Assembly (NCBI RefSeq): GCF_002633015.1
Contig: NZ_NSIU01000002.1
Location: forward strand, 62,001-126,000
Source: Sulfuricurvum sp. PD_MW2
GTDB lineage: Bacteria; Campylobacterota; Campylobacteria; Campylobacterales; Sulfurimonadaceae
DNA length: 64,000 nucleotides
Reading direction: 5' to 3'
The position numbers and the translations under genes are program-made. How positions within the stretch are numbered: position 1 is the stretch's first letter; each line of letters starts with the position of its first letter. A model generated the notes under the pieces. That model was not told where the DNA came from, did not search any database, and worked only from the letters and a program-made list of their open reading frames with translations. Positions 1-64,000 of this stretch are shown in pieces.

Positions 1-259
1 GGCGCAGGTCGGCATTATCCATTGCAGGGAGATCATCATGAATCAAAGAGTACGTATGCAGCAATTCAATAGCAAGCGCTGCATGATACGCACTGGGAAC
101 CAAAAGTGTATTATAGGCTTGAACAACACCCAATAAAAGAGCCGGACGAAAACGTTTTCCGCCCCCCAAGAGCATTTGGTGCAGTGAAGTTTCATAGTGG
201 GGATGAAAAGATGCAGCTGAAGGGAGATGCGCTGCTAAAAATGCTTCAAATTGCTCCAT
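1..259 (-). CDS. ispA: Polyprenyl synthase (farnesyl/geranylgeranyl diphosphate synthase), 5' part only
   Basis: The gene begins at the ATG ending at 259 and runs off the left edge, so only about 86 N-terminal residues are seen. They carry the substrate-binding GGGKRFRP motif (residues 32-39) and the first aspartate-rich motif DDLPAMDN (75-82), which bind isopentenyl diphosphate and the Mg-bound allylic diphosphate in trans-polyprenyl synthases. The product chain length cannot be judged because the C-terminal part is missing. It follows panD by 43 bases and is probably the last visible gene of the ferredoxin-panD transcript. The symbol is by family resemblance. Confidence 0.85.
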   Translation of the reverse strand, partial: MEQFEAFLAAHLPSAASFHPHYETSLHQMLLGGGKRFRPALLLGVVQAYNTLLVPSAYHAALAIELLHTYSLIHDDLPAMDNADLR

Positions 260-302
260 ACCTATCCCACTATTTTTTAGCGAAATATTACCACGTTGGA
301 GC

Positions 303-668
303 TTATATCTTCTCGATTATGTCAGTGATACTGTTCTCATCATCAACTAATACAACAGTAGGTTTATACGTTTCAAGCTCTGCATCATTATACGTTGCGT
401 AGGCAACAATGATAATTTTGTCCCCTTTGTGTACTTTACGTGCAGCTGCCCCATTAAGACAGATATCACGTTTGCCGCGCTCACCAAGGATAATATAAGT
501 AGAAAAACGTTCACCGTTATTGATATTTAGAATTTCCACTTTTTGACCGACACGCATTTTGGATGCTTCCAAAAGCTCTTCGTCAATTGTGATCGAACCG
601 ACATAATTAAGATTTGCGTCGGTAACGGTCGCACGGTGGATTTTACTGTAGAGCATTTCGATCAACAT
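303..668 (-). CDS. panD: Aspartate 1-decarboxylase (pyruvoyl enzyme)
   Basis: This makes beta-alanine from L-aspartate for pantothenate and CoA synthesis. The 121-residue length is normal for the family. The self-cleavage site Gly24-Ser25 lies in YVGSITID, where Ser25 becomes the pyruvoyl group. Lys9, Arg54, Tyr58 and Asn72 fall at the positions known from the E. coli enzyme, which supports the chosen first Met (a second Met at residue 5 is possible). It lies 3 bases downstream of the ferredoxin gene and is almost certainly cotranscribed with it. Confidence 0.96.
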
Positions 669-671
669 AAT

Positions 672-1049
672 TTATCTGCCCATCTGCTTCATCATATCAG
701 CCGGAGTGATTGGAGCATCCCAAAGTTCTGATGGGATAACATACTCTTGAACCACTTCACCACCGATAATATGACGATCAATAATCTCATTGATTTTCTC
801 TTTGGTAAGTCCAGCGTACATTACATGTCCCGGTTCTACCAACATAACAGGTCCAACATTACAGCGATTCATACATGACGTACGGATCGGTTGCACGGTT
901 GCAATCAACCCTTTTTGCATAAGCGTTTGTGCCAAATGTTGAAACAAATCTTGAGTGTGCGGATTGACACAGCTTGGCTTTGGCATCCCCGGAGGAGAGC
1001 TCTGTTCACACTTGAAAATATAAAATGCCGGTTGAGGAAGACCCATCAA
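672..1049 (-). CDS. Thioredoxin-fold [2Fe-2S] ferredoxin
   Basis: A 125-residue protein with four cysteines, Cys14, Cys27, Cys59 and Cys63. The C-X12-C...C-X3-C spacing is characteristic of thioredoxin-like 2Fe-2S ferredoxins such as the Clostridium/Aquifex type and the NuoE C-terminal half. The CMNRCNVGPV segment around the last pair is typical. The cytoplasmic electron carrier role is inferred from the family; the partner is unknown. It is the first gene of a tight set with panD and the polyprenyl synthase gene, but nothing links the functions directly. A good -10 box lies about 60 bases upstream. Confidence 0.85.
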   Translation of the reverse strand: MMGLPQPAFYIFKCEQSSPPGMPKPSCVNPHTQDLFQHLAQTLMQKGLIATVQPIRTSCMNRCNVGPVMLVEPGHVMYAGLTKEKINEIIDRHIIGGEVVQEYVIPSELWDAPITPADMMKQMGR

Positions 1050-1104
1050 CTACTCCTTCACATCGATATACGTAAAATACGGCTACGATAAAAATAATTA
1101 CCGC

Positions 1105-1110
1105 ATTATA
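1105..1110 (-). promoter_or_regulatory. -10 box for the ferredoxin-panD operon
   Basis: On the minus strand this reads TATAAT, about 55 bases before the ferredoxin start, with an SD-like AAGGAG before the ATG. No convincing -35 hexamer is seen at 17 bases, which is common in Campylobacterota promoters. Confidence 0.5.
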
Positions 1111-1158
1111 GCCAAATCTTAAAGCTACATTGTTAGCTCAAAAAAACAATTTAGTCGT

Positions 1159-2454
1159 TTAAAGCTCTTTTAACAACTCTCGTGCCACAACACGATCATC
1201 AAACGGCAAATGCTGGTCGTAGATAATCTGTGACGTTTCATCCCCTTTTCCGAGAATCAAAATCACTTCATCACCGCTTCGATCTTTTAGCGCTTGGGCT
1301 ATCGCATTACGGCGATTGACATCTACGTACACATTGCTTTTGTCTTCGATTCCGGAGAGAATATCTTCAATAATTGCATCCGGATCTTCAAAACGGGGAT
1401 TATCACTCGTCACATATACTTTTTTCGCATATGCACTTGCGACTCTCCCCATCATAGGGCGTTTGCTACGGTCGCGATCCCCTCCTGCACCAAACACGAC
1501 CAAGACCTCTTTCTCTTTGAGCGCATTAAGCACCTGTTCCATTCCATCTGGAGTATGAGCGAAATCGACAATGACAAGAGGCGATTCGCTCACCACTTCC
1601 ATACGTCCGCTCACCCCGCCAAAATTCTCCAAAGCATCGGCAATTTTTTCCAGACTCTCGTTTGTAACCAAATGAACGGCTGCAAAAGCGGCAGTAATAT
1701 TATAGAGGTTGAAAAACCCGTGCAACGACGTCACAAAAGGAACATGATCTTCAAAATGTTTCAACACTCCGCTTACACCGTTGTTCAACGAATACGCCAA
1801 AATTTTATAGGTAGCTGGATTTTCAACACCGTAGGTGAAAGCATTTTTGATATTAAACTGCGCTTTAGGTTCATCTTTGTTGATCAGTTTTTTCGACTCA
1901 TCCGCAAAAAAGAGATTTTTAATTCGGATGTACTCATCGATGCTTTGATGATAATCAAGATGATCTTGGGTGATATTCGTCAAAATTTTAAGCCCAAATT
2001 GTATCCCTGCGATCCGTTCTTGTTCGATCGCATGAGAACTCACTTCCATGACAAAATATTCGCACCCTTCTGCAATCGCCTGAGCCATATGACGATACGT
2101 ATTCAAAACCGTAGGTGTTGTTAACGTTTTCCCCTCAACCGGCGCATCATTCATGAAAAATCCGCGCGTGCCCTGCATTGCCGCTTTATGCCCTAGATCA
2201 AGCAATAAAGAGTAAATCGCACTTGCCGTCGTTGTTTTACCGTTGGTTCCGGTAATACCGATGACGCATAGACGATTCAAACCAAATAGGCTCCAGCACT
2301 CCTCAGGGCTTAGAACGCAATTAGCCCCACGAGCAAGGGCGTCTTCTTTGTATTTTTCATTTTGTTTGGTTAATAAAAAAGCACACTCTGCATCGCATTC
2401 GCCTGAATTCTCAGTGATATAGCGATACGGCTGACCTTGTATCTCAATTTTCAA
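1159..2454 (-). CDS. murE: UDP-MurNAc-tripeptide synthetase (meso-diaminopimelate adding)
   Basis: The ATP-dependent Mur ligase that adds meso-diaminopimelate to UDP-MurNAc-Ala-Glu in the cytoplasm. The 431 residues contain the P-loop GTNGKTT (69-75), the Mur-ligase central segment with an NITQDHLDYH box, and DNPR (351-354), the signature of DAP-specific rather than lysine-specific enzymes. GKGDE (about 402-406) is also present. The start appears to be a TTG overlapping the end of the upstream TPR gene by 11 bases, with an AAGG sequence about 9 bases upstream. It is slightly shorter than the usual 480 or so residues, which is normal in epsilonproteobacteria. Confidence 0.96.
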   Translation of the reverse strand: MKIEIQGQPYRYITENSGECDAECAFLLTKQNEKYKEDALARGANCVLSPEECWSLFGLNRLCVIGITGTNGKTTTASAIYSLLLDLGHKAAMQGTRGFFMNDAPVEGKTLTTPTVLNTYRHMAQAIAEGCEYFVMEVSSHAIEQERIAGIQFGLKILTNITQDHLDYHQSIDEYIRIKNLFFADESKKLINKDEPKAQFNIKNAFTYGVENPATYKILAYSLNNGVSGVLKHFEDHVPFVTSLHGFFNLYNITAAFAAVHLVTNESLEKIADALENFGGVSGRMEVVSESPLVIVDFAHTPDGMEQVLNALKEKEVLVVFGAGGDRDRSKRPMMGRVASAYAKKVYVTSDNPRFEDPDAIIEDILSGIEDKSNVYVDVNRRNAIAQALKDRSGDEVILILGKGDETSQIIYDQHLPFDDRVVARELLKEL

Positions 2455-3040
2455 TGTTTTTACCTTTTGCTAATCGACGCAACAAATTCCGTAACTGACG
2501 GTCGTTCGGATAGACGCCCAAAGCACTCTCTAGATAGCTGAGAGCCATCTCTTTGTAGCCATGATCGATCAAATTGTCCAAAAAGTCGACAAAATCCTCT
2601 TTTTCGGTGATGATAACCCGTGTTGAAAACATGATATTCTCAAATATGCGGTTAAAATCGCTATCGTTGGCAACAAGCTCTTTAAACTCATTGTACATAA
2701 TCCCATCTTCATATGCAAGACGTTGTTTTATGGTCTCTTCAAAAAGTCCGGAAAGCTGTTCGACTGTCCCGTCCATCGTCTCTAAAATCTCAGAGATGAT
2801 GATATCTGCCGATTCGGCATCCTCTTTTCTCAAAATCGTATAATAATCAAAAAGTGCTTCACCGGCACTCTCGCCGCTCATTGCCATATCGGCTAAGATG
2901 GCTCCGTTATATGCCTCTTTCGAATCAGGATAATCTTTCAAGACTAAAGAATAGTCACGTAACGCATCGGCATATTGACCCGCCAAAAAATGTTCGTTTG
3001 CTTGTTTGAGGGTTTTGGTTAAATTGGTTGTTGTTTTCAT
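2444..3040 (-). CDS. TPR-like protein of unknown function
   Basis: A 198-residue soluble protein. Residues 10-55 look like tetratricopeptide repeats (AKxxF-like pattern with ADALRDYSLVLKDYPDSKEA), and a second pair occurs near the C-terminus (KEMALSYLESALGVYPNDRQLRNLL). The middle is acidic and probably helical. No signal peptide or membrane segment is visible. It lies between nfu and murE and overlaps murE by 11 bases, so it is probably cotranslated with it. TPR proteins are scaffolds; the partner cannot be told from sequence. Confidence 0.75.
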   Translation of the reverse strand: MKTTTNLTKTLKQANEHFLAGQYADALRDYSLVLKDYPDSKEAYNGAILADMAMSGESAGEALFDYYTILRKEDAESADIIISEILETMDGTVEQLSGLFEETIKQRLAYEDGIMYNEFKELVANDSDFNRIFENIMFSTRVIITEKEDFVDFLDNLIDHGYKEMALSYLESALGVYPNDRQLRNLLRRLAKGKNIEN

Positions 3041-3084
3041 AGTTCTCCCTCCTCTTTTTCTAATATCGGCTCATTTTATTTTTG

Positions 3085-3381
3085 TTACAGTGAGTCGATT
3101 TGATGTTCCATTCCGTGTGGTACGTTAATAACGACCAATTCCGGATGGATATCCATCCGTAATTGTCTCTCAACGCCGTATTTTAATGTATTTCCACTGC
3201 TTGAACATCCAACACACGCACCTTGAAGTTGTACATAAATTGTTCCGTTTTTTACGGTCAAAAATGCTATATCTCCCCCGTCTAATGCCAACGATGGGCG
3301 AATTTTGTCAATAACATTGCGAACCGGATTCATTAATTCTTCGTCAGTAAATGGAATCATATCGTACCTTATAAAGCTCAA
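3085..3381 (-). CDS. NifU C-terminal-domain (Nfu) iron-sulfur scaffold
   Basis: A 98-residue stand-alone Nfu domain. It carries the cluster-binding CVGC motif (Cys56, Cys59) followed by SSSGNTLKYGVE, and the typical VIDKIRPSLALDGGDI segment before it. These proteins carry 4Fe-4S clusters to client enzymes. Clients nearby would include MoaA, QueE and the por subunits, but this is inference. The gene is separated from the next (TPR) gene by 44 bases. Confidence 0.92.
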   Translation of the reverse strand: MSFIRYDMIPFTDEELMNPVRNVIDKIRPSLALDGGDIAFLTVKNGTIYVQLQGACVGCSSSGNTLKYGVERQLRMDIHPELVVINVPHGMEHQIDSL

Positions 3382-3471
3382 ATATTGCAGTATAGTATAA
3401 AAAAAGGTCTTATCATGTACTAATGCGAAAAGGGTAGTTTTCGAGTGAAGCTCGAATTAAGGGGTGGGTGT

Positions 3472-3496
3472 ATTGAACTCGTTATACGAGTTCAAT
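3472..3496 (-). terminator. Hairpin spanning the rplQ stop codon
   Basis: A perfect 10-base-pair inverted repeat (3472-3481 with 3487-3496) has a five-base loop that contains the rplQ TAA stop codon. No T-run follows directly. A second, weaker hairpin lies about 20-30 bases further downstream. It could be an intrinsic or Rho-assisted terminator or a 3'-end stabilising structure for the alpha operon. Confidence 0.5.
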
Positions 3497-3832
3497 GTAT
3501 GCCATCGGTGTAGCATCACCGCGACGAATACGAGTTTTAACGATACGAGTATATCCACCGTTGCGCTCATTGTATTTTGGAGCAACTTCATTCAAAAGAG
3601 TTTTAGTTGCTTCTTTGTTTTGCAATACAGCGAATACTGCACGGTGAGCGTTAGCATCACCAGCACGCGCTGTTGTGATTAACTTTTCAGCGAAAGAACG
3701 AAGTTCTTTTGCTTTCATCAACGTAGTTTCAATTTTACCGTGTTCAATCAACGCAATACTAAGATTTGTCAACAAAGCTTCACGATGTGCGCTCGTTCGA
3801 CCTAGTTTGCGGTATCCGTGACGATGTCTCAT
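3482..3832 (-). CDS. rplQ: 50S ribosomal protein L17
   Basis: A 116-residue ribosomal protein with the typical start [20 protein letters not shown] and [20 protein letters not shown] end. It is the last gene of the alpha operon, 27 bases after rpoA. The stop codon lies in the loop of a perfect hairpin. Confidence 0.98.
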
Positions 3833-3859
3833 GAGATACTTCCTATAATGGTTTAAAGC

Positions 3860-4852
3860 TTATTCAGCTTCGATTTTCTTTTTGATCGCACTGATCAAGT
3901 CATCTGCCAAATCTTGTCCGACAGTGTAACCGTACTCAGTGATTTTTTCCAAAATCTCTTCGAACGATTTTTTACCAAGGTTTTTAACCTCTTTCAAATC
4001 ATTTTGGCTCATCATTACGATTTCGCCGATGTATTTGATGTTTGAACGATCAAGACAGTTGAAACTGCGAGCGCTCAATCCAAGGTCTTCAATGCGTGCA
4101 CCCAAACGTTTAAGTTCAGGATGCTCATCTGCACGCTCTGCAGCTGCAGGAGCTTTGATGCTAACTTCACTGTTAAATACAGCCATTTGAGCATACATTA
4201 CTTCAAGAGCATTTTTAAATGCATCAACCGGAGAAATTTGTCCGTCTGTAGCGATGTTGATAACCACTTTTTCAAAATTCGGGTTATCTTCAACAAGAAC
4301 GTTTTCAATCGCATATGTTGCACGGCGAACCGGTGTAAAATATGCATCCAACGCAATGTATCCGTCACCCAACATTTCACGTACATCTTCACTCGGCGCA
4401 TAACCGATACCTTGATGAATTTTAACGCTGAAGTTCAACGTAGCATCTTCATTCAATGTTGCCAAAAATGCATTTGGGGTTACAACTTCGACATCATCAT
4501 TATCCAAATCACGTCCATGAATTTCACAAGGGCCTGCAAAACTGTACGTAATCTCTTTTTCTTTGAGTCCGTTTTTCAATTTGAAACGAACCCCTTTAAG
4601 ATTAATAATGAAATCCGAAATATCTTCGAGCATACCGCGCACGGAGTCAAACTCATGCTTAGCACCCTCAATTTTAATACCGATCGGTGCGAATCCAACC
4701 GAGCTGCTTAGCAAAAAGCGGCGGATCGGATGGGCGAGTGAAACCGCAAATCCGGTTTCAAACGGATAAGCAATGATGTTTGCTTCGTTCGCGCTGATTT
4801 GCTCGACGACAAACTCTTTCGGAAGAAGCGGTGATGTCTTAATTTTTTTCAT
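3860..4852 (-). CDS. rpoA: RNA polymerase alpha subunit
   Basis: The 330-residue alpha subunit. The N-terminal dimerisation domain includes [17 protein letters not shown] near residues 33-49. The C-terminal domain (about 245-330) carries the helix-hairpin-helix DNA/activator-binding region with [20 protein letters not shown] and [12 protein letters not shown]. Located in the conserved rpsD-rpoA-rplQ order. Confidence 0.98.
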
Positions 4853-4875
4853 GCTGAACGCCCTTTCTTTAATGA

Positions 4876-5502
4876 TTATTTCGAGTAAAGCTCGACGATT
4901 AGACGTTCTTCAACAGGGATTACAACCTCTTCACGCTCAGGAAGACGTGTGAAAATACCGAACGCTTTATCTTGATCGATGTCAACCCATGCCGCAAGAC
5001 CGGTTTGGTTGGTCAACTCAATCGCACGAACGATTTGGTTGTTCTTTTTAGTTTTTTCATGAATTTCCACTTTTTGTCCCGGTTTTACGCGGTAAGATGG
5101 AATATCAACACGTTTTCCGTCAACCAACACGTGACCGTGGTTTACCAATTGGCGAGCGAAACGACGAGTCGTTGCGAATCCCATACGATAAACAACGTTA
5201 TCAAGACGTTGCTCAAGAAGCATTACCAAGTTCGTACCGGTGTTACCAGTACGGCGTTTTGCTTCAGCAAACAATGAACGCATTTGTTTTTCACTCAAAC
5301 CGTACATAAATTTCGCTTTTTGTTTTTCACGAAGTTGTGTACCGTATTCAGAGATTTTTGTACGGCGTTGACCGTGTTGACCTGGTCCGTATGGACGTTT
5401 ATCAAGGGCACTTTTACCTGCAAGACGGCGCTCACCTTTTAATCCAAGGCTTACACCAAATCTTCTTTCGATTTTTTCTACGGGTCCTCTATATCTTGCC
5501 AT
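4876..5502 (-). CDS. rpsD: 30S ribosomal protein S4
   Basis: The 208-residue primary 16S rRNA-binding protein. It starts [20 protein letters not shown] and contains the S4 RNA-binding domain ([20 protein letters not shown], about 100-120). The cysteine-containing zinc version is not present, so it is a zinc-independent form. It is 11 bases after rpsK in the alpha operon. Confidence 0.98.
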
Positions 5503-5513
5503 TACAAACCTCC

Positions 5514-5906
5514 TTACACGCGTCGGCGCTTAGGCGCACGACATCCATTGTGTGGTAGCGGAGTAACGTCTTTCATGAATGAAACACGTAGACCTTCGAT
5601 CGCTCCTACACTTTTAACTGCTGTTTCACGACCAGATCCTGGTCCTTGAACTTTAATGCCCACTTCTTTGATTCCGTGAACCATTGCTTTTTCCATTGCC
5701 GCTTCTACCGCTTGTTGCGCAGCAAACGGGGTAGATTTTTTTGAACCTTTGAAACCAAGGCTTCCAGCAGAACTCCATGCGATCATGTTACCCATTTCAT
5801 CTGTTACCGTAACAAGAGTGTTGTTGAACGATGCCAAGATATGAACGATACCTTTAGCAATATTCTTTTTTACGATTTTTTTACGGGTTGCTTTTCTTTT
5901 TGCCAT
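5514..5906 (-). CDS. rpsK: 30S ribosomal protein S11
   Basis: A 130-residue protein with a lysine-rich start and the S11 signature near the C-terminus ([21 protein letters not shown]). It stabilises the small-subunit platform. Located 11 bases after rpsM. Confidence 0.98.
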
Positions 5907-5917
5907 ACTCTAATCCC

Positions 5918-6289
5918 TTACTTTGTGGCTGAGCCGACGGTTTTCTTTTTACCTTTGCGTGTACGTGCATTGGTTTTGGTTTTTTGACCACGGCATGGGA
6001 GACCTTTACGGTGACGAAGACCACGGTATGAACCAAGATCCATCAACGCTTTGATGTCCATTGCGACTTGTTTACGAAGATCCCCTTCTACAGCGATACC
6101 GCTGCTGCGAATCTCTTTAGCGATCGTTGCCGCTTCATCTTCTGAAAGCTCATATACACGTTTATTGTAGTCGAGTCCAGTTGCATCCAAAATTTTGCGT
6201 GACGTATGCAAACCGATACCATAGATATAAGTTAATGCATATTCCAAACGTTTTTTCTTAGGTAAGTCCACACCAGCAATACGTGCCAT
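5918..6289 (-). CDS. rpsM: 30S ribosomal protein S13
   Basis: The 123-residue head protein of the small subunit, with [20 protein letters not shown] at the start and the [19 protein letters not shown] signature near the end. It follows rpmJ by 2 bases. Confidence 0.98.
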
Positions 6290-6291
6290 GC

Positions 6292-6405
6292 TTATCCTTG
6301 TCTTTGTTTATGTTTTGGGGTTTTGCAGATTACGCGCACAATCCCTTTGCGTTTGATGATTTTGCAATCATCGCACATTTTCTTCACTGAAGAACGTACT
6401 TTCAT
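6292..6405 (-). CDS. rpmJ: 50S ribosomal protein L36
   Basis: A 37-residue protein beginning [20 protein letters not shown] and ending KHKQRQG. Zinc-ribbon ligands Cys11, Cys14, Cys27 and His32 are all present, so this is the zinc-binding form. A GGAG sequence lies 8 bases before the ATG. It is the first gene of the alpha operon here; infA, often its neighbour, is absent and hom lies upstream instead. Confidence 0.95.
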
Positions 6406-6536
6406 CGGTAGGCTCCGTTGAGTTAAATCACTTGCTTCTCGTAGGTAGAGCTGCCTCATACCAATACTTGTAACTACGATTGAACGCAGTTATAAACATT
6501 CAATTCTATTTGTCCAAGAGGGCAAAGTGGACGCGT

Positions 6537-6542
6537 ATAATA
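6537..6542 (-). promoter_or_regulatory. Possible -10 box of the rpmJ-rplQ operon
   Basis: The minus strand reads TATTAT preceded by TG one base upstream (extended -10), about 130 bases before rpmJ. The 196-base rpmJ-hom gap holds no gene I can support, only this possible promoter and a weak 5-bp hairpin near 6511-6531. No strong -35 is visible. Confidence 0.35.
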
Positions 6543-6601
6543 CAGCAAACAAGGTTAAAGTTTTATTAAGGTATAAAAAGTGTAGGGAGAACGAAACGTC
6601 T

Positions 6602-7861
6602 CTAGACGATTCGTATCATAAACGGTGTTTCTACTACCGCATTAAGTGTTTCAAGTTGTCGAAGCAAATCGCGAATAGAGCGTTCACGCGCTTCGTGCGT
6701 TGCAAATAGCAAGTTAGCGCATTCACTCTCGCTCGGTCGTTGAATCACCGCCTCGATTGAAATGGAATGTTCCGCAAATAGGCTCGTGATTTGGGCTAAA
6801 ATCCCCGGTTTGTCGGAGACGCGTAGGCGCAAATAATATTTTGAACAAATATCTTCGCTATTTTTGAGGCGAAGCCCCTCTTCAAGCGGATGGTTGAATC
6901 CAAGCATCGGAGAGCGTTTGCCCGATCGGACGATATCAATGATATTGGCGACTACAGCACTTGCGGTAGCATTTCCGCCTGCACCCGGGCCGTAATAGAG
7001 GGTTTCACCGACACGGTCTCCCACAACGCTGATCCCGTTCATCACCCCGTCAATCTTGGCAATCATCGCGTCTTCTTTGACCAATGCCGCATGGACACGC
7101 AGTTCCACTTCGCTCTCATCACGTGCGGCAATTCCCAAAAGTTTGATGGTGTAGCCAAACTCTTTGGCAAATGCGATATCGGCCGGAGTTATCCCCTCGA
7201 TCCCTTCGATCAAGATCTCTTCGGGCTTCGCGTCGATACCGTATGCAATCGATGCCAAAATGAGCAGTTTGTGCGCTGCGTCAAATCCGCCGATGTCAAA
7301 CGTCGGATCGGCCTCAGCGTATCCCAATGCTTGCGCTTCGGCTAATACCTCGGCGAACGGCGTCCCTTCTTGCATCATTTTGGTGAGCATAAAGTTACAC
7401 GTACCGTTCATGATCCCCATAATAGAGAGAATATGGTTTGCGGAGAGCCCATCGCGTAGCGCATTGATGATCGGGATTCCCCCTGCAACACTTGCTTCAA
7501 ATTCAAACGGGATGTTCCCCGCAATCTCCTGAAGCTCATAACGGTGATACGCCAAAAGAGCTTTATTCGCCGTTACCACCGCTTTGCCGTTTTGAAGCGC
7601 TTTTTTAACAATCTCTAATGGGAGTTCAACTCCGCCCATCAATTCAACGACGATATCGATTTCCGGATCATCAACAATATCATACGGATTTTGCAAAATC
7701 GCAATCGAGAGATCAGAGACTTTGGATACATCGCGCACGACACCGCTTTTGACGACGATTTCATCTCCCGACCGAGCGCTAATAATCGATTTGTTTTCTT
7801 CTAAAATCTGAACGACGGAGCGCCCTACCGTTCCGACACCGATAACGCCGACTCGTGTCAC
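6602..7861 (-). CDS. hom: Homoserine dehydrogenase
   Basis: This reduces aspartate semialdehyde to homoserine for threonine and methionine. The 419 residues carry an N-terminal NAD(P)-binding GVIGVGTVGRS (4-14), the catalytic domain with GIMNGTCNFML (about 148-158), and a C-terminal ACT domain (KPGILAQITSLFAEHSISIE) that usually mediates feedback control. There is no fused aspartokinase. The start is a GTG overlapping the alaC stop by 4 bases, so the two are translationally coupled. Confidence 0.97.
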   Translation of the reverse strand: MTRVGVIGVGTVGRSVVQILEENKSIISARSGDEIVVKSGVVRDVSKVSDLSIAILQNPYDIVDDPEIDIVVELMGGVELPLEIVKKALQNGKAVVTANKALLAYHRYELQEIAGNIPFEFEASVAGGIPIINALRDGLSANHILSIMGIMNGTCNFMLTKMMQEGTPFAEVLAEAQALGYAEADPTFDIGGFDAAHKLLILASIAYGIDAKPEEILIEGIEGITPADIAFAKEFGYTIKLLGIAARDESEVELRVHAALVKEDAMIAKIDGVMNGISVVGDRVGETLYYGPGAGGNATASAVVANIIDIVRSGKRSPMLGFNHPLEEGLRLKNSEDICSKYYLRLRVSDKPGILAQITSLFAEHSISIEAVIQRPSESECANLLFATHEARERSIRDLLRQLETLNAVVETPFMIRIV

Positions 7862-9081
7862 TCGCTTACCTTGCCGCTCAAAGTGCTTAAAAACTGTTTG
7901 ATATTTTTTGCCGCTTGACGGATACGCTGATCATTTTCAATCAACGCGATACGGACATACTCATCGCCATAATCCCCAAATCCGATTCCCGGTGCGACGG
8001 CAACGTTCGCTTCAACCAAGAGTCGTTTTGAGAATTCCAAACTTCCCATGTGAATTGCACATTCTGGGATTTTTGCCCATACGAACATCGATGCTTGATT
8101 ACGGCGTATCGGCCATCCGGCACGGTTGAACGCATCAACCAATACATCTTGACGATGATCGTATTTATCGGTAATCTCTTTGACACACGTTTGATCCCCT
8201 GTCAGAGCAACAGTAGCCGCGACTTGGATCGGAGTAAACATCCCATAATCCAACCAGCTTTTGATTTTTTGGAGAGCTCCGATAAGTTTTGCATTTCCAA
8301 CAAAGAAACCGACACGCCATCCCGCCATGTTATAGCTTTTTGAGAGGGTAAACGCTTCTACCGCAACATCTTTCGCACCTGGAACCGAGAGGATCGATGG
8401 CGTTTTGTATCCGTTGAACGTCAAATCTCCATAGGCAATATCACTAATGACATAAAAACGTTCACGTTTTGCCATCTCGACAACACGGGTATAAAATTCC
8501 GGAGTAACCGTTGCTGTCGTCGGGTTATGCGGAAAGTTTACAACAAGATATTTCGGCTTTGGAAACGATACATGAAATGCGTGTTCAAGGCGTTCAAAAA
8601 AGAGGTCTTCGTCAACTTTGTAGTCTTCATCAAACGGCAATTCCATCTTTTGAACGTTTCCGCCCGCCAAGATAAACCCGTATGAGTGAATCGGATAGGT
8701 CGGATCCGGTACAACAACAACGTCACCAGGATTGGTAATAGCGTATGCAAGATGGGCATACCCCTCTTTGGAACCCATAGTCGCTACCGCTTCGGTATCG
8801 GGGTTCAAATCGACATCGTAACGCTCTTTGTACCAGTCGCAAATTGCTTGGCGAAGTTTAGGGATCCCTTTGGATACGGAGTATCCGTGTGTTTTGGTCT
8901 TTTCTGCGGATTCCACCAATTTTTTACGAATGTGCTCAGGAGTATCGCCATCAGGATTTCCCATACTGAAATCGATAACGTCCGCACCGGCACGGCGTCG
9001 AGCCATTTTCAGCTCGTTTACTTCGGCAAATACATATTTCGGGAGGCGTTTAATCCGGTCAAATTGGATTTCATCAAACAT
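7858..9081 (-). CDS. alaC: AlaC-like class I/II aminotransferase
   Basis: A 407-residue PLP-dependent fold-type I aminotransferase. The PLP lysine is Lys248 in FTLSKSYNMAGWRVGF. The N-terminal ELKMARRR, IDFSMGNPDG and HGYSVSKGIPKLRQAI segments resemble E. coli AlaC (glutamate-pyruvate aminotransferase) closely. Homologues in this phylum are often annotated as aspartate or LL-diaminopimelate aminotransferases, so the substrate is not settled. Coupling to hom would fit an amino-acid biosynthetic role. Confidence 0.88.
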   Translation of the reverse strand: MFDEIQFDRIKRLPKYVFAEVNELKMARRRAGADVIDFSMGNPDGDTPEHIRKKLVESAEKTKTHGYSVSKGIPKLRQAICDWYKERYDVDLNPDTEAVATMGSKEGYAHLAYAITNPGDVVVVPDPTYPIHSYGFILAGGNVQKMELPFDEDYKVDEDLFFERLEHAFHVSFPKPKYLVVNFPHNPTTATVTPEFYTRVVEMAKRERFYVISDIAYGDLTFNGYKTPSILSVPGAKDVAVEAFTLSKSYNMAGWRVGFFVGNAKLIGALQKIKSWLDYGMFTPIQVAATVALTGDQTCVKEITDKYDHRQDVLVDAFNRAGWPIRRNQASMFVWAKIPECAIHMGSLEFSKRLLVEANVAVAPGIGFGDYGDEYVRIALIENDQRIRQAAKNIKQFLSTLSGKVSE

Positions 9082-9153
9082 GGCTACAACCTGTGATTAA
9101 AAAATTGCGCCATTTTAGCATAAGAGGCTTAGTTTAACTATAATATGAACGAG

Positions 9154-9780
9154 TTATTGAGCATTAAGAGACTCAATCCACATCCCCTCTTTAATCATTT
9201 TCATCCCTTGTGTATTCGATACCATGAGATAAAAAGCCCCTTGCGGTAATTCAAAAACAACTTCCTCTTTCGGCTCATGTGAGCGATAAGAATATACAAC
9301 ATCCATTTTTTCATTCAATACAGTGATATCAGGGTACCATTTCCCGACATATGGAGGAGAAATACGAATATGGCTGGATTGATCGACTTGAAACCATTGC
9401 GGTGCAGTAACCCGCTTTAACTCTATCCCCTCTTCTGGAGCCAGTACACTCACATTCCACTTTGCGTTTCGTGCATCAAGGACAAGATCCATATCCGCTC
9501 CATCCAAACGGGCTTTTTCGATTCGAATATTCTCTTCTTTGAGATTTTCAGCCAATATCGCGCCACTTAAAATTTTATTCCCGACGGCTATAGCGCTGAG
9601 TTCACCCCACGTGCCATCGGCACTCATTTTTTGGATATCTAAACGGTATCCCAAAGTATTAAAAGCGTTATGGATGCTCCGAAGCGCCACTATGGGCACT
9701 CCGGTAAAAGAGATGCGTGTGTTGAAAGTAGTGCTCCATAAAAAGGAGGGGAAGAGAATCGCTAGGAAAAGAGCTTTCAT
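9154..9780 (-). CDS. Hypothetical exported protein
   Basis: A 208-residue protein whose first 16 or so residues (MKALFLAILFPSFLWS) look like a signal peptide. The rest is predicted beta-rich and has no motif that I recognise. It follows the RodZ-like gene by 11 bases and probably shares its transcript, so a cell-envelope role is possible. Confidence 0.6.
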   Translation of the reverse strand: MKALFLAILFPSFLWSTTFNTRISFTGVPIVALRSIHNAFNTLGYRLDIQKMSADGTWGELSAIAVGNKILSGAILAENLKEENIRIEKARLDGADMDLVLDARNAKWNVSVLAPEEGIELKRVTAPQWFQVDQSSHIRISPPYVGKWYPDITVLNEKMDVVYSYRSHEPKEEVVFELPQGAFYLMVSNTQGMKMIKEGMWIESLNAQ

Positions 9781-9791
9781 TGCGTTTAGAA

Positions 9792-10622
9792 TTACCAGCC
9801 TTTACCGCCGTTTCGTTCTAAAAATTCTTTGTGGCTGATTTGTTTCATAGCGCCTTGTTCAGAAGTAAAATAGACCGTATTTCTATCATCCAGCTGTGTT
9901 TTTCCATCCGGATAAGTAATCTCTACTCTCCCATGACCCATAACGATTAACAAGTTTTTAGCCGTATCGATAGTGATCGGATCTTTCGTAACACCCTGTG
10001 TTTTTTCACCGCTAGCTACATCAATGATTCCATACCATACTTTGTACTTCGGAAGAATAGAGAGTTCTTTGGCTGAAACCAACGTTTTTGCAGGTTTTAC
10101 ACTTTTATTCATATCGGGTGCGGGAACCGGTACAACTTCAGGAGCAGCTACCGTAACTGCACTGGTATTGGTCTCATTGCGATCGGTTACATTGACATCG
10201 CTGTTTTGATCCACGACTTCTACTGCAGCTGTGGTGAGATGCATAACATCCTCTTGTGGCGCAGTCGTCAATTTTCCTTGTAAAATATACCCTCCGACGA
10301 TCAAAAGAGCAATGAGACCTATCCCTGCGACTACCCATTTCGGTTTTGAATTTGAGGTGGCTTGTAAAATGACGGATGGTTTTGGTGCCATCATGTCGGC
10401 ATTATCGTTATAAAATGCTTTGTACTCTTCTTTAATTCCGTTCAAATCAATTCCGTATTCTCTCTCCAAAATCGAGATATATCCCATAAACTGAACACGT
10501 CCGATTTCACCATAGGCTTTTCCCATCACCAGTTCTAATTTATCTCTGGATATATGGGTTTGTTCATGGACTTTTTCAATTCCAAGAGCCTGCAAATCTT
10601 CGAACGTGTTACATTGTTTCAT
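9792..10622 (-). CDS. Membrane protein with RodZ-like layout, unknown function
   Basis: The 276 residues consist of an N-terminal soluble domain (about 1-80, rich in helices, with QTHISRDKLELVMGKAYGEI resembling a divergent helix-turn-helix or Xre-like fold), one transmembrane helix (about 96-114) and a long outside segment rich in Thr, Val and Pro ending in a compact domain. This order is like RodZ, the MreB partner, but I cannot show homology. Its start overlaps the upstream methyltransferase stop by 4 bases (ATGA). Confidence 0.6.
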   Translation of the reverse strand: MKQCNTFEDLQALGIEKVHEQTHISRDKLELVMGKAYGEIGRVQFMGYISILEREYGIDLNGIKEEYKAFYNDNADMMAPKPSVILQATSNSKPKWVVAGIGLIALLIVGGYILQGKLTTAPQEDVMHLTTAAVEVVDQNSDVNVTDRNETNTSAVTVAAPEVVPVPAPDMNKSVKPAKTLVSAKELSILPKYKVWYGIIDVASGEKTQGVTKDPITIDTAKNLLIVMGHGRVEITYPDGKTQLDDRNTVYFTSEQGAMKQISHKEFLERNGGKGW

Positions 10623-11296
10623 CTCATTCTCTCCATTAAAATTGCGCCGGCAACACCGACATTCAAAGAATCAAAATCATGTGCCATAGGGATGGAAACT
10701 CCGACGTCAAGGCTTTTTTGAACCCGACCGCTTAAGCCCTCGCCTTCATTTCCAAGTACCAATGCACGTTTAGCGGCGAATGAAGCTTCACGGATATCCT
10801 GTCCATCCATCACCGCACCGTAAATTTTATATCCGGACTGTTTCAATTCATGCAATACATCATGTATATTATGAATAATCACTAACGGCATATCGAGTGC
10901 CGCACCGCTGCTGGTACGGATCATCGGTTCCAAATTGGGCTCTTTTATACCGCTGATAACGATCGCATCAACTCCCAATGCGTACGCACTGCGGATCAGT
11001 GAGCCGATATTTCCCATATCGGTAATCGAACTGAGAATAACGATGAAATCGCATTTTTTGAGAAACGGGGAAGCGTAGGGAACAATCTGTGAAATCTCAG
11101 CGATAAACCCCTGATGATTTCCCCCTTTTACCATTGCTTGTGCCGCTTTTTCCGGGATTCGCTTAATCTCAAATCCCATTTTCATCAAATGCGAATACTC
11201 TTTTTTGTCAATCTCTTTTGCCAGATAAAGGGTCTTTATACGATCCTTGTGACGTTCAATTGCATAATAAACTGGTTGTTTTCCATAAATAATCAT
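10619..11296 (-). CDS. TrmH/SpoU-family RNA 2'-O-methyltransferase (RlmB-like)
   Basis: A 225-residue SPOUT methyltransferase. The three knot motifs are present: NIGSLIRSA (about 96-104), LGNEGEGLS (near 183-191) and SLNVGVAGAILMERM at the C-terminus. The N-terminal 70 residues form the SpoU substrate-binding domain. Such enzymes methylate ribose in 23S rRNA (RlmB, G2251) or tRNA; the exact target is inferred only. It is 13 bases downstream of rsmI. Confidence 0.9.
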   Translation of the reverse strand: MIIYGKQPVYYAIERHKDRIKTLYLAKEIDKKEYSHLMKMGFEIKRIPEKAAQAMVKGGNHQGFIAEISQIVPYASPFLKKCDFIVILSSITDMGNIGSLIRSAYALGVDAIVISGIKEPNLEPMIRTSSGAALDMPLVIIHNIHDVLHELKQSGYKIYGAVMDGQDIREASFAAKRALVLGNEGEGLSGRVQKSLDVGVSIPMAHDFDSLNVGVAGAILMERMR

Positions 11297-11309
11297 AAAG
11301 TATTATATC

Positions 11310-12119
11310 CTAAGATTTCATGAGGCGCGTATAGCACTCTTTGGGATTTTCTCCCGTAATTTTAGCAATCAGTTTGGAAGCCGCTTTTTTAGGGATGTCG
11401 AGGGCTAAAATATCCTGCTCGCTCAGCGATGTGCTTTTCCCCTCCGAAGCTTCGATCACCACAACCCATTCTCCTCGGATCTCTTGATCCATTTGAGTCA
11501 TCAACTCCGAAGCGATGCCCCGATAAAACCGCTGGTACCGTTTGGTGAGCTCTTTGGCCAAAAAGACCTGGCGCGTCGGTGCCGCGATCGCGATTTCCCC
11601 CAAAAGCTTCTCCAACCGCGTCGGCGCTTCGTACAATACCGTCGTATATCCGTTGAACAATGCCTCTTGCAATGCAGCGGATCGATCATTCCCTTTGTGC
11701 GGTAAAAAACCGAAAAAGAGCATTTTCGTATTCACAAATCCACTCGCGACAAAAGCCGTTAATACGGCATTTGCCCCCGGAAGCACATCGTAAGCGATCC
11801 CATGATCAATACAATAAGAGATGAGCATCTGCCCCGGATCGCTGATCCCAGGCATCCCGGCATCACTGACATAAACAACGTTCTGATTAAAAAATTCAGG
11901 GGTTAGTTTGGAGATAAATTCAGCTTCGTTATGTGAATGAAGACTAAAAAATTGGGGCTCTGTTGTCGTTAGGTTATGGCGCTCTTTTAGCAAATGGATC
12001 AGTTTTTTGGTAACACGGGTGTCTTCGCAAAGGATAGTATCGGCTGTGGATAAAATCTCAAGAGAACGGAGTGAAATATCAGAAATGTTACCGATAGGAG
12101 TGGGGACGAGGCTTAGCAT
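11310..12119 (-). CDS. rsmI: 16S rRNA (cytidine1402-2'-O)-methyltransferase
   Basis: This is a tetrapyrrole-methylase-fold rRNA methyltransferase. The ATG at 12119 starts MLSLVPTPIGNISDISLR, the standard N-terminus. A longer in-frame TTG start at 12152 is possible but unlikely. Motifs include CEDTRVTKKL, YVSDAGMPGISDPG and LPGANAVLTAF, all typical of RsmI, and it has about 269 residues. It lies downstream of rpmE. Confidence 0.94.
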   Translation of the reverse strand: MLSLVPTPIGNISDISLRSLEILSTADTILCEDTRVTKKLIHLLKERHNLTTTEPQFFSLHSHNEAEFISKLTPEFFNQNVVYVSDAGMPGISDPGQMLISYCIDHGIAYDVLPGANAVLTAFVASGFVNTKMLFFGFLPHKGNDRSAALQEALFNGYTTVLYEAPTRLEKLLGEIAIAAPTRQVFLAKELTKRYQRFYRGIASELMTQMDQEIRGEWVVVIEASEGKSTSLSEQDILALDIPKKAASKLIAKITGENPKECYTRLMKS

Positions 12120-12161
12120 AAGAGTGCTCGGTTTCTGCCCCCAAAGAGGCAAAGGGTTTAA

Positions 12162-12365
12162 TTACGAATTTAATGCGTAACGTTTTTTGAATTTATCGAT
12201 ACGTCCTGCAGTATCTACTTGACGCTCAGAACCGGTGAAGAATGGGTGACATGCACTGCAGATATCAACACGGATTGATTCTTTTGTACTTGTTGTAGTA
12301 AATGAGTTACCGCATGCGCAGCTTGCTGTACATTCAACAACGTTAGGGTGAAGATCTTTTTTCAT
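12162..12365 (-). CDS. rpmE: 50S ribosomal protein L31 (zinc-binding form)
   Basis: A 67-residue protein with [20 protein letters not shown] at the start. The ligand set (Cys16 or nearby, Cys18, and the pair in [11 protein letters not shown]) marks the C+ form. A promoter and a roughly 70-base leader with two hairpins precede it. The gene heads a transcript with rsmI and the SpoU methyltransferase. Confidence 0.97.
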
Positions 12366-12381
12366 AGGTTTACCTTGTGAT

Positions 12382-12434
12382 CGACGGCGTTGTACGTCGG
12401 TCTGTATAGTTTTATATCCGTACGGGGGCGGATA
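12382..12434 (-). promoter_or_regulatory. Structured leader of rpmE
   Basis: Two short hairpins are visible in the 5' leader: CGACG/CGTCG (12382-12386 with 12395-12399) and TATCCG/CGGATA (12415-12420 with 12429-12434). L31 leader RNAs that bind their own protein are known in several phyla, but I cannot match this one to a described consensus. Confidence 0.35.
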
Positions 12435-12445
12435 ATTGGAGGCGC

Positions 12446-12474
12446 ATTATAACAAAAATTTTCTTTTTTTACAA
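12446..12474 (-). promoter_or_regulatory. Sigma-70 promoter for rpmE
   Basis: On the minus strand a TTGTAA -35 box (12469-12474) and a TATAAT -10 box (12446-12451) are separated by exactly 17 bases. The -35 box overlaps the rsmE stop codon. It is the most canonical promoter I see in the window. Confidence 0.75.
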
Positions 12475-13137
12475 TAACCGTCCAGCTATCGCTACCGCTG
12501 CCGTTTCGGAACGCAAAATCATCGGTAAGGGAAAGAGGCGGACACGGTAGTCGCCAAATAATTTACGCTCGCCCTCATCAAATCCCCCTTCACATCCGAT
12601 CACAACGGTATCGATTGCTTCAGTGCTCTCAAGCACGTCTCCACCGAAATCGAAAATGACCGATTCTGGGTTATTTTTTAAAAAGGTGCTGAGATTTGGT
12701 GCTTCACCAAGTTCAATCAACGACGTGCGACCGCATTGCATTATCGAACTCTCCATAATCCGCGTATAGCGTTCAAAATCGAGCCGAAAATTTTGCTGAG
12801 AGCGACGGCAATGGATAAAGGTGATTTTGTATACACCCAGTTCCGTCAGCATCGGCAACGTTTTCTCAATAGTTTTTGGATCTACCAAACACCATCCGAT
12901 ATGAAGTTTTTTTGGACTCTCGCACGGAGCGCTATAATGGCTTTGGAGACTAAAATGGGCATTGCGCCCATCGGTACGCTCAAGCCGGTAGCGATACTCT
13001 TCACTCAAACGCTCACGTGAACGAAAAGCAATTAGATCTCCCACCTTATGACGTCGCACTTTAATAAGATATTTGTAATCATCACCGCTGATACTCAGCT
13101 CATATTCACCCACATTATCATGCAGCAGAAATTTCAT
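12469..13137 (-). CDS. rsmE: 16S rRNA (uracil1498-N3)-methyltransferase
   Basis: A 222-residue SPOUT-fold methyltransferase. Motifs include KKLHIGWCLVDPKTIEKTLP, SIMQCGRTSLIEL and VIGCEGGFDEGE, followed by a LPMILRSETAAVAIAGRLL C-terminus, all diagnostic of RsmE. The start overlaps the preceding stop by one base (TAATG), so it is coupled to the small membrane gene. Confidence 0.95.
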   Translation of the reverse strand: MKFLLHDNVGEYELSISGDDYKYLIKVRRHKVGDLIAFRSRERLSEEYRYRLERTDGRNAHFSLQSHYSAPCESPKKLHIGWCLVDPKTIEKTLPMLTELGVYKITFIHCRRSQQNFRLDFERYTRIMESSIMQCGRTSLIELGEAPNLSTFLKNNPESVIFDFGGDVLESTEAIDTVVIGCEGGFDEGERKLFGDYRVRLFPLPMILRSETAAVAIAGRLL

Positions 13138-13550
13138 TACTGTACCATCATCCAGATCGTCATCACAAGTAACAAACTCATCTCGATCCCCAAAAACCGA
13201 AACGCTTTTTTCTTGTATTCGTCAAAAGCACCCTCTTGAGTGATATCGGTTTTACGTTTAAGCGTTTTGTACCGTTTTGCTTCAAGTACGATCATTACGA
13301 TAGCAATGACGATCATTGCGATATTTGCCAACGTAAACGAGAGATGCTTTGCCGCCATCATCACTGCACCCGTGAAGAGTATCAGCGCAATAAAAGAGCC
13401 CGATATCGGCATCACAATACGCATCCGTTTGGCATAGCGAACCACATGATGAGAGAGTGCCAACATCATGATGTTGAACACCACAACTCCCATCAATACA
13501 ATAACTCCAAAATAGTGGATATTCAATCCGGTTTTATACATAGCTTCCAT
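13137..13550 (-). CDS. Small four-helix membrane protein of unknown function
   Basis: The 137 residues contain about four hydrophobic segments (roughly 14-34, 46-66, 71-91, 115-136). No motif is recognised. Homologues are commonly placed next to rRNA methyltransferase genes in this group as I recall, but this is not certain. It is coupled to rsmE by a one-base overlap. Confidence 0.7.
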   Translation of the reverse strand: MEAMYKTGLNIHYFGVIVLMGVVVFNIMMLALSHHVVRYAKRMRIVMPISGSFIALILFTGAVMMAAKHLSFTLANIAMIVIAIVMIVLEAKRYKTLKRKTDITQEGAFDEYKKKAFRFLGIEMSLLLVMTIWMMVQ

Positions 13551-13575
13551 AAAGGGGATTTTACCTTAAATTGCC

Positions 13576-13581
13576 TATAAT
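13576..13581 (+). promoter_or_regulatory. -10 box for moeA
   Basis: TATAAT about 54 bases upstream of the moeA ATG. The leader that follows can fold as a bulged hairpin with CTCAT/ATGAG and TTCCTC/GAGGAA stems (about 13583-13620). The AAGGA sequence at 13625-13629 is the likely ribosome site. Confidence 0.5.
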
Positions 13582-13634
13582 CACTCATTAAATGATTCCT
13601 CTCAATCAAGAGGAAATGAGACTAAGGAACCATC

Positions 13635-14852
13635 ATGGCTATCAACGTAGAAGAGGCATTGAAACTCGTTTATACCTTTGCGTCACCCACACAAAGCGAA
13701 ATCGTACCGATTGAAAACGCTATCCATCGCGTCCTATGTGAAGCACTCACCGCACGCCACTCGCTCCCCTCGTTTGACAACTCTGCTATGGACGGATACG
13801 CGGTGAGAGTCGAAGATGCCGGTAAAACACTCAAACAATCGTGTGTTATTTTTGCCGGAAACGGCGAAGAGATACGGATGGTAGAGGATCAATGCATCCG
13901 CATTATGACGGGAGCAAAGATTCCTCAAGGGTGTGAGGCGATCATCCCTATCGAAGAGGTTGTCGTAAACGGAGATCAGATTACCCTTCCCGCTGCCATA
14001 AAAGCTTCACAGCATATCCGTCTCAAAGGGGAGGATATCCAAGCGGGGATGGAACTCTTGATGGAGGGGACCCTCCTTCACGCTCATCATATTTCGCTTC
14101 TCGCTTCACAGGGAGTCACCCATATTAAAGTCTACCGTCGCCCTCGAGTCGCCCTTTTTTCCTCTGGAAATGAGCTTAAAATGCATTATGAAACGTTAGG
14201 ATCGAATCAACTCTACAACACAAATACTCCAACATTCGCCGCACGTGCCCAAGAACTCGGATGCGATGTGATTTTTACCGGAACCGCTTCCGATTCACTC
14301 GAATCGATTCAAGAATATATTCGCCGTGCATTAGATGCCGATCTTATCATCACTTCGGGCGGCGTAAGTGTAGGCGATGCCGATTTCACCAAAGAAGCAT
14401 TTACCTCTTTAGGCTTTGAAAGTGCTTTTGAATCGGTCGATATCAAACCTGGGAAACCAACTACATTTGGCCGTATCGGTACGACACTGATACTTAATCT
14501 TCCGGGAAATCCTCTTGCAGCGGCATTGTGCTTTGAACTGTTCGGTCAAAGCGCTATTCTCGCTCTCAGCGGACGTAAGGACAAATACCTCTCTACCATG
14601 ACTGCATCTATGCGTGAACCGTTTAAAATGAAAAAAGGGAGACGTTCTCTGATTCCGGGATGGTATGATGGTGCAACGTTCTCACCGTGCGAAAAATTCG
14701 GTCCTGGAATGGTATTACCCCTCTCCTTGGCCAATGCGATCATGATGGTCGATGCGTCGGTGGAAGGGTTTGAAGCGGGAAGCAGTGTCAAAATTATCCC
14801 GACACGCTGGTGTATGAGTTCAGAGCAACAAAATGCTCTGATCACCTACTAA
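13635..14852 (+). CDS. moeA: Molybdopterin molybdenumtransferase (first MoeA)
   Basis: The 405-residue MoeA inserts metal into molybdopterin-AMP. Typical motifs are SFDNSAMDGYAVR (about 48-60), TSGGVSVGDADFTKEA (domain III, about 239-254) and LNLPGNPLAAALCFELF (about 288-304). It is a complete and apparently standard copy with the usual LPGNP motif, unlike the second MoeA near 61 kb. It is convergent with queD, and the ends overlap by 4 bases. Confidence 0.96.
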   Translation: MAINVEEALKLVYTFASPTQSEIVPIENAIHRVLCEALTARHSLPSFDNSAMDGYAVRVEDAGKTLKQSCVIFAGNGEEIRMVEDQCIRIMTGAKIPQGCEAIIPIEEVVVNGDQITLPAAIKASQHIRLKGEDIQAGMELLMEGTLLHAHHISLLASQGVTHIKVYRRPRVALFSSGNELKMHYETLGSNQLYNTNTPTFAARAQELGCDVIFTGTASDSLESIQEYIRRALDADLIITSGGVSVGDADFTKEAFTSLGFESAFESVDIKPGKPTTFGRIGTTLILNLPGNPLAAALCFELFGQSAILALSGRKDKYLSTMTASMREPFKMKKGRRSLIPGWYDGATFSPCEKFGPGMVLPLSLANAIMMVDASVEGFEAGSSVKIIPTRWCMSSEQQNALITY

Positions 14853-15430
14853 ATCGTTTTGGGATTGATAAAGGGTTCGCCTAAAAGGATTTTATCCCAC
14901 AGCCGAGGATCGCTCCACCCCTCTCTCACTTCATTGCTAAAATGGATCGATTGGAGTGGAATCGTCCCCATCAGTTCCGAATAGGCATCCTCTTCGAACG
15001 CTTGAGCATATCCTGTCTCCGTCTCATGAACAATGATACTGTTGAGTTTCACGCCCCGCTCACCGTTGATGGTTTGCGTCAAAGACAACAACCGATCCAG
15101 CATCAAAAACAATACACGGCTGAACTGTTCGCATGAGGGAGAAACGGGAAGCAAAACCCATCGGTTTGAATGCGCTTTCATCGCTTCGATATAGTTTTGA
15201 TCATCGCCGTCCCAGATAGCGACTCCGTGATCAAAACTGTCGATCAGCTCTTTCATCCCCTGCTTCATTAACCCAAAATCGTACACCATTTGACCGTGAT
15301 CGAGATATTTGGATTCAAACAGCACTTCGACTTTATACGAGTGACCGTGAATCGATGCACGACATCGCTGGGTAGAACAGCCGCGGACGACGTGAGCGTT
15401 TTCGAATTTAAAAAGTTTACGGATAATCAT
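14849..15430 (-). CDS. queD: 6-carboxytetrahydropterin synthase family protein (QueD)
   Basis: A 193-residue member of the PTPS/QueD family, which converts dihydroneopterin triphosphate to 6-carboxytetrahydropterin in queuosine synthesis. Zinc-binding His13, His28 and His30 and Cys23 in CRASIHGHSYKVE are visible. It is longer than the usual 120-residue form, which is normal in some Campylobacterota. It is 53 bases downstream of queE; that gap can fold into alternative hairpins. Confidence 0.92.
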   Translation of the reverse strand: MIIRKLFKFENAHVVRGCSTQRCRASIHGHSYKVEVLFESKYLDHGQMVYDFGLMKQGMKELIDSFDHGVAIWDGDDQNYIEAMKAHSNRWVLLPVSPSCEQFSRVLFLMLDRLLSLTQTINGERGVKLNSIIVHETETGYAQAFEEDAYSELMGTIPLQSIHFSNEVREGWSDPRLWDKILLGEPFINPKTI

Positions 15431-15436
15431 GAAAAA

Positions 15437-15471
15437 CCTTCAAAACTTGAAGTCACACATTGTAACTTCAA
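15437..15471 (-). promoter_or_regulatory. Candidate RNA switch in the queE-queD gap
   Basis: In the minus transcript three short segments lie in order: TTGAAGT (15465-15471), ACTTCAA (15447-15453) and TTGAAGG (15437-15443). The middle one can pair perfectly with either neighbour. The last segment contains the GAAGG ribosome site of queD, 7 bases before its ATG. Whether this acts as a switch is inference. The sequence does not match the preQ1-I consensus that I know. Confidence 0.4.
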
Positions 15472-15483
15472 AAACTAGTCGTA

Positions 15484-16248
15484 TTATACACCGTGGTTCT
15501 GATCCCAGATGCGAATGTGCAGACGATCAGAGTAAATAAATCCGCGACGTTTGCACAACTCGATGACCGCTTCACAATTTGCCTCAATATGGGCTTTGTC
15601 ACCGCCGAGCGGCATACAATACACTGGGGTAAACGGAGCAGTTGCGATGATTGCATCGATTTCCTCTTCCATTCGAGCACTCAGAGATGGTTCATCCACA
15701 CTGAATTTAAAAAACGACTCTTTTGCATTGGCAATAATATCCGTATACGCTTCACTCTTAATCCGACGGTTTTCAGGCTCTCCACTGTTGGAGAGTTTGA
15801 CTGAGAGGGCATACGTCGCTTCGCGGTAAAACGGAAATCGCTCAAAGTCGGGAGCAATCGTCGCATTGGTTTCAAATGTAATCCGATGCCCCTGCGAGAT
15901 TAGATAATCGATAAACTCCACAAATATAGGCTCATTGGCATAAATCAGCGGTTCACCCCCCGTGAGGACGACATCCACATGCGGAGGTAGCTTGTAGCCG
16001 TTCATGATCCAAATCAACGTTTGAAGTTCTTCGACCTCCATCCACAGATCACCGAATCCTTTGCGATCGACAGCATAGACCGTATCGCATCCGATAATCT
16101 CACGCCCATCGGGAGTGATCTCGGTACATCCAAACCCTTCGCATTTGAGGTTGCATCCCCCGAAACGAAAAAAGAGTGAGGGGGTACCCACGTATTTCCC
16201 CTCACCTTGCACGGAGTAAAAATGTTCAACCAAATAGAGCATCTTCAC
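15484..16248 (-). CDS. queE: 7-carboxy-7-deazaguanine synthase (radical SAM)
   Basis: The 254-residue enzyme makes the deazapurine ring of queuosine from 6-carboxytetrahydropterin. The [16 protein letters not shown] start and LTGGEPLIY motif are typical of QueE. The radical SAM cysteines are unusual: Cys32-x3-Cys36, but the third expected cysteine (residue 39) is Phe. Cys41 or Cys54 could serve instead. It overlaps moaA by 4 bases. Confidence 0.93.
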
Positions 16249-17210
16249 CCTCCTGTTTCATAAAATGCGCGATTGGATGCTTCAGTATCCCCTTCACTCC
16301 AGCGGTTTTTCTCCGGCTTGGTTCGAACTACCTCTTTGAGTACCAACGCCGCCTCTTTGATATCTCCACGGCGTACCGCATCACGTATCGACATCGCCTC
16401 ATCAAAATACAAACACGGGATCAGGTTCCCCTCTGCGGTGAGACGGATACGATTGCATTTGGTGCAAAAATCATCTTTATGCGGTTCGATAATCCCAAAC
16501 TCATATCCATCCGGCAATTTGTAATAATGTGATGGAGAGTGCCCATCAAACCCTTCGTCATCGTAACTGTAGCGACTGCCGATGATACTCAGCAATTCGG
16601 AACTTTGCATCCCTTTGATATCGACCTCGGCATGAACATTTTCCATGTATTCGATAAAACGGATCGTCATTCCCCGTGCTTTGCAGTACTCCAAAACATC
16701 CAAGATTTCCGAATCATTGACCCCTTTCATCGGCACCATGTTTACCTTGACCTTAAATCCAACACGCAGTGCTTCTTCAATCCCCGCAAGCACATGACTC
16801 AACACATCTTTTTTGGCGATCTTCTCAGCCACTTCTGGGATCAAAGTGTCAATGGACACATTGAGTCGACGCAAGCCGGCATCATAAAGTTTTTGCGCTG
16901 ATCCTGCCAATAAAAATGCGTTCGTCGTCATTGCCAAATCGATATCATTTTTATAGTCGTATATCATACGAATGAAGGTATCGAGATTTTCGCGAAGAAG
17001 CGGTTCTCCACCGGTAATACGGATTTTTTTGACCCCTTCATCAATCGAGACTTTGATGAACTCAAACAGCTCTTCAAAACTAAGCAGGTTCTCTTTTGGT
17101 ACCCATGAAAAGGGTTTTTCAGGCATACAGTATTGACATCGAAAATTGCACCGCTCCGTCACCGAAACCCGCAAATAATCAACTGTACGTCCATAACTAT
17201 CTATTAACAC
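16245..17210 (-). CDS. moaA: GTP 3',8-cyclase
   Basis: A radical SAM enzyme that starts molybdopterin synthesis. It has 321 residues, with the first cluster ligands Cys21, Cys25 and Cys28 and the C-terminal cluster ligands Cys249, Cys252 and Cys266. The protein ends with the diagnostic Gly-Gly dipeptide. It is the first gene of a moaA-queE-queD set. Confidence 0.97.
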
Positions 17211-17292
17211 AATGATCCTTGAATAGGAAAGTGTTGGGATGGTATCTAAAAGTTGTTTGTAGTTTTATTTATTGAGAGAATTAGAGAAGCAA

Positions 17293-17308
17293 ACCCCCCA
17301 GAGGGGGT
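17293..17308 (-). terminator. Terminator of the petABC cluster
   Basis: ACCCCC (17293-17298) pairs with GGGGGT (17303-17308). On the minus strand this is followed by a T-rich tract (TTTGCTTCTCT). It lies just after the cytochrome gene stop at 17317. Confidence 0.65.
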
Positions 17309-17316
17309 AGGAAAAC

Positions 17317-17712
17317 TTACCAGCCGCGTACTACTGCGTGACATGCAGTACATGCATTCACGATTTCAGAATACGATTGGTGTGCTTTTGAGAATTGTTT
17401 TTTGTCCAACGCTTTTAACAAGTCGTTTGACGCGCTATCAATACGTTTAGCCGCATTGAAAGCGATATTTCCCATATGTTGTTTATCTTTTGGAAGATAT
17501 TTTTTGGTGTTTTCCATATTGTGGAAAAGAGCATCCGCTTTTTGGATATCTGCAACACCTGTTTTAATCAAATCAGGAGTGTTGTACAAAAATCCTTTTT
17601 GAACACTGCTCAAACCATTTTCCATTTGGCTCATATTTTTTACCAAAGTATCGTCTGCCATTACACCGGCACTAAGGAGTGCCGATAATGCTAAAATTTT
17701 AATCATTTTCAT
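17317..17712 (-). CDS. Periplasmic monoheme cytochrome c (cytochrome c' like)
   Basis: The 131 residues start with a signal peptide (about 1-19). A single CTACH heme site occurs at the extreme C-terminus (Cys121, Cys124, His125). A helical body with the heme at the C-terminal end is the layout of cytochrome c'. It is 10 bases downstream of petC and probably belongs to the bc1 transcript, so it could be an electron acceptor or regulator of the complex. That role is inference. Confidence 0.82.
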   Translation of the reverse strand: MKMIKILALSALLSAGVMADDTLVKNMSQMENGLSSVQKGFLYNTPDLIKTGVADIQKADALFHNMENTKKYLPKDKQHMGNIAFNAAKRIDSASNDLLKALDKKQFSKAHQSYSEIVNACTACHAVVRGW

Positions 17713-17722
17713 CCATTACCCC

Positions 17723-18601
17723 TTAGTGAACTTCTGACCAGATTTTGCGTTTCCACAAATATGCCAAGATAGCGAAGATGAACGTGTAAAGAAGAACCCA
17801 TACACCCAATGATTCGCGCTCAGCTTTTTTAGAGTCACCAATCTCTTCCATGTACGCAATAACTTCTTCTTGTGCTTTTTCGCTCAAACCAACACGTGGC
17901 ATTGAAGTCCCTTTAAGCAATAGCTGAGGGTCATTGATAAAGCTGTGAAGATAGTGTTCACCACGACTTTTGATGTATTGTGACAAATCAGGAGGCGTTG
18001 CACCCATATACGTTTTAATCGTATCTACCGGAGTAGCTGCTTCGATACCTGCGTATTTCATACTGTGACAACGTCCACATGCCGCTTCGAAAGTTGCTTT
18101 GTGTGCGTCTTTTCCTTCAGCTACTTTTGGAGCAATCGATTGCAAATACGCTACAACGTCCATGATCTCTTGTGGAGTCATCCAGTTGTACGACGGCATC
18201 GGGAATGCTTTACCGCTTTCCGGAGAATATTTGTGTTGCAAGTGCATTGCGCTTACAGGATCAAAAATAAAATTTGCCAAATAGTTTTTGTCATAAATAC
18301 GACCTGCTTGGCTCAAATCCGGTGGAACAACACCGTAACTTGCTGCGGCATCCGCGTTTGGCATAACCGCTGGGTGACCCGCTTTTTCAATCGCGTGACA
18401 TGCGATACAGTTTGCTTCTACAAGCACTTTACCGTTTTCAACGTTACCGGCAAGTTTTGTATCAACATTTTTTAGATCTTTAAACGAGAAGTCAGCCGGA
18501 GCCACTTCAGGATGCATTACGCTGTGAGCATACGGCTCAATTCCGTAGTAGGTAATGCCGACAAGAGCCATAATAACGGCTAAGATTTTAAACTCTTTCA
18601 T
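17723..18601 (-). CDS. petC: Di-heme cytochrome c1-type subunit of the bc1 complex
   Basis: A 292-residue membrane-anchored protein. It has two heme c sites, CIACH (Cys65, Cys68, His69) and CGRCH (Cys175, Cys178, His179), an N-terminal membrane signal (about 6-22), and a C-terminal anchor helix (about 268-286). This two-heme form replaces the mono-heme cytochrome c1 in Campylobacterota. Overlaps petB by one base. Confidence 0.93.
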   Translation of the reverse strand: MKEFKILAVIMALVGITYYGIEPYAHSVMHPEVAPADFSFKDLKNVDTKLAGNVENGKVLVEANCIACHAIEKAGHPAVMPNADAAASYGVVPPDLSQAGRIYDKNYLANFIFDPVSAMHLQHKYSPESGKAFPMPSYNWMTPQEIMDVVAYLQSIAPKVAEGKDAHKATFEAACGRCHSMKYAGIEAATPVDTIKTYMGATPPDLSQYIKSRGEHYLHSFINDPQLLLKGTSMPRVGLSEKAQEEVIAYMEEIGDSKKAERESLGVWVLLYTFIFAILAYLWKRKIWSEVH

Positions 18602-19851
18602 TATTTACCCTCCACTTTTTTCGCTTCTGCTTTAGTGATAAACGGCAAAGCAATGAACAACACTAGGAAAACAAGTGATGCCCAAAAACCAACCCATGCA
18701 TTTGGACCGGTTGGAGGCAATTTACCAAACTCTGTCAATACCATCAAGTCTGCCATCATCAACCAGAACCAATATTTGAAATACGGGCGTTGATTTGCAG
18801 GTTTAACCATTGGCGAACGATCCAACCATGGCAACAATACGAAAATGATGTTAGCAAAACCAAACGCCATTAAACCAAGATCTTTACCAGAGATACCTGC
18901 GATTTCGAAGAACCAACCACGCAATACTTCATAAGACCACAAGAAATACCACTCAGGGTAAATGTGTGCCGGAGTTTTAAGCCCGTCTGCTTTATCAAAG
19001 TTGATCGGATCCATTGCAAAACTGTAATGGAAGAAAACCAAATAGAAAAAGAACAACATAAAGAAACCGAGAACAAAGAAATCTTTTGACAAGAATACTG
19101 GCCAGAAAGGGACAACTTTAGACTCTTTTTTGTTTCCAGCAAGATATTTTTCCGCTTCTTCATCGAAATCGAAAAACTCACCATCTTCGTTGTTAACGTG
19201 TGGAAAACGGAGGGAATAAAAGTGGAATACGATCGCACCCAAAATTGCCAACGGAATCAATAATACGTGAAGCATAAAGAAACGGGTCAATGTAGAATCT
19301 GCAACATAGAAGTTACCGCGAATCCAAACAACCAGTTCATCACCGATTACCGGAATACCACCGAAAATCTCCGTAATAACGTACGCCGCCCAGTATGACA
19401 TTTGTCCCCATGGAAGCATATATCCGCTAAACCCTTCCGCTGAAAAAAGGACGAAAAGAAGCATACCTGAGATCCAGATCATTTCACGACCTTTTTTGTA
19501 TGAGCCGTAATAGATACCAGTAAACATGTGGATATAGATCACCAAGAAAACAACCGAAGCACCCACCGCGTGAATGTGTCGGAACAACCAACCGTACGCC
19601 ACTTCTTGCATGATAGTGTAGTTAACACTGTCAAACGCCATCGCAGCATCCGGTTTGTAATACATCAATAAGAAAATCCCTGAAACTAACAAGAATGTAA
19701 ACAATACGGTCAACAAAACACCCATTGCCCACAAGAAGTTGATATTTTTAGGAATCCAATATTCGGTCATCATCACTTTTGCAAAGTTGACTACACCTAA
19801 ACGCTGGTCAAACCACTCGAGCATCGAGTCTGCTTTTTTAAATTCTGCCAT
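18601..19851 (-). CDS. petB: Cytochrome b subunit of the bc1 complex
   Basis: A 416-residue integral membrane protein with about eight helices. Heme-ligand histidines are visible in GWLFRHIHAVGASVVF and LHVLLIPLAILGAIVFHFYSLR. The PEWYF motif of the quinol site is present (HIYPEWYFLWSYEVLRG). It oxidises menaquinol and passes electrons to the Rieske protein and cytochrome c1. Confidence 0.97.
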   Translation of the reverse strand: MAEFKKADSMLEWFDQRLGVVNFAKVMMTEYWIPKNINFLWAMGVLLTVLFTFLLVSGIFLLMYYKPDAAMAFDSVNYTIMQEVAYGWLFRHIHAVGASVVFLVIYIHMFTGIYYGSYKKGREMIWISGMLLFVLFSAEGFSGYMLPWGQMSYWAAYVITEIFGGIPVIGDELVVWIRGNFYVADSTLTRFFMLHVLLIPLAILGAIVFHFYSLRFPHVNNEDGEFFDFDEEAEKYLAGNKKESKVVPFWPVFLSKDFFVLGFFMLFFFYLVFFHYSFAMDPINFDKADGLKTPAHIYPEWYFLWSYEVLRGWFFEIAGISGKDLGLMAFGFANIIFVLLPWLDRSPMVKPANQRPYFKYWFWLMMADLMVLTEFGKLPPTGPNAWVGFWASLVFLVLFIALPFITKAEAKKVEGK

Positions 19852-19861
19852 CTCGCTCCCC

Positions 19862-20368
19862 TTACGCTTTCGCCGTCATTTTTTTGTATTCAGGACCTTC
19901 TTCACCAAGAACGAGTGTTACACCGTCGAGTTTGAAAGGAGGAATATCAAGAGGACGAGGTGGTGGTCCAAATGTTTGTTTACCATCAGCAGAGTACTCA
20001 CCGCCGTGACATGCACATTTAAACAATTTTTTATCGCCTTCATATCCAGGGATACAGCCAAGGTGTGTACAAAGACCGATCATAACGGAGAAGTAGTTTT
20101 CACCGATTTTGACACTGCGGCCATCTGTCGGTTTCATATCAGCCGTGTATTTTAGGATAAACACCGGTTTACCACGCCATACAACGACTTCTAATTTGTT
20201 GGCTTCCAAGCCTGATACGTCAACGGTTGTAAAACCGGCAGACATAACACTCGGAAGCGGATCCCATGTTTTCTTCATCGCGATGAGCGAGGCAATTCCC
20301 CCGACCGCTGCGACGGCACCAAAAGCTTTACCAATAAAGCCTCTTCTGCTTTCATCCATCATAGTCAT
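19862..20368 (-). CDS. petA: Rieske iron-sulfur subunit of the bc1 complex
   Basis: 168 residues with a twin-arginine-like N-terminus (SRRGFIGKA, 7-15) and a membrane anchor (about 15-31). The 2Fe-2S binding boxes are CTHLGC (Cys100, His102, Cys105) and CACHG (Cys118, Cys120, His121). It heads the petABC cluster. The upstream gap of 54 bases probably holds its promoter. Confidence 0.97.
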   Translation of the reverse strand: MTMMDESRRGFIGKAFGAVAAVGGIASLIAMKKTWDPLPSVMSAGFTTVDVSGLEANKLEVVVWRGKPVFILKYTADMKPTDGRSVKIGENYFSVMIGLCTHLGCIPGYEGDKKLFKCACHGGEYSADGKQTFGPPPRPLDIPPFKLDGVTLVLGEEGPEYKKMTAKA

Positions 20369-20422
20369 CTCACTTAATTTGGAAATTTAACTCCCCATAA
20401 TAAGTTAAAAAGGTTTAAGTTT

Positions 20423-21292
20423 CTATAAATTGAAAGTTTTTCTTATGAAATCGATTACTTTCATGTTACTTTTTTGTATTTCGTGATAATTATGTGATTT
20501 AGCTTCAGCAACCCCTTGTACAAGCGTTTCAGAGGAAAAATTTTCTACAATAGGGATCGATAAATTTCTAAAAAACGGGATGAAATCTTTGCTGTAATCG
20601 GGGCGTTGAAGATAGATCGGTTTCCCACCAGCGGCTAAGTTTTGGAGGACTGCTTGAGGCGAAGATGTAATTAATACATTACTTTTACGAATAATATTTT
20701 CGTATTCTTCAGCGTCATGAATGGCTGTAAAACTCTCACTTAATTTTTTTTCATACCCTAAAAAGTGGTAAAACCCCATCAGCAATTCTGCATTGAGAGA
20801 TTTAAAAATATGTTTGTTTTTTTCCAAATCTTTTTCATAATCATCATCACCGAAAAAAAGTGTTAACGGAATCGTTTTGGGGATTGGATCGAAATAGTGT
20901 TCACCGATAACAACACCCTTACAAATTCCCTCGCCTTCCAAATACGGTGAAATCAAAAATTCATTTTCATGCTTTGATTCCTCTGGATCATCACTGATTC
21001 GGATAAACGTTGAAAAAAACTTCGTCATATCATCCAATAAAATCGGATTGGCTTCCGCAGAATCAAAAATCATTTTATCGCCGTGTTCAGCAATTTGTGG
21101 AATATTGCGGACAACGTCGACCCCAACAGAACGCTTGATTCCAAACTCTTTTGCCTCGGCAGCGATTCGAAAATCAGAACACAACAACGTGATATCAATC
21201 TCTTTTTGAAGCTCTTTGACAATAGCAACTGCTCGATGAAACCGATCCAATCCGATACGGTGACCCGTATGGACATAATAAAAATAACGCAT
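20423..21292 (-). CDS. Predicted GT-B-type glycosyltransferase-like protein
   Basis: The 289 residues resemble the MurG/PseG-like GT-B fold: an N-terminal HTGHRIGLDRFHRAVAIVKEL, and a C-terminal nucleotide-sugar site-like segment (SNVLITSSPQAVLQNLAAGGKPIYLQ, about 207-232). No signal peptide is visible. The donor and acceptor are unknown. It lies between mnmG and petA and has no obvious link to either. Confidence 0.5.
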   Translation of the reverse strand: MRYFYYVHTGHRIGLDRFHRAVAIVKELQKEIDITLLCSDFRIAAEAKEFGIKRSVGVDVVRNIPQIAEHGDKMIFDSAEANPILLDDMTKFFSTFIRISDDPEESKHENEFLISPYLEGEGICKGVVIGEHYFDPIPKTIPLTLFFGDDDYEKDLEKNKHIFKSLNAELLMGFYHFLGYEKKLSESFTAIHDAEEYENIIRKSNVLITSSPQAVLQNLAAGGKPIYLQRPDYSKDFIPFFRNLSIPIVENFSSETLVQGVAEAKSHNYHEIQKSNMKVIDFIRKTFNL

Positions 21293-21305
21293 AATAGAGT
21301 TTCCT

Positions 21306-23180
21306 TTAGTTTTTACGTTGCGCCATTTTGATATAAATGTGCAAAATATCGAGTGCAGCGGGGGTCATACCCGAAATCTGCGATGCCGCCTGCAATGTTG
21401 GCGGATTAAACGTGTAAAGTTTGTCCACAATCTCATTGGAAAGCCCTGAAACGGAACGGAAATCAAACCCTTCCGGGATCGCGATGTGGAGCATCTTGTT
21501 CATCCGCTCAATATCATCACTTTGTTTCTCAACGTAACGTGCATATTTGGCTTCGATCAAAATCTGCTCTTGGATATAGGGATCAAGTTCTCCAAAACTT
21601 GGGATAAGAGTGATCAATTTTGACAAATCAAAACTTTTACGTGATACGAGCTGCATCGCAGTGAGTTTATCGCTGATGTGTTCTTCCTCGATCGAGGCTA
21701 AAAAGGCCAAGAACTCTTTGTTCGGTGTGTAGATCGTCTCTTCAAGAAGCTTCAGCCCTTCTGCAATTTGAGTCCGTTTTGTCTCGATCCGCTCCATCTG
21801 CTCATCACTGATCAGTCCAAGTGCATGACCGTATTTTCCAAGACGCAAATCGGCCGTCTCTTCACGAAGAAGGAGCCGATACTCGGCGCGGGAAGTGAAC
21901 ATACGGTAAGGCTCTTTTGTCCCTTTGGTCACCAGATCATCAATCAATACTCCGATATAAGCCTCATCACGACGTAAAACCAGCGGCTCTTTGCCTTGCA
22001 ATGACAATGCCGCATTAATACCTGCCATCATCCCCTGAGCCGCCGCCTCTTCGTATCCCGTGGTACCGTTGAGCTGTCCTGCACAATAAAGATTTTTGAC
22101 TTTTTTTGTCTCCAATGTGTGTTTGAGCTCCGTCGGATCGACGTAATCGTATTCGATCGCATAGCCGTAACGGACGATTTTCGCGTTCTCCATCCCTTGT
22201 ACCGAATGGATCATGGCACGTTGTACATCCGGCGGGAGCGAAGTGGACATACCGTTGATGTAACACTCGGTATTCTCTGCCGTCTGCGGTTCGATAAAGA
22301 GGTGGTGACGCTCTTTGTCACGAAAACGGTTGATTTTATCCTCGATACTCGGACAATAGCGTGGCCCAACTCCCTCGATTTGTCCCGTAAACAACGGTGC
22401 GCGGTGAAAGTTCCCTTCAATCAAATTGTGGGTCTCTTCGTTCGTATAAGCGATATAACAGGGAAGCTGTTTTTTGGTACGGGCAAACTCATCCCTATCG
22501 GTACGGAAACTAAACGGTGCAGGTAGTTCATCCCCGTCTTGAATCTCCATGACGCTAAAGTCAATCGATGAGCTATCGATACGCGGACAGGTTCCTGTTT
22601 TGAGCCGTCCGACATTGAGTCCCGCTTCGCGTAGTGAATCGGTCAGGCCTTTGGCGGGAAACTCACCAAAACGTCCCGCTTCTTGGGTAATCTCTCCGAT
22701 ATGGACAACCCCGTTGAGAAATGTTCCCGTCGTTAAAATCACTCTTTTAGCCCGATATTCGTTGAGCAAGTGGGTACGTACACCAACCACTGTAGCATCT
22801 TCAATGATGAGAGATGTCACGGTTTCTTGGATCAGCGACATATTGGGAGTCGTGAGGATCGTATTTCGTGCAAGCACACGGTAGCGATCCATATCGATTT
22901 GTGCACGGCTACCTCGAACGGCCGGTCCTTTGGTGATATTGAGAATACGAAACTGTATTCCCGCGGAGTCGGTCAACAATCCCATTTCACCGCCGAGCGC
23001 GTCAAGTTCACGGACCAAATGCCCTTTTGCCAAACCGCCGACGGCAGGGTTACAGCTCGTCGCCCCCACCTGCTCGGCTAAAATAGAGACCATCAAGGTA
23101 TTGTGCCCCATACGGGCAGAAGCGAGTGCGGCTTCGATTCCGGCGTGTCCTCCGCCGACGACAATTACATCATATTCCAT
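21306..23180 (-). CDS. mnmG: tRNA uridine-5-carboxymethylaminomethyl modification enzyme
   Basis: A 624-residue FAD protein that with MnmE modifies the wobble uridine of several tRNAs. It begins [20 protein letters not shown], the Rossmann FAD site, and has the [12 protein letters not shown] and [12 protein letters not shown] motifs. The C-terminal helical domain ends in [19 protein letters not shown] -10 box lies about 36 bases upstream of the ATG. Confidence 0.98.
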
Positions 23181-23215
23181 AGTTTTATACTTCTTTATAT
23201 CATTCTTTAGGTGTA

Positions 23216-23221
23216 ATTATA
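23216..23221 (-). promoter_or_regulatory. -10 box for mnmG
   Basis: The minus strand reads TATAAT about 36 bases upstream of mnmG. The 122-base gap to the divergent small gene also holds TACAAT on the plus strand (23266-23271), a possible promoter for that gene. Confidence 0.5.
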
Positions 23222-23302
23222 GCTTCTCATGTTGAAACCTATAAAAAGAGAAAGGAAAAATACTCTACAATTAAGCAAAACTTTTGATGAGTAGTGATTG
23301 CC

Positions 23303-23500
23303 ATGAATAACGACAAAACCCTTACATTGGAAGAGATGCTGAAAAATTACAGCCCTGAGCCTTTGGAATACGATCCTGAAATTGATGGTGGCAGTGAGCA
23401 CCTGATTCGAGAAGATCTCCTCAAAAAGAAAGAGGAACTCAAAGACGTTGTAACCAAACTTAAAGAAAAACAGCGTGAGATGAGAAAAGTGCGTCGTTAA
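23303..23500 (+). CDS. Small charged helical protein of unknown function
   Basis: 65 residues from the ATG at 23303 (a GTG nine bases upstream is less likely). The C-terminal half is a highly charged helix, probably coiled coil (KKKEELKDVVTKLKEKQREM). It has no cysteine and no membrane segment. It is upstream of the Sel1 gene by 44 bases. Confidence 0.6.
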   Translation: MNNDKTLTLEEMLKNYSPEPLEYDPEIDGGSEHLIREDLLKKKEELKDVVTKLKEKQREMRKVRR

Positions 23501-23544
23501 GGCCGCCTCGCTATAATCACCAAAAACAAAACCGAGGTACTTGA

Positions 23545-24228
23545 ATGCTTCAAAATGCATTTGACGCTTTTAACAACAGGGAATATGCAAAAGCCCTTGA
23601 ACTATTTGAAACACTTGCGCTCCAAAACAACCCTACCGCACTCTCTTCGCTGGGGTATATGCATCAAAAAGGTCTTGGGGTAGAGCCCTCATCTGAACGT
23701 GCGTTTCATCTCTATACGCAAGCTGCAGAGTTAAACGAACCCGCCGCCCTTTATAATCTCGCACTCATGTATGCCGATGGCGTCGTAGCGCCTCATGATC
23801 AGTTCAAATCGTACGAGTTGATGCTCCGTGCGGCGGTTCTCGAATTTCCTCAGGCACAGTTTGAAACGGCTCTGGCACTGGAACGAGGTCTTGGATGTGT
23901 ACAAAATTTCTCTGAAGCGGCATTCTGGTACGAAGAAGCAGCAAAACGGGGTAATGCAAACGCGTTTAATAACCTCGGTGTTCTCTACAAAGAGGGACAC
24001 GGGGTTCTGCAAGACTATCCTAGAGCTTTTATCTGCTTCTCACGTGCGGCAAATGCCAATCTCGCCGAAGGGCAATACAATCTCGGACTGATGTACGATC
24101 AGGGACTGGGGTGTGAGATGAATAACGATACGGCGCTGGAGTGGTGCCGAAAAGCCGCCTATAACGGCCACGAAAAAGCCAAAGGAATTATCAGGACTTT
24201 GCAAGAAGAGGGTAAAATTGTATTTTAA
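23545..24228 (+). CDS. Sel1-repeat protein
   Basis: 227 residues with about five Sel1-like repeats with the pattern A-x-x-x-L-G-x-x-Y-x-x-G-x-G-V (for example around 31-46, 104-119, 141-154, 172-189). No signal peptide is visible, so it is probably cytoplasmic, unlike many exported Sel1 proteins. Sel1 repeats mediate protein contacts. It is cotranscribed with ribE (12 bases downstream). Confidence 0.8.
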   Translation: MLQNAFDAFNNREYAKALELFETLALQNNPTALSSLGYMHQKGLGVEPSSERAFHLYTQAAELNEPAALYNLALMYADGVVAPHDQFKSYELMLRAAVLEFPQAQFETALALERGLGCVQNFSEAAFWYEEAAKRGNANAFNNLGVLYKEGHGVLQDYPRAFICFSRAANANLAEGQYNLGLMYDQGLGCEMNNDTALEWCRKAAYNGHEKAKGIIRTLQEEGKIVF

Positions 24229-24240
24229 CAAAGGGGAACT

Positions 24241-24858
24241 ATGTTTACAGGATTAATTCGGGAGATGGCAAAGGTGAAAAGCTTTGGAAGGAATCGATTA
24301 TCCCTCAAAGCCGCACATAAACCTTCACTCGGCGATTCCATTGCCATCAACGGTACCTGTCTCTCGGTTGTGAGCATCGAATCCGATGGATTCAGCGTCG
24401 AACTTTCTCCCGAAACCCTAAAACATATTGCTACAGAAAAACTAAATGGCTTTGTGCACATCGAACCCGCGATGATGATGGGAGATCGTTTTGAAGGGCA
24501 TATCGTCCAAGGGCATATCGATACAATCGGCACTGTACGCTCTATCACCGATAACGGTAACAGTTATGACGTTGTCGTTGATATCGATCCCGAGTTTATC
24601 CCCCTCATCCCCCCAAAAGGGTCTATTACCATTGATGGAGTAAGCCTCACGGTCAATGATGTCTATGATGATGCTTTCCGTCTCACCATCATCCCGATCA
24701 CCATGCGTGAAACCCTCTTCGGTACTTATAAAAAAGGGACGCGGGTCAATATCGAAACCGACGTATTTGCCCGCTATATACGCCATATTCTAGGAAGCAC
24801 CGCAAAATCGAAAAAAATCGGCTGGGAAGAGATTGAACGAATTCAATCGCTATACTAA
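24241..24858 (+). CDS. ribE: Riboflavin synthase alpha subunit
   Basis: The dismutase that makes riboflavin from two lumazine molecules. Its 205 residues form two similar lumazine-binding beta-barrels, with MFTGLIREMAKV at the start, DSIAINGTCLSVVSI in the first and GSITIDGVSLTVNDV in the second half, and GHIVQGHIDTIG between. It overlaps a small minus-strand gene by 4 bases at its end. In E. coli the gene is called ribC or ribE. Confidence 0.97.
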   Translation: MFTGLIREMAKVKSFGRNRLSLKAAHKPSLGDSIAINGTCLSVVSIESDGFSVELSPETLKHIATEKLNGFVHIEPAMMMGDRFEGHIVQGHIDTIGTVRSITDNGNSYDVVVDIDPEFIPLIPPKGSITIDGVSLTVNDVYDDAFRLTIIPITMRETLFGTYKKGTRVNIETDVFARYIRHILGSTAKSKKIGWEEIERIQSLY

Positions 24859-25028
24859 CAATCTCTTTCCCCGCCAAAAATACACCGACCGTTTTTAATC
24901 AATTTACGAATCAGAAAAAATAGCGCAATAGCAGCAATCACTCCGCTTCCAATCGCTTGAACCATGAGCGCTTTGGTATAAAAAACATAAGTTGCAATTA
25001 CAAATAAAACAGTTAGAATAAAACACAT
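24855..25028 (-). CDS. 57-residue membrane microprotein
   Basis: A short ORF with a very good ribosome site (GGAGGG 5 bases before the ATG at 25028). It encodes two hydrophobic stretches (about 2-18 and 24-40), then a basic-acidic tail with two cysteines (RKLIKNGRCIFGGERDC). It overlaps the ribE end by 4 bases and is divergent from the membrane gene at 25048, with 19 bases between start codons. No family is recognised. Confidence 0.6.
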   Translation of the reverse strand: MCFILTVLFVIATYVFYTKALMVQAIGSGVIAAIALFFLIRKLIKNGRCIFGGERDC

Positions 25029-25047
25029 TGTTCCCTCCGGAGAGATT
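25029..25047. promoter_or_regulatory. Shared palindromic ribosome-binding site
   Basis: The 19 bases between two divergent start codons contain the palindrome CTCCGGAG (25034-25041). It gives a GGAG on both strands, 5-7 bases before each start codon. There is no room for promoters between the genes. Confidence 0.6.
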
Positions 25048-25350
25048 ATGAAAATTGAATCGATTATGATGATTGCGTTTATCGGCGGACTTGGACTCGC
25101 CGTTTGGAAGTTATACTATTTTTTCCCTACAAAGCGGCTTGCCGATGATGATACCACTCCTGAGTCAGTCGAACTCTTAGAGCGGATAATGATCGAATCG
25201 TACCACGAGGGGATCAGCCATTCCGAACTCTACACAGCGATGCAAGCTCATAGCGATTTTGATCCCGAACACTTCTGGCGTTTTAACGAAAACCGTCTCC
25301 GCCACCTCATCGAACACTACCGATTTAAAAATCCTGATTTTCGTCTCTAA
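25048..25350 (+). CDS. Small membrane-anchored protein of unknown function
   Basis: 100 residues. An N-terminal hydrophobic segment (about 5-28) anchors it, followed by an acidic soluble part with several His and Glu (EHFWRFNENRLRHLIEHYRF near 80-95). No known motif. Its 3' end overlaps the convergent MnmC-type gene by 26 bases. Confidence 0.65.
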   Translation: MKIESIMMIAFIGGLGLAVWKLYYFFPTKRLADDDTTPESVELLERIMIESYHEGISHSELYTAMQAHSDFDPEHFWRFNENRLRHLIEHYRFKNPDFRL

Positions 25351-26071
25351 GGCTTTGGGCATTAGGATTACATTTTATCTTATGTTCCATATCGACTTTC
25401 TCATACCTCTCCAAAATGCGTCGTGATGCTATCGTTGCATTCCGATACCTCTCGCCTGAATTGAGATAGACATTAAAACCGTTTTCATAGAGAGCCAGTC
25501 GTGTGGAGAGTGCTGTCGAATAGGTCGTAACTATGCCATCCTCCCCAATCAGTCGTGCGATATCGGCAAAATATTCACGGGTCCAGAGGATCGGGTTTGT
25601 TTGGGGACTAAAAGCATCCTGATAACACACATCCCATTCCCCCTCCAACGCTCTCATCGCAACACGCGCATCGATAATATCGACCGTAATTTGCGTCCGC
25701 TCGTCCTCATATCCGCCAAGAGTAGCAATGTCAGTAATGATATTTCGGTAGGGCTCAAAGATCTCGGGATAGGGGAAATCGACAAGGGAAGCAACCAGTT
25801 CACCGTCCAGTTCCGGAGAATAGATCTCTAAGGTCGTATCCGGATAATAGGTATCGCGCCAATAGAGGCTAAGAAGTGTATTAAATCCCAAACCGAAACA
25901 GATATCTATAAGTCGAAGATGATCTTTTTTGGCATGGATCTCAAAAGCGGGTTCGATGTGTTTTTTGAGCGATTCGTTCAGCGCACCGTCTTTAGTCGAA
26001 TGATAATGCTCGTCATATTGAGGAGAATACGCCGTATAACTTCCATCATCGCTTTGAACCCATCTCTTCAT
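25325..26071 (-). CDS. mnmC: MnmC-type tRNA methyltransferase (DUF752)
   Basis: 248 residues matching the methyltransferase half of MnmC, which finishes mnm5s2U at the tRNA wobble position. The SAM motif is DICFGLGFNTLLSL (56-69) and the family motif DAFSPQTNPILWT (about 149-161) is present. The FAD oxidase half of E. coli MnmC is missing, as in other one-domain homologues. It is the last gene of the luxS transcript and shares its pathway with mnmG. Confidence 0.88.
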   Translation of the reverse strand: MKRWVQSDDGSYTAYSPQYDEHYHSTKDGALNESLKKHIEPAFEIHAKKDHLRLIDICFGLGFNTLLSLYWRDTYYPDTTLEIYSPELDGELVASLVDFPYPEIFEPYRNIITDIATLGGYEDERTQITVDIIDARVAMRALEGEWDVCYQDAFSPQTNPILWTREYFADIARLIGEDGIVTTYSTALSTRLALYENGFNVYLNSGERYRNATIASRRILERYEKVDMEHKIKCNPNAQSLRDENQDF

Positions 26072-26547
26072 AATCCTTTACCCCACATGTGCATCTTCTT
26101 TCCGATAACTACCTCATACCCATCGATCAGGTCGGTGATCGCGTTAATCGCCCGAAATTCCGCTTCATCGAGTAGTGATTCGATCTCAGCAATACCCATA
26201 GAACCGTTTTTTTGAACAATAATAATTTCACAAGCGTTGAGCAAACTCCGATAAATCAACTCCAAAAATTTCTGTGGAGATTCATGCAAGTGCAATACAT
26301 CCTGTACGATCACGGCGGCGTAATCACGGGGAACCCCTCCGGCAGGAGAGCGGTAATCTTTAATCGTGAAGGTTTTATGAAATGATGGATGTATTAGGGG
26401 GAGGTGTTCTCCCGGAAAGAATGAAAAATCAACCACTCCTTCATAAGGAGCAAAAAAATCTCCCAACTCCTCAGACAAAGAGTCACAATGACTCGTTGCC
26501 ACCATAATTTTGGTATGGGGGGTGGGATGGAGAAGCGAGGTAATCAT
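26068..26547 (-). CDS. Methyltransferase-like protein without a recognisable SAM motif
   Basis: 159 residues. The C-terminal part has the YAAVIVQDVLHLHESPQKFL and NACEIIIVQKNG pattern seen in late strands of class I methyltransferases, but the glycine-rich motif I is missing. It may be a degenerate or non-enzymatic partner. Both ends overlap its neighbours by 4 bases, so it is tightly coupled to luxS and the MnmC gene. Confidence 0.55.
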   Translation of the reverse strand: MITSLLHPTPHTKIMVATSHCDSLSEELGDFFAPYEGVVDFSFFPGEHLPLIHPSFHKTFTIKDYRSPAGGVPRDYAAVIVQDVLHLHESPQKFLELIYRSLLNACEIIIVQKNGSMGIAEIESLLDEAEFRAINAITDLIDGYEVVIGKKMHMWGKGL

Positions 26548-26846
26548 AATGACAAATCGTGCAACTCACGGAAAAGATAGGCTTCAACAATATCATCGAT
26601 TGTTTTTTGAAAATGGGCAACCAATACCATCATCTGCTGATCGAGAAACTCCATAACAGGTTCATAGTTATTCGTCACGATAACAGCGTCGCACAATGTT
26701 TCTATTTCGGAACGACACTGATAAAAATTGATCTCGATGACACGCCCCTCTTCGATCTCTACCGTCGCCCAATAGCTTGCGGATAAAATACCGGTAAGTT
26801 CAGATTCCTGAGTATCGTCACCATCCATTGGCAACAAAAGGAGCAT
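26544..26846 (-). CDS. Hypothetical acidic protein in the luxS operon
   Basis: 100 residues, acidic, no signal peptide and no recognised motif. It has one CRSEIETLC pair of cysteines. Its start overlaps the luxS stop by one base and its stop overlaps the next gene by 4, so it is translated in a coupled operon with luxS. Confidence 0.6.
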   Translation of the reverse strand: MLLLLPMDGDDTQESELTGILSASYWATVEIEEGRVIEINFYQCRSEIETLCDAVIVTNNYEPVMEFLDQQMMVLVAHFQKTIDDIVEAYLFRELHDLSL

Positions 26847-27352
26847 TATTTTTCTACCTTCGAAAGGTCAAGGGATAATGCTTCGTTATCCATGATATCG
26901 ATATCACGGCGAAGTACTTCGGTCGCGATCGCTTTGGCATCTTCCAAAGAGTGCATGGTGTAGGTACCGCATTGATAGACGTTGAGTTCAGGAATATCGT
27001 CTTGGCACTTGACTTCCAAAATATCTTTCATCGACGCTTCCCACGCATCGGCAACTGTCTCTTCGCTCGGGGTACCAATCACCGACATATAAAATCCGGT
27101 TCGGCATCCCATCGGAGAGATATCGATAATCTCGGTACTCTCTGAGTTGAGATGATCCCTCATAAATCCGGCAAACAAATGCTCCAACGTATGAATCCCC
27201 TCAGGAGAGAGGGTCTTTTCATTCGGTTTGACAAAACGTAAATCAAATACCGTGATATCGTCCCCTTTTGGGGTCTTCATCCCTTTTGCACGGCGAACGG
27301 CAGGAGCGGGCATAATGGTGTGATCGACACAAAAACTGTCAAGTAATGGCAT
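26846..27352 (-). CDS. luxS: S-ribosylhomocysteine lyase
   Basis: This cleaves S-ribosylhomocysteine to homocysteine and DPD, the precursor of autoinducer 2. Metal ligands His54, His58 and Cys128 are present, as is catalytic Cys83 in GCRTGFYM. The 168-residue length fits. It is the first of four coupled genes ending with the MnmC-type methyltransferase gene, and divergent from a class II aldolase gene. Confidence 0.98.
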
Positions 27353-27413
27353 GAAAATCCTTAATTTTTTATCTTTAATGGGAGCAATATTAGCATATTT
27401 TATCCCTCATCGC

Positions 27414-27419
27414 TATAAT
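27414..27419 (+). promoter_or_regulatory. -10 box for the aldolase gene
   Basis: TATAAT about 29 bases before the aldolase ATG, with a TTAGCA -35-like box 18 bases upstream (27390-27395). An AGAAGGA sequence lies before the ATG. Confidence 0.5.
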
Positions 27420-27447
27420 TTGACCATTAATAGAAGGATCTAACATT

Positions 27448-28620
27448 ATGACAAGCCTCTTTGAGCCTCAAACAGCCGCTCAGTATGAAAACGACCCGCT
27501 GGGGATGAGAGTTTACACCTCTCAACTCTTGGGTCAAAGTAAAGAACTCGTTCTCCACGGCGGCGGAAATACCTCGGTGAAAATCGGTAACACCCTCTAT
27601 GTCAAAGGGTCCGGTTGGAATCTGGATACAATCGAAAAGCCTGGATTTTCTCCGGTAAACCTTGATGTCCTTTTGGAGATGGCAACACGAGAAAGCCTCA
27701 GCGATACACAGATGGTCGCCGAACAGCGTGCCGCAATGAGTGATCAAAGCTTTCCTAATCCCTCGATCGAAGCGATCTTGCACGCTATTATCCCCTATGC
27801 TTACGTCGATCATACCCATGCCGATGCGGTTGTCACTCTCACCAATACGCCCAACGGTAAAGAATTAGTACAAAAGCTTTATGGGGAGCATATGCTCATC
27901 ATCGATTACGTGATGCCCGGATTTGAACTGGCAAAACATATCTACGAAATTACCCGAAACATCGACTGGAATACCCTATCAGGGATGATTCTCATGCATC
28001 ACGGCGTTTTTACGTTTGATGACAATGCACAGCGTGCCTATGAGAAGATGATCGACATCGTCACCATCGCCGAAGCGTATCTTGCAGAGAACGTCACCCT
28101 TGCCTGTGGTGATTGTGAAGGAAAGGGTGACAAAACGATTGCCGAAGCAGTGGGAGCTGAAGCGGCAAAACTGCGCGGAAGTGAGCTGTTTCCCCTACTC
28201 ATCGACTCACCTCGCGCGCAACTCTTTAGTATCCTACCCAATCTCGACACTCTGGTAAAAAGAGGAGGTTTAACTCCTGAGCATGTCATCCGGATCAAAC
28301 CTTTTCCCGCCATAATTGATAGCGATATTGCAAAAGGGATAGAATTGTTTGCACAGGAATACAAAGCCTATTTTGACGCCAACGCCTCCGTAGAGCACAT
28401 CTGTCTGGATCTTGCCCCTCGCTACGCGGTAATCAAAGGGCTCGGAATCGTAGTTCTTGGAAAAGACGAAAAAGAGTCGCGTATCATCGGTGAAATTGTC
28501 AAACATACCATCACCGCTATCCTCTCGGCTGAACAGCTCGGAGGGTGGGGATCACTCACCCTGTCTCAAATGTTCGAGATGGAGTACTGGGAACTTGAAC
28601 AAGCTAAATTAAAGAAATAA
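27448..28620 (+). CDS. Class II aldolase/adducin-family protein
   Basis: 390 residues. The N-terminal 200 form an AraD-like zinc aldolase domain. Expected metal ligands are His122 and His124 (DHTHAD), and the MHHG motif (His184, His185); Glu108 is near the catalytic position. HGGGNTSVKIG (37-47) binds a phosphate in this family. It resembles the N-terminal part of RhaD-like bifunctional proteins but has no dehydrogenase domain; the C-terminal half is of unknown function. In context, between luxS and lsrK, a role in cleaving phospho-DPD or its isomer is possible but unproven. Confidence 0.85.
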   Translation: MTSLFEPQTAAQYENDPLGMRVYTSQLLGQSKELVLHGGGNTSVKIGNTLYVKGSGWNLDTIEKPGFSPVNLDVLLEMATRESLSDTQMVAEQRAAMSDQSFPNPSIEAILHAIIPYAYVDHTHADAVVTLTNTPNGKELVQKLYGEHMLIIDYVMPGFELAKHIYEITRNIDWNTLSGMILMHHGVFTFDDNAQRAYEKMIDIVTIAEAYLAENVTLACGDCEGKGDKTIAEAVGAEAAKLRGSELFPLLIDSPRAQLFSILPNLDTLVKRGGLTPEHVIRIKPFPAIIDSDIAKGIELFAQEYKAYFDANASVEHICLDLAPRYAVIKGLGIVVLGKDEKESRIIGEIVKHTITAILSAEQLGGWGSLTLSQMFEMEYWELEQAKLKK

Positions 28621-28629
28621 GGAAAAAAT

Positions 28630-28935
28630 ATGAAAATTACAAAAAAAGTGACCTTTATCGCCAAAGAAGAGCACATCGCAACGGTCAAAAAATTATTAGA
28701 GGATATGGTAGCCCCTTCACTAAAAGAGCCTGGATGTTTGTTTTACTACATCTTCCAATCCCAAAACAATCCGCGTAAATTCTTTGCAGTTGAGTCATGG
28801 GCGGATGAGGAGTCTTTGGAGGGGCACAAGCACACGGAACATTATGCGTACTACAAATCACACTATGAGCCGTTTGTAGACGATAAATACACCGAAGAGC
28901 TTGATTTACTCGATGAAAAAGCTTACGGGTTCTAA
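28630..28935 (+). CDS. Antibiotic biosynthesis monooxygenase fold protein (YgiN/LsrG-like)
   Basis: 101 residues with the ABM ferredoxin-like fold: a KVTFIAKEEHIATVKKLLEDM opening, a CLFYYIFQSQNNPRKFFAVESWADEESLEGH core (residues about 37-67) and an HTEHYAYYKS helix. This is the family of LsrG (phospho-AI-2 isomerase) and quinol monooxygenase YgiN. The proximity to lsrK favours an LsrG-like role. It is 9 bases after the aldolase gene. Confidence 0.75.
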   Translation: MKITKKVTFIAKEEHIATVKKLLEDMVAPSLKEPGCLFYYIFQSQNNPRKFFAVESWADEESLEGHKHTEHYAYYKSHYEPFVDDKYTEELDLLDEKAYGF

Positions 28936-30464
28936 ATCCCCGGAGCCTTCCACATAGGCTCTAAAATACCTTCTTTGACCAGTTCCATCTGTTTGGAGTA
29001 GATCTTAAACCATCTCTCTTTGATCTCGCCATATTGTGCGTGATTCGCCATGCTTGGCTCATAAATACGCTCGATTTTTACGATTTCATTTCCGGCTTCT
29101 TCAAAGCTTTTATAAATTCCAGAACCGATTCCGCACGCCATTGCCACACCCAATGCCGTAGCTTCTTTGACAACAGGAACTTTGACTTCAATCCCTGTAA
29201 CATCGGCTAAAATCTGCGACCATAGCGCTCCATTCGATGCACCGCTTGCAAACGTGATGGAAGTGGGTGCAATACCGCTAAAGGCTTTGATATTCTCCAA
29301 ATTGATCGCACTGACGATACAGGCATTCTCTTCGAGAGAGCGAAACATCGATGCAACGTTGTATTTTGACTCATCGAGTCCCAACCCGATAAACGATGGA
29401 GAGGCATGTATCCACTCCCCATAGTTCATTCGGTCACTGAATATCGGTGTAACACCATACGATCCCACTGGAATTGACGCTGCTATAGTTTCTAGTTCAC
29501 TGTAGCTTTTACCGCATCCAAACGTATTGCGAAACCACCGCATCACGAGTCCGGAAAAAAAGGTGATCCCCTCAGCCTGAGACATTCCGCGTACGACATG
29601 CGGATTCACCCGAAGCAGCATTGCATCGGAAAGCATCCCATTAGAAGGTATATTGACCACCTGCTGCCAAAAACTCCCTCCTAGCACGACGGCATCGCCA
29701 ACGTGTGAAGAACCTAAGCCTGCGGTACCGATCTGGACGTCACCACCCCCCATGACAACGAGTGTTTTTAGACTTAATCCCGTCTCAAGAGAGGCTTGAG
29801 TACTCACACTCCCGAGCACGTCCCCGCTCTCTTTGACCGGAACAAATAGATCCTTCAGCCCGCATTGTTCAAATTCACGTGTATTCCACTTTCTCTCTTT
29901 AAGACTGAATGCTCCCGCCGTTCCTGCATTCGAAGGCTCAGAAGCCAGCTCTCCGCAAAGTTTGAAAAGTATCCAATCACTGATCATTGTAAAATAGCGT
30001 GCTTTTTCGTATAGCGCGGGTCTATTATTTTTCAACCAGAGCAATCGCGGTGCAGCGGAGAGGGCAAACGTTTGTCCGCTTATTGCGTAATTTTCCCTCT
30101 CTAGATGGGGATAATTTTTTTTGAGAAAGCTTACCTCTGCACTAGCGCGACTGTCAACATTAGCAACGGCCCAAAGTTCGCGTTTTTGATCGTCATAAAC
30201 AACGATCCCTTCTCGCATGCTTGAAGCCGATACCGCCACAATATCTTCTGCACTGATTTTCGCTCTGTCGATCGATTCGCGAATGCACTTTTTAGCCAGT
30301 TCCCATCCGCGCACATAATCAAATCCCATAGATCCATAAACATCCGTTTCAGCAATATGTTCCCACTCGTATTGTGCAATCGCAATTTGCTTTCCGAGTG
30401 TATCAAAGATAATAGATCGAATACTCCCCGTACCCGCATCGATGACGAGAAAATAGCGATTCAA
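28932..30464 (-). CDS. lsrK: Autoinducer-2 kinase (FGGY family)
   Basis: A strong match by eye along its whole length to E. coli LsrK, which phosphorylates AI-2/DPD in the cytoplasm. Motifs: DAGTGSIRSIIFD (9-21 with this start), SSMREGIVVYDDQ, NAGTAGAFSL, GGGDVQIGTAGLG, FWQQVVN, and a C-terminal LEPMWKAPGI. The TTG start at 30464 (TTGA overlap with the upstream gene stop) gives 510 residues; the reading frame extends to 30548, but that would put a long stretch before DAGTG. It is convergent with the LsrG-like gene by a 4-base overlap. Confidence 0.92.
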   Translation of the reverse strand: MNRYFLVIDAGTGSIRSIIFDTLGKQIAIAQYEWEHIAETDVYGSMGFDYVRGWELAKKCIRESIDRAKISAEDIVAVSASSMREGIVVYDDQKRELWAVANVDSRASAEVSFLKKNYPHLERENYAISGQTFALSAAPRLLWLKNNRPALYEKARYFTMISDWILFKLCGELASEPSNAGTAGAFSLKERKWNTREFEQCGLKDLFVPVKESGDVLGSVSTQASLETGLSLKTLVVMGGGDVQIGTAGLGSSHVGDAVVLGGSFWQQVVNIPSNGMLSDAMLLRVNPHVVRGMSQAEGITFFSGLVMRWFRNTFGCGKSYSELETIAASIPVGSYGVTPIFSDRMNYGEWIHASPSFIGLGLDESKYNVASMFRSLEENACIVSAINLENIKAFSGIAPTSITFASGASNGALWSQILADVTGIEVKVPVVKEATALGVAMACGIGSGIYKSFEEAGNEIVKIERIYEPSMANHAQYGEIKERWFKIYSKQMELVKEGILEPMWKAPGI

Positions 30465-30664
30465 CGAAGCTCTTTCATGTTCACAAAAACATTCATCGGG
30501 ATATGTTGATCCATATCTGATTTGACTTTTTCGATATGTATGTTGCAAATTGAATCTTTAAGTTCTTCAGCCAATTTTTGCAATTCAAGGATACTTTCGC
30601 GCTTTGCGATGCCGCGCGCTGAACATCCGGTAGTTCCCGTGTGGTTATAGGTCATACGATACAT
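30461..30664 (-). CDS. Small protein coupled to lsrK
   Basis: 67 residues from the ATG at 30664; a second Met at 30655 and an upstream TTG at 30676 are other options. It contains GTTGCSARGIAKRESILELQ and a negatively charged helix, but no recognised family. Its TGA overlaps the proposed TTG start of lsrK (TTGA), suggesting coupled translation. It is 91 bases after porB. Confidence 0.55.
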   Translation of the reverse strand: MYRMTYNHTGTTGCSARGIAKRESILELQKLAEELKDSICNIHIEKVKSDMDQHIPMNVFVNMKELR

Positions 30665-30755
30665 AGTGTTATCCAAAATTATTATTTTAGACTAAAGAAG
30701 CAAAGAGAGTTCCAATCTGAAAAGAAGAAGAGAGTAGAGGGGGAAAGGCAGTGTA

Positions 30756-31712
30756 TTAAACACTTGCCTCTTCACGACGTTGCAAATAATCCCATTGTTT
30801 GTCGATACGTGCTTGCCACTCATCGATAAGGTATTCATTTTGTTTGGTAAACAAATGTTTGAAACGCCCTTGTGCACCAAGGTAATCACGTACCGGAATG
30901 ATGTTTTTCGGACGGTAGGTAATGTTTAGTTTTGTCCCGTCAATGATTTCATACAGTGGGAAAACCAATGAGTCGGTTGCCAAATCAGAGATAGCAATCG
31001 TATCTTCCGGAGCAAATTTCCACTCAGTTGTACATGCAGACATTGCATTGATGTATACGGGACCTTCTGCTTCAAACCCTTTTTGGATTTTAGCAACCAT
31101 ATCTTTCCATTTATTCGGAGCAACTTGTGCAACATACGGTGCACCGTGTGCCGCCATGATAGCCATCATGTCTTTTTTGTTACGTTTTTCACCGTAACTG
31201 ACACGTCCTGCAGGTGTTGTTGTTGCTGATGCACCGATCGGCGTAGATGATGAACGTTGTCCACCGGTATTTGCATACACTTCGTTATCCAAACAAACGT
31301 ACATCATGTTATGACCACGTTCAAAACATCCCGAAATCCATTGGAAACCGATATCGTATGTCGCACCGTCTCCACCGAATGCAACGAATTTAGGCGTGCG
31401 ATCCGGTTGTTTTAAACGTCCTTTGGTTTTAAGCGCTTTGTACATTGCTTCAGCACCCGCAACTGCAGATGAACCGTTCTCAAACCCGATGTGAATCCAA
31501 GAAGCATCCCATGATGTATACGGATAAACAGCTGTACATACTTCCAAACATCCTGTTGATGCCGCAAGAATCAAATCATCGTTTGTTGCATTCAATACTT
31601 CACGAACAATAATTGAGTGAGCACATCCTGGGCAAAGAAGATTTGCCCCTTCAAAACGATCTGCTGATGTCGAGAACTCTTTTAAGTTCTTAATTTTTTT
31701 CATTTCTGACAC
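30756..31712 (-). CDS. porB: Pyruvate:ferredoxin oxidoreductase beta subunit
   Basis: 318 residues, the thiamine diphosphate-binding subunit. The GDGATYDIGFQW...LDNEVYANTGGQ segment (about 114-155) carries the TPP Mg-binding residues, and Cys27/Cys30 in CPGCAH are typical cluster ligands. In organisms of this type the enzyme runs mainly as pyruvate synthase in the reductive TCA cycle; direction is inference. Confidence 0.96.
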   Translation of the reverse strand: MSEMKKIKNLKEFSTSADRFEGANLLCPGCAHSIIVREVLNATNDDLILAASTGCLEVCTAVYPYTSWDASWIHIGFENGSSAVAGAEAMYKALKTKGRLKQPDRTPKFVAFGGDGATYDIGFQWISGCFERGHNMMYVCLDNEVYANTGGQRSSSTPIGASATTTPAGRVSYGEKRNKKDMMAIMAAHGAPYVAQVAPNKWKDMVAKIQKGFEAEGPVYINAMSACTTEWKFAPEDTIAISDLATDSLVFPLYEIIDGTKLNITYRPKNIIPVRDYLGAQGRFKHLFTKQNEYLIDEWQARIDKQWDYLQRREEASV

Positions 31713-31721
31713 GGTGGCTCC

Positions 31722-32945
31722 TTAGAAAAAAGAGAGTTTCGGCCCGCGAAGACCGATATATTGTTGCAATGGAGTCGTCGGTTTACCCGCATCCGCATTT
31801 GCTTTTAACTCTTTGAAAATTGCAGTCAAATGTGCTTTTGTCAAGTCACGACCACCCAATCCATAGATGTAGTTGGTTAATACCGCTTTTGTATCGGTAT
31901 TGAACAACGCACCGGAAACTTCATTGTACAATGTACCCATTGCACCGTGCGGGCTAGAACGATCCAACAAACCGACTGCTTTAACATCTTTCAATGCCGC
32001 AGCGATTTGCTGCAGAGGCCAAGGACGGAATACACGGATTCCGATAACCCCTGCTTTAATACCGTGCTGTTCGCGCATCTCTACTGCAACTTCACGTGCA
32101 GTTTCTACCGATGTACCCATACAAACGACAGCAACTTCCGCATCTTCCATATTGTAGGTTTCAACGATGTTATATTTGCGTCCTGTCAATTTTTCGAAAT
32201 CAGCAAACGCTGCTTCGATTTTTGGAATAACGATAGTCATCAATGCGTGTTGTTGACGTGCTTTGTGCTCAAAGTGCCAATCTTCTTCAGTTTGTACACC
32301 ATGTGTTACCGGATGATCAAGATCGAGCATGTCATTCATAGGTTTATATTCGCCTACGAATTTGTATGCTACCTCATCGCTCAACGTTTTTACCCCTTGT
32401 GCAGTGTGTGAGGTCATAAATCCGTCTTGGTTAACGATAGCCGGCAAACGAACATCATGATCTTCTGTCACTCTGAAAGCGATGAAGTTCATGTCGTATG
32501 CTTCTTGCGGGCAGTATGCATCCAATTGAATCCATCCGCTATCACGTCCCAAATACATATCGGAGTGGTCACCGTTAACGTTAAGCGGTGCACCAAGCGC
32601 ACGGTTTACAACGTTCAAAACGATCGGTAAACGCATCCCCGATGCAGAATAAAGAGTTTCAACCATCAAAGCGAAACCTTGTGAACTCGTAGCAGTCGCT
32701 ACACGCCCACCCGCAGCTGCAGCACCGATACAACATGACATTGCACCGTGCTCAGATTCGGTCATAACAAACTCACCGTCAACATAACCGTTAGCCGTGA
32801 AATTCGCATAGTTTTCAACGATTGGAGTCGATGGTGTGATCGGATACGCTGCAACAACATCTACTTGCGCTTGACGAAGCGCATGGCTTGCTGCCATATT
32901 ACCGTCCCAGACCTCGATATCACGTAGTTCCATTGTATCAGCCAT
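31722..32945 (-). CDS. porA: Pyruvate:ferredoxin oxidoreductase alpha subunit
   Basis: 407 residues. Contains the AAYPITPSTPIVE motif near the start (residues 32-44), GGRVATATSSQGFALM and MPWP-like domain III elements (VFRPWPLQQIAAAL). Lies between porD and porB with 9 bases to porB; its ATG overlaps the porD stop by one base. Confidence 0.97.
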   Translation of the reverse strand: MADTMELRDIEVWDGNMAASHALRQAQVDVVAAYPITPSTPIVENYANFTANGYVDGEFVMTESEHGAMSCCIGAAAAGGRVATATSSQGFALMVETLYSASGMRLPIVLNVVNRALGAPLNVNGDHSDMYLGRDSGWIQLDAYCPQEAYDMNFIAFRVTEDHDVRLPAIVNQDGFMTSHTAQGVKTLSDEVAYKFVGEYKPMNDMLDLDHPVTHGVQTEEDWHFEHKARQQHALMTIVIPKIEAAFADFEKLTGRKYNIVETYNMEDAEVAVVCMGTSVETAREVAVEMREQHGIKAGVIGIRVFRPWPLQQIAAALKDVKAVGLLDRSSPHGAMGTLYNEVSGALFNTDTKAVLTNYIYGLGGRDLTKAHLTAIFKELKANADAGKPTTPLQQYIGLRGPKLSFF

Positions 32946-33361
32946 TAGTCTTCCTTCACTTCAGCATCAGCTTTTTTCTCTTTTTTTGGCCATTCGGCAA
33001 GGGCTGCTTCTTCATCTTTTTGTTCAGGGAACATTAGAAGCGATTTTGGATTGGTCGGACATACTTGGACACAGATCCCGCACCCTTTACAGTGATCGAA
33101 ATCGATACCGACCATTTTTTTATCCCGTGAAATGATTGACATATCAGGGCAGTAAATCCAGCAAAATTGGCAATCGATACAATACTCTTTGTTGAACAAA
33201 GGTTTTTCAATACGCCAGTCTGCTACACTCGCCGTAAACGAGTTTGATTGTGAATAAGGGCGGTTTTCCGGAAGCGTTGTTGCGATATCTTGCGTTGCTC
33301 CATCAAACGATCGGAGCATGGCACCGATTTCGAACCCATCCCATCCTTTTTTTTCCATCAT
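32945..33361 (-). CDS. porD: Pyruvate:ferredoxin oxidoreductase delta subunit
   Basis: 138 residues with two [4Fe-4S] motifs, CIDCQFCWIYC (Cys61, 64, 67, 71) and CKGCGICVQVC (Cys91, 94, 97, 101). It has an N-terminal extension of about 55 residues and a charged tail. It is 7 bases after porG. Confidence 0.96.
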   Translation of the reverse strand: MMEKKGWDGFEIGAMLRSFDGATQDIATTLPENRPYSQSNSFTASVADWRIEKPLFNKEYCIDCQFCWIYCPDMSIISRDKKMVGIDFDHCKGCGICVQVCPTNPKSLLMFPEQKDEEAALAEWPKKEKKADAEVKED

Positions 33362-33368
33362 GTGCTCC

Positions 33369-33926
33369 TTATTTCACTTCATCATACGCGCGCTGAATCG
33401 CGATCATGTTTGCATCGATAATTTTTTGCGGCAATTTTTTGAGGACACGGATCATGTTCTCTTTGAAAAAATCCATATCGTACATTCCAGAAACTTTCAT
33501 CAAAGCACCCAACATAGGCGTGTTCGGAATCGCTTTTCCGATCGTCTCTTGGGAAATTTTGATGCAGTCTACCGTGTACACTTTTTTACCGGCAAGTTTC
33601 GGTTGTGAAGCGATCAACTCTTCCGTACTCAAATGTGTCGTAATAATGTAAGTTGTATTCTCTTTTTCGTTGGCGGTGATATCTGCCACATAGACCAATG
33701 CCGGGTCAATAACCAAAACATAGTCAGGACTCATATATTTTTCGTGGTTTAAGATGACTTTGTCATCAACACGATTGTACGCAGTCATCGCTGCTCCGCG
33801 CTTTGCAGATCCGTAAAACGCAAATGCCTGTACATGCTTACCCGTGGTGGATACAACGTCGGCCAAACCTTTTGCACCGGTTACGGCGCCTTGTCCGGCT
33901 CGACTATGCCATCGAATCTCTAGCAT
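33369..33926 (-). CDS. porG: Pyruvate:ferredoxin oxidoreductase gamma subunit
   Basis: 185 residues. The first 20 residues (MLEIRWHSRAGQGAVTGAKG) are the family signature. It heads the porGDAB set. Upstream, a sequence TTGAA-N4-ATCAA (33954-33967) resembles a CRP/FNR-family site. Confidence 0.96.
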   Translation of the reverse strand: MLEIRWHSRAGQGAVTGAKGLADVVSTTGKHVQAFAFYGSAKRGAAMTAYNRVDDKVILNHEKYMSPDYVLVIDPALVYVADITANEKENTTYIITTHLSTEELIASQPKLAGKKVYTVDCIKISQETIGKAIPNTPMLGALMKVSGMYDMDFFKENMIRVLKKLPQKIIDANMIAIQRAYDEVK

Positions 33927-33953
33927 GAATTCTCCCTCTGACTTAAGTTTAAG

Positions 33954-33967
33954 TTGAATTTTATCAA
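33954..33967. promoter_or_regulatory. Possible CRP/FNR-family operator upstream of por
   Basis: TTGAA-TTTT-ATCAA matches the TTGAT-N4-ATCAA consensus in nine of ten positions. It lies about 28 bases upstream of porG. The site is short and AT-rich, so chance is quite possible. Confidence 0.3.
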
Positions 33968-34048
33968 TACGTGTATTCTATGAAAGTTGCTCTTAAATGT
34001 AGCTTTTCACTTTTTGTGAGCTCGAAAATACAAACAAAAGTGTTACTT

Positions 34049-34693
34049 TCAAACCCGCTCAGCGATGTATTTGACCGCTTCGAGCGCATCATTTTTTATA
34101 ATGTCAGTTAATGTGAATAATTGTTCTATTTTATCATAACCGCTTGTTACCGCAACACACTCTATTCCTGCCCGTTTTGAGGACTCAATATCCAGACGAG
34201 TATCCCCGATCATCCATACCGATGCTATGGCACCGTTCATTTGTTCAATCGCTTTTAAGATAGGTTCAGGATGCGGTTTGGGGTTCTCCACATGTTCTCG
34301 TCCAACCAGAACTTCAAAATAGTGCATCAGCCCGAAATGTTCCATCAATTCACGCGAATAAAGCCCCGTTTTTGTCGTCACGATTCCCAGACGGGCGAAT
34401 GTCGCCGCCTCTTTTACCGCTTCGATAGCATTAGGCAACAATACTGTTTTTTGACACGATATTTCTCGATAATAGCGTTTATACACAGCAACATGCGACT
34501 CAATCTGATCACTTTTTACCCCTACTCCTGCAAACATCGTCTCCAAAGTATGACCGATCTGAGAAGTTATCATCGCATCATTAATCGATGTGTCTGTCCC
34601 ATGCGTTCTTAAAGAGTGGTGAAAACTCTCTAAAATCGCTTCGGTAGAATCGATCAATGTTCCGTCCAAATCAAATAAAATAATTTTCTTCAC
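34049..34693 (-). CDS. HAD-family hydrolase, phosphoglycolate phosphatase-like
   Basis: 214 residues from a GTG at 34693, which overlaps the upstream stop (GTGA) and has GGGAG 6 bases upstream. The frame continues to a TTG at 34705. HAD motifs: DLDGTLIDST (about 8-17), TTKTGLYS (II), GDTRLDIES (motif IV). The cap domain is type C1. Phosphoglycolate or other sugar phosphates may be substrates. Confidence 0.85.
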   Translation of the reverse strand: MKKIILFDLDGTLIDSTEAILESFHHSLRTHGTDTSINDAMITSQIGHTLETMFAGVGVKSDQIESHVAVYKRYYREISCQKTVLLPNAIEAVKEAATFARLGIVTTKTGLYSRELMEHFGLMHYFEVLVGREHVENPKPHPEPILKAIEQMNGAIASVWMIGDTRLDIESSKRAGIECVAVTSGYDKIEQLFTLTDIIKNDALEAVKYIAERV

Positions 34694-36189
34694 TTTTTCT
34701 CCCAATCAATATAATCTTCCCAAATACCGTTGATCGTCGGTTTTATACCGCTGATATGGCGGCTGTACACATTAATTTGATTCGGTATTACCAAAAACAA
34801 ATAGGGGTTATCCGACACGATCTCTCGAAAAATCTGTCGCTGCAACGATGCTATTTTCTCCGCATCGGTAGAGTTCTCCATTGTTTCTATCAAGCGATCC
34901 GCTTTTTTTGAGTGATATCCTACCAGATTAAATCCACCCGGAACATCGCTCTGACTGTGCCAAAGAGCATACGGATCAGGGGTCAGCGAAAGAGACCATC
35001 CCAAAAGTACCGTATCAAATTTTCGGGGAGCCACTACCGTATTCAAAAATGCCTGCCACTCCATCACCCGTAATGTCACTTTTACCCCGACATCGAGCAA
35101 CTGACGCTGCAATATCTCCGCTGCGTAGGGGCGGATAGCATTGGAGTTGGAGGTCGCAATCTCAAATTCCAGCGGATGGTCGGAATCATATCCTGCTGCT
35201 TTGAGAAGTGCTTTTGCTCGAATAAGATTACGTTGCGGAGGTTTCACCTCATCATTGAACCCTTTGCTTCCCGGCAAAAAAGGGCCGGTACAGACATTGC
35301 CGTGTTTGAAAAAGAGAATATCAATCAACGCCTGACGGTCAATTGCCAACGATAGCGCTTCGCGCACACGGGGATCTTGGAATTTTTTGAGCCGCAAGTT
35401 AAATCCCAAGTAGGTATAACTGTGTGAAGGAAGTTCCAATGTCGCAAATTTTGTATGAAACGAAGGATCGAGTTGACGCTCGTATTGCATCGGATCAAGC
35501 CCGTCTACATCGATTTGCCCCGATTTGAGCATCAAAAAACGGGTCATCGGGTCACTGATCACATGAAATACGATTCGATCGATCTTCGCTCTGTGTTCAA
35601 AATAATTCGGATTTGCTTCTAGGACAATCTGCTTGGAAAACTCCAATGTTTTGAGGGTATAGGGTCCCGTACCGATGGGGCGAGTATTAAATTTAGACCC
35701 CATAATATCCTTCTCGCTTTTGAGGATATGTTCAGGAACAATCCCCATCATCCAGACTTCGAGCGCTTTGAAATAAGGCTTTTCATACACGACACGCAAC
35801 GTATAGGGATCAATGACGATGACATTTTTGATCACTCGAAAATCTGAGGCATAGGGGGTAATCGTTTGGGGAGATTTGATCAAATTGTAGGTAAAGAGAA
35901 CATCACGTGCGCTAAACGCCCTTCCATCATGCCATTTGACTCCGCGGCGAAGTTTGAACTCGATCACTGTCGGTGTCACAAAACGGTATGACTCGGCCAA
36001 ATCTCCGATAATTTTTTGTCCGGTTTTATCGTATTTCACCAATGAATTGAACAAAAAACCCGCGATTGAAGAGCTTGCCGAATCGGTAGCGATAAGGGGA
36101 TTGAGACGTGCCGGATTGGAGGAGGCACTCAAATGAAGGGTCGAAGCGATCAGCCACGTACTGAGTAAAAGGAGAAGTAATAGTTTCAA
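34690..36189 (-). CDS. Oligopeptide/dipeptide-type ABC transporter substrate-binding protein
   Basis: 499 residues with an N-terminal signal peptide (about 1-16). The SBP family 5 signature is present (AESYRFVTPTVIEFKLRRGVKW, about 65-86). No permease or ATPase genes are nearby. It ends by overlapping the HAD gene. The solute is unknown; peptide, nickel and heme binders share this fold. Confidence 0.88.
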   Translation of the reverse strand: MKLLLLLLLSTWLIASTLHLSASSNPARLNPLIATDSASSSIAGFLFNSLVKYDKTGQKIIGDLAESYRFVTPTVIEFKLRRGVKWHDGRAFSARDVLFTYNLIKSPQTITPYASDFRVIKNVIVIDPYTLRVVYEKPYFKALEVWMMGIVPEHILKSEKDIMGSKFNTRPIGTGPYTLKTLEFSKQIVLEANPNYFEHRAKIDRIVFHVISDPMTRFLMLKSGQIDVDGLDPMQYERQLDPSFHTKFATLELPSHSYTYLGFNLRLKKFQDPRVREALSLAIDRQALIDILFFKHGNVCTGPFLPGSKGFNDEVKPPQRNLIRAKALLKAAGYDSDHPLEFEIATSNSNAIRPYAAEILQRQLLDVGVKVTLRVMEWQAFLNTVVAPRKFDTVLLGWSLSLTPDPYALWHSQSDVPGGFNLVGYHSKKADRLIETMENSTDAEKIASLQRQIFREIVSDNPYLFLVIPNQINVYSRHISGIKPTINGIWEDYIDWEKK

Positions 36190-36213
36190 TCGTAACCCGT
36201 TTTTTTGGTACGA

Positions 36214-36912
36214 TTATACCATTTTGAGCTGTTTTCTCCTCTTCTGAGCGCGTTCAATCAGATAGACGATCAAAGAGATAATAAACCATGCCATCACCAT
36301 CGTAATAAACGTATGACTCAAAAAATGATCCCCGATAAGCATCTTGTAGCTTCCCATACTCCATCCGATCACCATTGCAGAAATACCGGCAATGATTTTC
36401 GCTTTTCGTGTACGAAAAAGATAGATCAGTGACAAAAGGGCAAATCCTCCGCTCGCATGACCTGCCGGCCAACATTTGATTTTCCCTTGTTGACAAAATG
36501 ATTTCGGATATTTTTCCCACACACACGTATGGGGATAGTTTCCCCCGTAAATCTCCAAATTTTTAGGACATGGAAGATTGGTGAGCGCTTTGAAACTCCC
36601 TACAACGACCGGCACAAAAATCCCCGATAAAAGGACGATCACAATCCCCTTGCGATAAAGCGCTAAAAAGGGCTTTTTCCACCCGACAATCAACGTAATT
36701 AAGATCACCACATCCACAATAATAATAAGCCGTTTGATTCCGTCGTAGAAAATAAATTTTAAAACCGGTTCATCGTGATCGAGCAACCATTGATGCGTTA
36801 TTGGATTGTAAAAATGGTTCTGCACCCAGATATCGGTACCGCTCACTCCGAAAAATACAACGGTAATAATGAGCGCTACCGCACTCACCCATAGCTGTTT
36901 AGCGACCGACAT
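36214..36912 (-). CDS. PAP2-family membrane phosphatase (LpxE-like)
   Basis: 232 residues with about five membrane helices. PAP2 motifs appear as KALTNLPCP (in place of KX6RP), WPAGHASGGF and SYKMLIGDHFLSHT, which contain the expected phosphatase His and Asp. Its start overlaps the end of eptA by 14 bases. In Helicobacter a PAP2 lipid A 1-phosphatase (LpxE) sits next to eptA; the same role is likely but not proven here. Confidence 0.82.
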   Translation of the reverse strand: MSVAKQLWVSAVALIITVVFFGVSGTDIWVQNHFYNPITHQWLLDHDEPVLKFIFYDGIKRLIIIVDVVILITLIVGWKKPFLALYRKGIVIVLLSGIFVPVVVGSFKALTNLPCPKNLEIYGGNYPHTCVWEKYPKSFCQQGKIKCWPAGHASGGFALLSLIYLFRTRKAKIIAGISAMVIGWSMGSYKMLIGDHFLSHTFITMVMAWFIISLIVYLIERAQKRRKQLKMV

Positions 36913-38497
36913 GTAACAAATCTAGCTTTGGCTGATAAATCGAGGTATTCACCTCCATGTACCCCAAGAGAGTATGAAAGAGCGAATCTTGAGTCTGCGG
37001 CTCTTTTGCCGATGCGTTTATACGGGCTTTATCGATTTTGAACTGTTTGCCGAACCACATCACTGCAGGAATATGTTTTTGCGCTTCTGGAGCAATATTA
37101 TAAGGGAACCCGTGAAGGTAAAGCCCGTTTTCACCTAACGATTCTCCATGATCGCTCATATAGAACATCCCTGTCGCAAATTTCTCATCATTGCTTTTGA
37201 GCAGGGCGATCACTTTGGTCAAAAAGGTATCGGTATAAAGAATTGAATTATCGTAAGCGTTGGTAATCTCCTCTTTGGAGCACTGCTCCAACTGGTTCGT
37301 TTGACAGACCGGCGTATATTTTTCATACGCTTTAGGATAGCGTTTGTAATATGCCGGACCGTGATTTCCCATTTGATGCAAAACGATCAAGATATCCCCT
37401 TTGGGATGCGCTTCGATATAGTCTTGCAAGCCTACGAGCATCCCCTCGTCTCGGCACTCTCCCTCACAGATCGTATTGATTGACGGTTTTTGATAATCTT
37501 CAAACGCAACCCGTGTTGCTACCCCTTTGGAATCGGAATTATTCTCACGCCACAAAACATTGACACCGGCTCGCTTGAGAACGTCCAACACATTTTCGGT
37601 ATGCTGTGCTTTCTCTTTTTCGTACCCCTCACGCCCAAGAGATGAGAACATACACGGAACCGAAACCGCCGTCTCCGTCCCGCATGACGTGAACTGAGTA
37701 AAATTGATAACATCCTCTTTACGCAACAACGGAGTGGTATCCCGCTCATAATTGTTCAATCCGAAATGATCCCATCGAACCGCTTCACCGACAACCATAA
37801 CAATCAATTTACGAGGTTCATCGGAGGGGAGAATTTTGGCATCTTGTCCGATCACCGCCAAACCGCTATAAGGGTGCGAAAACGTCTCTTGAACATAGCG
37901 GCCGATCGAATAGAGATAATAGGCCGGATTTGCGTAATAGCGAAGCGGTTTGTGTTCGCGGAAAAATGAGGTGTAATATTTGCTGAATGAAAACATAACC
38001 ACTACCGCAACGACCAATGCCGCAACAATCACTTTGACCTTATCGATAATGCTCTCTTTGAGTGTCATCGGGAGAATATTGATACGATAAACGATAATCG
38101 AAGGGATCAATCCCAAAAAGAGAAAATAAAGAAGCTGCTTGAAGCTGAGCAAATCCGCGGATTCTTTGATATTGGTCTCCAGCAAGTTCTGAATCATATG
38201 CGAATCGATAACGACATCGTATAAATCCATAAAATAGGCAACCATAGAGGTCACAACGAGCATCGTAATCAAAATCGGTTTGATGGTATGGCGGGAACTG
38301 AACAGTGTTAAAAGAATCGTTGTTACACACAACAGTACAATCCCTAAAGATACAACGAATAAAAAGTTCCCGCTATCTAAAGCGTAGACTTCACTGACAT
38401 GTTTAAAAAAAGCTCCATTTGTAAAAAGAACAAAGAACAACGCAACGGCGATAATGACTGTACGGGCGCGTACGGGTTTTGAAAATAAAAATAACAC
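36899..38497 (-). CDS. eptA: Lipid A phosphoethanolamine transferase
   Basis: 532 residues from a GTG at 38497 with GGAG 5 bases upstream; the reading frame is open to an ATG at 38611, but a -10 box lies between. Five N-terminal membrane helices are followed by an alkaline phosphatase-like domain. The nucleophile is the Thr in CGTETAVSVPCMFS. Metal-binding MSDHGESLGENGLYLHG is present. It transfers phosphoethanolamine to lipid A, giving peptide antibiotic resistance in relatives. Confidence 0.92.
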   Translation of the reverse strand: MLFLFSKPVRARTVIIAVALFFVLFTNGAFFKHVSEVYALDSGNFLFVVSLGIVLLCVTTILLTLFSSRHTIKPILITMLVVTSMVAYFMDLYDVVIDSHMIQNLLETNIKESADLLSFKQLLYFLFLGLIPSIIVYRINILPMTLKESIIDKVKVIVAALVVAVVVMFSFSKYYTSFFREHKPLRYYANPAYYLYSIGRYVQETFSHPYSGLAVIGQDAKILPSDEPRKLIVMVVGEAVRWDHFGLNNYERDTTPLLRKEDVINFTQFTSCGTETAVSVPCMFSSLGREGYEKEKAQHTENVLDVLKRAGVNVLWRENNSDSKGVATRVAFEDYQKPSINTICEGECRDEGMLVGLQDYIEAHPKGDILIVLHQMGNHGPAYYKRYPKAYEKYTPVCQTNQLEQCSKEEITNAYDNSILYTDTFLTKVIALLKSNDEKFATGMFYMSDHGESLGENGLYLHGFPYNIAPEAQKHIPAVMWFGKQFKIDKARINASAKEPQTQDSLFHTLLGYMEVNTSIYQPKLDLLHVGR

Positions 38498-38524
38498 TCG
38501 GACTCCGCTTACTTTAATTACGAT

Positions 38525-38530
38525 ATTATA
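38525..38530 (-). promoter_or_regulatory. -10 box for eptA
   Basis: The minus strand reads TATAAT, 27 bases before the proposed GTG start at 38497. The facing plus-strand TATAAT at 38581 serves the neighbouring gene, so the 120 bases between starts hold a divergent promoter pair. Confidence 0.55.
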
Positions 38531-38580
38531 AACTCTAAACACCAAATGGGACGTAAATCCTCTTATTATCCTTTCTACCC

Positions 38581-38586
38581 TATAAT
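38581..38586 (+). promoter_or_regulatory. -10 box for the LTA synthase-like gene
   Basis: TATAAT 31 bases before the ATG at 38618, with AGGAAC as the likely ribosome site. No clear -35 box is visible at the standard spacing. Confidence 0.6.
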
Positions 38587-38617
38587 TCGCAAACACTTTT
38601 ATTAGGAACATTTATCG

Positions 38618-40522
38618 ATGCTACGCGAACTTTTTAAAATCTACCTCCTCTTTATTGCCCTCTTTTTTTTAGGAAGGCTCTCTCTTTATGGTCTCTATTT
38701 TGACCGACTCTCCGATATTAGCTTTGCCCAATCACTACTCTCTTTTGTATACGGACTCAAACTCGATACAATGGCTGTCTCTATCATACTGGTAATTCCT
38801 GCATTACTCCTTTCGATAACACCTCAGATAGGGGCAAAATTTGTAGGACGCCTCCTCAGCGGCTATGTCCTATTTTTTCTTCTTGTCTCCCTTTATGTTG
38901 AAAATGCCACCTTTCCGTTTGTCGCCCAATACGATGTACGCCCCAACTATCTCTTTATTGAGTACCTCAAATACCCCAAAGAGGTCTCTTCAATGATTCT
39001 CAAAGAGTATCCGCTCCAGCTCTCAATCGCATTGGGGATGTTACTTTTGAGCGCATGGGCCTATTTTCGTTTCTCTCCGCTTCGTTTGGTCCAAGCGATC
39101 CAAACACCACTTTGGAAACGGCTTCTTTTATTTCCGTTGGTAGCCGCAATCCTTTTCATCGGGATCCGTTCTTCGTTCGGGCATCGTCCCGCCAATATCT
39201 CCGATGCCCTCTACAGCACCAATCGTATGGCCAATGAGATTGCTAAAAATTCTCTCTACTCGATCGGAAATGCGTTTTATAGTTATACGAAAGAAGGAAA
39301 CCTGATTAAACCGTATGGCCATCCTATGGCACTGGATGAAGCTTATCGCCGGGTAGGTGAGAAACTCAATCTCAAAGGTGAGGGAGAATTGCCGTTTAAT
39401 CGCTTGGAAGCAACCCATTTTCCTGCCAAAAAACCAAAAAATCTGGTGATTTTCATCCAAGAGTCGATGGGAGCACAATTTGTCGGGTTCAGTGGTGGCG
39501 ATGCTTCGATCACTCCGAATATGGAAAAACTCTCCCATGAGGGGATCGCCTTTACCAACCTTTTCAGCAATGGTACCCGCTCTATTCGCGGCCTTTCTGC
39601 CCTAACCTCAGGTTGGCTTCCCGTTGCCGGAGAAGAGGTCGTCAAACGGAATAAATCCCAAAGCGATTTTTTCACCGTCGCATCACTTCTCAAGCCACTT
39701 GGGTATAAATCAAGCTTTATCTACGGAGGAGAGGGGCGCTTTGATAATATGCGCAGCTGGTACATGGGGAATGGTTTTGATGAAGTGATCGAACAAAAAG
39801 ACTACACAAACCCTACATTTGTCAGCACGTGGGGGGTGAGCGATGAAGATTTGGTGATCAAAGCGAATGAAAAGTTTAAAGCCCATGCCGCGAGGGGAGA
39901 GAAATTTGTCAGCGTTATGTTCTCTTCTTCGAACCACTCCCCATTTGAACTGCCGGAAGGAAAAATCGATTTTATCCCCGGAAAACCGAAAAAAGGGGTA
40001 GAGAATGCGGTTAAGTATGCCGACTTTGCTATCGGAAGACTTTTTGAACTGGCCAAGAAAGAGTCTTACTATAAAGATACCGTCTTTGTTGTTGTCGCCG
40101 ATCACAATGTCCGCGTATACGGCGACGATCTCGTTCCGGTCAATATGTTCCATATCCCGGCGCTCATCATCAGTGACGGCATCAAACCTCAAAAATTCGA
40201 TACTCTTTCTACTCAGCCGGATGTCTTGGCAACAGCCCTCGATCTCATCGGTGTCAATCTCACCTATCCTGTTTTGGGTCACTCGATTTTCAGTGATGCA
40301 AAAAAAGAGACCTCATTTATGATGTTCAACGATACCTTCGCGCTTCGTGATCATAATAAGGTCGCAATTCTTCAGCCCAACAAAGAGCCTTTGACATTTA
40401 TTTATGAAAACGAACATCTCAAAGCGGCTCCGCATGACAAAGAGCTCGAACGTGATACATTGGCTTTTATTACGGTGATGGACGATATGTACAATAAGAA
40501 GTTATTTCGGGTAGCTCAATAA
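38618..40522 (+). CDS. LTA synthase-like sulfatase-fold phospholipid head-group transferase
   Basis: 634 residues. Five N-terminal membrane helices (about 7-180) precede a sulfatase-like domain. The nucleophile Thr is in FSNGTRSIRGLSALTSG (about 312-328), the metal-binding FIQESMGA is at about 278, and VVADHNVRVYG at about 498. Gram-negative relatives modify periplasmic glucans (OpgB) or lipids with phosphoglycerol or phosphoethanolamine. Substrate is not known. It is head-to-head with eptA. Confidence 0.85.
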   Translation: MLRELFKIYLLFIALFFLGRLSLYGLYFDRLSDISFAQSLLSFVYGLKLDTMAVSIILVIPALLLSITPQIGAKFVGRLLSGYVLFFLLVSLYVENATFPFVAQYDVRPNYLFIEYLKYPKEVSSMILKEYPLQLSIALGMLLLSAWAYFRFSPLRLVQAIQTPLWKRLLLFPLVAAILFIGIRSSFGHRPANISDALYSTNRMANEIAKNSLYSIGNAFYSYTKEGNLIKPYGHPMALDEAYRRVGEKLNLKGEGELPFNRLEATHFPAKKPKNLVIFIQESMGAQFVGFSGGDASITPNMEKLSHEGIAFTNLFSNGTRSIRGLSALTSGWLPVAGEEVVKRNKSQSDFFTVASLLKPLGYKSSFIYGGEGRFDNMRSWYMGNGFDEVIEQKDYTNPTFVSTWGVSDEDLVIKANEKFKAHAARGEKFVSVMFSSSNHSPFELPEGKIDFIPGKPKKGVENAVKYADFAIGRLFELAKKESYYKDTVFVVVADHNVRVYGDDLVPVNMFHIPALIISDGIKPQKFDTLSTQPDVLATALDLIGVNLTYPVLGHSIFSDAKKETSFMMFNDTFALRDHNKVAILQPNKEPLTFIYENEHLKAAPHDKELERDTLAFITVMDDMYNKKLFRVAQ

Positions 40523-40642
40523 GCTATTCGATTCAATTGAATAAACCGATACGACTTCGATAATACACGCAGCTGGAATAATGTACGAATCTCAATAGAA
40601 TAAAAATAACATGATTGAAAAAATAAGAAGCGTAAAGAGGGT

Positions 40643-40665
40643 TTCTTCCCCACACAGGAGAAGAA
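40643..40665 (-). terminator. Terminator of rplM-rpsI
   Basis: TTCTTCCCC (40643-40651) pairs with GGAGAAGAA (40657-40665) with one mismatch and a 5-base loop. A pyrimidine-rich run follows on the minus strand. It is 9 bases after the rpsI stop. Confidence 0.6.
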
Positions 40666-40673
40666 CAAAACGA

Positions 40674-41063
40674 TTAACGTTTTGAGAATTGTGGAGAACG
40701 GCGCGCTTTGCGTTTACCCGGTTTTTTACGCTCAACAACACGTGAATCACGAGTGAGCATTCCAAACGGTTTCAAGATAGCACGGAATGATGGATCGAAC
40801 GCACAGAGAGCACGTGAAATACCATGACGAAGTGCATCAGATTGTCCAGAGAAACCACCGCCCAATGTTGTTGCGTTGATATCTACTGATGTATCTTGTT
40901 TAGTCAAAGAAAGCGGTTGAGTAACACGCAATTTTTTTGCTTCAAGACCACCCAACCATGCGTCGAGTGAAAGACCGTTTACAGTGATTTTACCTGTACC
41001 CGGAGCAAGCCATACTTTAGCGATCGAAGTTTTTCTTCTGCCGGTTGCATACGTTTTTGCCAT
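40674..41063 (-). CDS. rpsI: 30S ribosomal protein S9
   Basis: 129 residues with the [19 protein letters not shown] signature (about 67-85) and the [17 protein letters not shown]-terminus that reaches the P-site tRNA. It follows rplM by 9 bases. Confidence 0.98.
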
Positions 41064-41072
41064 TATTTATCC

Positions 41073-41495
41073 TTACTTAGCGATCTGCGCAGAGTGTGGA
41101 TGTTCAGCACCTGCATAGACTTTGAGTTTTTTCAACATCGCGCGACCCAATTTTGTTTTAGGAAGCATACCGCGAGCTGCAAGTTTGAAAACTTTTTCTG
41201 GGTTAGTAGCCAAAAGTTCTGTAAATTTTTCGCTTTTAACGTTACCGAAGTAACCTGTGTGGCGGTGATATGTTTTAGTAGCAGTTTTCCCGTTACCGTT
41301 GATAACCGCTTTTGACGCGTTGATAATAACAACAAAATCACCGCAGTCAATGTTTGGCGTAAAGTAAGGTTTATCTTTTCCGCGTAGACGAGCAGCAACA
41401 TCAGTCATAATACGACCGAATGTTTTCCCTTCCGCATCGATCAAAACCCATTTACGTTCGATTTGCTCAGGTGAAGCAATTTTAGTAAATTTCAT
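41073..41495 (-). CDS. rplM: 50S ribosomal protein L13
   Basis: 140 residues, starting MKFTKIASPEQIERKWVLID, and with the MLPKTKLGRAMLKKLKVYAG signature near the end. It is the first gene of the pair; AAAGGAGACTC precedes the ATG. Confidence 0.98.
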   Translation of the reverse strand: MKFTKIASPEQIERKWVLIDAEGKTFGRIMTDVAARLRGKDKPYFTPNIDCGDFVVIINASKAVINGNGKTATKTYHRHTGYFGNVKSEKFTELLATNPEKVFKLAARGMLPKTKLGRAMLKKLKVYAGAEHPHSAQIAK

Positions 41496-41576
41496 CTTGA
41501 GTCTCCTTTTAAAGTCTCTATAAATAGTGGCGCAATTGTACCCATTTAATCTTATATTTTACTGAAATTAAGTTTT

Positions 41577-44279
41577 TTATAAGCACTTAACCCATTCAAC
41601 CCTGTCTTCTATCAGATAGCATAAATATCCCTGGACATTCCCGCCTTTGAGTGTGCGAATCGCATCGGCATAGCGACCGATCTGCTCACGATGTTTTTCT
41701 TCCTCTTCTCGTCCGCTTTTGTAATCGATGATAATCCATCCATCGTTATGTTGTACCAACAAATCGATCACTCCGATATTTCCGTTGTGACGAACCATCT
41801 GTTCTTTGTAATACTGACCTGCTATCAAGGTACAAAATTGCTTATCTCCAATCAGACACCCTACCCTTTTTTCAATCTCTTGAATCGCTCCGGAACCCAC
41901 AACGGCGCCGTAGCGGTTTCGGGTCGATTCGAGTGCGCTTGAGAGCGAATGAGGACTAAACTCTCCCATCATTTCCAAGGTATAGTGCAATGCCAATCCA
42001 AACTGTACCGCCGCATAATCATGGGTCGATTCTTTGATCGATCGTGTACTCTCCTCTTGCCGCCCGAATCGAAGCGCTTGAAAGTTCAACGGCTCTTGTA
42101 TCAAAGCAGGTTTCACTTGATGCGGCGTAATCTCGAGTTTCCCCCATGCCGAAGGGGTCAATTCCAATGGATCGAACCACGAATTTTTGGTTTTTGCGAT
42201 GACACTAAGTGAGAGTACAGCACGAGTCAAGGCAACGTACAATGCATTGAGCTGATCTTCGTCTGCCGCTTTTTGTTCCGCTTCCAGTGCTTTTGCATAC
42301 ACCGGATCGACAGCTTGCCGATTTATAATCCGGTAGTGCATTCCGTGAAGTACTGCCCCCTCATATTCATAAACAATCGGATCGTTATGATTACGCCCTT
42401 TTCCCAATCTATCAAGCACTATGACATGCTCAAACTCTAACCCTTTAGATTTATGCACAGTCATAATGCGGATTCCGCGCAAATCGCTTTGAGGCGAAGT
42501 GCTCTCTAACCTGTCAATCTCAAATACCACCTCTTCGATATCACGATAACTTCGTAATGCTTCGATAAACATCAATGCGCTCTTATCGGCAATTTTAAAT
42601 TGTTTGACAAATGCAATCACCGCGGAGATCACCTCATCAACAGGTCTCCTCTCGATATTTTCACTGCTCACTCCCAGCAATGCGGCGCAGTTGGATCGGT
42701 AAATCATCTCACCGAAATAACAATAACGGAGATACTCGATAATAGCGCGAACGCTTCTCTGCGAGATAAGGCGTGCAGTGGTTTCTGTCACCACATCGTA
42801 TCCCCGCTCGCTCAGGGCCTCTTCCACAGCACTGCCATCTTTATTCGTCGCCGTTAAAATAGCGATCTCTTCCGGTGCAACTCCCGCTTCGATTAATGTC
42901 GCAATCCTTTCACTGAGGGTTACCAATAAATCATCGCTGCACAGAACTTCGACATATCCCCCTTCGGAGACTGGTGGTGTTTGCTGTGGAGTGTACCCTT
43001 TTATTTTTCCCTCAAATACTCTGTTGACAAAATCGACAATCTCGCTTTTGGATCGATAATTGACCTTGAGGGGTTCCACTTTCACATCAAACAGCTCCGC
43101 GACTTGATGAAAGAGTGCGCTTACTCCGCCCCGAAATCGGTAAATCGATTGTTTTACATCGCCGACGAAAAAGAAACTTCCCCCCTCATTCACCCCTACG
43201 CCAGAGCGGATCTCTTCGATCAATGGACGGAGAATATCAAACTGTATGACACTCGTATCTTGGAACTCATCAAGGAGAAGATGTTTGAGACGCGAATCGA
43301 GCCGAAAGTAGAGAAAATCGCTCTCCAGTTTTTCACGTAACAGTGTATGCACGTTGAGGGTGATATCATCAAAGCTCAGTGCATTGGTCTGCATGGCGAG
43401 TGATTGGCGGGATTTGATGTAGAGTTTCAGTACACTAAAAAGTTCTTTGAAATACAAAATCTCACGTCTGCGCATGGTTGAGGCTAGTGCGTTTTGTATC
43501 GCATGAAGCAATTCATCCATACGCGGCTCATAACTCTTTTTAAAATCCCAATACTCCATGCTCGGTTTAAAAAGCCATGTTTTCTCCAATAGCTCCTCAT
43601 AACTCTCAAACTGCATGGTTTTACGGGCACGGTCGCTGATCGGTTTGGAGAGGACCAATGCTGAAAGTTCCTGAGCCAATTCAAACGCATGAAGACTTGA
43701 GTCTTCAGGAGGAGTCATCCCCGCATACGATTCCAGATCGATCTCTTTGTATTTTGAGTAAAGGGCGCTTAAAAGCCCAAACAGATCGCTCAACCGCTTA
43801 TCGCTGAGTATTGACAAATGTACCAGAGCATTCGAAGCATTCGACACTTCCACTTCGTTCAGAAACCGCTCCAGCAGAGCGATCTCATGATGACTTTGCA
43901 CCGTTTTAAACGTCGGCATCACCCCCGCATTCAACGCAAATTTGCGCAGTATCCGACCAAAAAATTTATCCAAGGTGGCAATTTGTACATCAGAACGGAG
44001 AAAGCGCGAAAGCACTTTTTTTCGTTGCTCCAATACTGCCTCTTCACTCATCCCGCAAAGGCGTGCGATTTGAGGTAGTTCGCTGCGAGTCGGAAGCTCT
44101 TCTAAAGTTTGAATAATCCGCTCCAGCATCTCATTCGCCGCTTTGTTGGTAAACGTCAATGCCACTATTGAAGAGGGATTTTCTCCCATAAATAGCAAAC
44201 TCAGATAACGGACAACGAGGTTAAAGGTTTTGCCGCTCCCTGCACTCGCCTCATACGCTAAAAACGGTTCAAATTCCAC
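41577..44279 (-). CDS. addA: AddA-type helicase-nuclease
   Basis: 900 residues of the double-strand break repair helicase-nuclease. It has the Walker A ASAGSGKT (11-18), LLDEFQDTS, YRFRGG and VHKSKGLEFEHV helicase motifs. The C-terminal RecB-like nuclease has GWIIIDYKSGRE. The start is a GTG overlapping the addB stop by 11 bases, with GGGAGG upstream. Shorter than the roughly 1200 residues of Bacillus AddA but normal for Campylobacterota. Confidence 0.93.
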   Translation of the reverse strand: MEFEPFLAYEASAGSGKTFNLVVRYLSLLFMGENPSSIVALTFTNKAANEMLERIIQTLEELPTRSELPQIARLCGMSEEAVLEQRKKVLSRFLRSDVQIATLDKFFGRILRKFALNAGVMPTFKTVQSHHEIALLERFLNEVEVSNASNALVHLSILSDKRLSDLFGLLSALYSKYKEIDLESYAGMTPPEDSSLHAFELAQELSALVLSKPISDRARKTMQFESYEELLEKTWLFKPSMEYWDFKKSYEPRMDELLHAIQNALASTMRRREILYFKELFSVLKLYIKSRQSLAMQTNALSFDDITLNVHTLLREKLESDFLYFRLDSRLKHLLLDEFQDTSVIQFDILRPLIEEIRSGVGVNEGGSFFFVGDVKQSIYRFRGGVSALFHQVAELFDVKVEPLKVNYRSKSEIVDFVNRVFEGKIKGYTPQQTPPVSEGGYVEVLCSDDLLVTLSERIATLIEAGVAPEEIAILTATNKDGSAVEEALSERGYDVVTETTARLISQRSVRAIIEYLRYCYFGEMIYRSNCAALLGVSSENIERRPVDEVISAVIAFVKQFKIADKSALMFIEALRSYRDIEEVVFEIDRLESTSPQSDLRGIRIMTVHKSKGLEFEHVIVLDRLGKGRNHNDPIVYEYEGAVLHGMHYRIINRQAVDPVYAKALEAEQKAADEDQLNALYVALTRAVLSLSVIAKTKNSWFDPLELTPSAWGKLEITPHQVKPALIQEPLNFQALRFGRQEESTRSIKESTHDYAAVQFGLALHYTLEMMGEFSPHSLSSALESTRNRYGAVVGSGAIQEIEKRVGCLIGDKQFCTLIAGQYYKEQMVRHNGNIGVIDLLVQHNDGWIIIDYKSGREEEEKHREQIGRYADAIRTLKGGNVQGYLCYLIEDRVEWVKCL

Positions 44280-46608
44280 GCATCACCTCCCGATGACACA
44301 GATAGGTATACGGACAGATTCGGCATCGGCTCATATCCTCACACATCTCCCAATTCCATCTCTTTTGGGAGGCCATGAATGATAAAATTTCGCGTAATTT
44401 AGCCACTTTGTCCTCTAAATAATGCTCAAATTTAATCTCCCCTTTTCCCAAATCATAATAGCCGCATCGCTCTACTCTTCCAAATTCTTCGGCTAAAAGG
44501 GCATAGACGCTCAACTGATAATCAACATCACTCTCTTTGGGTTGGGCAGTCGTCTCAGGATACTTTCCGCTTTTGTAATCAATCACTTCTAAGTGTCCCT
44601 CTTTTTCATCGATCCGATCAATCCGTCCGACCAAACGGATTCCCTCAACAGTGACACTCCCTTCTTTTTCGGTAAAGAGTACTTTTGAACCTTCCTTAAA
44701 TCTGGACTCTTCCAAACGGCAAAAATGTTCGAGCTTATCAATCCATAACCGTTTCATATACCTCTCAAGAGGATCATCCGATTTTCTCCCCTCCCAATGC
44801 GTAGTAATCGCTGCTTTGATCTCATCCGCACTCTCATAACTATTACAAAGTGAATAGACTTTTTCCAACGTACTGTGAAGCTCATTACCGATATCTCTCT
44901 CCTCAGAGAGATCCCGTGGCAGTTCATGCTCACCTATATGAGCGATATAGCGATAGTAAAATGCTCTTTTGCAGTTCAAAAACGTTTTGATTCCGCTTGC
45001 AGAGAGGGGATGTGCCGTAAAATCGTATTCACTCTCGTACATTTCGACATGGCGTTCATTAAAACACGGTGGAGTAAACAACACCTCTTCATAGCGATAA
45101 CGTGCCGGAACACTTTTAATCCCCAACTGAAGCAAAAATCGAGACGGCACCGATTCGGCGTTTTGGACACATCCGATCGCCACCTTTTGCGCTCGATTAA
45201 AAAGGACGGAGTAGTAATGTTTTTGAAGTGATTCTCGATCCTGCGCACTCGGCAATCCAGCATATTCACGCGTTTTTGTGTTTAAGAAGAGATCTTTTTC
45301 ACTCTTATGCGGTACATACCCTTCGTTGAAATCGATAACAATAACTCCGTCAAATGCGACACCGCGCGTCTCCAACAGCCCCATCACTGTTATTTTTCCC
45401 CCGCGGACATCGTCAATACGCCGCTGGCGTAAACGGTTCATGAAAATTCGCCATACCGCTTTAAACTCCATCTGCTCAAGCGCATGGCTAAGATGGCGAA
45501 AATGCTCTATCTCTTCTCGAACCACACCAATGGATTCATCCTCGTTGTCCCAAAATTGTAGCAGTTCATCAAGCTGAGAAAAAATAAATTTTTCTCTGTA
45601 GTGCACCTTGAACCACTCAAGAACTTCATGTTTTATATTACGGATCCGCTCCCGGTTGAGTACACTGGGTTCTTCCAAAAACAGTGTAACACTCTCCCAA
45701 TCTCGATACACTGCACTCTCTGAAAACGGCTCTCCCATCGCAAAGTTGAAGTTTTCTTCGCTATCAAATACTTTGAGCATCTCTGCTGCCTCTTCATCAG
45801 GAAGAATAACCGCTATTTTTTCAGGAGCAATCCCTTGGCGGACAAATGTTTCGACAGACGCCTTGATAAACCCGATTTGTGCTAAACGCGACGGAAACAG
45901 TTCACACGTTATATTTTTATTGAAACAAAGAGTTTCTTCCTCGATAATCCCCAGTGTACTCAAAGACAATCGGTACGCCATCCCCTCTTTGAGTTCAAAT
46001 CCCATCTCCTCGAAGCGTGCCGTCATTTTACGATTATAAGGGGTTGTATTATAAAGCAGGAGCATTTCTACATATTCAGCACAGCCTTTGAGAAGCGCAA
46101 TTTCATGTCGGCTGAGATACCCTTCGACGACAATCGTTATTTTTTCAAAATTTTGGAGAAAATCATGTTGCAGGATCATGAAATCATCCTTGAAGATTCG
46201 ATCCGCCCACCCTTCACGAAGGCATATTTCAGCGTAGCGCTCACGCAGCCGTTTGAGAATCGTTATATGCTCTTCGTACTCACCGTATACATCTACGGCT
46301 TGAAGCTTCTCAATGCTTACCTGTTCGCTCGAAAGCTCTTCAAAAAAACGGAAAAGATACTCGGAGTTTTGAATAAATGTGAAAAAATTTCGTTCAATAT
46401 TCAATGCGTTGAATGCAGAAAAATCACTGGCTTCATGCATCGCCAAAAGACGCAAATCCTCATCCGGTACAATCTTTCCTGTTGCAACGTATGCGCGCGA
46501 TAGAAACTCCCCCATGCTCATCATGTTCGGCATAAAGCTATCCGTCGATTCTAGAACTGCCTCACGGATACAACGAGATGTTGGATATACGATACACTCT
46601 TTATTCAT
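44269..46608 (-). CDS. addB: AddB-type nuclease subunit
   Basis: 779 residues. The C-terminal PD-(D/E)XK nuclease domain has EVIDYKSGKYP. Cluster-binding cysteines flank it (FLNCKRAFYYRYI, and CEDMSRCRICPYTYLC at the C-terminus), as in iron-sulfur AddB. No Walker A motif is seen at the N-terminus, as in related Campylobacterota proteins. It precedes addA and overlaps it. Confidence 0.92.
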   Translation of the reverse strand: MNKECIVYPTSRCIREAVLESTDSFMPNMMSMGEFLSRAYVATGKIVPDEDLRLLAMHEASDFSAFNALNIERNFFTFIQNSEYLFRFFEELSSEQVSIEKLQAVDVYGEYEEHITILKRLRERYAEICLREGWADRIFKDDFMILQHDFLQNFEKITIVVEGYLSRHEIALLKGCAEYVEMLLLYNTTPYNRKMTARFEEMGFELKEGMAYRLSLSTLGIIEEETLCFNKNITCELFPSRLAQIGFIKASVETFVRQGIAPEKIAVILPDEEAAEMLKVFDSEENFNFAMGEPFSESAVYRDWESVTLFLEEPSVLNRERIRNIKHEVLEWFKVHYREKFIFSQLDELLQFWDNEDESIGVVREEIEHFRHLSHALEQMEFKAVWRIFMNRLRQRRIDDVRGGKITVMGLLETRGVAFDGVIVIDFNEGYVPHKSEKDLFLNTKTREYAGLPSAQDRESLQKHYYSVLFNRAQKVAIGCVQNAESVPSRFLLQLGIKSVPARYRYEEVLFTPPCFNERHVEMYESEYDFTAHPLSASGIKTFLNCKRAFYYRYIAHIGEHELPRDLSEERDIGNELHSTLEKVYSLCNSYESADEIKAAITTHWEGRKSDDPLERYMKRLWIDKLEHFCRLEESRFKEGSKVLFTEKEGSVTVEGIRLVGRIDRIDEKEGHLEVIDYKSGKYPETTAQPKESDVDYQLSVYALLAEEFGRVERCGYYDLGKGEIKFEHYLEDKVAKLREILSFMASQKRWNWEMCEDMSRCRICPYTYLCHREVMRGI

Positions 46609-46686
46609 AAAACCTCTATTGTTTTTATCATAGGCGTTTGAGTAGAAAATGAAAAATTTCTCAAGATAAAAAGTATTGTAGGGTAT

Positions 46687-46702
46687 TTCCCCTAAAGGGG
46701 AA
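46687..46702 (-). terminator. Hairpin after the cco cluster
   Basis: TTCCCC (46687-46692) pairs with GGGGAA (46697-46702) in a 4-base loop, 16 bases after the fixH-like stop. There is no clear T-run, so terminator function is uncertain. Confidence 0.4.
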
Positions 46703-46717
46703 GAGGTAATCTAAAAA

Positions 46718-47224
46718 TTAGAATTCAGAGGTCTTAGTATTACGAGTATCAGCTTTTATGTTGTAGTAGCGTTGATCGGCTCCTACAGAAATTTTCGCCA
46801 AAATATCCCATCGTCCCGGTTTTGGAAGAGAGACGGAAGCAAATGTGTATTGTCCGTTGTTAACCGTAGGATTCGATAGATTGACATCTTCTTTCGTCGT
46901 ATACGGACGGGTTAAAACAGCTTCAATCTTTGCGTCATTAACCGGATTTCCCTTTTTATCCGTTACCTGATAAATCAAAGTCGTGTTGTTTTCAAGAATT
47001 TGCGAAGTTACTAATGCCACTGCATATTTTTTATCAAACGCAATCTTGGCATTGATAATATCATTTGCATCGTTATCGTAGGCGTGATACCCTTGCATTC
47101 CGTAATCTGACATTTCGACTGGATTATTAATCGCCGTTTTGATTGTCACGATACCAAATCCTATCACAATGAGTGTTGCTACTGCAATAATAATAGGCCA
47201 TTTTGTACCGGGGTTTTTAAACAT
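46718..47224 (-). CDS. FixH-like protein
   Basis: 168 residues: one N-terminal membrane helix (about 7-27), then a periplasmic domain with YQVTDKKGNPVNDAKIEAVLTRPY, typical of FixH/CcoH. FixH assists cbb3 oxidase assembly. It is the last gene of the cco cluster, overlapping the preceding gene by one base. Confidence 0.85.
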   Translation of the reverse strand: MFKNPGTKWPIIIAVATLIVIGFGIVTIKTAINNPVEMSDYGMQGYHAYDNDANDIINAKIAFDKKYAVALVTSQILENNTTLIYQVTDKKGNPVNDAKIEAVLTRPYTTKEDVNLSNPTVNNGQYTFASVSLPKPGRWDILAKISVGADQRYYNIKADTRNTKTSEF

Positions 47225-47919
47225 TAATTGTCCTTTTTAGCTCGAAAATAGCGTCCATACACATACCTGAGAAGTGCGTACGCTATGATACCGTAAAAAA
47301 GTAATCGCAATATATCAATGAAGTTTTGGCTTCCGCTACCCGCAGATGAGCTTAATGTGACTCCATAGCTGGCAGCTATTTGATCCGCTGTATCGCTGTA
47401 GCCGTTATACATTGCAACAGAATATTTTTGAACCGTTTCGTTCCCTTTGGTTTTTTCTGCCAAAATCGGTAAAACAGTTCCTCCACGGTTGGCAATCAAT
47501 TCTTTGGCTTCATCATAACTGCGTGCAAACATGATAGCACTCACAACGGATCCCATAAAGGTTGCATTTGGACTAAGAATTTGTGCTTTGTTAAAATGCT
47601 CATATAAAGTGACGGGACGAGCTAAGATATCCACTTGCTTCTGTAGCTCTACAAAAGTCATAATTACTGAAGGTTCACCAATTTCAGCAACGATTTGCTT
47701 TTCAAAATCCGCAATACTTTGATTATGATCCAAATCTCGAACCATGACCAAGTGAAGTGAAACTCCGGTCTTTGCTTTTAGCTCCGTACCGATCGCATTA
47801 ATTTGCTCTGCAAATTTCGGATTGTTGACAACATCATCTTTATATAAATATTCCGCATTGAGAGAAAGAGAAAATACTAGTATGAGGGTGAGGGCCGCGA
47901 GCCCTCGCGAGAGTAACAA
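47224..47919 (-). CDS. TPM-domain-like membrane protein in the cco cluster
   Basis: 231 residues from a TTG at 47919 with an AAGGG ahead. Signal peptide (about 1-22), a periplasmic TPM-like domain (LKAKTGVSLHLVMVRDLDHN, then EIGEPSVIMTFVELQKQVDILA), and a C-terminal membrane helix (about 203-222). TPM proteins are phosphatase-like or assembly factors; the role here is unknown, perhaps in oxidase assembly. It follows a 33-residue microprotein gene. Confidence 0.65.
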   Translation of the reverse strand: MLLSRGLAALTLILVFSLSLNAEYLYKDDVVNNPKFAEQINAIGTELKAKTGVSLHLVMVRDLDHNQSIADFEKQIVAEIGEPSVIMTFVELQKQVDILARPVTLYEHFNKAQILSPNATFMGSVVSAIMFARSYDEAKELIANRGGTVLPILAEKTKGNETVQKYSVAMYNGYSDTADQIAASYGVTLSSSAGSGSQNFIDILRLLFYGIIAYALLRYVYGRYFRAKKDN

Positions 47920-47928
47920 ACGCTACCC

Positions 47929-48030
47929 TTAACCGACGTATAGGTGATTCGGTGTTACAACCGCCCACAACGTTACCGCTGCAGAAATCACCAATGTGAT
48001 TGTGATGAGTTTATCCATGATACTTGCCAT
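47929..48030 (-). CDS. 33-residue membrane microprotein of the cco cluster
   Basis: AAGGAG lies 6 bases before the ATG at 48030, an excellent ribosome site. The peptide has one transmembrane stretch (KLITITLVISAAVTLWAVVT, 7-26). It sits 10 bases after the DUF4006 gene. Small single-helix subunits are common in cbb3 oxidases, so a structural subunit is possible. Confidence 0.6.
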   Translation of the reverse strand: MASIMDKLITITLVISAAVTLWAVVTPNHLYVG

Positions 48031-48040
48031 CTAAAACTCC

Positions 48041-48247
48041 TTATTGAACGTTGACACGATGAGCAGCATTTTCTGTGCTGAACATTTTGATGTCTTTTTC
48101 ATTTTCGATTTGGTAAAAATTATTTGCACTGCCTTGTTGTACACCCAATCCCCATACAGTTAGACCTGCAAGGATTGAAAGAAGCAATACAGTAGCGATC
48201 AACATTCCTGTGATCCCGTCCAATGCAAAAATACTACGATTTTCCAT
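48041..48247 (-). CDS. DUF4006-family small membrane protein
   Basis: 68 residues with one membrane helix (about 14-34, GMLIATVLLLSILAGLTVWG) and a short periplasmic tail. The family is found next to ccoP in Campylobacterota. It is 11 bases after ccoP. Probable oxidase accessory or subunit. Confidence 0.8.
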   Translation of the reverse strand: MENRSIFALDGITGMLIATVLLLSILAGLTVWGLGVQQGSANNFYQIENEKDIKMFSTENAAHRVNVQ

Positions 48248-48258
48248 TATGACTCTCC

Positions 48259-49176
48259 TTATTTGCTTAGGCTGGTGATATAAGCACCAAGCGCTTTAAC
48301 TTGAGCTGGCGTCAAGTTGTTGAATGCCGGCATTTGACCGATTGCACCTTTTTTACCGTGTTTCATTACGTTCGCAATAAGCGTTGGATTGAATTCAGCG
48401 ATGTTTGGAGCAACCATATCTGTACCTTTACCATCTGCACCGTGACATGAAGCACATGTACCAGCAAATACGTCAGCACCTTCAGTACCTTTCATTCCAC
48501 CAGCAACATATTTAGCTACTGCGTCGATCTCAGCGTCAGTGATCAATGCACCTGTGTTAGCATTCATCAAACCGTTACGATCCGGCATAGGCATTTCCAT
48601 ACCGAGAAGTTGGTTGTTAGAGCCGTTTTGAACAACATGTTTAACTGATTTCTCATCCAAACGTTTGTTCAAGTTCGCAGCTTTACCATCGATACCGTCT
48701 GCTTGAAGACCGTGACATGGAGCACATTGTACGATAAACACTGATTGACCCATCTCTTTAAGAGTTGCATCATCCATATTTGCGTATTGCGCTTCGAATT
48801 TTGCATCGTGTTCAGCAACCGCTTCATTGTATTCACCGATTTGTGAATATGAATTCACAGGATACCCTGCAAGGAAATACCAGATAGCCCAAATTACAAG
48901 ACCAAGGAAAATAATCGCCCATCCAAAAGGAAGTTCGTTTTTATATTCTCCGATTCCGTCCCAATTTTCATCTGCAAGTTTACCACCTGCTTTATCCGTT
49001 TGCATTTGACGGATATATTTCAATGCTACAAAAATCGCAATCGTTGCCGTTGCGACTGCCCCGAGCATCGCCAATTTGTTGACGATATCATCACCTACTT
49101 GTCCGCCGGCAATAACCCATGTAAGGCCAAGCAATGCGAGTACGAAGACAACACCGAATACCATTAACTTATTCAT
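48259..49176 (-). CDS. ccoP: cbb3-type cytochrome c oxidase subunit III
   Basis: 305 residues with two N-terminal membrane helices (about 5-22, 85-104) and two heme c sites, CAPCH (Cys151, Cys154, His155) and CASCH (Cys241, Cys244, His245). The diheme subunit feeds electrons from soluble cytochromes to CcoO/CcoN. Confidence 0.96.
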   Translation of the reverse strand: MNKLMVFGVVFVLALLGLTWVIAGGQVGDDIVNKLAMLGAVATATIAIFVALKYIRQMQTDKAGGKLADENWDGIGEYKNELPFGWAIIFLGLVIWAIWYFLAGYPVNSYSQIGEYNEAVAEHDAKFEAQYANMDDATLKEMGQSVFIVQCAPCHGLQADGIDGKAANLNKRLDEKSVKHVVQNGSNNQLLGMEMPMPDRNGLMNANTGALITDAEIDAVAKYVAGGMKGTEGADVFAGTCASCHGADGKGTDMVAPNIAEFNPTLIANVMKHGKKGAIGQMPAFNNLTPAQVKALGAYITSLSK

Positions 49177-49187
49177 TATGGCTCCTT

Positions 49188-49397
49188 CTATTTTATCTCA
49201 TCGTTTTTCGAGATCGCCTCGATCGGCTGATCGGTGATCTCGTCATTCAGCGCGATATTTCCGTACTTTTCGTAATCGCGTGTCCCCTTTTTCTGCGCAC
49301 TGTAAAGGTGATAGATGTACGAATACAACACCACCACCAAGAACGCTGTAAACCCAAAGTAGGCATACGCTTGAAGTGTACCAATATCCACGCTCAC
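49188..49397 (-). CDS. ccoQ: cbb3-type cytochrome c oxidase subunit IV
   Basis: 69 residues with one membrane helix (about 11-31) and a tail with YGNIALNDE. Located in the standard place between ccoO and ccoP. Confidence 0.88.
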   Translation of the reverse strand: MSVDIGTLQAYAYFGFTAFLVVVLYSYIYHLYSAQKKGTRDYEKYGNIALNDEITDQPIEAISKNDEIK

Positions 49398-49401
49398 ATC
49401 C

Positions 49402-50094
49402 TTATTTTAAGCTGTTAAGATATGCGATAATCGCAACGATTTCAGGGATATTACCCGCTGCAACCGCATCTTTAACATCTTGGTCTTTCATATCTGCTGC
49501 AATTGCTTTTGCTTCTTCCAAAGCGTCTGCTTTTGCTTCATCCAATGTAGCACCCAATTTTACAGTAGCTTTCGTACCGTCAGCCATCGGGATTTCAGTG
49601 TTATAAGGTGTTTTGAACACTTTATTAACTGTAACTTGTTCTGCATACGCAGTATCGATGTCTGCAGATTTTTTGAACATCCAGCGATATGCCGGCATGA
49701 TTGAACCTGGAACAACAGCAGCAGGATCTTTCATGTGGTTTTCATGCCAATCCGTTGTACGGTAGTTTCCTACACGCATCAAATCCGGACCAGTACGTTT
49801 TGATCCCCAAAGGAATGGACGATCATACGCATATTCACCGCTCAATGAGTAGTGACCATAACGGTCAGTCTCTGATTTAAACGGACGAACCAACTGAGAG
49901 TGACATCCCATACAGTTGTTTGAAATATAAATGTGGCGACCAGCAAGTTCCAACGTGCTGTAAGGTTTTGTCCCTACAACCGGTTGAGATGCTTGTGCAA
50001 AGTTTGGCAAAATCTCAATAAGACCTGCAAACGCAATTGTTACGAACACCGCTACCGCGAAAAAGAACGGGTGTTTTTCTAACCAGTGAAACAT
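49402..50094 (-). CDS. ccoO: cbb3-type cytochrome c oxidase subunit II
   Basis: 230 residues: N-terminal membrane anchor (about 9-29) and heme site CMGCHSQLVRPF (Cys61, Cys64, His65). A long acidic Ala-rich region near 165-215 is not in the classic Gamma/Alpha forms. It is 14 bases after ccoN. Confidence 0.96.
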   Translation of the reverse strand: MFHWLEKHPFFFAVAVFVTIAFAGLIEILPNFAQASQPVVGTKPYSTLELAGRHIYISNNCMGCHSQLVRPFKSETDRYGHYSLSGEYAYDRPFLWGSKRTGPDLMRVGNYRTTDWHENHMKDPAAVVPGSIMPAYRWMFKKSADIDTAYAEQVTVNKVFKTPYNTEIPMADGTKATVKLGATLDEAKADALEEAKAIAADMKDQDVKDAVAAGNIPEIVAIIAYLNSLK

Positions 50095-50108
50095 TTTTCC
50101 CCTCCTTA

Positions 50109-51590
50109 TTATGCGCCCATTGGCGATGCGTTTTGAAGTTCACTCTCTTCAACACGGCGAGCACTTGTCATTGTTTTGTACATATTGTACGCGAACAAGA
50201 ACATACCTACGAGATACAACGTACCACCAACCGCGCGGATTGTGAAATATGGGTGCAATACAGCAACAGTATCGATGAATGAGTAAGCAAGGTTACCGAA
50301 CTCATCGTGTGCACGCCACATCATACCTTGTGTAATACCTGCAATCCACATAGATGTGAAATACAAGACAACACCAAGAGTTTGTACCCAGAATTGAGTA
50401 TTCATCAATGATTTAGAATAGATTTCGCGTTTGTATACACGTGGAGCCATATGGAACAATGCAGCCATAATCATGAATGCAACCCATCCAAGAACACCGT
50501 CATGTACGTGACCAACGATCCAGTCTGTAAAGTGAGCCAAAGCATTAACTGATTTAATCGCTTGGATCGGACCTTCAAGAGTTGAGAACATGTAGAACGT
50601 TGAAGCCAAGATCATGAATTTGATCAACGGACTTGCCGCTACTTGTTGCCATTCACCCTTCATGGTCAAAAGCATGTTGATCGCAGAACCCCATGATGGA
50701 AGGATCAATACAACCGAGAATACAGAACCCATTGTTTGCATCCAATCCGGTACTGTAGAGTAGATCAAGTGGTGTCCGCCTGCCCATAGGTAAACAAACA
50801 TCAATCCCCAGAACGCAAGAAGAGACAATTTATATGAATATACTGCTTGTCCTGATTCTTTTGGAAGGAAGTAGTAGATCATTGCAACGATAGGTACTGT
50901 AAATCCGAACGCAACCGCGTTGTGTCCATACCACCATTGAACAAGAGCATCATTGGTCCCTGAATACATAGAAACAGAGTGATACCAGTTACCGATTCCG
51001 CCAGAAGCAAAATATGTAGGAATTTCCATGTTGTTGAAAAGATACAACATAGCGATACCAAGGAATGTAGCAATGTAATACCAGATAGAGATGTACAGTG
51101 ATTTTTCACGGCGAATACCGATCAAACCGAACAATCCCATACCCCAAAGTACCCATACCACTACAACAGCGATATCGATTGGCCATTCAAAATCCGCATA
51201 TTCTTTACCGGTTGAGATACCGAGCAACAATGTCCCGACAACAGCAACTACAACCAAAAGATATACGAAAAAGTGCAATTTAGCAAGGAACATCAAGAAT
51301 TTTGATTCTGCCATAGACACTTTCAAGACACGTTGACCGACATAATACCATGTCGCCCAAATACCGCTAAGGGTAAATCCGAAAATTACTGAGTCAGTAT
51401 GCAACGGACGAAGACGGCTGAAATTGGTATATTCTGCCAACCCTTCTCCTAGCATTAAATTGACACCTGGAAACGCCATTTGCCACGCCAAAATAACGCC
51501 GACAAGCATCCCGACAATACCGAGAACAACAGTTACAAGCATAAACCACTTAGCAACCGTGTAATCATACTCCAATGGACGATTCTCCAT
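50109..51590 (-). CDS. ccoN: cbb3-type cytochrome c oxidase subunit I
   Basis: 493 residues with about twelve membrane helices. Heme and copper ligand histidines are seen in LRPLHTDSVIFGFTLSG, WWYGHNAVAFG, AGGHHLIYSTVPDW and FTDWIVGHVHDGVLGWV. It is the oxygen-reducing subunit of the high-affinity terminal oxidase. AAGGAGGT, a perfect SD, precedes the ATG. Confidence 0.98.
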   Translation of the reverse strand: MENRPLEYDYTVAKWFMLVTVVLGIVGMLVGVILAWQMAFPGVNLMLGEGLAEYTNFSRLRPLHTDSVIFGFTLSGIWATWYYVGQRVLKVSMAESKFLMFLAKLHFFVYLLVVVAVVGTLLLGISTGKEYADFEWPIDIAVVVVWVLWGMGLFGLIGIRREKSLYISIWYYIATFLGIAMLYLFNNMEIPTYFASGGIGNWYHSVSMYSGTNDALVQWWYGHNAVAFGFTVPIVAMIYYFLPKESGQAVYSYKLSLLAFWGLMFVYLWAGGHHLIYSTVPDWMQTMGSVFSVVLILPSWGSAINMLLTMKGEWQQVAASPLIKFMILASTFYMFSTLEGPIQAIKSVNALAHFTDWIVGHVHDGVLGWVAFMIMAALFHMAPRVYKREIYSKSLMNTQFWVQTLGVVLYFTSMWIAGITQGMMWRAHDEFGNLAYSFIDTVAVLHPYFTIRAVGGTLYLVGMFLFAYNMYKTMTSARRVEESELQNASPMGA

Positions 51591-51621
51591 TTACGACCTC
51601 CTTAAAGATTCAAAGCATAAG

Positions 51622-51699
51622 AGCCTATTAGGGCACCTTTGACTTCGCAATAGTGTGAAATCAAAGATGCCCTTAACACTTTTGTAACAAAAGTAGGCT
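51622..51699 (-). promoter_or_regulatory. Three-way-junction-like structure in the ccoN leader
   Basis: An outer stem AGCCTA/TAGGCT (51622-51627 with 51694-51699) encloses two hairpins. The first pairs 51631-51646 with 51657-51672 (14 pairs, two mismatches); the second pairs 51778 is not used, but 51678-51685 with 51687-51694 (8 perfect pairs). All lie 32-109 bases before the ccoN start. The function is unknown. Confidence 0.5.
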
Positions 51700-51847
51700 A
51701 TTAGACACTCTAATGATAGCAACCGGAGTATTTGAGGAATCTTAAATTATTAAATGTTTTTCATCATTTGAAAACTTAACGATTATTTTAAGTTTATTTA
51801 CAGAATTAGGGGTAAAAAAGTAACACATAAATATCAACTATAGATTT

Positions 51848-51878
51848 AAAATCGCTTTGGAACACCCAAAGCGATTTT
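51848..51878. terminator. Bidirectional terminator of carA
   Basis: A perfect 13-base-pair stem (51848-51860 with 51866-51878) with a 5-base loop and A/T tracts on both sides, directly after the carA stop at 51882. The 290-base gap to ccoN also holds the leader structure and a small inverted repeat TTTTCA-N5-TGAAAA near 51759. Confidence 0.85.
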
Positions 51879-51881
51879 TGA

Positions 51882-53012
51882 TTAACGCTGGAGAAGTTGA
51901 AGAAATTCGCTGAAGATGTAACGGCTCTCTTTTGGCCCTGGACTAGATTCAGGGTGATGCTGAACAGAAAAAACATGTCCGCTGTTATAGCGCAGACCTT
52001 CAATTGTGTTGTCAAATAAATTCACGTGAGTCACTTCCGCAATTTCACGTACCGATTCAGGAACATTATAATTGTGGTTTTGTGCCGTGATTTCAACCAT
52101 ACCGGTTTTGACATTTTTTACCGGATGATTTCCGCCATGATGACCGAATTTAAGTTTATGGGTATCGTATCCGTGAGCGATACTAAGGAGTTGATGTCCT
52201 AAACAAATACCAAACAACGGAATTTTACGTGCGATCAATTTTTTGATCTCCTCTTGTTCCCGTTTAAGGACTAGTGGATCTCCCGGACCGTTGGAGAGGA
52301 AAACACCGTCAATCTCTTTGGCATCGTAACGCTCAATCAACTCATCCGCGCTGAACGTATTTGGAAGAACTTCGACTTCCAATCCCGCTTCGGTCAGTTC
52401 ATTGAGAATATTGCGTTTTACCCCGAAATCGATTGCCGCGATACGTGCTTTCGGTGCAGGTGCATCGTTGTAACGGAAGTTAAATGGATCATAAATTCCA
52501 TTTCTGTGGGTATAGGCGCTCTTTGTACTCACCTCTTCGATATAGTTGATCTCTTCGATACGCGGAGAGTTTTCCAGCATTTTTTTAAGTTCATCTTTAT
52601 CAGAAACTTTTGTTGAAGCGATCATCATCATCGCCCCCTCGGTTCGGAGCATTTTAGTGATGTAGCGGGTATCAATATCACAAATACCGATAATGCCGTA
52701 TTGTTCTAAAAATGTATGCAGTGCCTCTTCTGCACGAAAATTTGAATGCTCTTTTTGATATTGACGAACAATAATCCCTTTACAGTGAGCTTTTGTGCTC
52801 TCCATATCTTCGGCATTTACGCCCACGTTACCGATTTCAGGCATTGTGAACGTAACGAATTGTCCTGCGTATGACGGATCGGTAATAATCTCTTGATACC
52901 CGCTCATAGAGGTATTGAAAACGATTTCACCCACCGCCGTTGTATCGGCACCAAAACTTTTGGCACACAAATAGGTGCCGTTTTCGAGATAAATCCATGC
53001 ATCGCGTAACAT
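51882..53012 (-). CDS. carA: Carbamoyl phosphate synthase small subunit
   Basis: 376 residues: N-terminal domain, then a class I glutamine amidotransferase with Cys270 in FGICLGHQ and His353/Glu355 in QHHPESSPGP. It supplies ammonia to CarB for arginine and pyrimidine synthesis. carB is not in the window. It overlaps the DUF507 gene by one base. Confidence 0.97.
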   Translation of the reverse strand: MLRDAWIYLENGTYLCAKSFGADTTAVGEIVFNTSMSGYQEIITDPSYAGQFVTFTMPEIGNVGVNAEDMESTKAHCKGIIVRQYQKEHSNFRAEEALHTFLEQYGIIGICDIDTRYITKMLRTEGAMMMIASTKVSDKDELKKMLENSPRIEEINYIEEVSTKSAYTHRNGIYDPFNFRYNDAPAPKARIAAIDFGVKRNILNELTEAGLEVEVLPNTFSADELIERYDAKEIDGVFLSNGPGDPLVLKREQEEIKKLIARKIPLFGICLGHQLLSIAHGYDTHKLKFGHHGGNHPVKNVKTGMVEITAQNHNYNVPESVREIAEVTHVNLFDNTIEGLRYNSGHVFSVQHHPESSPGPKESRYIFSEFLQLLQR

Positions 53013-53563
53013 TATGCCATCCCCCGTCGTAGCAATTCGTCTTTGTACAATTTCTCATACACAATCTCGTATTCATCCGTACCCGGAATCAGATTGCGTT
53101 TATAACTTTTAATCTTTTGGAAGACTGCAGATTCGATTTCGCTAGAGTCGGCAATAGAACCGGTAATCGCATCATAGATGATATTTTTGATACGATTTTC
53201 ACTCACATCGTAATTAATCAAATCTTCTTCATAAAGTTCATCCAAAATCTGGTGTGCAATATCGGAGTATCGATCTTCATAGGAGAGGACAACACCAAAT
53301 TCCGGTGCCAATTTCTTTTTGATCATAAAGAAAAGCTGACGCTCATCGGCAAGATAAAAATCGATTTTATCTTCATTGGCATTGACGATCTCTTTGACTT
53401 TTTCTTCGAGAGCCATCTCTCGTTTGATGTTGGCGATCAACACTTTTTCAGCCTCTTTGGCGGTGCTTTCAAGCCCTTTGGTCATTGTGACCAATCCGCT
53501 GCGGCCAAGTTCGACAGCGATTCGCGTCGCGATATGGGGTACGTGTGTCAGTGAAACCTTCAT
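53012..53563 (-). CDS. DUF507-family protein
   Basis: 183 residues, soluble and probably mostly helical, with two tandem similar halves (EEKVKEIVNANE; EYEIVYEKLYKDEL). Family members are found in Campylobacterota and Deltaproteobacteria, often next to carA as here. Function unknown. Confidence 0.85.
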   Translation of the reverse strand: MKVSLTHVPHIATRIAVELGRSGLVTMTKGLESTAKEAEKVLIANIKREMALEEKVKEIVNANEDKIDFYLADERQLFFMIKKKLAPEFGVVLSYEDRYSDIAHQILDELYEEDLINYDVSENRIKNIIYDAITGSIADSSEIESAVFQKIKSYKRNLIPGTDEYEIVYEKLYKDELLRRGMA

Positions 53564-53635
53564 TGCCAGCCCTGAGTGAAATTTTTTGCATTTTAGCCTA
53601 AAATACCTCTCAAATCGCTTAGAGAATATGGGAGT

Positions 53636-54163
53636 TTATTTAGTCTGCTCGGGAATCTTGCGCAATTTATCGGTAATTTCAGACCCTTTTTTCGGATCCA
53701 TCTTCGCTAAAATTTGCCCTACGACTTTGCTGTTAAGGGTGCTCATAATCTCTGAGGCATCCGATGCTGACATTTGCGAAAGGATTTGTGCCGATGCGGC
53801 AGGTTTCATTTTTGCAAAGGTTTGAGAGACTTTATCCGATTTGAGCTGCTTGATTTCATCCAATACTTTTTTATTTTCATCCAGCATTTTTTTTACCGAA
53901 GCCTCTTTGGCTTTGATTTCATTCAATTTTTGATCCACTTTTTGATCTTTTCCCTGAACCATCGCCTCTTTTTTCCGTAATAAGTCTTCCGTTGCCCGTT
54001 TGAGCGAATCAAGCGACTGTTTTTGCTCATCAATGCGCTCGAGCTCTACTAAAAGTTCATTTTTGCGGTCTTCAAAGATTTTTGTACATTCATAGGATTT
54101 CGTTGCCGGAGCACCGTAGAGTGAACCAAGTATCACAAGGGGTAGTAGAGCGATTTTTTTCAT
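53636..54163 (-). CDS. MotE-like exported coiled-coil protein
   Basis: 175 residues: signal peptide (about 1-18), a long coiled coil (about 25-110) and a C-terminal domain resembling the MgtE N-terminal domain (MKPAASAQILSQMSASDASEIMSTL). In H. pylori and relatives MotE-type proteins support the flagellar stator. Overlaps fliJ-like gene by 4 bases. Confidence 0.75.
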   Translation of the reverse strand: MKKIALLPLVILGSLYGAPATKSYECTKIFEDRKNELLVELERIDEQKQSLDSLKRATEDLLRKKEAMVQGKDQKVDQKLNEIKAKEASVKKMLDENKKVLDEIKQLKSDKVSQTFAKMKPAASAQILSQMSASDASEIMSTLNSKVVGQILAKMDPKKGSEITDKLRKIPEQTK

Positions 54164-54582
54164 AGTATCTCTTTTTTGTAGGTCATAGTACCAATCTCAT
54201 CAAGCATTTTTTCCTCTTGCCTTTTGAGATGTTTTAATGCGGCGTTCATCTCTTGTACTTCCAAATATTTGAACTTTTCAAAGTCGATCATCGCCGCTTT
54301 GAACCGCTCTCGCATTTGGTGCTGCTGGTGCTGTGCACTTAAGAGAGTAAGCCGACATCTTTCTATCGTTTGGTGTTGTGCATGAATCATTGCAGTAGCT
54401 TGGGTAAATTCACCGACATTCCCATGGGTCGGCAAACTCATTTGTGAAAGTTCATCGTAGGCATGGCTTAGTTTGTCGGTAGCAGAAGAGAGAGCATTAT
54501 TTGCAGCTATAAGCGAACGCTCCGCCGTGTCGAGAGCCTTCTTTTTGAGTTTAACCAAAGGCTCATAGCGCGACTTTGCCAT
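54160..54582 (-). CDS. fliJ: FliJ-like flagellar export chaperone
   Basis: 140 residues of almost pure coiled coil, starting MAKSRYEPLVKLKKKALDTAE, which resembles FliJ's N-terminus. FliJ links the export ATPase FliI to the gate. It precedes the MotE-like gene and follows purA by 15 bases. There are no other flagellar genes in the window. Confidence 0.72.
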   Translation of the reverse strand: MAKSRYEPLVKLKKKALDTAERSLIAANNALSSATDKLSHAYDELSQMSLPTHGNVGEFTQATAMIHAQHQTIERCRLTLLSAQHQQHQMRERFKAAMIDFEKFKYLEVQEMNAALKHLKRQEEKMLDEIGTMTYKKEIL

Positions 54583-54597
54583 AGCGTCTCCTCTTGA

Positions 54598-56708
<2,111 letters not shown>

Positions 56709-56712
56709 AGGA

Positions 56713-57819
56713 TTAGAGTCCGAAATAGACGGTATTGAATACACGGCTTGCCGTTCCGTCATACGCCCGTCGTCTGAGTTTTGCCAATGCGAGTTCTACA
56801 CCGTTGATCACCCATGCAGCCTCATACACTTCGATAAGACCCATATGATTGATACGGAAAATAGAATCTTTGATGTGATCTTGTCCGCCCGCAACGTTAG
56901 AACCAAACTCTTTTTTGAGGAGGGAGCGAATCTCTTTTGCCTGAGCATCACCGATCGTTGTCATCGAATCCGCAGGATTGGTCGGATAAATAGAAAGACC
57001 GATTGCCACCATCGCTTCGCGAGTCGCTCGTGCACGGCGTGCGGTATCGGCGTAGAGTTTTTCCAGACCACCCTCAGCTTTAATTCGGTTAAGAACACTC
57101 TCCAACCCTATGATAAGTGTTGTTGCTGCTGTCCATGCCGTTGTATTTTTGCGTTGATTTTTAATCTCGGTTGCCAGATTGAAATAATACCCTTTACCGC
57201 TGCCGATTTTCTCGATAGCCGCGTTAGAAAGTCCCATGATAGCAAGCCCTGGAGGGAGCATCAACGCTTTTTGGCTTCCTGAGATCAGACAGTCGATATT
57301 GGTAACATCAATCTTCTCAACACCTACCGCGGTGATACCGTCCGCAATCACCATAATCGATGGATTATGCGCTTTGACTGCCGCTGCAATTGCTTCAACA
57401 CTGTGACGCAAACCGCCCGCACTCTCACAGATTTGGATTGCAATGGCATCGATATCCGGGTTGGCATTCAACGCGGTTTGAACTTCTTCAACGCTCGCCG
57501 GAGTATCCCACTCGTGTTTAATCTCAACATTGGCAATCCCGTGTGCAACAGCGATTTTTCCAAAACGCTCACCGAATTTTCCCGAGTTGATTGAAAGAAG
57601 TTTTGAGTGAGCCAAATTGATCACGGCCCCTTCCATCGCTCCGGTTCCAGAGGATGCAAGCATCAATACCTCATCCATACCGAGAAGTTCGAATAGCAAT
57701 GCGCGTGTTCGCTCAAAAATCGCTTCAAATTCCGGTGTACGGTGATGCAATGTCTCACCGGCCATAGCGATACGTACGGACTCAGGTACCGGAGTTGGTC
57801 CAGGGGTAAAAAGTAACAT
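56713..57819 (-). CDS. Class V aminotransferase (alanine-glyoxylate/serine-pyruvate type)
   Basis: 368 residues of a fold-type I PLP enzyme. Starts MLLFTPGPTPVPESV; the PLP lysine is in GSQKALMLPPGLAIMG (about 184-199). Related proteins are named PucG, SerC-like or soluble hydrogenase subunit. Serine or alanine with glyoxylate or 3-phosphohydroxypyruvate are possible substrates. Confidence 0.88.
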   Translation of the reverse strand: MLLFTPGPTPVPESVRIAMAGETLHHRTPEFEAIFERTRALLFELLGMDEVLMLASSGTGAMEGAVINLAHSKLLSINSGKFGERFGKIAVAHGIANVEIKHEWDTPASVEEVQTALNANPDIDAIAIQICESAGGLRHSVEAIAAAVKAHNPSIMVIADGITAVGVEKIDVTNIDCLISGSQKALMLPPGLAIMGLSNAAIEKIGSGKGYYFNLATEIKNQRKNTTAWTAATTLIIGLESVLNRIKAEGGLEKLYADTARRARATREAMVAIGLSIYPTNPADSMTTIGDAQAKEIRSLLKKEFGSNVAGGQDHIKDSIFRINHMGLIEVYEAAWVINGVELALAKLRRRAYDGTASRVFNTVYFGL

Positions 57820-57907
57820 TCAAAAATTCCTTGAGGGAAAGTGTCATAAATCCGCGCATTTTACCCTATGTGAGGTTAGGGGAGGTTTAAGGTTAATAAT
57901 CATGTGT

Positions 57908-57913
57908 TAGAAT
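57908..57913 (+). promoter_or_regulatory. Extended -10 box for uppP
   Basis: TAGAAT preceded by TG one base upstream, 20 bases before the uppP start. A TTTAAG -35-like sequence lies about 17 bases upstream. Confidence 0.4.
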
Positions 57914-57932
57914 TCCACTAAAAAGAGTACTG

Positions 57933-58712
57933 ATGACATTATTTGATTCGCTGATTTTGGGCGCTTTGGAAGGAGTGACCGAGTTTTTGCCCATCTCTTC
58001 GACCGGGCACCTCATCTTGGCTTCACAGCTTTTAGGATTAGAACAAACCGCTGCACATAAAGCATTTGAAGTCTCTATTCAGCTGGGGAGTATTCTCGCT
58101 GTTTTGTTTTTATACGCCAAAGACCTTATACGCGATAAATCACTATGGATCAAACTCTCAGTCGCTTTTCTTCCGACTGGAATACTCGGATTTTTATTTT
58201 ACAAACATATCAAAGCCCTTTTCGGGGTCGAAACGGTGAGTATCATGCTGATCGCCGGAGGAATTGTGTTTCTGATTATCGAGTATTTTCGCCGAGATAA
58301 AGCAATCGATGAGGGAAAAGATCTCAGTGAGCTAACCATCAAAGAAGCCTTGACTATCGGCTTTTTTCAAAGCCTCTCAATGGTTCCGGGAACCAGCCGA
58401 TCGGGTGCCACCCTGATTGGGGGATTGTTTATGGGGCTCAACCGCAAAAGTGCGGCGGAGTTTTCTTTCTTGCTTGCCATCCCGACGATGTTCATTGCCA
58501 CCGCATACGATCTGATCAAACACCGCCATGAGCTTGTCGTGGATGATTGGTCGATGCTCATCGTCGCTTTTATCACCGCGTTTGTCTTTGCGTTTGCCAC
58601 CGTCAAAGCGTTTGTTGGGTTTGTGAGCCGCCACACCTTCGTGCCGTTTGCAATTTATCGAATTATCGTCGGGGTTATTTTCTTTTATTTTGTGGCATCG
58701 CTTCCGGCGTGA
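57933..58712 (+). CDS. uppP: Undecaprenyl-diphosphatase
   Basis: 259 residues with about seven membrane helices. It recycles undecaprenyl phosphate for wall synthesis. The BacA motifs [17 protein letters not shown] (14-30) and [14 protein letters not shown] (152-165) are intact. It is convergent with rdgB, overlapping 28 bases. Confidence 0.97.
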
Positions 58713-59311
58713 GAGCGTAAAAACTTAATCTGATCGATCAAAATTTTTGCCAATTCCAACGCTTTGGAGCGATGCGACAACCCTTTTTTCACATCGTTAT
58801 CCAACTCACCTAACGTGTGTTCAAAACCACTCGGAATAAAGCTTGGATCGTATCCAAAACCGTTCTCACCTCGAAGTTCGGTAATCACATCACCGTACAT
58901 CCATCCGTGCACACAGCTCTCCCCTTCCCGCGAGACAATCGCAATCGCGGCGGTATAGTGAGCAGGTGAGACATTCAACCCTTTTTCTTTGAGCGCATTT
59001 ACCAATTTGAGTAAATTGTCCCTATCATTCGCCCCCTCACCTGCATAGCGAGCGCTATAAATCCCTGGAGCACCGTTCAATGCATCGACACTGATACCGC
59101 TATCATCAGCAACAACAATCGCATTGTCATCTCCGAGGGCGGCATACACCGCGCGCGCTTTGATGAGCGCATTGGCTTTGAAGGTATCGCCGTCTTCAAC
59201 GATTTCAAATCCCTCTATCAAATCGGTATAGGGAAATACCTCTCTATCGTGCAAAAGTTCAATAATCTCCCGAACTTTCCCTTTGTTTGATGTTGCCAAA
59301 ACGATTTTCAT
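58685..59311 (-). CDS. rdgB: XTP/dITP diphosphatase
   Basis: 208 residues that remove inosine and xanthosine triphosphates. SNKGKVREI (8-16), [20 protein letters not shown] (about 69-88) and GFGYDPSF are standard Ham1/RdgB motifs. The C-terminal residues overlap uppP. Confidence 0.97.
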
Positions 59312-59374
59312 TGTTTTCCTTACAATAGACTTTAACGTTCAACGTTTACCCGACGTTTCATCTAAGGGTGTAAT

Positions 59375-59380
59375 ATAATA
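59375..59380 (+). promoter_or_regulatory. -10 box for the MFS gene
   Basis: TATAAT 31 bases before the GTG start at 59412. Confidence 0.5.
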
Positions 59381-59411
59381 CTGAAAATTTTAACGTATCT
59401 AAGGTTGCACG

Positions 59412-60734
59412 GTGTTTAAAACGGTTCTCCCCCTCTCCGCGATTCTATCGCTCCGATTTTTTGGTCTTTTTCTCGTCCTTCCGGTTCTCTCGGCGTATGC
59501 TTTGGGTCTCGAAGGAGCCACTCCCTTACTCATCGGGATAATCGTTGGAGGATATGCTCTGACCCAAGCTATTTTTCAAGTTCCCTTTGGGATCATGAGC
59601 GATAAAATCGGTCGCAAACCGACACTGCTTCTAGGACTTGTGATTTTCTTGGTCGGTTCGATCATCTGCGCAGTAAGTACCGATATTTATATGTTGATGG
59701 CAGGAAGATTTTTACAGGGAGCCGGTGCAATCGGTGCCGTCATTCCGGCAATGATCAGTGATTTGGTCAATGAAGAATCACGCGGCAAAGCGATGGCACT
59801 TATGGGGGGAACCATTGCGATCAGTTTCGCCGCGGCGATGGCATTAGGGCCGGTTATTGCCGCCGGATTTGGATTTTCGTCACTCTTTTGGATTGCTGCC
59901 GTCTTGTCGATCCTATCCATGGTCGTCCTCTTCACCAATGTCCCGAATCCTCCGCGTATTCGTCACATCTACCATTCAACGACTACCACCAAAGATATTC
60001 TCAAAGATCCGAATCTCCTTAGTATGATTATCACCAACGGAATGCAAAAGGGGCTTATGACTGTTTCATTTGTCCTTATCCCGATCTTTTTGATCAAACC
60101 GGAATACGGATTTTTATGGGACAAAAAAGATCTCTGGCAAGCATTTATCCCCGCAATGATAATGGGGCTTTTGGCAATGGGACCAGCGGCGGTATTCGGT
60201 GAGAAATACAACAAACCGCGCGAGATTTTCCTCATCTCGATCGTACTGTTCATCGTCTCTTTCACATTGATGGGCTTTGCAACCAAAGGATGGGAATTTA
60301 TCATCGGCGTAGTGAGCTTTTTCATGGCGTTTAACATGATGGAACCGTTGGTGCAATCCATGATCAGCAAATACGCAAAAGTACACCAAAAAGGTGCAGC
60401 GCTCGGTATCGCCAACGGCTTTGCCTATTTTATGACGTTTGTGGGTGGTGCAGCAGCTGGGATCGCACTCCAATACTCAAGCCGTGAAGTGTTCACTGTC
60501 GCATTGATCATCATCAGTACATTGTGGCTCTTATGGACATTTAAAATGCAAAATCCTCATCGCTATGCCCATCTTTATATTGCTGTCGATCAAGTGGATA
60601 TGGAAAAATTAAACGCTTTAGAACATGAGCATATTGCAGAGTGGTTTATCAATGAAACCGAACAAATCGTTGCAGTCAAATACCGCAAAGAGTTGATCGA
60701 AGAAGAAGCGATCAAAGCTAAGATCGTCAAATAA
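59412..60734 (+). CDS. MFS transporter
   Basis: 440 residues, twelve membrane helices, with a GTG start. The loop 2-3 motif is GIMSDKIGRKPTLLLG (about 59-74), as in drug:proton antiporters. The last 50 residues form a soluble tail (YAHLYIAVDQVDMEKLN to the end). Substrate unknown; no neighbouring gene suggests it. Confidence 0.9.
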   Translation: MFKTVLPLSAILSLRFFGLFLVLPVLSAYALGLEGATPLLIGIIVGGYALTQAIFQVPFGIMSDKIGRKPTLLLGLVIFLVGSIICAVSTDIYMLMAGRFLQGAGAIGAVIPAMISDLVNEESRGKAMALMGGTIAISFAAAMALGPVIAAGFGFSSLFWIAAVLSILSMVVLFTNVPNPPRIRHIYHSTTTTKDILKDPNLLSMIITNGMQKGLMTVSFVLIPIFLIKPEYGFLWDKKDLWQAFIPAMIMGLLAMGPAAVFGEKYNKPREIFLISIVLFIVSFTLMGFATKGWEFIIGVVSFFMAFNMMEPLVQSMISKYAKVHQKGAALGIANGFAYFMTFVGGAAAGIALQYSSREVFTVALIIISTLWLLWTFKMQNPHRYAHLYIAVDQVDMEKLNALEHEHIAEWFINETEQIVAVKYRKELIEEEAIKAKIVK

Positions 60735-60736
60735 GT

Positions 60737-60762
60737 TTGTTAGAGTTTTATAACTCTAACAA
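60737..60762. terminator. Bidirectional terminator-like hairpin between the MFS gene and moeA2
   Basis: A perfect 11-base-pair stem (60737-60747 with 60752-60762) and 4-base loop follows the MFS stop and overlaps the end of the convergent moeA gene. T-runs are weak on both sides. Confidence 0.55.
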
Positions 60763-61939
60763 GTGTTCCCGCTTCCAAATTTCCATCCTCTTCACCACAG
60801 ATCATGAGTCCCGCATTTCCGAGTAGATTGGTCAAAATGGCGGAGCTTCCCGTCTTTTTCCCATCAAAATCGACCCAATAGCGTCCCTCTTCAAAGGTAA
60901 GATTACAGGCAGTAAATTCACTTTTATTCGAACGTTTGGCAAACGGAACTTTTAGCGTGGCTTCGATCACTTCATACGGGTTCTCAACCCCCAACATCCG
61001 AGCTATCAGCGGTGCTGCATAGAGGATAAAGGTGACGGTCGACGAGTAAGCAAACCCCGGTAATGAGACGATAAATTTTGATCCTCTCTGAGCTACCATG
61101 ACGTGCTGCCCCGGCTTGATATTCACCCCTTTGAAGATCACTTCGGCACCGAGGCGCGGGACGATATGTTTGACAAAATCGTAATCGCCTACACTCACCC
61201 CCCCTGTACTCACAACGATGTCACAGGAACTAATCGCCTCTTCGAAACGCTCCATAATGGCCGTTTTGTCATCTCCGACGATCCCCATCTGAACACTTTC
61301 GCCGCCGAGCGCATCGACAAGCGCTTGGAGGGTATAGCTGTTAGAACTGCGAATCTGTCCCGCGTGGCGTGACTCTTCTCCGATATCGAGTATTTCACTT
61401 CCGGTGGCAATAACAGCAACACGAGGACGTAGTGCGACACGAATCATGACACGGTTGATCCCCGCCAATACACCGATTTCGGCAAAGCCAATCTTGGTTC
61501 CGCGAGGAATTAATACTTCCCCTTTGCGATAGCTTTCACCTACAGGACGAACAGCGAATCCATGAGGAACCGATTTCTCAATCACAATCTCGGATCCTTC
61601 GACACGTACATTTTCGATCGGAATCAATGTATCCGATCCCTGAGGCATACGCGATCCCGTAAAAGTTTTGATACACGCACCGCTCATCACACCGCCGATC
61701 TCATCGGCACCGGCAGGATTGTCTCCCAAAATTTCAAAAGAATCAAACTCACCTTGATCTCGATGGAGAATAGCATAGCCATCCATTGCAGAGGTAGGAT
61801 GACTAGGATAGTCACTATCGGCAATGATATCTTCCGCTAAAATTCGCCCCAATGCAGATGAGAGAAAAATCCGCTCACTTCGCAATCCTCCGACACTAAG
61901 CAGACTAATCATGTTCTGAGAGGTCTCATAGGAAATCAT
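60740..61939 (-). CDS. MoeA-family molybdenum cofactor protein (second MoeA)
   Basis: 399 residues with TSAMDGYAILH (about 48-58), STGGVSVGDYDFVKH (domain III) and LPGFAYSSTVTF where typical MoeA has LPGNP. It is a second MoeA besides the one at 13.6 kb and may be specialised, for example for a different metal or as a scaffold. It overlaps moaE by 4 bases. Confidence 0.9.
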   Translation of the reverse strand: MISYETSQNMISLLSVGGLRSERIFLSSALGRILAEDIIADSDYPSHPTSAMDGYAILHRDQGEFDSFEILGDNPAGADEIGGVMSGACIKTFTGSRMPQGSDTLIPIENVRVEGSEIVIEKSVPHGFAVRPVGESYRKGEVLIPRGTKIGFAEIGVLAGINRVMIRVALRPRVAVIATGSEILDIGEESRHAGQIRSSNSYTLQALVDALGGESVQMGIVGDDKTAIMERFEEAISSCDIVVSTGGVSVGDYDFVKHIVPRLGAEVIFKGVNIKPGQHVMVAQRGSKFIVSLPGFAYSSTVTFILYAAPLIARMLGVENPYEVIEATLKVPFAKRSNKSEFTACNLTFEEGRYWVDFDGKKTGSSAILTNLLGNAGLMICGEEDGNLEAGTLVRVIKL

Positions 61940-62382
61940 CGTTTTGCTCCCAAGATTCCTGCACCGCTTATCGCAGTCGAACGATCACGTGCATAGAGAC
62001 GTTCACCATGTCTGAGATCATATTTCCAAATCGGAGCAGATGCTTTGAAATCCTCGACAAATTTTTCAATCGTCTCCAATGCCACACGTCGCTTCGGAGA
62101 AAATACTGCCGCAATGTACGAGCTTTCATGAACCAATACATCGCCCCGACTATGAGCCATTTTGAGTTTCGCACCAAGAGATTCCGCTTTTGCCTGCCAT
62201 GTTTCAAACCATCCATTCAAAATTGGTTCATACACATCAAAACTAAGCCCCTCGATACCATCTTCTTCACGTACCGTTCCGATAAAAGGGATATACGCAC
62301 CGTAGTTATATTCCGCTTCCTCAGCATACCATCGGGTTATAATCTCAGGAACATTCAATGCTCCCTCATAAAGCTCCAACAT
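61936..62382 (-). CDS. moaE: Molybdopterin synthase large subunit
   Basis: 148 residues from the ATG at 62382 (the next upstream Met, at 62397, would overlap moaD by 13 bases). Contains MLELYEGALNVPEI, GTVREEDG, LKMAHSRGDVLVHESSYIAAV and CysA-like KYDLRHGER, all typical. It adds sulfur to precursor Z with MoaD. Confidence 0.93.
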   Translation of the reverse strand: MLELYEGALNVPEIITRWYAEEAEYNYGAYIPFIGTVREEDGIEGLSFDVYEPILNGWFETWQAKAESLGAKLKMAHSRGDVLVHESSYIAAVFSPKRRVALETIEKFVEDFKASAPIWKYDLRHGERLYARDRSTAISGAGILGAKR

Positions 62383-62384
62383 AC

Positions 62385-62606
62385 TCAACCGCCGCATACC
62401 GGAGGAAGAAGGGATACTTTATCTCCGTCTTTCAAAGGTGTATCGAGAGTTGATACGAGCATATCATTCACCGCAACCGCACAGTTGTCTAACCATTGTG
62501 CCATTTCATTGTCTTCTTTGAGTGCTTCTGCTACATCATGCAAAGATGCAGCGTCCAATGAGAGCGTAGCCTTTTGTATCGGTCCTAAAAATTCGACTGT
62601 CACCAT
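62385..62606 (-). CDS. moaD: Molybdopterin synthase small subunit
   Basis: 73 residues, ubiquitin-like fold, ending in the required Gly-Gly (LLPPVCGG). MoaD, as a thiocarboxylate, donates sulfur to MoaE. First of the moaD-moaE-moeA2 set. Confidence 0.94.
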   Translation of the reverse strand: MVTVEFLGPIQKATLSLDAASLHDVAEALKEDNEMAQWLDNCAVAVNDMLVSTLDTPLKDGDKVSLLPPVCGG

Positions 62607-62687
62607 AATTATTCCCCTTTTTGGGTAGTTAAATTGGATAAATTATAGCAAATCAGAACTAACAGTCCCTTGTCAGGGATCAATTAG

Positions 62688-62693
62688 TATAAT
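62688..62693 (+). promoter_or_regulatory. -10 box for mqnA
   Basis: TATAAT about 105 bases before the proposed mqnA start. A 5-base-pair inverted repeat TCCCT-N4-AGGGA (62666-62679) lies just upstream. Transcripts starting near 62700 would include the palindrome-rich leader. Confidence 0.5.
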
Positions 62694-62710
62694 TGCACTA
62701 TATTTTAACG

Positions 62711-62790
62711 CCAAAGGAATTCATCCCTTTGGCTACGCTAGCCGCGAAGGCGCTAAAGCTTGCCTCTATAGAGGCAGAAGTTTATAGAGG
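62711..62790 (+). repeat. Palindrome-rich element in the mqnA leader
   Basis: Three stem-forming palindromes lie in 80 bases: CCAAAGG/CCTTTGG (62711-62717 with 62726-62732), GCTA/TAGC (62732-62735 with 62739-62742) and the perfect GCCTCTATAGAGGC (62762-62775). TATAGAGG also occurs twice (62767-62774, 62783-62790). The whole element is open in the mqnA frame. It may be an inserted palindromic element or a structured leader. Confidence 0.5.
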
Positions 62791-62797
62791 AAAGAGT

Positions 62798-63481
62798 GTG
62801 ATTTTCGGAAAAATTGATTTTATAAACCTTTTGCCGTTTCACGTCTTTATCAAGCGTTACGCCCGAAGCACCCGATTTTATCAGAGCCTTCATTATCATA
62901 AAGGGGTACCCTCAGCCCTCAACCGTGAATTTGCCATGCGACGTATCGATGCGGCATTCATCTCCAGCATCACCGCCAAAAATTGCCGCCATGCAGGTGT
63001 CGGAATCGTCGCACAGCGTGAAGTGCTCAGTGTCCTATCTCTTCCTAATGCCGACAAAGCAGATGCCGATTCCGCAACCTCCAATCTCCTTGCTCAAATT
63101 CTCAATGTCCATGGAGAAGTCCTGATCGGAGATAAAGCGTTACGCTACTATTACAGTGGAGGAGAGCATACCGATTTGGGGGCACTTTGGCATCAAAAAA
63201 CCGCACTCCCCTTTGTCTTTGCCCTCCTATGCACTCATAATCACACCGATGAGCTTCGTCGCCTCAGCCGCGCATTTGTGGCTAAAAAAATCAAAATCCC
63301 TTATTACATGCTGATGGAAGCGTCTCGTAAAAGCAATCTCACCCCTGCTCAAATCATCCATTATCTAAAGTTTATCAGCTACAAAGTGGGAGAAAAAGAA
63401 GCAAGAGGGTATAAAAAATTTGTCCATGAAGCGAAAAAAAGAGGGCTAAATCCCCCTCTAAGTTCGATACGCTACTCTTAA
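62798..63481 (+). CDS. mqnA: Chorismate dehydratase (futalosine pathway)
   Basis: 227 residues from a GTG at 62798 with GAGG ahead; the frame is open upstream to 62693, but that codon lies in the -10 box. It begins VIFGKIDFINLLPFHVFIKRY, the MqnA N-terminus, with GVPSALNREFAMRRIDAAFISS and GDKALRYYY motifs. It makes 3-enolpyruvylbenzoate for menaquinone. The gene end overlaps a terminator for the opposite gene. Confidence 0.88.
   Translation: MIFGKIDFINLLPFHVFIKRYARSTRFYQSLHYHKGVPSALNREFAMRRIDAAFISSITAKNCRHAGVGIVAQREVLSVLSLPNADKADADSATSNLLAQILNVHGEVLIGDKALRYYYSGGEHTDLGALWHQKTALPFVFALLCTHNHTDELRRLSRAFVAKKIKIPYYMLMEASRKSNLTPAQIIHYLKFISYKVGEKEARGYKKFVHEAKKRGLNPPLSSIRYS
63434..63459 (-). terminator. 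Intrinsic terminator of the KAS III gene
   Basis: On the minus strand AGAGGG pairs with CCCTCT (63454-63459 with 63440-63445) followed by a run of seven T. It lies 24 bases after the KAS III stop and is inside the mqnA C-terminal coding sequence. Confidence 0.75.
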
Positions 63482-63482
63482 A

Positions 63483-64000
63483 TCAGCAGTGCTGATAGAG
63501 TGCCGCACCAAAATAAAATCCCCCTCCAAAGCCTACAATCATCCCATAATCACCAATCTTCCCTTTTCCATGTTTGAAATGTTGTTCCAACACGATGAAA
63601 TTACTTGGGGTACTGATATTCCCGTATTCCCTAAACATCTTTTTTGATAATTCCACTTGCTCTGCGCTGAGCCCAAGTATCTCTGGGTCCATAAAACTCT
63701 CCACTACCGGTAAACCACCTTGATGTAATGACCACTCTAAGATCTCTTCAACTTTGAGACCATTTTTCACTAACATGGGTTTGATAATCTTATTGCTGAC
63801 AAGCTGGGGCATCACATCTTTTACCCCATCACCGGTAAAAAAATACCCATCATCCATTTTGATAACATCTCCATACTGAAAGCCTAAATGAACGTCAATA
63901 ATTTTTAATTTTTTCTCAAAACCGGCCGCTTTTTTTTCACTCGCAATCAATACACCAGCACCACCGTCTCCAAAAAGCATATGTGTACGCAATGAAGCTT
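63483..64000 (-). CDS. 3-oxoacyl-ACP synthase III family protein, 3' part only
   Basis: The gene enters from the right edge; about 172 C-terminal residues are seen. The GDGGAGVLIAS motif, catalytic His in SLHQGGLPVVES (in place of HQAN) and Asn in NISTPSNFIVLE mark a FabH-type condensing enzyme. The active-site Cys lies beyond the window. FabH-like proteins initiate fatty acid synthesis or act in special lipid routes. Confidence 0.85.
   Translation of the reverse strand, partial: ASLRTHMLFGDGGAGVLIASEKKAAGFEKKLKIIDVHLGFQYGDVIKMDDGYFFTGDGVKDVMPQLVSNKIIKPMLVKNGLKVEEILEWSLHQGGLPVVESFMDPEILGLSAEQVELSKKMFREYGNISTPSNFIVLEQHFKHGKGKIGDYGMIVGFGGGFYFGAALYQHC

Follow-up and report, generated by a model that had tools for sequence, protein, structure and literature searches.

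A stem-loop at the 5' end of the E. coli ompA mRNA stabilises the transcript. For H. pylori, a 5' UTR stem-loop is described as prolonging the mRNA half-life (PMC4843948), and the vacA leader of this species is of the same 5'-terminal kind, with a stem near the mRNA end and in front of an accessible ribosome-binding site (RBS). Short palindromic remnants of mobile elements, the Correia elements of Neisseria and ERIC of Yersinia, are described as forming hairpins in mRNA (PMC10969869). Operators of the OmpR/PhoB-type regulator HP1043/HsrA consist of two half-sites one helical turn apart (11-bp spacing); the consensus given for H. pylori is TTTAAG-N5-TTTAAG at -42 to -26 (PMC5253667, PMC8345958). 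Finally, trans-acting antisense RNAs may block an RBS by pairing with it.

Here we compare these systems with the leader of ccoN in Sulfuricurvum sp. PD_MW2, contained in a 64,000-nucleotide stretch of DNA analysed as a whole and called the window below. The gene encodes subunit I of the cbb3 oxidase, a main oxygen reductase of these bacteria. A literature search, read at the level of its listings, yielded nothing on post-transcriptional control of ccoN in the family of Sulfuricurvum. The features of the locus are collected in Table 1.

Table 1. Features of the ccoN locus (positions in the window)
Feature	Position	Strand	Basis or remark
ccoN, cbb3 oxidase subunit I	50109..51590	-	TIGR00780, 672.5 bits against a cutoff of 583
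Conserved unpaired RBS segment GCUUUGAAUCUUUAAGGAGGUCG	51594..51616	-	partly exact antisense to the hairpin loop in 11 relatives
P1 3' arm AGGCUCUUAUGC	51615..51626	-	folds and arm-permutation test
P3, large hairpin GGGCAUC...GGUGCCC	51630..51673	-	palindrome 51631-51672, at the TTAA of the direct-repeat site
Direct-repeat site TGTTACAAAAGTGTTAA, half-sites 11 bp apart, overlaps P2	51673..51689	-	genome site search
P2, small hairpin ACUUUUG-UUA-CAAAAGU	51678..51694	-	7 pairs
P1 5' arm GUCUAAUAGCCU, from the inferred transcript 5' end	51695..51706	-	folds and arm-permutation test
Extended -10 of the ccoN promoter, (GC)TATCAT	51713..51718	-	kept in promoters of 40 Sulfuricurvum and 30 further family genomes
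HP1043/HsrA-like box TTTAAG-N5-TCAAAT, about -40 to -24	51730..51746	-	sequence and family promoters

The upstream neighbour carA, ending at 51882, is on the same (-) strand as ccoN, hence the mRNA sense of the element is the - strand. The gap between the two genes, 51591-51881, is 291 bases long, close to the 290 of the initial annotation, and the element lies in it, upstream of ccoN, as had been claimed. Directly after carA there is a terminator-like 13-bp inverted repeat (51848..51878), which sets carA apart from the ccoN unit and is possibly the carA terminator; it was read from the sequence by eye and is absent from the output of the terminator scan.

When the promoters of 40 Sulfuricurvum genomes and of 30 out of 36 genomes of other family members are aligned on the -10 box, the extended -10 GCTATNAT is conserved. 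From its position we infer that the ccoN transcript starts near 51706, so that the whole structure would be transcribed. A start below 51622 is not indicated, since the conserved -10 lies upstream of the element. In the HsrA-like box at ccoN the first half-site is exact and the second is TCAAAT; a looser form of it, TTAAG-N5..7-(T/C)AAA, is present in 57 of the 70 family promoters in the same alignment.

Folding of the region 51622-51699 yields -35.0 kcal/mol as ccoN mRNA (z -6.66) and -31.6 kcal/mol as the + strand (z -6.36), and none of 200 dinucleotide shuffles was as good in either case. The structure is real, with the higher stability on the mRNA side. All three helices are present where the initial annotation had placed them: the outer stem, 51694-51699 with 51622-51627, the large hairpin, 51630-51673, and the small one, 51678-51694. 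The large hairpin is imperfect, as had been noted, but comprises 17 pairs and not 14, since the mRNA sense allows G-U pairing. In the 22 Sulfuricurvum leaders (out of 41) that have the palindrome and hence constitute the covariation set, 98.8% of pair cells are standard, and double changes occur at 12 pairs (4.8 in shuffles). The covariation score is 0.234 against 0.094 in shuffles, 0 of 500 being as high; as the counted cells come from related sequences, these shuffle counts are not probabilities. Relatives indeed have homologous structures in front of ccoN: a covariance model built on the leader gives a match at ccoN in 40 of the 41 Sulfuricurvum genomes, and its matches elsewhere in other genera include places with short palindromes. 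What had been called a three-way junction is a composite of the stem P1, the hairpin P2 over an operator-like site, and the MITE-like palindrome P3.

P1 is the outer stem prolonged by UAA/UUA and GU/GC, so that GU-C-UAA-U-AGCCU pairs with AGGCU-C-UUA-U-GC. Within Sulfuricurvum ten of its pairs are kept, in 98.2% of cells. In other genera the arms differ yet pair in place, for example AACCCUUU/AAAGGGUU, AGUCUC/GAGACU and GUCUAUAC/GUAUAGAC. Over 38 genomes from 17 genera, the mean energy of the P1 duplex is -8.58 kcal/mol within genomes and -5.12 kcal/mol for arms combined across genera. With one genome per genus the matched arms give -8.48 kcal/mol and the permuted ones -5.19 kcal/mol, with none of 2000 permutations as good. 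In this test seven of the 41 Sulfuricurvum genomes represent the genus; G069 and G098 were dropped for having no anchor, and G079, G095, G112 and G062 were not entered. The standard form of P1 is missing in G062, G079, G095, G098 and G112, the pairing being weak or absent in some family members, and one arm is altered in G010 and G022. By eye, and without a count, no P1-like stem was seen in leaders of the order's other families, 24 of which were inspected. P1 upstream of ccoN is conserved as an RNA structure across the family, through compensatory change. To this extent the suggestion that the element is an RNA regulator is upheld, a dedicated regulatory function being putative. Most family leaders have one stem only, with P2 and P3 absent or variable. 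In other genera, the P1 loop of two ccoN leaders (L270 and L271, from G106 and G109) contains unrelated long hairpins, as if this loop often accepted palindromes.

P2 is paired in 100% of cells, with double changes at four pairs, all of them from one genome, G006. It overlaps a response-regulator-like direct-repeat site, TGTTACANNNGTGTTAA, that recurs near copper-receptor-like genes. The window copy, TGTTACAAAAGTGTTAA, has two TGTTA half-sites with 11-bp spacing, and it agrees with the pattern of OmpR/PhoB-type operators in recurring upstream of genes. The exact site is present in 35 of the 41 Sulfuricurvum leaders. At one mismatch or less, sites were found in all 23 Sulfuricurvum genomes searched, 2-11 in each; the reversed control gives 0-5 per genome, therefore single one-mismatch sites can be due to chance. 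The genes next to the sites were read in three genomes. Among them are genes for TonB receptors with similarity to the copper receptor OprC (phmmer E 1e-13), which score under the curated copper cutoff; the copper assignments in general lie under such cutoffs. Genes for a copper-chaperone-like protein and a DsbD-type membrane protein also occur there, as does one for an ammonium transporter, and a DUF2202 gene precedes that of an OmpR-type regulator. The OmpR-type regulator found near a G016 site is a candidate binder of the direct repeat; the window's own genome encodes a homologue with 86% identity. Of 22 distinct leader sites, 14 have a spacer and flank that form a full hairpin, compared with 2 of 36 sites elsewhere. 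This contrast is suggestive only, since the leader sites share ancestry; it hints that P2 pairing is mostly specific to leader sites. The proposal of a transcription-factor site array thus fits P2, which coincides with a recurring operator-like site, but it fits this arm only.

Elsewhere in the window's own genome, TGTTACANNNGTGTTAA sites are situated near a copper-chaperone-like gene, an OprC-like receptor gene and an ammonium transporter gene (L247:1995-2031, L248:1962-1978, L246:2035-2051), and these may form a small regulon. Six other genomes (G004, G011, G015, G021, G025, G060) have a second copy of the direct repeat upstream of the ccoN promoter (L065, L072, L076, L082, L086, L098).

P3 matches the terminal inverted repeats of IS5-type elements and the short MITEs of relatives, so that the third proposal of the initial annotation, a mobile palindrome remnant, again suits one arm of the structure. 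Its arms in relatives include the exact repeat end GGGCACCTCTAAAA, from which the window copy has diverged (GGGCATCTTTGA). Other Campylobacterota carry many copies of this repeat end, such as 45+48 in G080 and 25+28 in G070 (0-3 per strand for reversed controls). It also terminates an element of 1.27 kb that encodes an IS5-family transposase (NF033581, E 1.5e-78) and has TTAA on either flank. Short palindromes of the P3 type are present in 22 of 121 family genomes and their reversed control in none; six of the 22 have the ccoN copy only. Copies outside ccoN with flanks show a perfect 4-bp duplication in 8 of 16 cases. The three ccoN copies examined retain three of the four duplicated bases, TTAA on the left and TAAT on the right, which fits an insertion into the TTAA of the direct repeat followed by loss of one base. 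The IS5-type end match, the TTAA site and the short palindromes of relatives make capture of a palindromic MITE the best reading of P3. A search of the window's own genome finds the pattern GGGCRYCT...AGRYGCCC only once, within the leader, and the repeat end gives no match at one mismatch or less; we hence rejected an active multi-copy repeat there and call P3 MITE-derived rather than an active member, as the family is multi-copy only in relatives. A literature search combining Campylobacterota, MITE and IS5 returned no paper. Among the other loci, L312 is an IS5-family element, and L314-L332 are many palindromic MITEs of 28-52 bp from Campylobacterota, having GGGCACCTCTAAAA-like ends and mostly TNNA duplications.

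The pattern is found at ccoN in 12 of the 25 Sulfuricurvum genomes searched. In the 22 leaders with the palindrome, the 17 pairs of P3 are held in 98.7% of cells, with double changes at eight pairs; palindrome-templated mutation could produce such changes without selection. The imperfect states in the mRNA sense comprise ten distinct G-U and two A-C (p = 0.04), a lean that a strand-neutral DNA process would not favour; strand-biased mutation remains a candidate source of this excess. In the other 19 of the 41 Sulfuricurvum genomes the palindrome is short, degenerate or absent, hence P3 is not essential. The palindrome type requires four changes on the ccoN tree, from which the fragment of G014 was excluded. 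This makes recombination of leaders likely: probably, leaders were exchanged or the palindrome was lost more than once. A degenerate variant of P3 is common to the distant genomes G005, G018 and G033 (L066, L079, L094), suggesting exchange of leaders between lineages.

The explanation that we prefer, with a probability of about 0.6, is that the element is a 5'-terminal leader that stabilises and insulates the ccoNOQP mRNA and was built over an operator and a captured IS5-type MITE. The old, family-wide stem P1, beginning at the predicted 5' end and closing just before an unpaired strong RBS, would shield the 5' end from decay and leave the RBS free. The DNA encoding P2 would serve a response regulator of the OmpR/PhoB type as a direct-repeat operator, which is also found at copper-uptake-like genes; it would link transcription to a metal or redox signal, the identity of the regulator and copper as the signal being suggested by the site neighbours. 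An IS5-type palindromic MITE, now P3, would have landed in the TTAA of this operator, inside the P1 loop, and may have been retained for extending the leader structure, either tolerated or used as an added helix. Combined, these parts would make transcription of the oxidase responsive and keep the 5' end of its mRNA protected and insulated.

An alternative arises from the segment 3' of P1, GAATCTTTAAGGAGGTCG, which has a second exact copy in 11 of the 41 Sulfuricurvum genomes (40 were searched, G063 being left out); for these 11 genomes no copies at one or two mismatches are listed. Read antisense, the second copy is the loop of a long stem in all 11 cases, and each loop is exactly complementary to the ccoN leader of the same genome over 18-21 nt, although the hairpins were located by searching for the RBS segment itself. 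The hairpin stem is paired in 89.4% of cells. In ten of the ten resolvable contexts the loop is 65-189 nt downstream of a gene for an oxidase-like membrane protein on the same strand, and the eleventh is at a contig end. In the clusters read at length, this gene comes after one for a bd-type-like, cytochrome-c-fused subunit, for which the support is a match to 5doq_A (E 5.7e-6) for one isoform and a Pfam bd model under the cutoff for the other. Two loci (L400:5870-10165, L401:4893-7526) contain such bd-like oxidase gene pairs, in two isoforms, each followed by a same-strand antisense stem-loop. The hairpin overlaps the start of a thioredoxin-like open reading frame (ORF) in 8 of the 11 genomes, and all eight genomes with that protein have the hairpin; no ORF was seen over it in the remaining three. 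Genes for CcoG-like proteins and TonB receptors are situated near the hairpins, and direct-repeat sites are present in the neighbourhood of several. The relatives' hairpin gives only chance-level matches in Rfam. A phage origin of the loop was dismissed, with no matches in viral contigs. We also set aside the second copy as an ordinary RBS on the opposite strand: no conserved ORF was seen after it, and the G-U states favour the antisense strand (8 distinct against 3). A minimal ORF just 3' of P1 in the leader itself, AUG-CUU-UGA, was discarded as well, several relatives having ACG there.

From these data one may suggest, tentatively, that the leader is a target: an RNA hairpin from bd-like oxidase operons would pair with the ccoN RBS, block translation and swap the oxidases, the segment after P1 being kept free for this pairing. 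The exact 18-mer copies and their complementarity speak for it, with duplex energies of -31.7 to -42.2 kcal/mol and shuffled means near -12, as does the position of the loops after oxidase-like genes. The stem also covaries, double-change cells numbering 15 where shuffles have 6.0 (0 of 500); however, of the five measures of covariation, two do not stand out from shuffles (5 against 3.8 for pairs with double changes, 15 against 14.8 for further pair types). Moreover, the overlap with the thioredoxin-like ORF means that coding or local regulation could explain part of the pattern, the RBS segment is conserved even in genomes where no hairpin was found, and the window's own genome has no copy besides that at ccoN at two mismatches or less. 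In G006, G007, G010 and G024 the ccoN RBS itself is altered. The fuller version, in which the leader and the hairpin together form an RNA oxidase switch, the hairpin of the bd-like operon silencing cbb3 translation in a copper-sparing swap, is rather doubtful and, as far as the search shows, not applicable to the window's own genome. Its background is that the bd-like oxidase is apparently copper-free and cbb3 copper-containing, and that copper-receptor-like genes near the bd-like operons share the response-regulator-like site with the ccoN leader. P3 may also be a neutral MITE fossil whose pairing comes from palindrome-templated repair or recent exchange of leaders and not from use. The terminal-repeat match, the lack or degeneration of P3 in 19 of the 41 genomes and its scattering on the ccoN tree agree with this, but we consider it unlikely: the palindrome is at the same site in each of the 22 leaders carrying it, it stays paired despite strong divergence, its imperfect states lean to G-U over A-C in the mRNA sense, and the own genome contains no other near-exact repeat end.

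P1 and P2 could also be nothing but DNA operators, an array of protein-binding palindromes whose RNA fold is a by-product, as the overlap of P2 with a recurring site and the HsrA-like box upstream might suggest. This is quite improbable, since a sequence-specific protein would not allow P1 arms that differ between genera while keeping their pairing; in addition, the site is rarely palindromic outside the leaders, and G-U pairs favour the mRNA strand. That the leader acts as a riboswitch with a bound ligand, or as an attenuator of transcription, is highly improbable. A three-way junction in front of the gene of a metal enzyme invites the idea, but Rfam gives no match at the gathering score anywhere in the window and, for the leader, sub-threshold, chance-level matches only; the terminator scan finds no intrinsic terminator or attenuator after P1 or P3; and P3 is dispensable and variable. 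A riboswitch was rejected because no conserved ligand-binding core is seen, most family leaders having a single stem.

Compared with the vacA-type stem-loops, the stabilising leader that we prefer would share the position of the stem and differs in that the stem spans 17 genera with changing sequence and encloses an operator and a captured palindrome in its loop; the effect on half-life is known for the H. pylori stem-loop and predicted from sequence for ccoN. Like the Correia and ERIC elements, P3 is a short palindromic mobile remnant in an mRNA hairpin; unlike them, it is embedded in an older conserved leader stem, its pairing is retained and no other copy was found in its own genome. With the IS5-family insertion sequences it has in common the terminal inverted repeat GGGCACCTCTAAAA and the TTAA target, but it keeps the paired ends only, 42 bp, with an imperfect duplication. 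The direct-repeat site has the half-site arrangement of the HP1043/HsrA operators; however, its half-site is TGTTA and not TTTAAG, and it lies within the transcribed leader. The relatives' hairpin resembles trans-acting antisense RNAs that block an RBS in having an exact antisense loop on a conserved stem, whereas its action is predicted only, and it sits a short way 3' of bd-like oxidase genes.

As a case of a mobile palindrome taken up into an older conserved RNA stem, the leader makes the domestication of MITEs in mRNA testable. If the antisense hairpin of the relatives works as predicted, it would constitute a base-pairing switch between two terminal oxidases.
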